Assembly (NCBI GenBank): GCA_017609105.1
Contig: JAFCEQ010000009.1
Coordinates: 1 to 45,297 of the forward strand
DNA: 45,297 nt
From: Candidatus Parvarchaeota archaeon
Lineage (GTDB): Archaea > Nanobdellota > Nanobdellia > JAFCGN01
Direction of reading: 5' to 3'
Shown: positions 1 through 45,297 of the stretch, in pieces
Numbering within the stretch: position 1 is the stretch's first letter
Layout: each line of letters begins with the position of its first letter
The notes under the pieces: model-generated
Told to the model about the DNA's origin: nothing
Database searches by the model: none
What the model saw: only the letters and a program-made list of their open reading frames with translations
Translations under genes and position numbers: made by a program

Positions 1-1166
1 AATCCCACTCTTACCAAAAGGACTGCCACCTGACCTGAACCTAATCCATTGATTCTTATGATAAGTTCCATCACCACTACCATAAACAGTTATGTGATAA
101 TCAGTATCCTCAGTGATAGCATCATTAAAATCACGATGATAAATGTAAGGAATATACAAAGCACCACTTAAAGTTAAACCAGCGAATGATGGGCTTGAAG
201 TTGTTAGTAAAGCTTGATTAATGTAAGAATTAAAAAAAGATTGATTAACAACATAAGAATCATTAATGTTTAAAGTCACGTCACCTGAATCACCGCCACC
301 AGTTAAACCAGTACCAGCAATTCACCGCCACCAGTTAAACCAGTACCAGCAATAACACTCGTGATATCACCATTACCATAAGAAGCTAATTGAGTGTTAA
401 CCCAATCCTGAGTAGCAACGTATTTATTATTCTCCACCCAAACACCGCCAGTAACATTAACACCACCAGCAAAACTAGAATTACCCACACCACTAACAGT
501 TAAGTTTCCACCAACACTAATGGAATTAGAAGATAAGTAAGAAGAAACCCTGTCATCAGTGTAAAACAAATTATTTGTGCCCTCAGTTAAATCATCAGTT
601 GTAGCACTACCAGATACCACGCCACTGCTTGCTTTAAGAACCCCGTTCAATCCAGTAAGTGTTAAGCCATCGAAAGTAGGAGAATCAGTTACGCCAACAC
701 TTTGTCCTATGCTTATGGTGTCAGCAGCAACAATAACTCCTGTTCCTGCGCCAACACCTAAAACCCCGTTCGAGTAAGTTAAGCCATCACCAGCAACGCC
801 AGAACTAAGATTAAATTGATTATTAGTTAAGATTAATCCATTACCTGCAGTGTAAGTCGTGTCAGAATCTTCAGCGCAAATTAATGTGTCCCCAATACCT
901 TGAACAAACTCGCCTGCACTGCAAGCAGTAGGATAATTAGTAAGATTCGTCCAACTCAAATTCAAATCAGAACCAACAAGAACTCCTAAAACTGTTAAAT
1001 CATTATTCACTAATAAATTGTTTGGAAAAACATAATCACCAGTGCCGAAAGTGCCTGAAGTTACTTCGCTCGCAGGATGTGATTGTTCTTGAGCAAAAAC
1101 AAGGGTTAAAGAAGCAATTAAAAAAACACTTAATAATAAATATTTCTTACTACTTCTTTTATTCAT
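1..1166 (-). pseudogene. Secreted tail-fibre/adhesin-like surface protein, partial at window edge, frameshifted by a 32-bp tandem duplication
   Basis: N-terminal signal peptide MNKRSSKKYLLLSVFLIASLTLVFA; motifs TTDDLTEGTNNLFYTDDRV and GTGLTGGG typical of tail-fibre-like repeats; the frame closes at 303 but the sequence 1-302 is open in the shifted frame (GGGDSGDVTLNINDSYVVNQSFFNSYINQALLTTSSPSFAGLTLSGALYIPYIYHRDF...). Confidence 0.7.
290..353. repeat. Exact 32-bp tandem duplication (290-321 and 322-353)
   Basis: Unit tcaccgccaccagttaaaccagtaccagcaat occurs twice back to back; 32 is not a multiple of 3. Confidence 0.95.
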
Positions 1167-1379
1167 TCTAACAAAATAATAAGACAGACTTATTAATAAA
1201 TATTTTTAAACAAGGTTATAAGAATTAATTCAAAAAAAAATTAAGCGTTTTTTAATTAAATAAAATGCTTTTTTTAAAATGCTTTTTTCTAATTTTAAAA
1301 GCAATAACTAAAAATAAATAATTAATTATAATAATTATGATTAATAATGATTAAAGAAAAAAAAAATTTAATAATTTTT

Positions 1380-1802
1380 TTAACTTGTTGCATTCGTTGT
1401 TGTATCACTTAATGTTGAATTTAATGCGTTTCTTAGTAATTCATTTATGAGTTCTTGGTTTGGTTGTATTGTGCCATTCTGAATGGTTTTCTTCACCCTA
1501 ACATCCCTATAAGCATAACAACCAGTTATTGGACAACCAATATCAGCCCAAGTAACATAACCATTTCCTGTGCTGTTAATTACTGGTTTTCCTGCTATTA
1601 AAGGAAGTTGCGTGTTCACAACTTCAAATCCTTCACAATCTGTTGTGTAACTAATGCATTCTTTTACTTTAGCATAATCTCTTGCCACAGCAAACGCGTT
1701 TATCTTGTTTATAGTGTATTTCCCTGCTTGCCATAAGCCAATGACTAATGCAACAGATAAGATTCCTAAAACAAATGGTTTCCAACTAAATCCGTTGTTC
1801 AT
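1380..1802 (-). CDS. Hypothetical membrane-anchored protein (N-terminal TM)
   Basis: 140 aa ORF with N-terminal hydrophobic segment PFVLGILSVALVIGLW. Confidence 0.65.
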   Translation of the reverse strand: MNNGFSWKPFVLGILSVALVIGLWQAGKYTINKINAFAVARDYAKVKECISYTTDCEGFEVVNTQLPLIAGKPVINSTGNGYVTWADIGCPITGCYAYRDVRVKKTIQNGTIQPNQELINELLRNALNSTLSDTTTNATS

Positions 1803-2027
1803 GAAATTTAGAGAAGGATTTTATAATTTAAATGTTTTGGGTTAATTTTTTAAAAAAGCATTCATTAATTCCCCATTATTTTTATGTTAAAAAGCATTTA
1901 TTGTTTTTCATAAATGATTTGCGTGAATAATTAACTTGCATGAAGAATCACAAGGTTTTAAAACAAGCATAAGGTTTAAAAAATACTTTAAAATATTTAT
2001 TTTAAGCAACTTAAAAAAAATTTTTTA

Positions 2028-2099
2028 GCGACTGTCGTCTAGTGGTTAGGATATCAGATTGCCAATCTGGTGACCCGGGTTCGAATCCCGGCAGTCGCA
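2028..2099 (+). tRNA. tRNA-Gly (anticodon GCC)
   Basis: Acceptor GCGACTG/CAGTCGC, anticodon arm CAGATTGCCAATCTG, T-arm CCGGGTTCGAATCCCGG, discriminator A; AT-rich box tttaaaatatttatttt upstream. Confidence 0.95.
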
Positions 2100-2117
2100 C
2101 TTTATTAAAAAGCATGT

Positions 2118-2435
2118 TTAAAGATCATCAACCTTGTTCTTGCAATTCCTAAAAGCTTTTTTTAATTGCCTCGCCCTATTACTTAATTCTCCTTGTATAT
2201 TCTCTGCTTTTAAATCTTTTAATTCATCTAAAATGCTTTCTTGCATGTATGTTATTTGTAAGAGTAATTCAAGTATGTTGTCATATTCTTCCCTATTCTT
2301 TATTTCCTCTAATTGTTCTAACCTATCAAGTTCGCCAAGCAAACGACCAATTATTCCTCTCCAAAGTCTTTTGTTATCCTCATCAACTCTTAACCCTTTT
2401 TTTCTTTTCCCGAATAAACCCATGTTTATCACCAA
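2118..2435 (-). CDS. Hypothetical small charged/coiled-coil protein
   Basis: 105 aa ORF, K/E/R-rich heptad-like composition; more plausible than the two antisense ORFs. Confidence 0.6.
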   Translation of the reverse strand: MVINMGLFGKRKKGLRVDEDNKRLWRGIIGRLLGELDRLEQLEEIKNREEYDNILELLLQITYMQESILDELKDLKAENIQGELSNRARQLKKAFRNCKNKVDDL

Positions 2436-2538
2436 TCATAGTTAAAAATTATTCATAAATATGATTTTCCTTAAAACAAATAATAATTTTTATTAAACAA
2501 ATACTTTTTTAAAAACAAAATTAAATAATTATTACTAA

Positions 2539-3543
2539 ATGAATAAGGATGTTGAACTTCTTTTAAAAAAACAAGGTTATGCATTAGTAGGTTTTGAAGG
2601 AGGAGTTAAGTTATGCACTTGGCTTAAGAAATCATTAAAGAATGAAGGTCATTGTTATAAGCAAGAATTCTATGGTGTTAAGAGTCATCGTTGCCTGCAA
2701 TGCGCTCCTGGAGTGAACACTTGTTCTCATAAGTGTGTTTTTTGTTGGCGACCAACGCAATTCACTGACGCAGGAATGAACAAGTTTATTAAGGATTGTA
2801 AGGAAAAAGGTTTTAGTAAAGAAAGTATTGTGAAAGAATTAGTTAATGAAATGATTGAAGCTCAGAGAAAACTCATTCAAGGATTTAAAGGCAATCCAAG
2901 AACTGATAAAAAAAAATTTGAGGAAGCGCTTAATCCTTCTCTTGCTGCAATAAGTTTAAGCGGGGAGCCAACGCTTTACCCGTTTCTTCCTGAATTAATT
3001 AAGGAATTTAAATTAAGAGGAATAAAAACTTTTATTGTGTCTAATGGCACTAATCCAAGCATGATTCAAAGATTAATTAATGAAGCAAGACCAACTCAAT
3101 TATATGTTACTCTTCCTGCTTGTGATGAAGACATGTATAAAAAAGTATGTAATCCTCTTTTCCCTAATGGGTTTAACTTGCTTAAAAAAACTCTTAGGAT
3201 TCTAGGAAATAATTCGCGTGTTAGGAGTGTAATACGCCTTACCTTAGTTAAAGGATTAAACATGTTTGTTGATAATGGATTAAATGAGTGCGTTGAGAAG
3301 TACGCGAAACTTATTGCGCTTGCGAAACCATGGTTTATTGAATGCAAGGCTTACGTGAGAGTAGGTAATAGCAGGGAGAGAACAAGTTATGATAACATGC
3401 CTTCTCATAAGGATATTAAGGAGTTTAGTGTTGCGTTAAGTCATGAATTAAAAAAATTAGGATTAAATTATCCTTTAAAACTTGAGAAAAAAGATTCAAG
3501 AGTGATATTGCTCACAAGCAGGGATGATAATATGATATTATAA
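2539..3543 (+). CDS. taw1: tRNA 4-demethylwyosine synthase (TYW1/Taw1, radical SAM)
   Basis: CLQCAPGVNTCSHKCVFCWRPTQFT cysteine motif, SLSGEPTLYPFLPELIKEF and FIVSNGTNP motifs. Confidence 0.92.
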   Translation: MNKDVELLLKKQGYALVGFEGGVKLCTWLKKSLKNEGHCYKQEFYGVKSHRCLQCAPGVNTCSHKCVFCWRPTQFTDAGMNKFIKDCKEKGFSKESIVKELVNEMIEAQRKLIQGFKGNPRTDKKKFEEALNPSLAAISLSGEPTLYPFLPELIKEFKLRGIKTFIVSNGTNPSMIQRLINEARPTQLYVTLPACDEDMYKKVCNPLFPNGFNLLKKTLRILGNNSRVRSVIRLTLVKGLNMFVDNGLNECVEKYAKLIALAKPWFIECKAYVRVGNSRERTSYDNMPSHKDIKEFSVALSHELKKLGLNYPLKLEKKDSRVILLTSRDDNMIL

Positions 3544-3731
3544 GTGATTAATTGGGTTATAAGTGATTAATTCAGGTTTTAGCAAGTAATTTTCTAATTA
3601 ATTTTTTTAATTAAATTTTTTATTATTTTTTTTTAATTAAAATTAATCTGAGAATTTTAAATATAATCTAATAGTTCTAAAACGAATTCTATTATTTTAA
3701 ATATTATTTTAAACATTAAGAAAACCCTTCC

Positions 3732-4304
3732 TTATTTTAAAACGATTTTATCAATTTCAACATAATTTAATGGATAAATTTTTTTGATTTTTGTTTTCAA
3801 ATTTTTTTGTATTTTTTTATCAATTACTTGAAGGATTAAGTCATCAAAAGAGTTTTTTTGCACAACTTTTTTTATTTCTTCTTCAAGAGTTTTTCTTAAA
3901 TCCTTCTTTTGTTTTCCTTTTGCCCTGTATGAGGTTACTAAAAAACTTTGTATTTGAATGTTTTTCCCGTCTTTTGTTGAAATTTTTTGATTATTCAAGA
4001 TTAATGAAGTGTTTCTTCTTACCATTCTCTTCCTATAAACAGGGTCTAATTGGTATTTCATGATTGTTGTTGTTGCTTTACTCTCATGAACACTTGTTAT
4101 TTTTAAATTAATCATTATTTTGTGTTTAGACGGGTTATTAAGTATTAATCCCAAGCTTGTTTTTATTGTTCTGCCAATAACATGTTTTTTGTCAACAGCT
4201 AAGGTTCTTCCTATCTCTGTTTCTCCTAATAATTTCGGAGCAAACACTTTAAACCATTTTTTTTCTTTTTTCTTTATTACAGTTCTTCTTGTTTTTTTTG
4301 GCAT
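3732..4304 (-). CDS. rps3ae: Ribosomal protein S3Ae (eS1)
   Basis: WFKVFAPKLLGETEIGRTLA and RRNTSLI motifs typical of eS1; start set at MPKKTRR. Confidence 0.88.
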   Translation of the reverse strand: MPKKTRRTVIKKKEKKWFKVFAPKLLGETEIGRTLAVDKKHVIGRTIKTSLGLILNNPSKHKIMINLKITSVHESKATTTIMKYQLDPVYRKRMVRRNTSLILNNQKISTKDGKNIQIQSFLVTSYRAKGKQKKDLRKTLEEEIKKVVQKNSFDDLILQVIDKKIQKNLKTKIKKIYPLNYVEIDKIVLK

Positions 4305-4478
4305 TTTTTTTAACACCTAATTCACTCTTCTAAATCTTATTTTTTGTTTTATAAGGTTTTCCTTACTTATTTTTCATAAGATTTAAGGGTTTTTTCTTAA
4401 ATTTTTTTAAATTATTTTTAAATTAACATGATTTAAAAAGTTTTGCTAAAAAAAATAATTTGAGTAATTCTTCTTTAA

Positions 4479-5321
4479 TTATTCTTGTTTGTCACAAATA
4501 TTTTTGTAAAAACAGTACTCGCAAAGCCCTGTTTTGTTTTTCGGGAAATTCTTAATTTTTTCTTCCTTGTTTTTTATCTCACTTATCATTTGTTCAACTT
4601 TTTTTATGTCTTCTTTTTTCACTTCATAATAAATTGTTTCTCCATCCCTCGCGTAATATATGCTTCCGTAAGTTGGGAGAATGCCGTGCTCCTTATAATA
4701 TAAGTAAGCATAAACTTTGAGTTGTATTTTGTGAGATTTATCTAAGTAATGAGGTAAGTTCGTCTTGCTTGTCTTGTAATCCACGATTCCAATTCCTTTT
4801 CCAAACAAGTTCACTGTTTTATCAATATAACCGTGCACTTCTTCTGTGGAAATGTATTCTTCTCTTGATTTCGGCTTAAACATTGTGTTAAAATTAAGTT
4901 CAAACCATTTATCTTCAGGATTGCTTTTTTTAAGGAATTGGTAAATCTTGTAAGCTTCTTTTACAGCATAGAAATCAAGGAATTCTTTTGTTTCTTCAAA
5001 AAAATAGTCTTTGCTTTCTCTTGTGAAAACATCTTCATATTCTTTTCCTATTTTATTCCATTCAATTTGAAGCAAGTTTATTAGCATGTTTTGAAAAAAA
5101 TCTTTTATTTGCGTGAATGATAATCCTTTTAATTTTTTGGGTTCCAGTAAGTCATAAAAATCTTCAAGAATTTTGTGAAAAATTGTTCCTCTAATTGTTG
5201 CTTCAGTGCTTGGCTCAGGTATTTTTTTTATGTATTTATACCAGTATTTTCGCGGGCATTTATAATAAGTCACTATTTTTGAAGGACTGAGTTTATTATT
5301 GTTTTTATTATTTGAGTTCAT
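4479..5321 (-). CDS. PD-(D/E)XK nuclease, RecB/Cas4-like fold with probable Fe-S cysteines
   Basis: LSPSKIVTYYKCPRKYWYKYI start, RGTIFHKILEDF, GIGIVDYKTSK core, C-terminal CEYCFYKNIC. Confidence 0.85.
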   Translation of the reverse strand: MNSNNKNNNKLSPSKIVTYYKCPRKYWYKYIKKIPEPSTEATIRGTIFHKILEDFYDLLEPKKLKGLSFTQIKDFFQNMLINLLQIEWNKIGKEYEDVFTRESKDYFFEETKEFLDFYAVKEAYKIYQFLKKSNPEDKWFELNFNTMFKPKSREEYISTEEVHGYIDKTVNLFGKGIGIVDYKTSKTNLPHYLDKSHKIQLKVYAYLYYKEHGILPTYGSIYYARDGETIYYEVKKEDIKKVEQMISEIKNKEEKIKNFPKNKTGLCEYCFYKNICDKQE

Positions 5322-5382
5322 TTCTCTTAAAAAAATAATCTTAATCTTTAAATATGCTTTGTTGTAATGCAGTTTTTTACTG

Positions 5383-5691
5383 CCCCAAAAAGAACATAAT
5401 ACTGGTTGCTGGAGTTAGTAAGCCCTAAGTTACTGGGGTAACTTGGGCACAATCACTTTGTGATTAGTGAACCCGCTGGAAGTTCTTACTTGTAAGAAAA
5501 GTGTAAGTTACTCCAAAGAACATATAATGATTTAATACTAATTGCTGCCCTCACTCCAAAGAACATATTAAAGTTATTAGTTATTACGGTTGCTGGAGTT
5601 TTTTTGAGGGAGTTAGTAAGCCCTAAGTTACTGGTGCAACTTGGGCACAATCACTCTGTGATTAGTGAACCGTAGGTTCTTACAGAGGTTC
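5383..5691. repeat. Duplicated structured intergenic element (two long units plus one truncated unit)
   Basis: 63-nt core at 5411-5473 and 5609-5671 identical except 3 positions; three copies of ctccaaagaacata-like leader at 5383, 5511 and 5554; several hairpins. Confidence 0.85.
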
Positions 5692-6147
5692 TTACTCAAC
5701 TAATAGTTTTGCTTTTTCTGGATTGTATTTCCAATTTTTCGGTAGTTTTCCTTTTTTCTTGTAGTACTTGCTTAATCTTAGGATTTTTGCTTCTGTGAGT
5801 TGTAAGCTTCTTTTATTTTTTAGGTCTTTGTTGTTTGATTCTAAGTGTTTTCTTATTTTAACTGATTTTCTCATTAAGTCAAGCAAGTCAAATGGTATTT
5901 CAGGCATTAAATTGTTTTCTTCTAATATTTTAGAAATTTTTTTTCCTGTTATGATTTTCGCGTCCGGGATTCCATAAACATCTCTTAGTTTTAAGCCAAT
6001 TTTAGCGCTTGTTAATCCTTCTTTAGCGAGTTTAATAATGATTTGTTCAACTTCTTTTTTAGAATATTTCACCCATAAGGGTTTGTCTTTAATAACGGGT
6101 TTTGTGCTCCCGCTTCTTCCTCTTTTTCTTGAATGCATTCTTGCCAT
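5692..6147 (-). CDS. rps15: Ribosomal protein S15 (uS15)
   Basis: [17 protein letters not shown]..., [41 protein letters not shown]. Confidence 0.92.
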
Positions 6148-6265
6148 TTTATAAATCACCTCGAGTATGCTATGCTTTAATGCATTGCATATCTTAAAAG
6201 TAAAAGAGTTTTATTTTATTTAAAAGAGTTTTGGTTATGTTTGTTAAAGAAGAAAATTTTTTTAT

Positions 6266-6691
6266 TTAATTTAAACTCTTAAAAGACTTGTGCGGGTAAA
6301 GTTCTTCAAGAGAAGCGATCCTAACTAAGTCTCCGCTCGGAAATGAAGTTAGTATAGGAATTTCAGGATTTTTCATATGTTCACTTATTTTCGCCCTGCA
6401 TAGTCCACAAGGAAAATTTGGTTTTTCTGATTTTTTAGGAATAGTGATTGCAAGAACTTCAATTCTTGCGTTTGCTCCTTCACTTGCTATCATTGTATCA
6501 ATTGCGTTTACTTCTGCGTGTGTTGTAAGAGTGTATAAAGAATGTTCTACATTGCAACCTGAATAAATTTTTCCTGAAGTGCTTTTAAGACATGCTCCCA
6601 CATTATAATTTGAGTAAGGAGCATAAGCATTTTTTTGAACTTCTCTTGCTTTTTTTATTAAGAATGCCCATTCATTATTTATTTCATTCAA
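6266..6691 (-). CDS. cdd: Cytidine deaminase
   Basis: YAPYSNYNVGA, SGCNVEHS, HAEVNAI, PCGLCRAKI zinc-site motifs. Confidence 0.92.
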   Translation of the reverse strand: MNEINNEWAFLIKKAREVQKNAYAPYSNYNVGACLKSTSGKIYSGCNVEHSLYTLTTHAEVNAIDTMIASEGANARIEVLAITIPKKSEKPNFPCGLCRAKISEHMKNPEIPILTSFPSGDLVRIASLEELYPHKSFKSLN

Positions 6692-6702
6692 ATTTACAAA
6701 AA

Positions 6703-7296
6703 TTAAATAGTATATCTTCGTCTTTTTTCAATTATTTTTAATCTGTTCATAATATTCTCTGAATTATCATAGTTTTTTTTGTATTCTTTAATTATTTCAT
6801 TAAAGAATTTGTTAAAGAATTTTGCGTGCTTGCTCATGATTGATTGTTTTAAGAGGTATAAGTCCGTTGCTTTGTCTTCAATTTTTTGTGAGAAGAAGCC
6901 AAGCCCGAAATCAATGAAATAAATTTTATTGTTAAAAAAAATCATGTTGCTTGTTGTTAAATCACCGTGAATAATATCATATTTATGAAGTAATGCTAAT
7001 TGTCTTCCGATTTCTTGTGCAATAAAAGAAAGGTTTTCTTCATTTAGGACTTCTTTAACTTGTTTTCCTTCTAATTTCTCCATTATTATTTCAAAGTTTT
7101 TTTTCTCAACAAGTGACGGTGCGTTAATCCCAATTCTTCGCGCTTTATTTATTAATTTGTATTCAAGGTTTGTTCTTTCTTTTCTTAGTTTAAGGTCTAA
7201 ACTCTTAATCCTATAACCTTTTTTTATTCTTTTTTTTATTATTGTTCTTCCTTTATCAATGATTATTGCTTCAGCTGCTCTTGCTAAGATTTTCAT
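6703..7296 (-). CDS. bud32: KEOPS kinase Bud32
   Basis: IIHGDLTTSNMIFF and YFIDFGLGFFSQKIEDKATDLYLLKQSI motifs; about 200 aa, stand-alone. Confidence 0.92.
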   Translation of the reverse strand: MKILARAAEAIIIDKGRTIIKKRIKKGYRIKSLDLKLRKERTNLEYKLINKARRIGINAPSLVEKKNFEIIMEKLEGKQVKEVLNEENLSFIAQEIGRQLALLHKYDIIHGDLTTSNMIFFNNKIYFIDFGLGFFSQKIEDKATDLYLLKQSIMSKHAKFFNKFFNEIIKEYKKNYDNSENIMNRLKIIEKRRRYTI

Positions 7297-7352
7297 AATT
7301 ATTTTTTATTTAAGTAATCTTTTTAATCATTGCTTTTTTTGTTTTTTAATTA

Positions 7353-8453
7353 ATGAGTGCTTACCAAATCCTTTACAATAAATTAGTTAATAATTTGAAT
7401 TATTCTCTTGATTTAAAAAAATTAAGTTATCTTAAGGATTTATTAGAGGAGAACAAGAAGTTTTTTGTTCTTGGTTCTGGAAGAACAGGTTATGTTTGTG
7501 AGTTCTTCTCAAGCGTTTTCAATGATAATAAGCCGTTCAGTTCGTTCATGATTGGAGATGATTACAAAATTGAATCCTTAAAAGAGGGATTGCTTCTTGT
7601 TGCAAGCGGTTCTGGAGAAACTCCTTATGTGACAAGCAGGTTAAGAGTGGTTAATAAGGACGTGAGTGTTGTTTCTTTAACAACAAAAAAGGATTCAACA
7701 GTTGCAAGATTAAGTGATGAAATAATTAAAATTGAGGATGAAAGACCTGAAAAAAAAGAGTATGATATTAATGGCGAGGTAGTGAAGCACTTGCCTTTAA
7801 CTTTTCTTGGAACTTCTTTTGAATTAAAACTTTTAATGACTTTAACAGCTTTCAATGATTATTATTTTGGGCATGAAAAAAGCATTAAAACGAGTTATGA
7901 AAAAATTTTGGATTCATTAAATTTTGTTCAGAATGAAGAAAAGCTTGATGAATTAACAGAACACTTAATTAATAATAAAAGAAATAGGATTTTCATCACT
8001 GGACATTATCAATGCGGTATTGTAAGCAATTATATTATAAACAGGTGGAAGAATTTAGGGTTTCAATTAACTAATCCTAAGTCAGCTGAGAGTCCAAGAA
8101 TGAAAGAGAATGATTTAGTTATTATTATAAGTGGAAGCGGGCAAGAATATTTAAGTGGTGAAAAAGGTTTTGAGCATTATTATTATAATCACATTTATGA
8201 TATTTGCAAGAGAAGAAAGGTTAGAACAGCGCTCATAACCTCTAATCTTGAATCAATTCTTGCTTCAAAAAGCGATTTAGTGATTCCGATTAAGGGCAGG
8301 GAGTATTCTAAGAGGACTCCGCCTAAGAAAAGCAAGGATTATTTGTTTGAATTAAGAACAATGCTTACTGAAGCAGTAATCACTCATGAGCTTGCGAGAA
8401 GAATGAATGTAAGTGAATCTCAAATGCGGGAGAATCATAGTGATTTTGTTTAA
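7353..8453 (+). CDS. Double-SIS-domain sugar-phosphate isomerase-like protein
   Basis: Two SIS-like halves: FFVLGSGRTGYV...LLLVASGSGET and IFITGHYQCGIV...LVIIISGSGQE. Confidence 0.8.
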   Translation: MSAYQILYNKLVNNLNYSLDLKKLSYLKDLLEENKKFFVLGSGRTGYVCEFFSSVFNDNKPFSSFMIGDDYKIESLKEGLLLVASGSGETPYVTSRLRVVNKDVSVVSLTTKKDSTVARLSDEIIKIEDERPEKKEYDINGEVVKHLPLTFLGTSFELKLLMTLTAFNDYYFGHEKSIKTSYEKILDSLNFVQNEEKLDELTEHLINNKRNRIFITGHYQCGIVSNYIINRWKNLGFQLTNPKSAESPRMKENDLVIIISGSGQEYLSGEKGFEHYYYNHIYDICKRRKVRTALITSNLESILASKSDLVIPIKGREYSKRTPPKKSKDYLFELRTMLTEAVITHELARRMNVSESQMRENHSDFV

Positions 8454-9433
8454 ATCCAACTAACTTTTACTTCATCAGTTCTCCATTTTGTTTTAATCCT
8501 TGAATCCTTGAGTTTTGTTTCAACTCCTGCTTCGTGTTCTATTGCTCCGAGAACAGCTATCATAGCGCCATTATCACAACAATACTGGAATTCTGGAACA
8601 AAAAATCTTGCTTCTCTTTCCTTGCACATTGTATCGCACATTTGTCTTAATCTCTTGTTCGCTGCTACTCCTCCTGCTAGAACAAGTTCTTTCTTATTGC
8701 AATGCGCCATTGCTCTTTCAGTTACTTCTACGAGCATGCTGTAAGCTGTTTCTTGTAATGAATAACTAATATCTTCAATCTTTTTTTTTCCAATCATTTT
8801 GCTCGCAGTTGTTAGTATTCCTGAAAAACTAACGTCCATTCCTTTAACAGCGTAAGGTAATGGAATGTATTCCCTGCCTTTTAAAGCAAGTTTTTCAATA
8901 ACAGGGCCTCCTGGCATTGGTAATCCCGCGTTTCTTGCGAAAACATCAAACAAATTACCAACAGGAATGTCTTGCGTCTCCCCGAAAACCCTGTATTTTC
9001 CTTCATCAAAAGCTATTATTTGAGTGTTACCACCACTCACATAAAGCATGATCGGGTCTTTTGCAGGAGTTGTTACTTTAGCAACTTCTAAATGCGCGAT
9101 GCAATGATTCACTCCAATTAAAGGTTTTTTTAATTCTAATGAAAGGAAGCGAGCGATGCTTGCGCCTACTCGTAAGCAAGCACCAAGACCAGGTCCTTGT
9201 GAGAAAGCGATTAAATCAATTTCTTCTTTTTTTATTTTTGCAGTTTCTAATGCTTGTTTCAAAATCTTATCGCATTCCTTGTAATGGTGTTCGCTTGCTT
9301 CTCTTGGAAGCATTCCTATTCCTAAAGGTGGTTTGAACATGTGCTTTGCGTTAGAAAGAATTTTGTTCTTCTTTGAATCATAGATTCCGATTCCGAAAGT
9401 GTGAGCTGTTGATTCAATGCCTAATACAATCAT
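8450..9433 (-). CDS. kae1: tRNA N6-threonylcarbamoyladenosine synthase subunit Kae1
   Basis: MIVLGIESTAHTFGIGI, SQGPGLGACLRVG, GVNHCIAHLE, YVSGGNTQ, LAGGVAANKRLR. Confidence 0.96.
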   Translation of the reverse strand: MIVLGIESTAHTFGIGIYDSKKNKILSNAKHMFKPPLGIGMLPREASEHHYKECDKILKQALETAKIKKEEIDLIAFSQGPGLGACLRVGASIARFLSLELKKPLIGVNHCIAHLEVAKVTTPAKDPIMLYVSGGNTQIIAFDEGKYRVFGETQDIPVGNLFDVFARNAGLPMPGGPVIEKLALKGREYIPLPYAVKGMDVSFSGILTTASKMIGKKKIEDISYSLQETAYSMLVEVTERAMAHCNKKELVLAGGVAANKRLRQMCDTMCKEREARFFVPEFQYCCDNGAMIAVLGAIEHEAGVETKLKDSRIKTKWRTDEVKVSWI

Positions 9434-9536
9434 GATTAATGAATAATTAAGTGAATAATTAAAATTTTTCTCCCTGAATTAATTAATAGTAATTAAGAGG
9501 AAACATTTAAAAAAAGTGATTTTTGTTTTTTTTATT

Positions 9537-10343
9537 ATGAGTGATGATTCAAAATTATATGCTTTGTTTAAAACTTATTCTTCAGGAGGGATTCCTGAAA
9601 AAGAAAAATTATGTGTTGAATTAACTCATCAAACTGATTACAAAAATTATTATCCTCTTGCTGGATTAAGAATTGACTTACCTGATATTAATCCTGATGC
9701 TTGTGTTAAGAGTATTGGTTTTGATTTAAGAAATAAAAAAAATTTTAGTGTTTCATATGATTTAGGTGATGTTGTGAGGAATACTGTTTTAACTCCTCAT
9801 AATAAAGAAGAAGTTAATATTTTACATGAGGAATTAGGCAAGAGTTATGTTAGGAAGAGAATAACAATGGATTTTGGGTTTTATCGTTCTGGAAATAATG
9901 TTATTAAGTGGTCTCTTATGAAGCCTTATGATAAGGGATTGCTTGTTATAAATTTAGACGAATTATTATTAGGTGATTTAATAAGTACTCATAATGTTCC
10001 TAGTCTTCTAAGCACTTATTTTCCTACATTAATTAAGTATAAAGTGTTATCATTTGATCCTTCAAAAAGCATTATTGGAGAAAATGAATTAAGCGGTAAT
10101 ACTTTATTATTAAAAGGAAAGGGTGTGAATGAAGGAAGGTTTATTGATTTTGTTTTAAATCATAAAGAAGAAGATTATTTAGAGGAATTGTTTTCTGAAT
10201 TAAGAAAGAAAAGTCATCATATTAATATGTTTGGTCTTGCTCCGAAAAATGTGGTGGAAAGGCATAATGAATCTTTAAGAGCATGGGAAGAATTCTACAA
10301 GAAGTTTTATAAAAAAGAATTTAGTTTTAACTTTCTTGTTTAA
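9537..10343 (+). CDS. Hypothetical protein
   Basis: Long ORF with coherent codon usage; no family recognised; likely start MSDDSK at 9537. Confidence 0.65.
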   Translation: MSDDSKLYALFKTYSSGGIPEKEKLCVELTHQTDYKNYYPLAGLRIDLPDINPDACVKSIGFDLRNKKNFSVSYDLGDVVRNTVLTPHNKEEVNILHEELGKSYVRKRITMDFGFYRSGNNVIKWSLMKPYDKGLLVINLDELLLGDLISTHNVPSLLSTYFPTLIKYKVLSFDPSKSIIGENELSGNTLLLKGKGVNEGRFIDFVLNHKEEDYLEELFSELRKKSHHINMFGLAPKNVVERHNESLRAWEEFYKKFYKKEFSFNFLV

Positions 10344-10355
10344 TAATAAAATAAG

Positions 10356-10541
10356 TTAATAATAGGTTAATCTTTCCTTATGTTCTGCTAAGAAAACTCC
10401 TTGCCCGCATCTAGGACAAGTTCTTTTTCTTGTTAGTTTTCCGTTTTCAACAGAATATTTTGTGTATTTCTTGCTTCCAGGCCTTTTAGCTCTTGCTTTT
10501 TTACCGCCTTCACGAGCTCTTACTTTCTTTTTTTTCGCCAT
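10356..10541 (-). CDS. rps27ae: Ribosomal protein S27ae (eS31), zinc ribbon appears half-complete
   Basis: [20 protein letters not shown] then stop; next to S24e as in the usual archaeal order. Confidence 0.85.
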
Positions 10542-10850
10542 TTACTCTTCTCCCTCTTTCTTCTCTTTTTTAATTATTTGATTTCTTAATAACAAGTATT
10601 TTGGTTCGTTTCTTAACATTACTTCTTTTTTATTGTAAACATGCGCTTTGCCCACACTCTTGCCTTGTCCAAAACAAGTTCTTATTAATTGGATTACAAT
10701 AAGTTCTTTGTCTTTTTTTAATACTTTCGCAAGCTCTTCTCTCACTTGAACTCTTGTTGGTGTTGGATTTCCTTCATGACTTATTAAGAAACTTGTTTCT
10801 AACCTATCATGCAATTTATTGTTGTTTTTTGATTCAATTTTTAATTCCAT
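10542..10850 (-). CDS. rps24e: Ribosomal protein S24e
   Basis: NPTPTRVQVREELAK, IRTCFGQGKSVGKAHVY. Confidence 0.9.
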   Translation of the reverse strand: MELKIESKNNNKLHDRLETSFLISHEGNPTPTRVQVREELAKVLKKDKELIVIQLIRTCFGQGKSVGKAHVYNKKEVMLRNEPKYLLLRNQIIKKEKKEGEE

Positions 10851-10856
10851 GGTTCA

Positions 10857-11042
10857 TTACCTTGTTTTTAATGCGTATTTGCCTGAAAAAGTTATTTCTA
10901 ATTTTTTAGCAATCTCGCTTTTCTCAGGATTAATAATTACTACAAGCCCTTTCCAATTAGAGCTAACATCTTTTGAATGACAAAAACTGCATTCTTTTCC
11001 TTTAATTATTCTTTTGCATTTCTTGCACGCGTTCTCATTCAT
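10857..11042 (-). CDS. spt4: Transcription elongation factor Spt4 (RpoE'')
   Basis: CKKCKRIIKGKECSFCHSKDVSSNWKGLVVIINPEKSEIAKKL; adjacent to Rpo7. Confidence 0.9.
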   Translation of the reverse strand: MNENACKKCKRIIKGKECSFCHSKDVSSNWKGLVVIINPEKSEIAKKLEITFSGKYALKTR

Positions 11043-11169
11043 TTTTTTTCAAACCTTTTTTATTTTTTACTTGTTTTTCATTATTTTCTTTAATTTTTAA
11101 ATTTTTTTCTTTGTTTTTATTAATTCTTTAATCATTCTTTGAGGTTCTTAATTATTTTGTTTTATTTTT

Positions 11170-11781
11170 TTATTTTTTCTCTTCTTTTTTTGCTTCTTTT
11201 TTTGCTTCTTCAATTTTCTTTCTTTCTTCTTCTGCTTTCTTTCTTTCTTCTTCAATCCATTCTATTTTTCCAAGCCCTGGTTGTCTCATTGTTAAACCAA
11301 TTTTTGCATTCTCAGCATTCTTAACGCTTATAGCAATTATTCTTGCTATTACTTTGTCTCCAACGCTTAAACTCTTTTTTGATTCTTTTCCTAATAAGTT
11401 TCCTGTTTTTGAATAACTTACATAATCATCCATTACTTGTGATATATGCACTAAGGAATCAAAAGGACTTATTCTAACGAATGCTCCGAATTCCACGATT
11501 TCATTTACTTTTCCATGCACTATTTCATGCATTTCAGGTTCGTACACAAGAATTTTAAAAGTTGTTTCATAATAAATAGCTCCATCCCCAGGGATTATGA
11601 TTCCTTCTCCGATTTCCTCAATATTAACTAATTCAAGAAAAACGCCTTTATTCTTAGTTAATTGCCCTATTAATTCTTCTTTTATTGCGTTTCTAACGCT
11701 TTCCTCTTTTTTTTTATCAAAAAGTGATGGTGGAACTCTTATCTTATCTTTTATTGTTAATAATTTATACACTTTAAACAC
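11170..11781 (-). CDS. rpo7: DNA-directed RNA polymerase subunit Rpo7 (RpoE')
   Basis: MFKVYKLLTIKDKIRVPP, GDGAIYYETTFKILVYEPEMHEIVHGKVNEIVEFGAFVRI S1 domain. Confidence 0.93.
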   Translation of the reverse strand: MFKVYKLLTIKDKIRVPPSLFDKKKEESVRNAIKEELIGQLTKNKGVFLELVNIEEIGEGIIIPGDGAIYYETTFKILVYEPEMHEIVHGKVNEIVEFGAFVRISPFDSLVHISQVMDDYVSYSKTGNLLGKESKKSLSVGDKVIARIIAISVKNAENAKIGLTMRQPGLGKIEWIEEERKKAEEERKKIEEAKKEAKKEEKK

Positions 11782-11790
11782 CTTTTTTTC

Positions 11791-12156
11791 TCAAGCAAAA
11801 TCAAAATACTTGCCTTGCTTAACAGTTATTACCTTAATTCTCTTTTTTAAAGCTTTTTGTTTTAATTCATTATCATTAGTTATGATTATTGAATTAGTAT
11901 TCTTGCTTGCTTCACAGAGAAGAGTATTATCAACAGAGCCCGCGCTTCTTACATTAATTATTTCAACATTCATTTTATCAAGTATTTTTTTAATTAATTC
12001 ATAATTTCTTTTTGCTTTTTGGCGAAGTTCATTATTCACGCAATCTAAGAGAATAATCTTTTTTTTTCCTGGAACAATTCTTTGAATTTCATCTAGAATA
12101 TTTATTCTTTGATTGAAAGAATAAATTATTGCATTAGTATCAAGAAAGATATTCAT
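11791..12156 (-). CDS. PIN-domain protein
   Basis: MNIFLDTNAIIYSF and SIIITNDNELKQKALKKRIKVI; located between aIF2-gamma and Rpo7 as in many archaea. Confidence 0.85.
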   Translation of the reverse strand: MNIFLDTNAIIYSFNQRINILDEIQRIVPGKKKIILLDCVNNELRQKAKRNYELIKKILDKMNVEIINVRSAGSVDNTLLCEASKNTNSIIITNDNELKQKALKKRIKVITVKQGKYFDFA

Positions 12157-12201
12157 AAAAATGTTAATTTATTTAAGCATTAAATTCTTTTTTATTAGGA
12201 A

Positions 12202-12672
12202 ATGCTTACTCTTGAAAGAATGATAGGTTCTATCATAATGATTGTTTTCGGATTCTTACTTTTTTATCCTATGTATTATTTAGATGTTTTCATAAGCAAT
12301 TATGATTTGTTTCCTTTATTCATTCCAATCACTGTTTCACTTATTATTGTTAGCATAAAAAGCGGGATTATCCTGCTTTATTCAAGAATAATGGGTGGGA
12401 GTGATGTGCAAGACGTTTTTCTTCCTGCAATAACATTTAGTCTTGGAATTATTATTATGCACTTCTTGAATAATGTTTTTGTTTTAAACAGTTTTTTTAA
12501 TAATATAAGCATCTTCTTTGATGTGTTTTTCATTTTTCAACAAACAAGCATTATTTTTTTTAGTTTAACAGTGAATAATCCTAATAAAAAATTAATTTAT
12601 GTTGGGTATGCTGTAGGAGTTATAATTCATTTCTTCTGTAAGTTTTCCACGATTTTTTTCATAAAAACCTAA
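12202..12672 (+). CDS. Hypothetical multi-pass membrane protein
   Basis: 156 aa with several hydrophobic segments. Confidence 0.65.
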   Translation: MLTLERMIGSIIMIVFGFLLFYPMYYLDVFISNYDLFPLFIPITVSLIIVSIKSGIILLYSRIMGGSDVQDVFLPAITFSLGIIIMHFLNNVFVLNSFFNNISIFFDVFFIFQQTSIIFFSLTVNNPNKKLIYVGYAVGVIIHFFCKFSTIFFIKT

Positions 12673-12768
12673 AAATTTTTTTTTATTTCACTTATTTTAC
12701 TTCCTTTATTTCACTTCTTTCTTATCTTTCACTTCTTTTTTTTGCTTCTTCTTTTACTTCTTCTTTTA

Positions 12769-12818
12769 CTTCAATTTTTTTGCTTCTACTTCAATCCTTA
12801 AATTCGCGTATTCTTTTT
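12769..12818 (-). pseudogene. Short remnant matching the FKBP C-terminal tail coding sequence at 36226-36275
   Basis: cttcaatttttttgcttctacttcaatccttaaattcgcgtattctttt matches 36226-36275 with one substitution and one indel. Confidence 0.6.
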
Positions 12819-12828
12819 TTTACTTATT

Positions 12829-14049
12829 TTATTTAACTATTGCCCATCCAATAAGCCTCCACCTATTATCAAAAAGTCTGCTCACAGCAACTTTCTCATT
12901 TTTGTTAATGCATACTGGAAGTTTTAGTTTTAGTGTAACATTTTTTCCTTTAATGCTTGTGATTATTCCAACTGTTTTAGCTGACCACGCATTAATTACT
13001 AAAGGTTCGTTCATTCTTAATGGTTCTATATTAACTTCTTTTGAAGTTCCAACAATTCTTTCCATTAAATGTATTTCAAGATGAAGTTCTTTGAATATTG
13101 GTGGTTCTTTGCCTGGTAATGCTAAAACGCTTCCTGCTAATGAATCAGCTTTTGATAAGTAAGGATCAATGTTTAATCCAATGCTTGTACTCCCTCCTGG
13201 CCCAAGTTTTTTCACAGATTTATTCCCAATATATAAGGAGTTTATTCTTGTTTTAATAGGCGTCCATTGCACAACATTATTTATTGTTTTCTTGATTCCT
13301 GGAAGAAGAACTACTTCTTCTCCTAACTTAAATGTTCCTTGTTTTACGCTTCCTCCAATAACTCCTCCTTTTATTTCTGAAACATTTGTGCCTGGCTTAT
13401 TAATATCAAAAGAACGTGCGACAAGCATTAAGGGATCTGCTTTATCATTTTTTGGTAAGGGTTTGAATAATTTAATCATTTTTTCAAGAAGAACATCAAT
13501 ATTCACGAATTGTTGAGCGCTTAAAGGGATTATCGGCGCGTTCTCAGCAATTGTTCCTTTAACAAAATCTTTTATTTCTTCATAATTTTTTAAAGCTTGT
13601 TTATCATCAACTAAATCAATCTTGTTTTGCACAATAATTATGTTTTTTATTCCAGCAATCTCAAGTGCTGTTAAGTGTTCTTTTGTTTGCGGTTGAATTC
13701 CTTCATTAGCTGCGATAAGGAGTAAAGCCCCGTCAACGATTGGCGTGGCACTAAGCATTGTTGCCATAAGTGTTTCATGTCCTGGCACATCAATAAAACT
13801 GAATTCTTGAATTTTTTCATTGCTCGTCATATGCGCTAAACACTTTTTTGTTGTTTGATATGCTTTACTGCCTTTGCATTTCTGGCATTTATAAATAGTG
13901 CAGTTAGCATAACCAAGACGTATTGTGATTCCTCTTTTCATTTCTTCTGAATGCTCGTCAGTCCACTTACCAGTAAGTGCTTTAAGAAGTGTTGTTTTAC
14001 CATGATCAACATGCCCTGCTGTCATTATGTTTACAATCTGTTCTGACAT
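12829..14049 (-). CDS. eif2g: Translation initiation factor aIF2 subunit gamma
   Basis: NIMTAGHVDHGKTTLLKALTGKWTDEHSEEMKRGITIRLGYA, FIDVPGHETLMATML, VQNKIDLV. Confidence 0.97.
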   Translation of the reverse strand: MSEQIVNIMTAGHVDHGKTTLLKALTGKWTDEHSEEMKRGITIRLGYANCTIYKCQKCKGSKAYQTTKKCLAHMTSNEKIQEFSFIDVPGHETLMATMLSATPIVDGALLLIAANEGIQPQTKEHLTALEIAGIKNIIIVQNKIDLVDDKQALKNYEEIKDFVKGTIAENAPIIPLSAQQFVNIDVLLEKMIKLFKPLPKNDKADPLMLVARSFDINKPGTNVSEIKGGVIGGSVKQGTFKLGEEVVLLPGIKKTINNVVQWTPIKTRINSLYIGNKSVKKLGPGGSTSIGLNIDPYLSKADSLAGSVLALPGKEPPIFKELHLEIHLMERIVGTSKEVNIEPLRMNEPLVINAWSAKTVGIITSIKGKNVTLKLKLPVCINKNEKVAVSRLFDNRWRLIGWAIVK

Positions 14050-14115
14050 AAAATAAAATACAAGAATTCTTGTTTTTAAATGCTTTGATTAATCTGATTA
14101 AAAAAAAACATGTTT

Positions 14116-14460
14116 TTATTCTTCTTCAAGTTTTTTAATTGCACTCGCGCTCCATGATTTAATTAAGTTAATTATTTCTTTTTTTAGTTCTTCCTTATTC
14201 TTTAATTTATATTCATAAATGAATCCTCCTGTTGTTAAATTCATTTGTCGTCTCATAACTAATTTTTTTTCAAAAAGTTTTTTCATTGCTTTTTGTATTG
14301 TGCTTCTTTCTTTTTTCATTTTTTTAGAAAGCTCATTAATACTTATGAACTCCTTTAAATTCATTAATTTCATGAGAACATTGTACTCTGTTTTGTTTAA
14401 AGCATAACTGCACATTAAGAGTTCTTTAAAACTAATGTTTTTGCAAGCAAAATCAATCAT
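14116..14460 (-). CDS. Winged-helix transcriptional regulator (TrmB-like)
   Basis: FISINELSKKMKKERSTIQKAMKKLFEKKLVMRRQMN helix-turn-helix pattern. Confidence 0.75.
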   Translation of the reverse strand: MIDFACKNISFKELLMCSYALNKTEYNVLMKLMNLKEFISINELSKKMKKERSTIQKAMKKLFEKKLVMRRQMNLTTGGFIYEYKLKNKEELKKEIINLIKSWSASAIKKLEEE

Positions 14461-15656
14461 TATAATTCTCCTCTTAATTTAGAAGCTTTAATTATTCTCT
14501 CTAATGCTATGATGTAAGCTGCAGTTCTTAGAGAAACTTTTTTCTTTTCACTTATTTCCAAAACTTTTTCTAATGCTTTTATGATTTTTTCTTTAAGTTT
14601 TTTTATTACTTTTTCTTCAGTCCAATAATATGCTTGAAGATTCTGCACCCACTCAAAATAACTTACAATCACCCCGCCTGAATTTGCAAGAATATCAGGC
14701 GCAACCATTATACTTTTTTTATTCAAAATTTCATCTGCTTCAGGCGTTATTGGACCGTTCGCAAGTTCTATAATTAATTCTGCTTTTATGTTTGCCGCGT
14801 TATCTTTTGTTATTTGATTTTCAAGTGCTGCTAGGATTAAAACATTTGTTTTGAGTTCAAGCAATTCCTTGTTTGAGATTTCCTCAGCATTCTTATAACC
14901 TTTCAAGGAATTGTTTTCTTCTTTATATTTTATAATTTCTGGAATTTCAAGTCCTTCATTATTATGAATTCCTCCTTTTGAATCACTTACTGCAATTATT
15001 TTATATCCTTGTTCGTAAAGTATTCTCGCTGCATTGCTTCCTGCGTTCCCAAACCCTTGTATCACAATTTTAATGTCTTTTTTTTGAAAACTTTTTTTTA
15101 ATTTAATTAATAATTCGTTTAAGACAAAAACTCCTCCTTGCGCAGTAGAGTATTTTCTGCCTTTGCTCCCTCCTAATTCTAATGGCTTGCCTGTTATCAT
15201 TCCAGGTTCTTTGTGCTTAACAATTTTTTCGTATTCATCAAGCATCCACGCCATTATTTGCGGGTTAGTGTAAACATCTGGAGCAGGAATGTCTTTCCAA
15301 GCACCTAAATTCTTGTAAAACGCTCTTACGTATTCCCTGCTAAGTTCTTCAAGTTCTCTTTCACTTAATTCTTTTGGATTTACGATAACCCCTCCTTTCG
15401 CACCTCCGTAAGGCAATCCTGCTAAACTATTTTTTAAAGTCATCCAAAAACTAAGAGTTTTAACTTCATTTAAAGAAACTCTTGGATGAAATCTTATTCC
15501 TCCTTTTGTAGGCCCAAGAACATCATTATATTGAATCCTGTACGCTGCGTATTTTTTTCCTCGCACTTCCAATTCTGATTCAAGAATTCTTTTCGGATTG
15601 CTTAAATAATTTACAATATCATTGTTTAATCCCATTATTTCAGCAGTTTTCTTCAA
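14460..15656 (-). CDS. gdhA: Glutamate dehydrogenase
   Basis: GPTKGGIRFHP, GLPYGGAKGGV, APDVYTN, GFGNAGSNAA, ANSGGVIVSYFEWVQN. Confidence 0.94.
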   Translation of the reverse strand: MKKTAEIMGLNNDIVNYLSNPKRILESELEVRGKKYAAYRIQYNDVLGPTKGGIRFHPRVSLNEVKTLSFWMTLKNSLAGLPYGGAKGGVIVNPKELSERELEELSREYVRAFYKNLGAWKDIPAPDVYTNPQIMAWMLDEYEKIVKHKEPGMITGKPLELGGSKGRKYSTAQGGVFVLNELLIKLKKSFQKKDIKIVIQGFGNAGSNAARILYEQGYKIIAVSDSKGGIHNNEGLEIPEIIKYKEENNSLKGYKNAEEISNKELLELKTNVLILAALENQITKDNAANIKAELIIELANGPITPEADEILNKKSIMVAPDILANSGGVIVSYFEWVQNLQAYYWTEEKVIKKLKEKIIKALEKVLEISEKKKVSLRTAAYIIALERIIKASKLRGEL

Positions 15657-15689
15657 TACTTTTTGCGCGTTCTCAAAAGGATTTAATAT

Positions 15690-16607
15690 TTAAACCACCT
15701 CGTTTTCTTTGTCTTCATAAACGCTTCTTGCTGCAATAGCTCCTTCAGAAGCTGCTGTTATTACTTGTCTTAACTTATTTTTTGAACCGCAAATATCTCC
15801 TGCTGCATAAACTCCTTTCACATTTGTTCTCATATTCTCATCAACAATTATGAAACCATGTTCGCTTGTTTTAACTCTTAAACTTTTAGCAATAATAGTA
15901 TTAGGAACATGCCCTATTTCAACAAAAAGTCCTTCCACACTAAGTTTTCTTCCATTTGATAATTCAATTCCTTTAAGAAAATCATCACCAATTAATTTTT
16001 TTACTTCAGCATTATAAATAACTTCTATTTTATTGTTCTTCATTACTTTATTAACCATCATTGGTTTCGCTCTTAATTTATCGCGCCTGTAAATAATATA
16101 AACTTTTTTAGATTTCTGAGCGAGAAGCATTGATGTCATAACAGCAGAATCAGAGCCTCCTACAACTGCAACAATCTTATCTTTAAAAAACATTGCATCA
16201 CAAGTTGCACAATAACTCACTCCTTTTCCTATAAAATCATCTTCATTTGCAATATTAAGTTTTCTTGAAGTAGAGCCTGTTGCTAAAATTATTGTTCTTG
16301 CTTTAATTTTTTTGTTAGTGCTTGTTGTTGCTAAAAAATGATTTTCTTTTTTTTCAACATTCACTATTTGTTCTTCAATAATTGGCACTTCAAAATGTTT
16401 CACGTGTTCTACAAATTTATTAATCAAATCCATTCCGCTTATTTCTTTGAACCCTGGATAGTTTTCAACTTTCCAAGCATGAGTTATAATGCTTTGCAAT
16501 GGAATGCCTGCAATAATTGTTTTTAATGAATATCTTGCAGCGTAAATGCCTGCTGAAAGTCCTGCAGGTCCTGCTCCTATGATTAAACAATCATATTCTT
16601 TATTCAT
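15690..16607 (-). CDS. trxB: Thioredoxin reductase
   Basis: IIGAGPAGLSAGIYAAR, SYCATCDAMFF redox site, VVGGSDSA, GVYAAGDIC. Confidence 0.95.
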   Translation of the reverse strand: MNKEYDCLIIGAGPAGLSAGIYAARYSLKTIIAGIPLQSIITHAWKVENYPGFKEISGMDLINKFVEHVKHFEVPIIEEQIVNVEKKENHFLATTSTNKKIKARTIILATGSTSRKLNIANEDDFIGKGVSYCATCDAMFFKDKIVAVVGGSDSAVMTSMLLAQKSKKVYIIYRRDKLRAKPMMVNKVMKNNKIEVIYNAEVKKLIGDDFLKGIELSNGRKLSVEGLFVEIGHVPNTIIAKSLRVKTSEHGFIIVDENMRTNVKGVYAAGDICGSKNKLRQVITAASEGAIAARSVYEDKENEVV

Positions 16608-16926
16608 TTCTTTTTATTGCCTCCATTATTTTTTGTTTCATCACTTCTTTAGGCATTACTCCAAGGAATCTTGCGATTTCAATCCCATTCTTGAAAAGAA
16701 TGAAAGTTGGGATGCTATTAATCTTGTTCGCTTGTGCGATTAATCTTTCTTCATCAACATTTAATTTAGCAAATTTGATTTCTTTCATTTCCTCGCTTAA
16801 TTCTTCAAAAATAGGTGATGCCATTCTGCACGGAGCGCACCAAGAAGCCCAATAATCAATAATCACATACCCTTTATGATTAATTATTTCTTTTTCATAA
16901 TTATTACTTGTTATTGTTACAACCAT
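16600..16926 (-). CDS. trxA: Thioredoxin
   Basis: YWASWCAPCRMASPIFEEL; overlaps trxB start. Confidence 0.95.
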   Translation of the reverse strand: MVVTITSNNYEKEIINHKGYVIIDYWASWCAPCRMASPIFEELSEEMKEIKFAKLNVDEERLIAQANKINSIPTFILFKNGIEIARFLGVMPKEVMKQKIMEAIKRNE

Positions 16927-17086
16927 TTTTTCACCTTTAAATTCACATAATGCTTTTCTTTTTAAATTTAAAGAAAATGTGAATGATTATGATTAAAAAA
17001 ATCACAACCGATATTTATTAAGTTTTTGAACTAAAAAAATTATTTTTTTAAAGAATTATTAAACAAAAAAATTTTTACTGGTTTTC

Positions 17087-17503
17087 TTACTGGCTTCCTT
17101 CTTGTTTTTCTTCATTTGCTTGAGCTTCTTTTTCTTTTTTTGTTAAGAATTTTTTTGTGCCGTTCTTTGTTATCACGCAATTAATTTGAACAATTTCTTC
17201 ACTTATTACCCTGCCTCTCACGCTCTTCCTTCTTCTCTCTCCTTTTCTTTTTGGTTTAAATCCTGCACCGCCTGAAAGCAAGATTTTTCTTCTTGCACTT
17301 CCTGGTAAGGATTTTCTCATTGGAAAACCTTGTTTATCACTTCCTCCTGTTATCTTAAACTCGTACCCAGGGTAATCTATGATTTTTCCATCAATGATAT
17401 CGCCAATTTCTTTTCCTATTAATTCTTTCTCTCTTTCTTCTTTAACTTCTTCTTGATAGGTTTTTCCATTTTTAGGGTCTGCAATATTCAATTTAACTGC
17501 CAT
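17087..17503 (-). CDS. rps6e: Ribosomal protein S6e
   Basis: MAVKLNIADPKNGKTYQ, GYEFKITGGSDKQGFPMR, RRKSVRGRVIS. Confidence 0.93.
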   Translation of the reverse strand: MAVKLNIADPKNGKTYQEEVKEEREKELIGKEIGDIIDGKIIDYPGYEFKITGGSDKQGFPMRKSLPGSARRKILLSGGAGFKPKRKGERRRKSVRGRVISEEIVQINCVITKNGTKKFLTKKEKEAQANEEKQEGSQ

Positions 17504-17639
17504 AGCGTTATAAGATAAAAGAATCCTTTTAAAACTTTTTGTTTAAATTTTAATTATATTGTTTATAATAATGATTTACGCTTTTCTTAATACTTTATTA
17601 TTAATTATTCACTTGCTTTTTTCTTGCAAAAAAAAGGGT

Positions 17640-18017
17640 TTACCAAGAAAGTTCTTTTATTTCTAATGGCTCGTTTAGTTTGCCTTCTCTTTTCATCTGT
17701 CTTTTCTTGCTCATGCTTATTTTTCCGCTCATTTTCCAAATATTCTTATTGCATTTATTGCATTTTATTTCAAAAACGACTCTGTTAAAAACAAGGTTAG
17801 CGTAATTATCGCAGACCTCTCCATTCCTTTTTTTATTCAAGCAATGATAAGCTACTCTGAAAACATCTTTTTTCAAATCCTCATATATTATGTATTTTCC
17901 GTAAGAGAAACTAAAATACCCTAATTTGTTTTCTTCTTTTAATTTTCTTGCTTTTTCTCTTAAATCAAGCAGAAGTTTTTCAAATTTTTTTTGTTTTAAT
18001 TCATTCAAACAAACCAC
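17640..18017 (-). CDS. Hypothetical zinc-binding protein
   Basis: CLNKKRNGEVCDNY and CNKCNKNIW cysteine pattern. Confidence 0.6.
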   Translation of the reverse strand: MVCLNELKQKKFEKLLLDLREKARKLKEENKLGYFSFSYGKYIIYEDLKKDVFRVAYHCLNKKRNGEVCDNYANLVFNRVVFEIKCNKCNKNIWKMSGKISMSKKRQMKREGKLNEPLEIKELSW

Positions 18018-18145
18018 CCAATTACTTTTTAGTTAACTTAATAAATAATTTCATAATCACTATTTTTAGTTTAAAACTGTTTTAATTAAAAATAGTTTCG
18101 GTATAATAAAATTTTTAAAAGTAATTTTTTATTTAAAGAATACAG

Positions 18146-18218
18146 GGGCTCGTGGTCTAGTGGCTATGACATCGCCTTGACGTGGCGGGAATCGCCGGTT
18201 CGATTCCGGCCGAGCCCA
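18146..18218 (+). tRNA. tRNA-Val (anticodon GAC)
   Basis: GGGCTCG/CGAGCCC acceptor; anticodon arm TCGCC-TTGACGT-GGCGG; T-arm GCCGGTTCGATTCCGGC. Confidence 0.93.
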
Positions 18219-18263
18219 CTTCAAGCATATTTTTTTAAATGAATTCGTTTTATATCTTCTTTA

Positions 18264-20153
18264 ATGAAAAAATTAGATTTTGAGAATTATTTCAAGAAAG
18301 CGTGTTATTATTCTTATAAGTATTTTAAATTTTTATCTTCTAAAAAAGAATCTTATAGTAATGAGTTTAAGAGAGCATTAGATTTTTTGAATTGGGAGTA
18401 TAATAATGAAAAAATAACTCCGCAAAAAGTTGTTGTTTTCTCAAGAGTAATGAGTTTGCTTGTTTTGTTTTTAGCTCCTTTATTTTTCTTAAATGGTTTT
18501 AGTTTTGTTAAATTCTTTCTTTTCCTCTTTCTTCCTTTCATAACCGCGCAATTCATAACTGATTACCCTAAAAACAGGAGTAGTTTAAGGAAAATAAAAT
18601 CTTTATCAGAGGTTAGTGATGTTTTATTGAATTTAGTAGTGAGTTTGAAACAAAACCCTAATCTTGAAGAAGCTTTTGCTTTTGTATCAAAGCATAATAA
18701 TGGGAAGATTGGCAGGGATTTTAAGAAAGCATTATGGAAGTGTTTGAGCGGTGGCAATACTAATTTAAGAGAAGAAATGGATAGGATTGCTGAAAAATGG
18801 GGTTATTGGAGTGAAGGATTTAAGCGTTCTCTTTTCTTAATAGAAGCGAGTTTTAGTGAGAAGGATGAGGAGAAAAGAAATAAGATGCTTGATAAAGCTC
18901 TTGAAATAACTCTTAAAGATATTGATTATCAAATGAAGGAGTACGCGAATTCATTAAAAATACCTACTCTGATATTATTTAGTTTTGGAACAGTGCTTCC
19001 TCTTCTTATTGTTTCTTTGCTTCCTCTTATTGGATTTACTAGTGGTATGAGTTTAGGCATGGGACAAGTTGTTTTTTTGTTAATTATTTCAATTATTGCA
19101 ACAATATTTTATTCTAATAATGTAATTAGGAGAAAGCCAGCAAGTTTTTCTGAAATAAAACTTCCTGAAGAAATTCCTGGATTGCCAAAAAAAAATTATT
19201 TTAAATTAAAAAACAGAACATTTAATTCAAAATTTTATTCTCTTCTTATTTCACTTATTATTTGTTCTCCAGGATTCATTTTCTTATTAGATTATTACCC
19301 TTTTATTAGATTCTCAGGTTGGTTTTGGAGGTTTTTATTAAGAACAAACACTCTTTCAATTGTTTTAGGAATTAGTGCTGGCTTAAGTTTTTATTATTGG
19401 TCTTCAAGCAAGGACAGGATTAGTTTAAGACATAAGATGAATAATATGGAGAATTCATTAATAGACACCACATATATGATAGCTTCAAGAATGAGTGAGG
19501 GAAGAAGTCCTGAAGAAAGTATTGAATGGACAGTGCGTAATACAAGCGGGGGCATGAGAGAACTTCTTAGTAAAGCAATTTCTTTAATTAAAAAAAGGAA
19601 TATGACATTAAAACAAGCGTTTTTTGATGAAAAAATTGGTGTATTAAAAAACGTGTATTCAACAAGAATTAAAACAGTGTTTTCAATTTTCATTAATTCT
19701 TGTAAAAAAGGAATAACAAGCGCGAGCCAGGTTTTGTTTAATTTAAGTAATCAATTAGGGACTATAAGATTATTAAATAAAAATTTGCGTCAAAGTTTAA
19801 GCCAATCATTAAGCATGATGTACTTGACAGCAGTGTTTTTTGCACCTTTAATTTGCGGGCTTATAGTTACGATGCAACAATTAATTGGAGATAGTTTTGC
19901 AAGAGTAAGTTATCAACTTTCAGGTGAATTCAGTTTTCTCACTTTTAGTTTTCAATCTTTTAACACTTATCTTCTTCAATTATTCATAGGATTTTATGTG
20001 ATTATATTAAACTACTTGCTTGTGAAATACACTGTAATTATTCAAAATTCTGGAGATGAACTCGTGCTTAAAGAAAAACTCAGTAAATCAATTATAACAA
20101 GCGCATTAGTATATGTTTTCAGCATAATATTGTCAAGCAAGTTTTTTCTTTAA
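18264..20153 (+). CDS. Type II secretion/T4P platform protein (FlaJ/TadC-like, duplicated T2SSF domain)
   Basis: About 630 aa, multi-TM, two repeats of T2SSF-like helical region (LSEVSDVLLNLVVSLKQNPNLEEAF and NSLIDTTYMIASRMSEGRSPEESIEW). Confidence 0.8.
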   Translation: MKKLDFENYFKKACYYSYKYFKFLSSKKESYSNEFKRALDFLNWEYNNEKITPQKVVVFSRVMSLLVLFLAPLFFLNGFSFVKFFLFLFLPFITAQFITDYPKNRSSLRKIKSLSEVSDVLLNLVVSLKQNPNLEEAFAFVSKHNNGKIGRDFKKALWKCLSGGNTNLREEMDRIAEKWGYWSEGFKRSLFLIEASFSEKDEEKRNKMLDKALEITLKDIDYQMKEYANSLKIPTLILFSFGTVLPLLIVSLLPLIGFTSGMSLGMGQVVFLLIISIIATIFYSNNVIRRKPASFSEIKLPEEIPGLPKKNYFKLKNRTFNSKFYSLLISLIICSPGFIFLLDYYPFIRFSGWFWRFLLRTNTLSIVLGISAGLSFYYWSSSKDRISLRHKMNNMENSLIDTTYMIASRMSEGRSPEESIEWTVRNTSGGMRELLSKAISLIKKRNMTLKQAFFDEKIGVLKNVYSTRIKTVFSIFINSCKKGITSASQVLFNLSNQLGTIRLLNKNLRQSLSQSLSMMYLTAVFFAPLICGLIVTMQQLIGDSFARVSYQLSGEFSFLTFSFQSFNTYLLQLFIGFYVIILNYLLVKYTVIIQNSGDELVLKEKLSKSIITSALVYVFSIILSSKFFL

Positions 20154-20170
20154 TTAAGAAAAAACTTTTT

Positions 20171-20581
20171 TTACTTGAAAAAGAGTGTGAGATTCTTATC
20201 TTGTATTATATCACCATAATAAATTGTTATAGTGTAAGTTCCTTCGGATAAATTAAGATTATTTAAGATATTGTTTTCAGTGCATAAAACCCCTATTTCT
20301 CTTTTCCATTCTAAGGAAAGGCAATTAGTTTCGTTTTGAATAATAAGATAAGTTTTTTTAGGTATTTTAACTAAAACAGTGTCCCAAGAATTCATTGAAT
20401 TCCCGTATTTTAAGTCATCCATTTTTGAAAAAATTGTTTGAGCATCATTCCTGAAATCATTGCTAACAAGATTATCATTAAAAACATTAATTATGGAATA
20501 AGAAATTGTCAGGATAACAGTCATTAAGAATATGATTAAAAGATATCGTAAAGGTTCGCCTTCAACTGCTTTTTTATTCAT
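20171..20581 (-). CDS. Pilin-like secreted protein (class III signal peptide-like N-terminus)
   Basis: MNKKAVEGEPLRYLLIIFLMTVILTISY. Confidence 0.65.
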   Translation of the reverse strand: MNKKAVEGEPLRYLLIIFLMTVILTISYSIINVFNDNLVSNDFRNDAQTIFSKMDDLKYGNSMNSWDTVLVKIPKKTYLIIQNETNCLSLEWKREIGVLCTENNILNNLNLSEGTYTITIYYGDIIQDKNLTLFFK

Positions 20582-20624
20582 TAGAAAAACCTTTTAAAAA
20601 TTAAAAAAAAAATTTATTAAAAAA

Positions 20625-20804
20625 TTAACCTGTTATGTTTGTAACATTGGTTGTTACTGTGTCATTAATAAATCCAAGATTCTGGCTTATACCTAAGTTA
20701 ACAACTCCTACAACATCAAGGATTATAGCTAATGCAAGTGCTGCTACAAGAACAATAATGACATATTTTAAAGGTAATCCTTCAACTGCTTTTTTATTTT
20801 TCAT
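20625..20804 (-). CDS. Small pilin-like protein, 59 aa (below the ORF-track cutoff)
   Basis: Manual translation MKNKKAVEGLPLKYVIIVLVAALALAIILDVVGVVNLGISQNLGFINDTVTTNVTNITG; N-terminus parallels the 20171-20581 protein. Confidence 0.75.
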   Translation of the reverse strand: MKNKKAVEGLPLKYVIIVLVAALALAIILDVVGVVNLGISQNLGFINDTVTTNVTNITG

Positions 20805-20916
20805 AAAAACTAATTAACAAAATACAATATTTAAATTATTCGTTATAATAATTATTTTCATAATTAATTATTTTTTTTAATTAATTTTTTTAACAGAATT
20901 TGCGGTTTTATTATTT

Positions 20917-22821
20917 TTAAGTTCTTTTTTTTGGTTTGTTCACTGCGTACAAGAAACCAATAGTGATGCCTATGAAAAGCATAATAGCTTGAATGAATAA
21001 TTGATTCTTATTCGCTTCGCAAGTTATTGGTTTAATAATATAGTTTTCATTCGGAGGGTTAAGCTCATTATTTGAGTTAAGCATTGCTTGAATTATTGCA
21101 GTAGAAATCTTAGAATATTGTTTTGCATAATTAAGGAATACAAGAGCTTGTGCTGGCGCTGTTTCATTAAAAGCATTAGCGTATTCAAGATAACTGATTG
21201 CAAGAAGAGGGATTAAACCATTTTCTTCCGCGCTTTTAATAGAAATCTCCACATCAATTATATCATCATTTATTTTATTTGAAAGCGTTTCATTCGTTAA
21301 ACCTCTTGTTTCCATAGCAAGGTTTGCTTCTGCTTTTGCTTCCACTGCTTCAAACAAAGCGTACGCGTAATCTTGTTTTGAAAAAGCTTCATTAGCGCTC
21401 TCAAGATGGTTTTCTGCTTCTGTTAAAAAAGCATTATTACTAACTGTTTTAGCATAAGCTATTGTATTGCTTGCTTCTGAAATTCTTTTTAAAGAGAGTT
21501 CTCTTAATCTCGTGTTATTAAAAGTGATATTCATATCTCCTTTGAAAAAGCTTGTTAAATTCGCCCATTCATTAGCAGTTAATATTCTTACTTGAGAAAA
21601 GGAAGCATAATAAATAGCAGAAGAATAATCTTTATTATAATAATCCTTGTACGCGTTATCAAGCATTTTCTCTGCTTCCATTATCCTGTTTATTGCTACA
21701 ACAATTGATTCAACATCGTTTATGTCATCAAAGATTCTTGTTTGAAGAAAATCAGTTTGCGTTATTGTTATGTTTTCTTTTAATTCATCAAGCATTTTTT
21801 CAATAAATAAGATGTTTTCAGAAGAATAATAATTCAACAAGTTCTCTGCGTAAGTTGAGAATACTAATGAATTTACTGCAAAACTTGCTCCAGAATAATA
21901 GGATTCATCTTCATAGAATTTTTTTGCATTATTCAGTTTTTCTTCAGAAGTGTTAAGCAAGGCATTCATTTCCTGTGATTGCGAGTAAGATAATTTCATA
22001 GAGGAAATGTTTTCGCTAAGAATTTGAAGTTTGGTTTCAGATTTTTCAATCAAATCCTCGCACATGTTTTTCATTGTTTTTGAATAAAGTTGTTTATCAA
22101 TTTTTTTTGTTTTTTTCTGTTTTATGATTTCATAATTTGTAGCATGCTTAAAAGCGTCTTCAATTGTTCTAACAGGAACAACAGTTAAATTCCAATGCTC
22201 TTTTGAATAAGCAACTAAATCTATTGGAACCATTTGAGTTTCTTTAACTAAAGGCACTTGAGACAAAATAGTTGTTTTCTCAACATAAACAGTTTCTTGT
22301 CCTGTAGGAATAATCATCACATCAGCTCCTTCTTTTGAAGCAGCTTCTGCTTTTGCAAGAAGACCTCCAACAGAACCAATAGTTCCATCAGGATTTATTG
22401 TGCCTGTTATCATTACATTAGAGCCAACAGAAATATTTGTGAGCGCTGCTAAAGTAGCAACAGTCATTGCTGCACCAGCGCTTGGACCTCCAATCATTGG
22501 GAATTGTCCTCTAATCACGTAAAAAAAATCATATTTACTGCAATCAATGCCTAAAATATCGCAACTAACTTCTTGGCTTAATCTCGCGCTTGCTTGAGTA
22601 TCAATTTCTGTAAGAGGCATTGTATCAACAAAAACTCTTCCATTCCCATTTGTTACTTCAACTGTTAAATCAGCGGCAACGCCTTCCTCGCCTTTTCCTG
22701 TTTGTCTTACTCCAAGAATCTTAATATTAACTTTTCTAAGTTCTTGCGCTTTGGCAAATGAGAAAGCAAAAACAATAAATGCTAATAATAAAAAAATCTT
22801 TATTGTTTTAGTATTTTTCAT
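20917..22821 (-). CDS. Secreted, membrane-anchored S16 (Lon-like) serine protease lacking an AAA+ domain
   Basis: Signal peptide; GGPSAGAAMTVA (Ser) and GGLLAKAEAA (Lys); helical repeat region; C-terminal TM. Confidence 0.88.
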   Translation of the reverse strand: MKNTKTIKIFLLLAFIVFAFSFAKAQELRKVNIKILGVRQTGKGEEGVAADLTVEVTNGNGRVFVDTMPLTEIDTQASARLSQEVSCDILGIDCSKYDFFYVIRGQFPMIGGPSAGAAMTVATLAALTNISVGSNVMITGTINPDGTIGSVGGLLAKAEAASKEGADVMIIPTGQETVYVEKTTILSQVPLVKETQMVPIDLVAYSKEHWNLTVVPVRTIEDAFKHATNYEIIKQKKTKKIDKQLYSKTMKNMCEDLIEKSETKLQILSENISSMKLSYSQSQEMNALLNTSEEKLNNAKKFYEDESYYSGASFAVNSLVFSTYAENLLNYYSSENILFIEKMLDELKENITITQTDFLQTRIFDDINDVESIVVAINRIMEAEKMLDNAYKDYYNKDYSSAIYYASFSQVRILTANEWANLTSFFKGDMNITFNNTRLRELSLKRISEASNTIAYAKTVSNNAFLTEAENHLESANEAFSKQDYAYALFEAVEAKAEANLAMETRGLTNETLSNKINDDIIDVEISIKSAEENGLIPLLAISYLEYANAFNETAPAQALVFLNYAKQYSKISTAIIQAMLNSNNELNPPNENYIIKPITCEANKNQLFIQAIMLFIGITIGFLYAVNKPKKRT

Positions 22822-22981
22822 TATTCATCGCCAAAAATAATTTTTTGCATTAATCAAGTCATGATTATGTTTTTAATCAATTATTTTTTAATCATTCATT
22901 TTTAATTATTCTTTATTTCTAATTATTCTTTTATTATTTAATATTGTTTTCTATTTCAATGTGTTTTAGAAATTTTAATGA

Positions 22982-23070
22982 ACGGTCAGTGATCACCTCC
23001 TAATCCGTCATAGGAATTAATGCTTTAAAGCATTATTAGTCCTAGGATCACGCCAATCAGCATCATCCCG
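22982..23070 (-). ncRNA. Candidate structured small RNA, box C/D-like, strand tentative
   Basis: GC-rich island in AT-rich spacer; minus-strand ATGATGC (23060-23066), ATGACGG (23005-23011), CTGA (22986-22989); 18-nt perfect palindrome 23018-23035; no ORF. Confidence 0.5.
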
Positions 23071-23132
23071 CTTCATTAATTATTTCAATATTTGTTTTAT
23101 TTTTAAACTTTTATTTTAAAAAATTTTTTTAA

Positions 23133-23675
23133 TTATAATTCTTTTTCATTTAATTCTTTTATTGATTCTAATTCTGTTAATAATGAATCAAGCGTGAGAA
23201 CAAAAGAATCAAAAGTTATTTTAGAGGATTTTTTTTCAATATCCTTAAGTGTGATTATTTTTTTACTTTTTGAAAGCACTTGTTCATTTTTAAAAAACTC
23301 CCAAAACATTGGTAAGAATTCTTTTTTTAAATAATTTTTAAGAAAAACAAAAGAATCAATATTATCTTTTTTTGGCTTTAATTTAGTTAATTCTTTTAGT
23401 ATTAATGCGTCCTCACACTTATTGTTGTTAATTTTTTTATATAAGATTTCATCAATTTTTTTAATATCATAACCTTTTAAAGCATAAGAAAAAAGAACAG
23501 AAAATCTTAGAAACTTATTTTTAAAAACATCATCTTCAGAAACTAAAAGATAAAACACGTTTGAGTTAGCAGAATAATACTGCAAATCCTCATGAATTCT
23601 TTGCAAATTATTGCGTTTTTCTTTAAAGATATAATTAGAATCTTTAATTACATTGTTCAAATTTGTTTTATCCAT
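23133..23675 (-). CDS. Hypothetical helical protein
   Basis: 180 aa ORF, K/E/L-rich. Confidence 0.6.
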   Translation of the reverse strand: MDKTNLNNVIKDSNYIFKEKRNNLQRIHEDLQYYSANSNVFYLLVSEDDVFKNKFLRFSVLFSYALKGYDIKKIDEILYKKINNNKCEDALILKELTKLKPKKDNIDSFVFLKNYLKKEFLPMFWEFFKNEQVLSKSKKIITLKDIEKKSSKITFDSFVLTLDSLLTELESIKELNEKEL

Positions 23676-23747
23676 AAAAATATTGAAGAAATAACTATTT
23701 AAAAAAATTTCTATAAATAACTACTAAATAGTAAAAACAATAGCATT

Positions 23748-24275
23748 TTATGGTTTTTTCCAATGTATTTCATAATAAGTTATGTCTCCTTCGTCATCAA
23801 CAATTCCTATTAATAGTTTTTTTCTAACACTATGAGCAACTCTATTCATTGCAGCGAATTTTCTCCAATCAAAACTTTCAGCTTCACTAACAGCAAAGAG
23901 TATCCATGGTGCGTGCGTTTTTCCTGGTTCGCCTCCTCTATCATACACTCTGAAATCTGCTCCGTATTTGAAAGCTGTTTTTGTTATGTATCCCCTGCTT
24001 CTTATGTCTTTATAAACAAGATATCTTATGTAAAATCTTGGTTCTATTCTTGTTGCTCTGCGAATAAAACTTTTTGTTGTTAGTGGTTTTTTTTTGAAAT
24101 CAATGATTTCAATCTTGTTTTTTTCCATTAAATAAAGTGCTTCTATTAAACTAAGAATGAGTTTTTTATTTTCTAATACTCCGAATTTTCCACGATTGTA
24201 AATAGAACTTGCTGTTTTTTCATCATCAATTACTACTTTTTTCTTAATGAGCATGCCTTTTGGTTTTTTAGTCAT
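23748..24275 (-). CDS. endA: tRNA-splicing endonuclease EndA
   Basis: FRVYDRGGEPGKTHAPWILFAVSE ... AHSVRKKLLIGIVDDEG with catalytic Y, H, K. Confidence 0.94.
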   Translation of the reverse strand: MTKKPKGMLIKKKVVIDDEKTASSIYNRGKFGVLENKKLILSLIEALYLMEKNKIEIIDFKKKPLTTKSFIRRATRIEPRFYIRYLVYKDIRSRGYITKTAFKYGADFRVYDRGGEPGKTHAPWILFAVSEAESFDWRKFAAMNRVAHSVRKKLLIGIVDDEGDITYYEIHWKKP

Positions 24276-24335
24276 AAAAAATGTTAAAACAAGAATTGAT
24301 TTAAAAGTTTGCCTTTTTAACTATTATTAATTGTT

Positions 24336-25559
24336 TTAAACTCTTTTCTTCCACTCATCTAATTCTTTATTGTCTTTAACAATATTCATTTTTGGAATTT
24401 CCGGCACTTTCACTTCATTTTTTGAATAAGGATATTCTTTATTCTCCTTGTATAAAAAATAAATTATTATTCCAAGCACTATTAATGACATGATTAATAT
24501 GGTTCCGTAAAACCATTTTGTTTTTGTCATGTTTATGAAAGCGCCTGTTATCTTATTCGCATCTCTTACTTTAACATTTAATACTCCTGAAATAAGTGCG
24601 TTATCGCTTCTCTCACTAAATAATTCGTATTTTAATAAGTGAGTTCCAAGAACTTGAGGTGTTAATTCAAAATATATGTTTGCTTCTTCTCCTGGATTTA
24701 ATAAGAATTCTTTTGTTAAAACATAATCTTGGTTGAGCAAGGTTGGTTCTTCAAACCATGAATCAGGCAAAGTAAGTTTAAGAACATAGTTTTCAATGAA
24801 CTCATTATTATTTTTTATATAAAAAGAAGGTGTTAGTGTTTTGCTTAAACCAATATTTTCACTTGTTGTGCTGTGAAACACTATTTCATTGTTTGTTCTG
24901 TGATAAATTCCTAAACTTGAACTTATGTTTTCGCAATTCCAATTATATGTTGAGCATGCTTTTAACTTGAATTCATAAACTCCGTCTTTTAATTCTTCTG
25001 GTATTTTCACGGATAAAACCATTTTTTTTGTTTCCATTGGTTCAACATCTATGTAATCCTTTGGGAGATTGTATACTTGTATGTTATAATCTTCAAGAAT
25101 TATTCTTTCTTTTTCACTTCCAATATTTGTTATGCTCAAATTGTAATTAATTATTTCTCCTGGTATTGCAGTTTGTTCTAAGGGTTCTAAATTTAAAATA
25201 AATTGTCTGAGCAAGGGTTTTACAATTATTGCAATGCTTTTTTGAAGCGTTGTGCTTTTATCATCGCTTAAGTAAACATTTAAATTATAATTTCCTTCTT
25301 TTTCAGGAACTCTTACATAAAAAGTATATGTTTTTTCTCCTCCAATTGTTTTAATTAATTCTGATTTATACTTTTTGAAATTTATTTCTAATTCAGGAAA
25401 AAAATATTTTTCTTCATTTGAAAAAACAGATACATTAATTTTAGCTAAATCTCCTGGTTCATAAATTTCTTTATCAAGATTAATGCTCGTAATTATTGTG
25501 CTCGCCTTAACTAATGAAAAAGAAATTAAAATTAAGAAAACCAATGATAGTTTTTTCAT
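24336..25559 (-). CDS. Secreted Ig-like/CARDB-type surface protein with C-terminal TM
   Basis: Signal peptide; repeated beta-domain motifs (EPGDLAKINVSV, IPGEIINYNLSITNIGSEKE); C-terminal TM. Confidence 0.7.
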   Translation of the reverse strand: MKKLSLVFLILISFSLVKASTIITSINLDKEIYEPGDLAKINVSVFSNEEKYFFPELEINFKKYKSELIKTIGGEKTYTFYVRVPEKEGNYNLNVYLSDDKSTTLQKSIAIIVKPLLRQFILNLEPLEQTAIPGEIINYNLSITNIGSEKERIILEDYNIQVYNLPKDYIDVEPMETKKMVLSVKIPEELKDGVYEFKLKACSTYNWNCENISSSLGIYHRTNNEIVFHSTTSENIGLSKTLTPSFYIKNNNEFIENYVLKLTLPDSWFEEPTLLNQDYVLTKEFLLNPGEEANIYFELTPQVLGTHLLKYELFSERSDNALISGVLNVKVRDANKITGAFINMTKTKWFYGTILIMSLIVLGIIIYFLYKENKEYPYSKNEVKVPEIPKMNIVKDNKELDEWKKRV

Positions 25560-25642
25560 AAATATTAATCCAATAAACTCTCTTTTTAAATATTACTTTA
25601 TGAAAAAGCATATTTTTTAAGAATAAGTTTTTTTAGTTTATT

Positions 25643-26755
25643 TCACTTGATTTTAAGATTTTTTAATAAAAATCTGAATTTCAATTTCTTGTTTAAGAAT
25701 GCTTTGTGAAAGAGTTCTTGAAGCATGAAATCATAGTTCTTCATTTCTAATGTTTTCTCATCTTGCATTGTTTTTTTTATTTCATTAAAAATTATTTCAT
25801 AATCCTTATTATTCATGTTCATTAAGTCAGCTCTTAGTTTATGCAGGATTCTAAGATTTAAAAGATAGTTTTCTTTTAAAGGAATCTCATAATTTTCTCT
25901 TAAGAATTCAGAGCTAAACTCTTCTTCTTCATACGCTTTTTTTATTGCAGACATAATTATTTCAGAGGATTTTAAAGAAATGCTCATAGAAGAACCTGTT
26001 AATGGATTATAAAAGCCTCCTGCTTCTCCTAAGTAAATAATTCTGTTTCTTGATAAAATGCTTGGTTGTTCAAGAGGAACTTTAAAAACATATTTTTTTA
26101 AAGGATTTACATCAAAATAATTAAGGAATTCATTGAATTTCTCGTCATCAGCTTTTCTTGTGAAATATCCTATGCATGCTTTATTATCATTTAATGGGAT
26201 TATCCACGCGTATGGAATTTCTGTTAAATCTTTATCAAAAAAATAAGTGATGTAATCCCTGTTTTCATTAAAAGTGCAGATTGCTTGTTGTATTTCAAGC
26301 TTGTTTTCTGTTTCATTTAATTTATCAAAAATAATTAAATCTGTTGAAAATTTTATTTCATTTGTTTTACCGTATGCTTTGTCTGCAATAACATATTTTT
26401 TTATTTTATTTCCGAAATAATATGTTGCTCCTTTTTCTTCAGCCAATTTTTGGTAAATATTATTAAGCTTGTTTTCATCAATAACGCATAATGGTTTTGA
26501 GAGTTTGAGATTTAATTCTTTTTTTCCTAAAAAAATTTTGAATTTCTGAATCTTTTTTATAGTTATTGAATCCATCTTCTCTTTTCCTATGAAATCTTGA
26601 AAAGAAGAATCCAAGAGAGAAATTTTGAAATCTTTTTCAATGTTTTCTTTTGGGTGTATAATCATTGGTGAAAAACCGGCACGCGCTAATTGGAATGCAA
26701 GATAATTTGTTATAAAATTATCACCAACAAGCACAGGGTTTTTAGCATTCTCCAT
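25643..26755 (-). CDS. FAD-dependent oxidoreductase, geranylgeranyl-reductase-like, with degenerate N-terminal nucleotide-binding motif
   Basis: IIYLGEAGGFYNPLTGSSMSISLKS, YAWIIPLNDNKACIGYF; N-term VLVGDNFITNYLAFQLARAGF. Confidence 0.65.
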   Translation of the reverse strand: MENAKNPVLVGDNFITNYLAFQLARAGFSPMIIHPKENIEKDFKISLLDSSFQDFIGKEKMDSITIKKIQKFKIFLGKKELNLKLSKPLCVIDENKLNNIYQKLAEEKGATYYFGNKIKKYVIADKAYGKTNEIKFSTDLIIFDKLNETENKLEIQQAICTFNENRDYITYFFDKDLTEIPYAWIIPLNDNKACIGYFTRKADDEKFNEFLNYFDVNPLKKYVFKVPLEQPSILSRNRIIYLGEAGGFYNPLTGSSMSISLKSSEIIMSAIKKAYEEEEFSSEFLRENYEIPLKENYLLNLRILHKLRADLMNMNNKDYEIIFNEIKKTMQDEKTLEMKNYDFMLQELFHKAFLNKKLKFRFLLKNLKIK

Positions 26756-26871
26756 GTATTGTAGTGTTTTGTGCTTATTTAAATAATTTATTAATGTTTA
26801 TTTCAATATCTCTTGAATATAGTTTTTTTTAATAATTATTAAAGAATTTATAAAAAATTTTTTTAGAAAAC

Positions 26872-27090
26872 TTAATACAAATTATTTTTGAGTAAGCTTT
26901 CAATTACTTCATACGCTTTTTCAACATTCAAGTTATCAATGTTCTCTGCAAACCTTGAGAGTTTGTATAAGTATTCAGGGTGTTTGCGAATAACCCACCC
27001 GTATTCAGCAAGATTTATTTTATTATAAGCATAAAGCATTGATAAAACTTTTTTTCCTAATTCTGCTTGTTTTTCAAATTTTTCTTCCAT
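26872..27090 (-). CDS. Hypothetical small protein
   Basis: 72 aa ORF in a plausible intergenic position. Confidence 0.5.
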   Translation of the reverse strand: MEEKFEKQAELGKKVLSMLYAYNKINLAEYGWVIRKHPEYLYKLSRFAENIDNLNVEKAYEVIESLLKNNLY

Positions 27091-27192
27091 AATTTTTTCT
27101 TTAATGATGAAACATTATAAATTCTTTTCGCAAAAACATGAATTATTTTTAATAAATTTTTTTAAAATTTTTCAGAAGATTTTAATAAAAAA

Positions 27193-27203
27193 TCTTATAA
27201 ATA
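27193..27203 (+). promoter_or_regulatory. Putative archaeal TATA box for tRNA-Lys
   Basis: cttataaatag about 22-32 nt upstream of the tRNA 5' end. Confidence 0.6.
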
Positions 27204-27224
27204 GGAAAATAAAAACTTTTTAAC

Positions 27225-27299
27225 GGGCCGTTAGCTCAGCCTGGTCAGAGCATCTGGCTCTTAACCAGAGGGTCGGGGGTTCAAATCCCTCACGGCCCA
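27225..27299 (+). tRNA. tRNA-Lys (anticodon CTT)
   Basis: GGGCCGT/ACGGCCC acceptor; anticodon arm TCTGG-CTCTTAA-CCAGA; T-arm GGGGGTTCAAATCCCTC. Confidence 0.93.
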
Positions 27300-27378
27300 C
27301 TCACTAACACTTTTTTTACACTAATACTTTTTTTATATAATAATTTTTAAAAACAGTGTTTAATGTATTAATTATAAT

Positions 27379-28437
27379 ATGAAATTTGAGCGTGTTCTTT
27401 ATACTCATGAAGCTTATCCTTCTGGTCGGATTTTTCCAACAATATTATTAAAAATCCCTGATAAACATTATTGTAATGACGAGTCTTTTCGTAATAAGTT
27501 TTAGTTTTCTGCGAGGTTGCATTCTAAGGAGTATAAGAGGTTCTTGTTAAAGTACTTGCGTGATAAAGAGTTAGTTCCTAATGGTCTTGATTCCTTGCAA
27601 AAAAGTGTTGTGCGCAAGGCAGTAAGTAATGAGGTTGGTTTGTATGTTAGGACTTTTAATCATATTCAAAGGAGTTATAGTGGTAAGAAAGATTATATTG
27701 ATAGATTTAAAAGTTCTTTGTGGGGTTTTGATAGTGAGTATGTTAATAGTTATTCTAAAAGGAAGCGTCCTTTTGTTTTAAATAAGTGTTTTTATTTTTG
27801 TCCTCCTTCAGTTCCATTCATGTTAAATAACTTGGAACGCGTTAATGAGAGGAATAAGGACGCGTTATTATGGGGTTTGAGGAATGATTGTTCAACAACT
27901 TATTTCGTGGACTTATTTCTTAATGAGGAAGCGGATTTTTCCATGATGAAGTTTAATAGGAAGGGTTTGCGTGTTAGGGATGGCAATAATAATCTTTTTT
28001 TGTTTTGGGATAAAGAGAGGGATTCTTTTTATTATGAGAATAATATTAATTTAAGCGGTAGTGATTATTCTCTTCGTATTGACTTATTCCCTTTTTATGA
28101 ATTGCTTAATAAGGGCGAGTTAGGCATTCATTACGAATTAATGAATAAGAATTCTAATGAGCCTTTATTATACAACGAGTTCTTATTAAATAGTGTTGAT
28201 GGAAAATCTTGTTTAAGAGAATTTCCTGTTGCAGAAAAGAAAGGTTCATTGTTTGATGCTTCTGATATTGTTAAAATGTTTGATATTAATAAGGTAGAAA
28301 TAGTGTATAAGAATATTAATGAAATTATGTCTGATTTAGAAGCCTGTTTTTTTAATGGATTAAATGACTTAATCACTACTAATAATATTAGTGATTTAGT
28401 AATGGAAAGAGTTCGCAAAGATTTATTTCTTGATTAA
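27379..28437 (+). CDS. Hypothetical protein with in-frame TAG at 27502-27504
   Basis: ATG at 27379 opens MKFERVLYTHEAYPSGRIFPTILLKIPDKHYCNDESFRNKF-TAG-FSARLHSKEYKRFLLKYLRDK..., in frame with the 306-aa ORF listed from a TTG at 27517. Confidence 0.6.
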
Positions 28438-28530
28438 GTTTTTTTTAGTAATTCATCATTTTAATAATTCCTTGTATTAACCTTTTTTTTAATAAAAATA
28501 TTTAAACAAGTAATTATTCTTTTTTTACTC

Positions 28531-28929
28531 ATGGCAATAAGGAATTACACAATTGATGATTTAGATTTCATAAAAAAAATAATGAAGAAAAAACTGGGCT
28601 TTAATGATAATATTATTAATTCTCACATGCAAGGAATTAATTTTAATGATAAGATTTGGATAGAAGAATCCCCTGATTTCATGGGTTTTATTTGGTGCAA
28701 GCTTAGAGGGGATAAATTATTTTTGAAAATAATTTATTCAGAAAGCACGCTTGAAACAGTAAAAAATCTTTTGCTTTATGCTGAAAATTTTTGCAGAGTG
28801 AATAATGTTCATCATGTTTATGCTGGTGAAACCCCAATAATTGAAAAGTATGAGACCTTGTTTTTAGAATTAGGGTATGAGATTTTAAGAGATCCTTTAA
28901 TGGGAAGAGTTTTTCATAAAGCATTATAA
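28531..28929 (+). CDS. GNAT-like acetyltransferase
   Basis: MAIRNYTIDDLDFIKKIM start, LLLYAENFCRVNNVHHVYAGETP, YETLFLELGYE. Confidence 0.6.
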   Translation: MAIRNYTIDDLDFIKKIMKKKLGFNDNIINSHMQGINFNDKIWIEESPDFMGFIWCKLRGDKLFLKIIYSESTLETVKNLLLYAENFCRVNNVHHVYAGETPIIEKYETLFLELGYEILRDPLMGRVFHKAL

Positions 28930-29003
28930 GTTTTTTTATTGAGCATTTTTTTTAATGAATTAAAACTCAAATTATTTAATTATAAAAACTTTAATTAATT
29001 AGT

Positions 29004-30251
29004 ATGAAAAAAAAGCTTGTTTTCATAATTATTGATGGAATGGCAGATGTTAAAATAAAAGCTCTTGGAGGTAAAACTCCTTTAGAATTTGCTGAAACAA
29101 GCGGGATGGATTTATTAGCAAGGCATGGTTTAAGTTCTAAAATTTATACTGTGAATAAAGGGTTCATGCCTGAAAGTGATGTTGCTAATCTCTGCCTTCT
29201 CGGGTATGATTTAAAAAATCATGAGGGAAGAGCTTCTTTTGAAGCAAGAGGCATGGGTGTGAGATTAAAAAAAAATCAAGTGGCTTTCAGAGCGAATTTC
29301 GTGAAATTAAATGAGAAGCAAGAAATTGAGAATGTCAGGGGTTATCGTTTGCCAACCACTCTTAATAAAAGATTGTGTAAAAAGTTAAGCATGAGAATTC
29401 AAGGAGTTAAAATACAAGTGATACCTGGTGAGAGTTATAGAGCACTTGTTATATTAACTGGTAAGCATTTAAGCGCGAATGTTACGAACACTCATCCTTT
29501 TTATAAAAAAGTAAGAGGCACGAGGTATAGTATGGCAATGCCTTCAAAAAAGCATTGTAGGATAAACTTGTGTGAAGCATTAAGTCCTGATGCTGTTTTA
29601 ACAGCGTATGTTATTAATCAATTCACTGAGAAGAGTAATAAAATATTGAAGGAATTAAATAATCCTGTTGTGAATGCTATTGTTTTAAGGGATGCAAGCA
29701 AGCAGGATAAGATTCCTGTTCTTTTTTCAAAAAAATATGGTTTGCGAATGCTTACAATAACTGAAAGGTTTCTTGAGAAAGGGTTAAGCAAGTTTTTAGG
29801 AATAAAAACCTTGGATTCGTTGAAAACAAAAGCGAGAACATTAGAATCTGATTGTAAGCGAAAATTACGTTTTTTCTTCAAGAATTATAATAAGTATGAT
29901 GGGTTTTATATTTTCCTTAAAGGCCCTGATGAACCATCTCATGATAAGAATCCTTCTCTTAAAGCAAGAATGATTGAAATAATAGATGAAAATCTTGTGC
30001 TTCCATTAATTGAAAAATTAAGCAAGAAAGGTTTACTTAAAAACACGATTATTTGCGTAACAACCGATCATACAACAAGCAGTGTTATTGGAGCTCATAC
30101 TGACGCTCCGGTTCCTGTTGTTGTTTTTGACGGCAAGCACGATGATAATGTTAAAGCATTTAATGAAACTGCTTGCAAAAAAGGAAAATTGCCTGTGAAA
30201 TTCGGCAAAGAATTAATGCCTTATCTTGTGAAAATAATGAATGAAAAATAA
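29004..30251 (+). CDS. apgM: 2,3-bisphosphoglycerate-independent phosphoglycerate mutase (archaeal type)
   Basis: FIIIDGMAD, GKTPLEFA, PESDVANLCLLGYD, GRASFEARGMG, LKGPDEPSHD, TTDHTT. Confidence 0.95.
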   Translation: MKKKLVFIIIDGMADVKIKALGGKTPLEFAETSGMDLLARHGLSSKIYTVNKGFMPESDVANLCLLGYDLKNHEGRASFEARGMGVRLKKNQVAFRANFVKLNEKQEIENVRGYRLPTTLNKRLCKKLSMRIQGVKIQVIPGESYRALVILTGKHLSANVTNTHPFYKKVRGTRYSMAMPSKKHCRINLCEALSPDAVLTAYVINQFTEKSNKILKELNNPVVNAIVLRDASKQDKIPVLFSKKYGLRMLTITERFLEKGLSKFLGIKTLDSLKTKARTLESDCKRKLRFFFKNYNKYDGFYIFLKGPDEPSHDKNPSLKARMIEIIDENLVLPLIEKLSKKGLLKNTIICVTTDHTTSSVIGAHTDAPVPVVVFDGKHDDNVKAFNETACKKGKLPVKFGKELMPYLVKIMNEK

Positions 30252-30370
30252 TAAATGATTTAATTCATTAAAAACAAGTTTACTAATTTTTTTTAGGAAA
30301 AGTTAATCCTGAATAATCTTTTTAAAAATAACTAAAAAATTAAAGAATGTAAAATAAAAAAATAAAAGTT

Positions 30371-30673
30371 TTATCCGAATAATCCGCTTAATCCGCTTGC
30401 TGCTTCTTCAGTGCTAATTTCTTTTTCTTCTTCTTTCTTTTCTTCTTGTGGTGCTGCTTGTGCTGTTTCTGCGCTTACAGGAGCTGCTGATGCAACTGGG
30501 ATTGCTTTGTTGATTGCTTCTTCTATATTGACATTACTAAGAGCTGCAACAAGTGCTTTTACTCTTGCATCATCTGCTTGCAATCCTGCTGCTGTCATTA
30601 CTTTTTTCACGTTTTCTTCATTAATTTCTTTATTTGCTTTGTGCAGCAATAATGCGGCATAAATATATTCCAT
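30371..30673 (-). CDS. rpl12: Ribosomal protein P1/L12
   Basis: [30 protein letters not shown] ... EEKKEEEKE...GLSGLFG. Confidence 0.95.
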
Positions 30674-30733
30674 TTTTTTTACCTCCAATTTTTCTGTTTA
30701 AAGCAATGAATTGCTTTTCAGCATGAGTTTTTA

Positions 30734-31594
30734 TCACTTCTCATCCATTTTTGCTTTTAAGATTTTTGCTTGTGATTCTCCTAAAAGCAATAAGTCCTGA
30801 GTGTTCTCTGAAGTAAGTATTCTTGCATTAAACGCTAAATTATTCGCGTCATTATGTGCTTTTGTTAATAATAATTCTGTTGTTTCTTTAATTAAAATAC
30901 CATTATTGAATGCAAGATTAATTCCTTGAGCATACGCTTTTGCAATGTTATTAATGTATTCTTCAATATCAATGTGTAATTGTTCAGCAAGATAAATTCT
31001 TCCTTCTTCACTCACTGCTTTTAATGTTAAGCCAATACGCATTGGTTTCTTGTCAAGTTTTTTCATTATCTTGGCTTTTGTTTCATCAATCACTTCTCCT
31101 TTTTTCACAATTGTTGTGTCTTTTAAAATTGATAATTTTCCATTCTCTACTTTTGTTTTAATGCCTGCCATTGCGAATTCACCGATCATCGGACCTGGCG
31201 TGAATTGCGTTGGGCCTGCCTTTATTACAACATCTTCTGGAGAAACTTCTCCTGGTTTTGCAAAAGCAGGAACTTGATTTTTTTCAATTAACATGTTAAG
31301 TTTAAACGCGTCAAGATTAGTTAATAAAAGAGCAGGTATTTCATTTACGTGTTCTGAGAGTTTAGATAATTCTCCGCCCGCATTATTTAATGCTCTCTTT
31401 AAAATTGTTTTTTTGGAAACAATTATTTTTGCTTTTCCAATTAATGATTTTCTTATGCTTTGGTATTGACTTGAAGGCAGTGATTTCAGGGTTAGAACTC
31501 CAATAACAGGGTATTTTTTGATTTCTTCCATTACTTCTTTTACTTTGTCTATTTTCCATTGAGGAATTCTCTCTGCTTTTTTATCCTTATTCAT
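30734..31594 (-). CDS. rplP0: Ribosomal protein P0/L10
   Basis: KYPVIGVLTLKSLPSSQYQSIRKSL, GPTQFTPGPMIGEFAMAGIKTKVENGKLSI. Confidence 0.94.
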   Translation of the reverse strand: MNKDKKAERIPQWKIDKVKEVMEEIKKYPVIGVLTLKSLPSSQYQSIRKSLIGKAKIIVSKKTILKRALNNAGGELSKLSEHVNEIPALLLTNLDAFKLNMLIEKNQVPAFAKPGEVSPEDVVIKAGPTQFTPGPMIGEFAMAGIKTKVENGKLSILKDTTIVKKGEVIDETKAKIMKKLDKKPMRIGLTLKAVSEEGRIYLAEQLHIDIEEYINNIAKAYAQGINLAFNNGILIKETTELLLTKAHNDANNLAFNARILTSENTQDLLLLGESQAKILKAKMDEK

Positions 31595-32262
31595 TCTTCC
31601 CTCACCTTCACTGGCTTGCTCATCGTGAATTTAACATATACTGCTCTTATTTGATTCTTCCCACCAGGCAATGCGTGTTCAACAGCATTATAAACAGAGA
31701 GAACGTTTTCCGCTAATTCTTCATCAGGCATGTCTTCTGTTCCTAATTTTAAATTAATAACAGGTGCTTTTGATTGAGAAATAATAATTGTTTTATTCAA
31801 TTTTTTAACAAGCGCTTCTAATTTTGCTGTTGGCGGCACAATAAGTCCTGCTTTTGGATTAGGCATTTTTCTTTTACTTCCTAAGAATTTACCAAAAGTT
31901 AAGGCAATATCCGCCATAATATTTGCTTGAGCAATAAAGAAATCATATGTTCTTGCTAACTTCCTTGTTTTTCTTGGATTTGATTTATATTCTCCAAAAT
32001 CTTTTTTTTCTATAACGAGAGAACAATGTTTTTTTGCTTCTCCTACTAATTCTTTATCAACTAATGCGCAAATTTTCAAATCCTTTGTTTTTGGATGAGG
32101 TAATTGCACTATTAAGTCAATCTTGTTCTCAGGTTTTTTAAAATTAATTCCTTTTAATGCAATAGATAAATCAAAAGATTGTAGAAAAGCTCTTTTCTTC
32201 TTCCTATTCTTTTCTTCTTCCCTAAGTTTAGTAATTGCTTTTATAACATCGGATTTTTTCAT
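31591..32262 (-). CDS. rpl1: Ribosomal protein L1
   Basis: RKTRKLARTYDFFIAQANIMADIALTFGKFLGSKRKMPNPKAGLIVPP. Confidence 0.94.
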   Translation of the reverse strand: MKKSDVIKAITKLREEEKNRKKKRAFLQSFDLSIALKGINFKKPENKIDLIVQLPHPKTKDLKICALVDKELVGEAKKHCSLVIEKKDFGEYKSNPRKTRKLARTYDFFIAQANIMADIALTFGKFLGSKRKMPNPKAGLIVPPTAKLEALVKKLNKTIIISQSKAPVINLKLGTEDMPDEELAENVLSVYNAVEHALPGGKNQIRAVYVKFTMSKPVKVREE

Positions 32263-32315
32263 TTTTTAACAATCCTCCTGCCTAAGCAGTAATTTTTTAC
32301 AAAAATATTTATTAT

Positions 32316-32804
32316 TTAAATATTATCTTTTAATTTTTCATCATATTCTCCAGCATCTACTTTTTTTATTACTTCTTTTGGATTCATTCCATCTACTGTA
32401 ATTCCCATTGAAACGCAAGTACCAAGAACTTCTTTAACTTGTGATTTTAACTTATAACTCGCCATATCATCTTTTTTTGCTCTTGCAACTTTAACTATTT
32501 TATCAAAACTTATGTCACCGATTATTTCTGTTTTTGGCGTCTTACTTCCTTTTTTAACATTTATTTCTTTTAAAAGCAATTGGCTTGCTGAAGGAGTGCC
32601 AACTTCTATTTTAAATTCTTTTGTTTCAGTATCAACTATGACTTTCACTGGCACTTGCATTCCTGAAAAATCTTTTGTTTTTTCATTTATTTTATTCACT
32701 ACATCCCCAATATTAATTTTTAGAGGACCTAATGTTGTTCCCATTTGAGCGCCAGCGCTTGCTTTCCCGCCTTCAACTATTAAATCTAAAGTCACACTTG
32801 ACAT
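32316..32804 (-). CDS. rpl11: Ribosomal protein L11
   Basis: VEGGKASAGAQMGTTLGPLKINI, KEVLGTCVSMGITVDG. Confidence 0.94.
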   Translation of the reverse strand: MSSVTLDLIVEGGKASAGAQMGTTLGPLKINIGDVVNKINEKTKDFSGMQVPVKVIVDTETKEFKIEVGTPSASQLLLKEINVKKGSKTPKTEIIGDISFDKIVKVARAKKDDMASYKLKSQVKEVLGTCVSMGITVDGMNPKEVIKKVDAGEYDEKLKDNI

Positions 32805-32872
32805 GAAAAGAAATGATTAAGTAATTATTTAAAAACTTAACGAAAAAAAATTTTTTTGTTAAAAAAAGATTG

Positions 32873-33086
32873 TGGGGTCGGAGGGATTTGAACCCCCGCC
32901 AACGGGTATCTCCGCGATAATACTAAAACAATGGTTTAGTACTTCGCTGCTCCAGCAAACACTTCATTGGTTCAAAAAAATTTTTTTAACCTCAGTTAAC
33001 CTTCTTTATCACATTTTTTGCGTTTAGTGAAATTATTAATTTTTTTCTCTGGAGCCCGGTATCCTACCAGGTTAGACGACGACCCC
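32873..33086 (-). tRNA. tRNA-Trp (anticodon CCA) with a 141-nt intron (32908-33048)
   Basis: Exons 33049-33086 and 32873-32907; acceptor GGGGTCG/CGACCCC; T-arm GGGGGTTCAAATCCCTC; loop CTCCAG^A; intron after anticodon+1; central helix CTCC/GGAG with 3-nt bulges AGA and ATA. Confidence 0.88.
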
Positions 33087-33289
33087 AACTTTCAAATAAA
33101 TTAAAGAAAAAAATATTTTAAAAAGATTATCTTTCAATGTTTTAATTATTAATTAATTCTTTATTATTAATTCTTTATTAATAAAGAAAAGAGAATCATT
33201 AAATTTATAAAGAAAACAATTATGAAAAAAATTATTATTAAATTATTTAAATCATTAATGAACTAAACTTGTTAAGGGAGACATAAAAA

Positions 33290-33505
33290 ATGAGTTTTAT
33301 AAAAAAATTAAAAATAAAAAAAATTGGTAAAAACTTAAAGCATAATTTGCTTGAGTATAAGAGAGTGATTAAAATCAGTAAAAAACCAAGTAAAAAAGAG
33401 TTTGAAGAAGTTTTAAAAATCACTGGTGTTGGAATGATTTTAATTGGTTTCATAGGATTTATTATTCAATTATTTGTTCAGTTAATAGAAGGTGTTTTCG
33501 GATGA
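33290..33505 (+). CDS. secE: Protein translocase subunit SecE/Sec61-gamma
   Basis: Small protein with YKRVIKISKKPSKKEFEEVLKITGVGMILIGFIGFIIQLF; upstream of Spt5/NusG. Confidence 0.9.
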   Translation: MSFIKKLKIKKIGKNLKHNLLEYKRVIKISKKPSKKEFEEVLKITGVGMILIGFIGFIIQLFVQLIEGVFG

Positions 33506-33951
33506 TTTACGCAGTTAGAATTACAGCAGGAAGAGCTAATCAAGTTATTGACAAGCTTTTAGCGCTTGCTAAAAAAGGAAGAAGTAAGATTCATTCAATA
33601 CTCGCTCCTCCTGGAGTGAAAGGATATGTTTTTGTTGAAGCAGATTCAAGAGATGATGTAGTGTCTTCAATTTATGGTATTAGTTATGCTAAAGGAGTTA
33701 TTAGTGGTAATGTGAGCATGAAGGAAATTGAGCATTTCCTTGAACCAACAAAGATTCAAATAAAGATTAACAAAAATGATATTGTTGAATTAATAAGCGG
33801 GCCTTTCAAAGGCGAGAAAGCAAGAGTAACGCGAGTGAATAAATTAAAAGAAGAAATTGTTGTGGAATTGCTTGAAGCAGCAGTTCCAATACCAGTAACA
33901 GTAACTCTTGATTCAATAAGAATTATTGAACACAAATCAGAGGAAGATTAA
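33502..33951 (+). CDS. spt5: Transcription elongation factor Spt5 (archaeal NusG)
   Basis: MIYAVRITAGRANQVID, PPGVKGYVFVEAD, ELISGPFKGEKARVTRV KOW motif. Confidence 0.94.
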   Translation: MIYAVRITAGRANQVIDKLLALAKKGRSKIHSILAPPGVKGYVFVEADSRDDVVSSIYGISYAKGVISGNVSMKEIEHFLEPTKIQIKINKNDIVELISGPFKGEKARVTRVNKLKEEIVVELLEAAVPIPVTVTLDSIRIIEHKSEED

Positions 33952-33960
33952 TCTTCCTCT
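33939..33960. terminator. 22-nt perfect palindrome over convergent stop codons (possible bidirectional 3'-end hairpin)
   Basis: AGAGGAAGATTAATCTTCCTCT is its own reverse complement and spans the ends of spt5 (+) and the 133-aa ORF (-). Confidence 0.5.
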
Positions 33961-34349
33961 TTCTTAAACCATGTTTCTTTTAAACAATTGTTTTTCTTAA
34001 AGAAAGGATTTTTGTATAAAGATTTCAAATCAAGGTAAATCGTGCCATAAGTTATAAACTGTTTTTTATCATTCTTTTTTTCATAATGCCCAAGATGTAT
34101 TTTCAAATGCTTTTCTGAAAACGAGCAAGGTTTTTCAACTTTTTTCAAGGTATATTCAAAAATTCCTGGCAAGCAGAGATGGCAATCACTGTTTTGATCT
34201 ATGGAAGCTGCTAAGAATTCAGTTCCTTTCTTGAAATTCAAGAGGAATTCCTCGTTCTCTTCAATAAGAGATTCAAGCTCTTCTCTTTCTTTAATTAATT
34301 TTTTTAAATCATTCCTAACTTTTTGGAATAAAAAATATTCTTCTTCCAT
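33948..34349 (-). CDS. Hypothetical coiled-coil protein
   Basis: 133 aa, convergent with spt5; LKKLIKEREELESLIEENEEFL. Confidence 0.6.
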   Translation of the reverse strand: MEEEYFLFQKVRNDLKKLIKEREELESLIEENEEFLLNFKKGTEFLAASIDQNSDCHLCLPGIFEYTLKKVEKPCSFSEKHLKIHLGHYEKKNDKKQFITYGTIYLDLKSLYKNPFFKKNNCLKETWFKKEED

Positions 34350-34619
34350 TATCTCCCTCCAAAGACTTTTTTTTCATAAAAAAACGCCTCTAAAAATTAA
34401 GTTAATGCAAGAGTAATTTATAAGAAAAGTTATGGAAAAAACCAATATTATTAAAAAAAGAGAAATGTTTAAAGTAATGAGGTTTTTTTCATTAAACCTT
34501 GCTCTACAAGTTTTTTTAGCAATTCAATTCTTTTTAGCAATGATTCTTAATTCATAAAGAATTAATTAAAAAAAAGTATTAATAAAAAATAAAAAAAATG
34601 AAAGGAAGTGATGAAGTTA

Positions 34620-35753
34620 TCACTCGTTAATGAATTTTATTCCTAATTCATTTTCTATTTCTTTTTTTCTTGCTTCTCCGATTGTTTTTTCTTTACCGAA
34701 AATCTGCGGACTTTGAACTCCTGTCACTACTAACATTGCTCTTATAGTGTCATGCAAGTCAGGACTTACTTGAGCTCCCCAAATAATTTTTGCATCAGGG
34801 TCTAAGCGTGCGCTTATTGTTTCAACAACTTCTCTTGATTCATCAAGAGTCATGCTTGAACCGCCAATAACATTGATTAAAGCTCCTGTCGCACCGCTTA
34901 TATCCACGTCAAGCAATGGGTTATTAATTGCTTTTTCAACAGCTTCAATAGCTCTATTCTCTGTGTCGCTTTCACCCACGCCAATCATTGCAACTCCTCC
35001 TTCTTGCATTACTGCTCTAATATCAGCGAAGTCCAAGTTAATTAAACCTGGTTTCGTAACTAATTCAGCAATTCCTTTAACTGCGTTTGTAAGGATTTCA
35101 TCAGCAACTTTGAACGCCATGTGCAATGGCAAGTCAGGTGCAATCTCTAATAATTTGTCATTAGGTATTACAATTAATGTGTCTACATTGTCTTCAAGTT
35201 CTTCCAATCCCTCCATCGCATTATCCATTCTACTCTTGCCTTCTATGTGGAAAGGAAGTGTTACAATCCCTACTGTTAATGCACCTGATTTTCTTGCTAT
35301 TTCAGAAATCACTGGTGCTGCGCCTGTTCCTGTTCCTCCTCCAAGACCGCAAGTGACAAAAACCATGTCGCTTCCTTGCACTAATTGTTTAACATCTTGT
35401 TCGCTCTCTCTTGCTGCTTCTCTTCCAACAGTTGGGTCTGCTCCAGCCCCAAGACCTGCTGTTAATTCTTTTCCTATAAGCATTTTTTTGTCAGCAATAG
35501 AACACAATAAATCTTGGGCGTCAGTATTAACAACCACCAATTCAGCTCCTTTTATTCCCACTTCACTCATTCTTGTTATTGTATTGCATCCTGCGCCACC
35601 AACACCAATTACTTTAATAGCTGTTTTCTTTTGTGCTAATAGTTCTTCAAGTTCAGCGTCAACATCTCTTGTTTTGCTCACATCAGGTCTTGGTGCTTTA
35701 ATTCCTTCAAATTTTTTTGTTTTTTCCATAACATTTCCAATTATTGATTCCAT
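34620..35753 (-). CDS. ftsZ: Cell division protein FtsZ
   Basis: IKVIGVGGAGCNTITRM, FVTCGLGGGTGTGAAPVI, TLPFHIEGKSRMDNA. Confidence 0.97.
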   Translation of the reverse strand: MESIIGNVMEKTKKFEGIKAPRPDVSKTRDVDAELEELLAQKKTAIKVIGVGGAGCNTITRMSEVGIKGAELVVVNTDAQDLLCSIADKKMLIGKELTAGLGAGADPTVGREAARESEQDVKQLVQGSDMVFVTCGLGGGTGTGAAPVISEIARKSGALTVGIVTLPFHIEGKSRMDNAMEGLEELEDNVDTLIVIPNDKLLEIAPDLPLHMAFKVADEILTNAVKGIAELVTKPGLINLDFADIRAVMQEGGVAMIGVGESDTENRAIEAVEKAINNPLLDVDISGATGALINVIGGSSMTLDESREVVETISARLDPDAKIIWGAQVSPDLHDTIRAMLVVTGVQSPQIFGKEKTIGEARKKEIENELGIKFINE

Positions 35754-36062
35754 AATAATTCCCCTCAATCATTAATTTATTTTTTTACAATAAAATTTAT
35801 TTATTATTGTAAATAAATAAATTGGTTTTTAATAGTATTAACTAATAACTAAAATAGTCCTTTTCTTTTATAATTATTATGGTAATAAAGGTAAAAAGTA
35901 TTGTAAAAAAATAATGAGTGAAATTAATTTTTTTCAATACCCCTTTATTTCCTATGGAACTGTGTTTTGCATAAAATTTTTTGGTTAAAAACCCAGAATT
36001 GCGATTAACTAAACTCTTTAATAATTATTTAATAATTATAGTATTAAAAATTAATAATAATT

Positions 36063-36100
36063 ATTAAAAATTAAGTTAAGCATTAAAAATTAAGTTAAGC
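36063..36100. repeat. 19-bp tandem repeat x2 (attaaaaattaagttaagc)
   Basis: Exact back-to-back copies in the AT-rich ftsZ-FKBP spacer. Confidence 0.85.
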
Positions 36101-36148
36101 ATTAATGTTAAGAATATAAACAAATCTTATTTTGCTTCTTTTTTAGTT

Positions 36149-36829
36149 TCATTTTTTGCTTCTTTTTTTTGCTTTTGTTTCTTCTGCTTTGGTTCTCTCT
36201 TTTTTCTTAACTTCTTCATTTTTTGCTTCAATTTTTTCTGCTTCTACTTCAATCTTTAAATTCGCGTATTCTTTTAAGTCCTTGTTAATGATTTTCTCAA
36301 AATATTTTAGCATTTCTTTATTTATTCCTTTTATTATTATTTTGTTTTTCTTGCCTGTTACTATTGTGTATAATGTTTTTGGAAGCCCTAATCTCGCATT
36401 AATAATTGTTTCTATTTTCTCTTTAGTGTCTCTTATTTCTTTTAAAATCTTAACATCATAAATAACTTCTTTGCCTGCTAAGGGATTATTAAAATCAACA
36501 ATAACTCTTCCTCCACTAACGCTTCTAACAATTCCTTGCTTATCATTTATTGTAAGCATTAATCCCGGGACAGGAGATATTTTTTGTTTTTTGAATTCAC
36601 TAATTGGAATTAATTTAAGCAAGTTTGAATTTCTTTTTCCAAATGCTTTAATAGGAGGTATTATAACAGTGTAATTATCTCCTACTTCGTGTTTTTCAAA
36701 AGTCTCGTCTAAACCAGGTATTACATACCTTGCTCCTGAAATAATGTTAATTTCTGCTTTGTCAAAAACGCGATTATTTGCTTTAGTTTTAGCAATGTAA
36801 GATATCCTAATGAATGTTCCTTTTTTCAT
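36149..36829 (-). CDS. FKBP/SlyD-type peptidyl-prolyl isomerase with K/E-rich tail
   Basis: KGTFIRISYIAKTKANNRVFDKA, YVIPGLDETFEKHEVGDNYTVIIPPIKAFGKRN, SGGRVIVDFNNPLAGKEVIYDVKI. Confidence 0.9.
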   Translation of the reverse strand: MKKGTFIRISYIAKTKANNRVFDKAEINIISGARYVIPGLDETFEKHEVGDNYTVIIPPIKAFGKRNSNLLKLIPISEFKKQKISPVPGLMLTINDKQGIVRSVSGGRVIVDFNNPLAGKEVIYDVKILKEIRDTKEKIETIINARLGLPKTLYTIVTGKKNKIIIKGINKEMLKYFEKIINKDLKEYANLKIEVEAEKIEAKNEEVKKKERTKAEETKAKKRSKK

Positions 36830-36885
36830 GAATACACCTCAAATAAAATAAAAAAAGAGAAAAAAAGAGGATTTTATATACTTAC

Positions 36886-37200
36886 TTATTCTTCTTTATT
36901 TTTTGGGTTTTTGATTTCTTTTCCTTTGCTTACAAGTGTTAAACTTATTGTTGAAACGTTCAATTTTCCGCCTTCTTTTCCTTCAAGTTGTTGTGTTCCG
37001 ATTTCTATAGGATTTATTTCAAGATTGTTTTCCATGAACCTGTTTTTTACAATCTCTGCAACATCTACTGCTTTGCTGATTGCTCTTCCTCGTGCTTTCA
37101 CATGCACTTTTTCAGCTCCGTTTTGGAACTGTGTTATAATTGCCAAGACATAATTCATAGGCGGTTTTGAACCAATAAACACTGTATTATCGTTTGTCAT
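36886..37200 (-). CDS. alba: Chromatin protein Alba
   Basis: [51 protein letters not shown]. Confidence 0.95.
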
Positions 37201-37390
37201 TGTTTTTACACCTCTAATTTTTTTGTAAATTGTTAACACTATTCGTGTATTATTATGTGTTTATAAAGTTAACATTTATAAAAATTTGTGAAAAACATTG
37301 TAATGAATCCTAATTAATTTTTTTAAAGTAAAAAATACTATTAAAATACTTTTAAACTAAGATTAAAAAAAGTTTATTATTAAAAAGAAG

Positions 37391-38266
37391 TTATTCTACA
37401 ACTACTCTCCCTTTTATCATGAAAGACCATTTTATGGGTAAACTTATAACTTCTGTTCTTACACATTTGTCATATAAACAATATCCTTGAAGCCCGTTAT
37501 TTGTTGTGCAACTCGTGTAACTTGTTACTGGAAGGTGCTCGCATTTTGTTCCACTGCAATGCTCTGGATTCGTTTTTTTGCAAATACAAGTGCCTTCTGC
37601 TACATTACCTTTATTGCAAGAGTCTTTAAAAGTGTAGGAATCTAAAGTAAAGGAACTGCAGCCATCACTTTTATCTAAGCATGAAAAAACTCCTATTTTA
37701 TTTTTATCAATGTATTCGCAATCATTTGTTTCAACTTCATAGCCTGAAGGGCAAATACAATAAGGTTTTTTTTCTCCATCAATGATTGTTCCTGTTGTAA
37801 GACAAGTTTTTTCTTTATTTTTATCAGCATCATCAAAAACGCATGAACCCCCATATGAAATACAAGCATACCCTAAATCATTATCTGTTGGCAAAATCGT
37901 GATTGCATAACAATTGCCGTTTACATTATAGGGTTGAACTTCTTGTTCAATACTGTTTTCTTCAGAAAGCACGCATAAATCTTGAGTGCAGGGGTTTCCA
38001 TCATCACAATCCTCTGAGGATAAACATTCTATGACATTATCATTATCTGGTTCGCAAGTTATACTGCACTCAGTTTCAGTGCATGGTGATTCAAAAGTTA
38101 TTAATCTTTGTTTATTAAGAGTTCTTGTGCGTTCAATTAAATTGTGTGAATTATTTATTAAATGAATAGTGAAAACTAATGTTATTATTAAAAGCAAGAT
38201 GCTTGCTTGCACTAAACTAATTTTTTTCATTTCCTTGTTTAAACCAATTTTTTTCATTTCCTTCAA
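37391..38266 (-). CDS. Cys-rich secreted/membrane-anchored surface protein
   Basis: N-terminal TM; CLSSEDCDDGNPCTQDLC motif and many cysteines. Confidence 0.75.
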   Translation of the reverse strand: MKEMKKIGLNKEMKKISLVQASILLLIITLVFTIHLINNSHNLIERTRTLNKQRLITFESPCTETECSITCEPDNDNVIECLSSEDCDDGNPCTQDLCVLSEENSIEQEVQPYNVNGNCYAITILPTDNDLGYACISYGGSCVFDDADKNKEKTCLTTGTIIDGEKKPYCICPSGYEVETNDCEYIDKNKIGVFSCLDKSDGCSSFTLDSYTFKDSCNKGNVAEGTCICKKTNPEHCSGTKCEHLPVTSYTSCTTNNGLQGYCLYDKCVRTEVISLPIKWSFMIKGRVVVE

Positions 38267-38307
38267 TTCTTGAAAACATTTTTTTTATTTAATCATTAAG
38301 TTAATCC

Positions 38308-40131
38308 TTAACAATAATCATCATTTTCATTTGCATAACAGTCAAAATCATTATCAATATCTTCTTTATGCGTTCCTGCTGGGCAACTCGCAGCATCTCC
38401 TATTACTATATTAATAGCACACCCAGTTCCTTGATAACCTTCGCTTGTTACGTAATGCACTACTTCAAACCCGTCTTTTAAACATTTTTCAGCATCAAGT
38501 TCTTGCGTTACACTATCAAAATAAGTATCATTAATGCAAGCATGATCATTACAATCCATTTCAACACCAAGAGTGCATACTCCTCCACAATCTATTCCCT
38601 CCTCTCCTTTATCCTGAAAGTTGTTATAACAACTTTGTGTTGCAGTAATGCAAGTCATTCCTTCGCTCAAATCGCATGAAATGCTTTTGCAGGTTTTTCC
38701 TGTTATTGAATCAGTGTAAGTTAATCCTTGACACCCTGCTGTAGCATTAATATCCATTATGTTAATATTCCAGGTTATTCCTGCTGTTTTCCTATTTAAT
38801 TGATCTTCAAAAGAATAAAATTCTGGACTTGTTATTTCATCAATTAAATCAGAAAGAATAGCTTGACTCACAAGTCTTGAAGCATATTCCTCGCAAGTAA
38901 TTCCTGATTCAAAATTCCCATTTTCATCTTGCGCTCCGCATTTAGTACTATCACATAATGAACCGTCACTCGCAACATTTCTTGCTTTTGAATACGAGCT
39001 ATCATAAACAACGAACAATTGTTCTGATTCCTCGCCATAACCATTAAAAAACTTCCATACTCCTGATTCATCTGCGTTTGTTCTTGCGCATGGAAGAGTA
39101 GTTATAATAGGGTTTTCATTATCATCATTAATGTAAAATTGTTCTGGACAATTCCCTTTAAAATACTTGTTACAAAAAGCAGTTGCTTCGTCTCCAGTTC
39201 GTTCTAATTTTGTTGTTGTTGTGCTTAGAAAAGCGCTTCTCCAATCATATTTTGCATAGCATTTTCTTCCGTAATTCTTGGTTTGCCCGCAAGTTGTTAA
39301 TGCAATCATGAATTTGCCGAATCTTGAATTAATATAATTTTTTATAGCATAATCAATCCATGAATCGCCTTCCTCGCCATAGCCTCCTGAAACAAAATCT
39401 TTTGCAAGAACATACATTTTTAGTAATTCATTAAAATCTTTTATTTTTATTGCAGTTTTGAAAGTATAATTTATTATTTTCTCTTTATTCACTGAATAAC
39501 TAATTGTTTGTTCTCTTAAAGTTTTAGGAATAAAAATAACTTCTAAATACCAATTAGGTGAATAACTATTATTAAGAGTTAAAGAATCATCATAATAATA
39601 ATCAGTTATTTTTGCTTCATATTTTAAGCAATTCGTTGGTGGAATCTCAGGATTCATATTGCTTAATTTTGAACAAATCTTGTCATCTGCTTTGCTGAAA
39701 TAAGTGTTCAAATATTTTTCAATAGTTCCAATAATTTCTTCAAGAGATGGAACGCATTCCTTATCATAATTCTTCCAATATGAAAAAGTGTCTTCAGGAA
39801 TAAAATCTTGTGTTTTCAGGATGGAATCCTCTCTTAATACTTCAGGTATTTCAGAAGATTTAGTGCTGTAAAACCCGCATTCTGTATTAATAGTAAGACA
39901 TCCTCCTCTGCTTCCTGCCATGAATGATGCGTAATCAGTTGCGTACATTCTTTCTTGGTCTTCAAGATATTTTATTTGCTCTGAAGTGCTCATTGACTCG
40001 CCAATGTATTGTTTTATTGTTGATGTCCTGCCAACAGTTGCATCTAAATAATAAACCCCTCCTATTGCTAAACCAATCATGAGTATTTGCGCAAACATTA
40101 TTAAGTATTCTTCCGCACCTTTCTTATTCAT
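38308..40131 (-). CDS. Large Cys-rich surface protein with class III signal-peptide-like N-terminus
   Basis: MNKKGAEEYLIMFAQILMIGLAIGGVYYLD; Cys-rich C-terminal region. Confidence 0.75.
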   Translation of the reverse strand: MNKKGAEEYLIMFAQILMIGLAIGGVYYLDATVGRTSTIKQYIGESMSTSEQIKYLEDQERMYATDYASFMAGSRGGCLTINTECGFYSTKSSEIPEVLREDSILKTQDFIPEDTFSYWKNYDKECVPSLEEIIGTIEKYLNTYFSKADDKICSKLSNMNPEIPPTNCLKYEAKITDYYYDDSLTLNNSYSPNWYLEVIFIPKTLREQTISYSVNKEKIINYTFKTAIKIKDFNELLKMYVLAKDFVSGGYGEEGDSWIDYAIKNYINSRFGKFMIALTTCGQTKNYGRKCYAKYDWRSAFLSTTTTKLERTGDEATAFCNKYFKGNCPEQFYINDDNENPIITTLPCARTNADESGVWKFFNGYGEESEQLFVVYDSSYSKARNVASDGSLCDSTKCGAQDENGNFESGITCEEYASRLVSQAILSDLIDEITSPEFYSFEDQLNRKTAGITWNINIMDINATAGCQGLTYTDSITGKTCKSISCDLSEGMTCITATQSCYNNFQDKGEEGIDCGGVCTLGVEMDCNDHACINDTYFDSVTQELDAEKCLKDGFEVVHYVTSEGYQGTGCAINIVIGDAASCPAGTHKEDIDNDFDCYANENDDYC

Positions 40132-40134
40132 TTT

Positions 40135-40683
40135 TTAGTTTCCCCCCGCATTATCAATTATGTATAAAATAATTGCTTCTTTTTCTTGCTCTGCTAAATA
40201 AGGACTAAAAAGTTCTACCCTGCAATTGCTTGCAGTACCATAAACATTTAAGTTTCTTCTATTCGCAGAATATTTTTCAATAAAATCCTGCGCTTCTAAG
40301 CATTCATCAGCATAACAAATATAAAAATCAGCGTTTTCACTGAATACAGGCATTAAACGAATTAAATTAATTGATTCCTCCCAAGGAGTAATGCTTCCTT
40401 CTATTTTTCCGTTATCATCTATTGAAATCCCGTAAAACTCTAAAAGACGTTCATAATTAATGTTATCAGAAAGAACTCTTCCTGTTGTTCCTCTTCTTGA
40501 ATAATCTCCTGATAAAATATTGTTTAAAATAGTTTCGCAGGAAAGTTGCACTGATTTATCAATTTTTCCTATTGTTGCAGTCCCTGTCATTGAAGTCATA
40601 GTAACCCTATAAGCTATAATCAAGGATACTGAGATTAGCATAAAAATCGCGATTCCTAAAGGACTTGTGCCTTTTTTTTTCAT
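40135..40683 (-). CDS. Pilin-like membrane-anchored secreted protein
   Basis: MKKKGTSPLGIAIFMLISVSLIIAYRV; 4-nt spacing to the downstream gene. Confidence 0.7.
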   Translation of the reverse strand: MKKKGTSPLGIAIFMLISVSLIIAYRVTMTSMTGTATIGKIDKSVQLSCETILNNILSGDYSRRGTTGRVLSDNINYERLLEFYGISIDDNGKIEGSITPWEESINLIRLMPVFSENADFYICYADECLEAQDFIEKYSANRRNLNVYGTASNCRVELFSPYLAEQEKEAIILYIIDNAGGN

Positions 40684-40730
40684 TATCTCTTTCCTCTATT
40701 CTTTTATTATTAATTAATAACTCTAATTTT

Positions 40731-41969
40731 TTATGTTTGTTCATAAGGATTATAATTTTCTGGATTGTAATTAAAATAACTTGTTAAGTATAAATCCCCG
40801 TAATGTTCTACTCCGTTAGCGAATCTTATCTTAACAGGGTAATGCACTTCAAAAGGAAGGCAATAATCATTCTCGTCATCACCGCACACCCCATTATTGT
40901 ATAACCATCTCTGATTTGTTTGAGCGTCAAAAAGTTGGATTTCAAAAAGGATTTCTGCTTTATAAGGCATGTTTTTTTCTTCATAACAATAACCAATAAT
41001 ATTATCCCAGGAATAACCTTTCTCCTCACACTTGGTTTGGTCCTCATATTCTTCAACTGCTTGTTTTAATAGAATTTCTTTGTTAATGAACATGTTCGCG
41101 CATTCAAATCCAATATTTATTGGAAAATTTCTTGCTATATCATAAGTGTTTCCAATTCCTCCAAAACTTAAACCACTTAATTTATAATAAGTATCTTCAT
41201 AAGAATCTTCAGAATTATCAGGTTTTTTTAGTGCTACAATCGCATACCTATAATTCTTTGAATCAAAATCATACTTCCCCGTTCCTGTTACTTCCACAAC
41301 TTCCCAATCAATTCCATTAAGAGAAAGGAAAACATAAAAAGAAGTGCTTTTACCTCCTTCGTTACTCATTGTTAAAGTAATGCTATTAATATCGTTTCCT
41401 TTTCCTAAATATAACATAATCCAATCAGAGAATTCATAACTAATTCCGTTTTTTGTGTACTTGCAATAATAATTCGTGCCAAAAGATTTTCTTTCCATTG
41501 CATAAGGACAATAATTAAGTGTTCTCTCTTCACCTTTTTCATTATACGGATGGTTTAATGATGTAAAAATAAAGCCTCCGCCTTTTAATTTATTTAATAA
41601 TTCTTCATCTGTTTCACCATCATAATCTTCTAAAATATTAGATAAATTAGTTGGAACTCCTGAAGCAATATTCTCACCAATTAAAAGTTTTCTCGCATCA
41701 ATAATGCCTGGATAAATCCTCCTGTATTCAATAACCTTGTCCTCCATAGGTGAATAAGCATAAGAAAGTGATTCATAAGCAAGGCAATCAGCAGAATTAA
41801 TTAAACGATCTGTTAAAAGCAAACTAATGCTTCGTGATTGAGTATAACTAAGAACAATATTAAAATTTCCCATACTTTGATATAATATAAGCGCGATAAG
41901 AGAGAAAATAACTACTGAACTCATTGTTAAAAAAATTGTAGGCACTGAAATAGCTGCTCTCTTATTCAA
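40731..41969 (-). CDS. Membrane-anchored secreted protein
   Basis: MNKRAAISVPTIFLTMSSVVIFSLIALILYQ N-terminus; start overlaps the upstream stop (ATGA). Confidence 0.72.
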   Translation of the reverse strand: MNKRAAISVPTIFLTMSSVVIFSLIALILYQSMGNFNIVLSYTQSRSISLLLTDRLINSADCLAYESLSYAYSPMEDKVIEYRRIYPGIIDARKLLIGENIASGVPTNLSNILEDYDGETDEELLNKLKGGGFIFTSLNHPYNEKGEERTLNYCPYAMERKSFGTNYYCKYTKNGISYEFSDWIMLYLGKGNDINSITLTMSNEGGKSTSFYVFLSLNGIDWEVVEVTGTGKYDFDSKNYRYAIVALKKPDNSEDSYEDTYYKLSGLSFGGIGNTYDIARNFPINIGFECANMFINKEILLKQAVEEYEDQTKCEEKGYSWDNIIGYCYEEKNMPYKAEILFEIQLFDAQTNQRWLYNNGVCGDDENDYCLPFEVHYPVKIRFANGVEHYGDLYLTSYFNYNPENYNPYEQT

Positions 41970-43060
41970 GAACCATCACCCGTAACTGCTCTCACATTAA
42001 TGCTTTTATCATTTGGAGTAATACTTACCTGAAACTCGTAAACATAATTTATTTTGTCTAAAATCTCATTATTCGCTTCAGTAAAATCAAAGAAAAATTC
42101 ATAATCCTCGCAGTATGAATTAGCAAAAACTTCAGTTAAATTAATACAATATTTTTCATAAGAAAGATAATCTTTCGGTTCTGAAGGAGGAGTGGAAACA
42201 CTAATCTTTTTAAAATACCCTGATTCAATAATATTTCCATCAGAATCAAGAATATCTTGTGTTTTTGTAAAAAAGTATTCATTAACGCAAAGAATGTTAT
42301 CAGTATTTGAACTTAAATAAAACTTCCAAACAGGAAGTGAAATCTTTGCATCAAAACTTGTTTTCCTTCCGTTAATGCCTGAACCGCAATAATTCTTGGT
42401 TATCTTATTTAAAAAACCGCTTAAAGAAGTGTCTTCCTCATTAATAATATAATAATTAGGGCATAAAGTATCAATTATTTCTCTTTCTTTTGTGAAAGTT
42501 ATTTTTCCTGTTTCAGCATCTAAGGAACTAAAAGGAGTGTTCTCACTTAGGATGTCATAAGTTTTATGAATTCCAAAATCATTTTTCCCAAGACCGCAAG
42601 TGTCTTTCTTATTAGAAACAAACCAAAAAACCATGGTCTCATCTAAATACTTGTCTTTTTTTAAGATACTGTAAGTTATTTCAATAAGACCATGGCCTTC
42701 TTTATTATATAAATCTGAAGAAAATAAATCATCAATATTAGTATTTGTCATTTCTTCATTAAAATCTTGAACAGCATTAGGCGTTATCTTAACACTCTTT
42801 ATAATTAATTTATTGTCAGAACAATAATACGCTTTTTCTTCCTTTACCCAAGTGCATTCAGCAGGTGGCGTGTAAATAAAAGAAATATCTTCAGGAGAGG
42901 AGTAAAGAGCGTTCATCATGTTCTCCATGTCCATAGCAAAATAAATTGCTGGCTTATTATCTTGAAGTGCTACGTTTAAAATATAACCTCCAATGTTAAT
43001 ACTGCTAACTAAGAATAATCCTGCAATCACGAGGTTTGAGAGCATTGTTAAGGTTTCCAT
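41966..43060 (-). CDS. Membrane-anchored secreted protein
   Basis: N-terminal TM LVIAGLFLVSSINIGGYIL; overlaps the next ORF by 4 nt. Confidence 0.7.
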   Translation of the reverse strand: METLTMLSNLVIAGLFLVSSINIGGYILNVALQDNKPAIYFAMDMENMMNALYSSPEDISFIYTPPAECTWVKEEKAYYCSDNKLIIKSVKITPNAVQDFNEEMTNTNIDDLFSSDLYNKEGHGLIEITYSILKKDKYLDETMVFWFVSNKKDTCGLGKNDFGIHKTYDILSENTPFSSLDAETGKITFTKEREIIDTLCPNYYIINEEDTSLSGFLNKITKNYCGSGINGRKTSFDAKISLPVWKFYLSSNTDNILCVNEYFFTKTQDILDSDGNIIESGYFKKISVSTPPSEPKDYLSYEKYCINLTEVFANSYCEDYEFFFDFTEANNEILDKINYVYEFQVSITPNDKSINVRAVTGDGS

Positions 43061-43063
43061 TTT

Positions 43064-43990
43064 TTAAACACTTCCAAGAGTCATAGCAATGTTCGGCGTG
43101 TCTTTTATCCTATCAAAATTAAATCTTCTTACATTTATTCCATTTTCTTTATACACCCAAAGCAAAAGGTTATCATACTGGTTTATAAACTCTTCATTAA
43201 ATTCAGAGTAACTCTTGCCTGAGAGGAAAACAGGCATTGAATGAGTTCCTGAATTAGATTCATAAGTCATGAAAGTTGTTATTGGAGAGCAAGCAATGTA
43301 TTCAAAGACATCAGCACTATTATAACCATCATCATTCACTCCTAAGAATTCCACGCAGAACTTGTTTGAAGCATCCTTAATTGTGTTAAAATAATCTTCA
43401 TTATATGGTGAGGGTTTATTAAAAGTTATTGAAGAAACATAATTATTTGCTTTCATTTCAACATTAACATCACTCAAATCTAATATGTATAAACCTTTTG
43501 TTAAATCATTAGAATCCACAAAAAAACCAATATCCTCGGGTTTTTGTTTAAATTTAGCAAAGCACACGCAAAAAACTCCTTTGCAAGTTTCAGCATAATT
43601 TTCTCTTTGAGATTTTTGATAGAGTTTATTATCATAAAAATTTTGTAAAACATCAATGCAAGAATAAGGTGGTGGTTGTTCTTTGTTTAAGAAAATTTGT
43701 TCTAATGTAACCTGACTTGTTGAAACTGGTTTATCAGAACCATAGATTTGAAACATAATAAATTTTTCAGGAAAATTTATTTCGCCTGTTCCATAACTCG
43801 TTCTTGATTCTGTTGAAACTTCTTTTGACGCTAAATTTATTGGTACAATAATAGATTTCATTATGCCTGAAATACCTGCTTCTGTTAAGTTAGTCATTTG
43901 CGAGATTATAATCATGAATCCAAAAACAACAGGGATTACAAAAATTAGAAGTAATCCAACTATTTTTATTATCATTTTTGGTATCATCAC
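43064..43990 (-). CDS. Membrane-anchored secreted protein, paralog of 44128-45042
   Basis: N-terminal TM; FCVEFLGVNDDGYNSADVFEYIACSPI shared pattern with the upstream gene. Confidence 0.72.
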   Translation of the reverse strand: MMIPKMIIKIVGLLLIFVIPVVFGFMIIISQMTNLTEAGISGIMKSIIVPINLASKEVSTESRTSYGTGEINFPEKFIMFQIYGSDKPVSTSQVTLEQIFLNKEQPPPYSCIDVLQNFYDNKLYQKSQRENYAETCKGVFCVCFAKFKQKPEDIGFFVDSNDLTKGLYILDLSDVNVEMKANNYVSSITFNKPSPYNEDYFNTIKDASNKFCVEFLGVNDDGYNSADVFEYIACSPITTFMTYESNSGTHSMPVFLSGKSYSEFNEEFINQYDNLLLWVYKENGINVRRFNFDRIKDTPNIAMTLGSV

Positions 43991-44127
43991 AATATCCCAA
44001 ATAAATTATATTAAGTTTTGATTAATAAATAATTAGTTAAACAAAATTATTAATTTTTTTTATTTTTTTGAAGCACTTCGCAAAAAATAATGATTAAAAT
44101 AAAGAGCAAACAAGTATTCTGAGATGA

Positions 44128-45042
44128 TTATTTCCATAAATTAAAATCAATTTTAACTTGCGGGTTTTCAAGAGTATGATTAAATATTGTGTTTATTACA
44201 TTAATTTTTTCAGGAAAATAATTGTAAAGCAAAGCACTTATTGTGTAAGTTGGTGGAAGCCCTTCAACTTCTTCTTTTTCTATATTATTTACAAAATAAG
44301 CGCTTCTTCCTTTGTAATCTTTTGCATTCATTGGATAACAATAAATTGCGTCAAAAACATCTTCAGGAAATAATCCTGCTTGATTAACTCCTAAGAATTC
44401 CACGCATAAATCACTAGAAGCGTTTGCTATGTATGAGTAATAATAATCATCGTTTAAGTCTTCTGTTGAAATCGTGATTTGTGAAAGAAACATTCCTTTA
44501 GTATTATAACCGTATTCTCTTTCTGTAGCATAAGTATCTTCTTCGCTTTCAAGCCATGTGAACGGTAGATTCTCAGGCAAGTTGTCAAAATAAGTACTAT
44601 CAATTTCTTCCTCCCACCCTTCTTTTAAATAAACAATGCAATTGCAGAACTTGTTCTCACAAGTTATTGCTAAACTCTCATTAGTTATTTTTTTTGTAAG
44701 AAGGTATTGAAGTATGGAATAACAATTTTTTTCTGGTTTACCGTCTATTAATTTATCGCAGTCTGAATCAAAACAAACATTTGGATGAGTAAAAAAATTG
44801 TTATTGTATGAATGCTCATGCGAGCCATAAATTTGAATCCATACTCTATCACCTTTAAATTCAGTATCCTCAGCATAAGAAGTTGTTGAAATAGCGTCAA
44901 TAGAATTAAAATAATTAGCGTATTTTTCGTTTTCTCCTCCTTCAAAAAGCCCGAAAATACTTATTAAGGCAGCGACAACCCCTACTAAGACAATAACACC
45001 TATTAAAGTATTCATTATCGTGCTTAAACTAACATCCACCAA
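44128..45042 (-). CDS. Membrane-anchored secreted protein, paralog of 43064-43990
   Basis: N-terminal TM; LCVEFLGVNQAGLFPEDVFDAIYCYPM. Confidence 0.72.
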   Translation of the reverse strand: MVDVSLSTIMNTLIGVIVLVGVVAALISIFGLFEGGENEKYANYFNSIDAISTTSYAEDTEFKGDRVWIQIYGSHEHSYNNNFFTHPNVCFDSDCDKLIDGKPEKNCYSILQYLLTKKITNESLAITCENKFCNCIVYLKEGWEEEIDSTYFDNLPENLPFTWLESEEDTYATEREYGYNTKGMFLSQITISTEDLNDDYYYSYIANASSDLCVEFLGVNQAGLFPEDVFDAIYCYPMNAKDYKGRSAYFVNNIEKEEVEGLPPTYTISALLYNYFPEKINVINTIFNHTLENPQVKIDFNLWK

Positions 45043-45052
45043 AACTCACACC

Positions 45053-45205
45053 TTACGTGTACCCTTGTCCAATGTTTATTAAGCTATCTCCTGCAGGTTT
45101 AATCCCTGAATAAACTAAATACAATAAAAAAACAAGCACTATTAGTGCTAAGATTATTGTAATTATGGTTTCCCAAGTCATACTAATTGCTTTTTTGTTT
45201 AACAT
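45053..45205 (-). CDS. Small pilin-like protein, 50 aa (below the ORF-track cutoff)
   Basis: Manual translation MLNKKAISMTWETIITIILALIVLVFLLYLVYSGIKPAGDSLINIGQGYT; first gene of the co-directional surface-protein run. Confidence 0.7.
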   Translation of the reverse strand: MLNKKAISMTWETIITIILALIVLVFLLYLVYSGIKPAGDSLINIGQGYT

Positions 45206-45297
45206 AATAAGTATAAAGTAAGTTTTATTTTATTAAATTAATGAAAAAAATAATTTAATTTAGAACAATTAAATTAAAAAAAATAAAAAATTTTTTA

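Follow-up and report, generated by a model that had tools for sequence, protein, structure and literature searches.

A probable archaeal box C/D sRNA gene with predicted guides to helix 44 and the 3' tail of 16S rRNA

The minus strand of a short GC-rich block in a contig of a Candidatus Parvarchaeota archaeon (45,297 nt, hereafter the window, one contig of a 688-kb, 49-contig genome) most probably is an independently transcribed gene for a box C/D sRNA, that is, a guide RNA for fibrillarin; judging from sequence comparison, we put the probability of this identification at about 0.88. One of the two predicted guides is complementary to the 3' tail of 16S rRNA, including the anti-Shine-Dalgarno, and the other to a strand of helix 44 (h44). 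A sequence-only reading of this DNA had offered, as the first of two alternatives, a C/D-type sRNA directed to the 3' end of 16S, and this alternative is now backed by homologs in a sister genome of the same genus, in Ca. Jingweiarchaeum tengchongense and in Altiarchaeota, as well as by the presence of the fibrillarin and Nop5 genes, which adjoin on a single contig of the host genome (contig C12, 6000-7276).

Architecture of the putative sRNA gene

The GC content is ~0.40 inside the block vs ~0.08-0.14 in the flanks, as expected of the compact GC-rich element in an AT-rich spacer that had been described there, although the range originally given for it, 22982-23070, is off by one base: the string GCGGG...CTGACCG starts at 23071 and ends at 22983 on the minus strand. 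When both strands are folded, the minus strand comes out ahead, with a fold stronger than those of all dinucleotide shuffles (z = -4.0, compared to z = -2.8 for the plus strand). The following features are recognized, all on the minus strand:

22972-23079, minus: whole conserved unit, the putative C/D box sRNA gene including the terminal stem; 90% identity to the sister, flanks diverged
23100-23112, minus: probable BRE/TATA box, AAAAG-TTTAAAAA, read directly from the sequence; its centre precedes the terminal stem by ~25 nt
23068-23079, minus: 5' arm of the terminal stem, UUAAUGAA-g-CGG, pairing with 22975-22985
22975-22985, minus: 3' arm of the terminal stem, CCG-UUCAUUAA, the partner of the 5' arm
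23060-23066, minus: box C, AUGAUGC, 6/7 to the consensus RUGAUGA; invariant in the sister
23047-23055, minus: predicted D' guide, UGGCGUGAU, pairing with GUCACGCCA of 16S helix 44, one pair being G-U
23043-23046, minus: D' box, CCUA, degenerate; placed by aligning homologs (AUGA, CUGA), +/- one nucleotide
23013-23042, minus: expanded D'-C' hairpin, GGACU...palindrome...UUCC, the sole variable part of the unit
23005-23011, minus: box C', AUGACGG, degenerate; invariant in the sister
22991-23001, minus: predicted D guide, AGGAGGUGAUC, the complement of the 16S 3' tail GAUCACCUCCU, with the anti-Shine-Dalgarno included
22986-22989, minus: box D, CUGA, identical to the consensus; a single nucleotide separates it from the guide in all homologs

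A k-turn formed by boxes C and D can be recognized by GA in both boxes, a U-U pair, and a Watson-Crick pair between the sixth nucleotide of C and the first of D (PMC7994747). AUGAUGC and CUGA, the same two motifs that had been singled out as boxes C and D from the sequence alone, show all these features and are unchanged in the sister: a CGG stem is followed by a 3-nt bulge (GAU) and then by G-A, A-G, U-U and G-C. The predicted k-turn is closed by the terminal stem UUAAUGAA-CGG/CCG-UUCAUUAA, which joins the two boxes.

The internal motif is less regular. The C' box suggested earlier, ATGACGG, is invariant in the sister and aligns with the C' boxes of the homologs but is degenerate with respect to the consensus, and for the D' box, CCTA (or the tetranucleotide one base over) is the most likely assignment, rather than CTAA. 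The resulting C'/D' pair, AUGACGG/CCUA, corresponds to AGAUGAU/AUGA, GUGAUGA/CUGA and GUGAAGA/CUGA in the compact homologs, where the D'-C' loop is 3-5 nt long vs ~30 nt here. Taken alone, the RNA can fold with hairpins that cover both guides, and a free 4-way cloverleaf fold of the element is thermodynamically good; we set the cloverleaf aside because the compact homologs have no space for its hairpins.

A BRE/TATA-like sequence, AAAGNTTTAAAAA, is kept in the window and in the sister ~25 nt before the stem and on the same strand, and TATA-like sequences lie at comparable distances in the sister (AAAGATTTAAAAAC) and in Jingweiarchaeum (AAGATTTAAAAG), which is consistent with transcription of the sRNA from a promoter of its own.

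Complementarity of the two guides to 16S rRNA

The host assembly contains no 16S gene, and the target was read in the same-genus sister genome, in which the 16S 3' end is GGATCACCTCCTTA. The 11-nt perfect complement to the 16S 3' end that the initial inspection had pointed out holds there, and the energy of the D guide duplex was reached by 0 of 200 shuffled guides in a search of 16S plus 23S; the same duplex search gave no confident 23S target for either guide. The window contains a single exact occurrence of AGGAGGTGATC, at 22991-23001 on the minus strand, with no 1-mismatch matches and six other matches, each with 2 mismatches. The D guide sequence, which stops one nucleotide short of box D, is identical in all four homologs. 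Counting five nucleotides from box D (N+5) leads to C1473 of the sister 16S, which we take to be C1533 in E. coli numbering.

Since the plus strand here reads GATCACCTCCT, the block could in principle specify a plus-strand small RNA that mimics the 16S tail, the second alternative of the sequence-only reading, or contain a stray Shine-Dalgarno. The latter would have nothing to serve, given that the motif, taken as a Shine-Dalgarno, is not followed by any ORF, as had been stated at the outset and as is borne out by reading the window; the former fits poorly with a promoter, k-turn, guides and homologs that all read on the minus strand, and with the stronger fold of that strand. We give hardly any credence to either version.

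The other guide in the predicted sRNA appears to be directed at a different part of the same molecule. With the sister 16S as the target, UGGCGUGA(U) pairs with GTCACGCCA in helix 44, a match that corresponds to E. coli positions 1405-1413 (8 core pairs, 1406-1413) and thus to the decoding site. This is the best site for the D' guide across the small and large subunit rRNAs of the sister. The duplex (8+1 nt) was matched by 20 of 200 shuffles and, taken alone, is not extreme; we accept h44 targeting because the homologs carry the case, helix 44 being the best 16S site for the D' guide in all of them.

Initially, the second arm had been thought to pair with the 16S tail as well, via GTGATCC. This pairing is at chance level, with 140 of 200 shuffles doing equally well, and GTGATCC as a guide upstream of CTAA was rejected on these grounds; the actual match of this arm is that of TGGCGTGA to helix 44. 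The comparisons support targeting of the h44 decoding site by the upstream guide, as opposed to a second pairing with the 16S tail. CTAGGACTA matches 16S over 9 nt at E. coli ~801-809; this match overlaps the proposed boxes and is probably due to chance. The N+5 rule predicts 2'-O-methylation of two nucleotides, C1409 and C1533 in E. coli numbering. A D' box shifted by one base, which is the arrangement in one Altiarchaeota sRNA, would move the predicted D' target to A1408.

Homologs and guide-target matching

In the sister genome (GTDB: Ca. Parvarchaeota archaeon Meg22_810_Bin_165), the element lies between the same two genes and shows 90% identity, with the flanking spacer barely alignable. 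Alignment of the minus strands shows that GGGATGATGCTGATTGGCGTGATCCTAGGACTAA and TCCTATGACGGATTAGGAGGTGATCACTGACCGTTCATTAA, which cover the boxes and the guides, are unchanged, whereas the central loop has diverged. The pairing potential is retained: GGACU and AGUCC are paired in the sister D'-C' hairpin, the CGG arm of the stem reads UGG, so that a G-U pair replaces C-G, and the terminal stem is longer by species-specific AGG/CCU. A covariance model run against 378 genomes of the class matched only the window and sister copies, and a BLAST search with the whole element against 93 relatives found only the sister; neither search reached further because divergence is faster in the scaffold than in the guides. 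In the sister, the 16S and 23S genes are unlinked, being located ~19 kb apart on opposite strands of a single contig (G001:C17).

Homologs were instead recovered with a pattern that left the D' guide free and required only the tail guide, box D and part of box C: among the 378 genomes of the class, besides the window and sister copies, it detected an sRNA, TGATGATGATGGCGTGATATGATAAAAAGATGATTTAAAGGAGGTGATCTCTGA, in Ca. Jingweiarchaeum tengchongense, a member of another family, and the reversed-pattern control over the same genomes gave zero hits. The Jingweiarchaeum sRNA is a compact, near-canonical C/D RNA with the identical D' 9-mer at the same place, and the best duplexes of its guides in its own 16S are 14 bp (tail) and 11 bp (h44). 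It is located just upstream of a gene for a 630-aa Lon-like protein with 40% identity to the window protein (E = 1e-143). In the window, the Lon-like gene follows the sRNA, which lies ~150 nt upstream on the same strand, and this adjacency is common to three genomes. Given that the Jingweiarchaeum sRNA sits beside an orthologous Lon-like gene, common descent of these sRNAs is likelier than convergence. The window protein itself (20917-22821, minus) is a secreted or membrane Lon-like (S16) protein that matches the Lon_C profile in part only.

The same neighborhood could suggest a cis-acting k-turn element, namely, a 5' leader that binds L7Ae and controls the Lon-like gene downstream of it. The short same-strand distance in the window and the adjacency maintained in three genomes would fit, and regulation of k-turn-containing leaders by archaeal L7Ae is described in PMC5539422 and PMC6298567. 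However, the Jingweiarchaeum sRNA is in the reverse orientation and points away from the Lon-like gene, the Altiarchaeota sRNA sits tail-to-tail with its neighbor, an SMC-like gene, and a leader element has no need of two rRNA guides, so that we regard this explanation as very improbable.

A scan for both guides across 84,980 species genomes yielded 21 stretches, four of them archaeal, in the sister, in Jingweiarchaeum and in two Altiarchaeota; the bacterial matches, several of which are plainly in coding-like sequence, were taken as chance. The two Altiarchaeota sRNAs (L055 3540-3590 and L073 1457-1510) have the same target pair and CUGA at both D and D', and are arranged tail-to-tail with a gene, within ~5 nt of its 3' end. 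That gene is presumably SMC-like, a name that comes from our own reading of the protein sequence.

The D' guides of the Altiarchaeota sRNAs, GTGGCTTGA, carry GGCTTGA, and the h44 of a close relative's 16S reads TCAAGCC; for the two Altiarchaeota MAGs, as for the host, the assemblies lack their own 16S, and close relatives stand in. The guides of the sister and Jingweiarchaeum are GGCGTGA and match TCACGCC, which, among the 14 genomes of the class with a readable h44, is limited to these two (the counts are small); in a same-order genome without the sRNA, h44 reads TCAAACC. This correspondence supports the view that the Altiarchaeota h44 guide has changed to fit the 16S of that clade (CAC -> CAA).

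A tail guide in the sRNA format is rare, being found in at most 4 of the 378 genomes of the class and in 2 of the 10 genomes of an Altiarchaeota phylum set. A separate candidate in genome G040 (L052 1501-1568) is intergenic, with clean C/D boxes, an upstream TATA-like TTTATAAG, and a D guide that fits the 16S tail over 10 bp with one G-U; its D' guide differs and has no 16S match of note. Another candidate, in genome G262 (L051), lacks D'/C' boxes and was rejected.

Predicted action and relation to known sRNAs

The most likely action of the sRNA is ordinary C/D guiding; the steps that we infer, from transcription to RNP assembly, methylation and its consequences, would be as follows. Binding of L7Ae to the terminal C/D k-turn, and probably to the degenerate C'/D' motif as well, would be followed by recruitment of Nop5 and fibrillarin. 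Of the two guides, D would anneal to the 16S 3' tail and D' to the decoding-site portion of helix 44, on its 5' strand, and fibrillarin would methylate, at each guide, the ribose facing the fifth nucleotide counted from the box, at C1533 and C1409.

A different emphasis is plausible given that a single RNA would bind the decoding strand together with the anti-Shine-Dalgarno tail: the C/D sRNP might act mainly as an rRNA chaperone or checkpoint in late 30S maturation, with methylation playing a secondary part or missing at one of the sites. The h44 decoding strand and the 16S tail would then be unavailable to the partners that they have in the final structure, and the anti-Shine-Dalgarno and the 3'-end cleavage site would be masked. 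The two targets are ~110 nt apart, both in the late-folding 3' minor domain, and the 11-14 bp tail duplex extends to the mature 3' end, which in archaeal 16S is matured by Nob1 in vitro (PMC8339473); dual-guide chaperones have been proposed for other sites in the main text of PMC4644070. The proper N+5 geometry at both guides and the canonical box D fit methylation, and we consider a mainly chaperone role unlikely, if worth weighing. Somewhat more doubtful still is the specific version in which the RNP clamps h44 and the tail of pre-16S, blocking mRNA binding and 3'-end cleavage until assembly has been checked, and methylates C1533.

Read as a methylation guide, the sRNA shares with archaeal box C/D sRNAs boxes C and D, two guides at D' and D, N+5 spacing, rRNA targets (PMC7994747; PMC4644070, main text), a terminal stem, and fibrillarin and Nop5 in the genome. 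It is larger than the usual 50-70 nt, at ~110 nt with the stem and ~80 nt when counted from UGAUG through box D, and departs from the usual pattern in the ~30-nt central hairpin, the degenerate C'/D', the long terminal stem and the pair of targets; the ends of Nanoarchaeum C/D sRNAs, in contrast, are described as unpaired (PMC3491384).

The main text of PMC4644070 catalogues 489 archaeal box C/D sRNAs, among which predicted h44 guides are sparse. It gives A1408 as a predicted target in S. acidocaldarius and N. equitans, that is, the same h44 segment and the same or a neighboring target nucleotide as here, and the second guides of these sRNAs do not appear in that text. The Nanoarchaeum sRNAs sR15 and sR17, discussed there as proposed folding chaperones, likewise bridge two distant 16S segments, in their case helices 28 and 30, as opposed to helix 44 and the 3' tail. 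The pair of h44 and the 3' tail is absent from the main-text Table 3 of distant dual targets, and the main-text passages of that paper mention no guide to the 16S 3' tail. The class is known; in the main texts of the surveys, we found neither the dual target nor any guide RNA directed to the anti-Shine-Dalgarno tail.

Should both guides act as predicted, fibrillarin would be directed, in some DPANN archaea and Altiarchaeota, to the tail that recognizes the Shine-Dalgarno, and one RNA would tie that tail to the decoding site, with two exact predicted positions of methylation and a possible connection between maturation of the small subunit and recognition of mRNA.

In Rfam, no family scored above its gathering threshold over the element (the best sub-threshold score was 22.7 bits vs 60 required), and scans of the homolog loci gave zero matches. 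The Rfam scan of the window returned only tRNAs, one of which (32873-33086, minus; 37.8 bits) was missed by ARAGORN and spans 214 bases, probably with a long intron or insert inside. Two genes upstream of the sRNA, the window encodes a tRNA intron endonuclease with both Pfam domains (23748-24275, minus).
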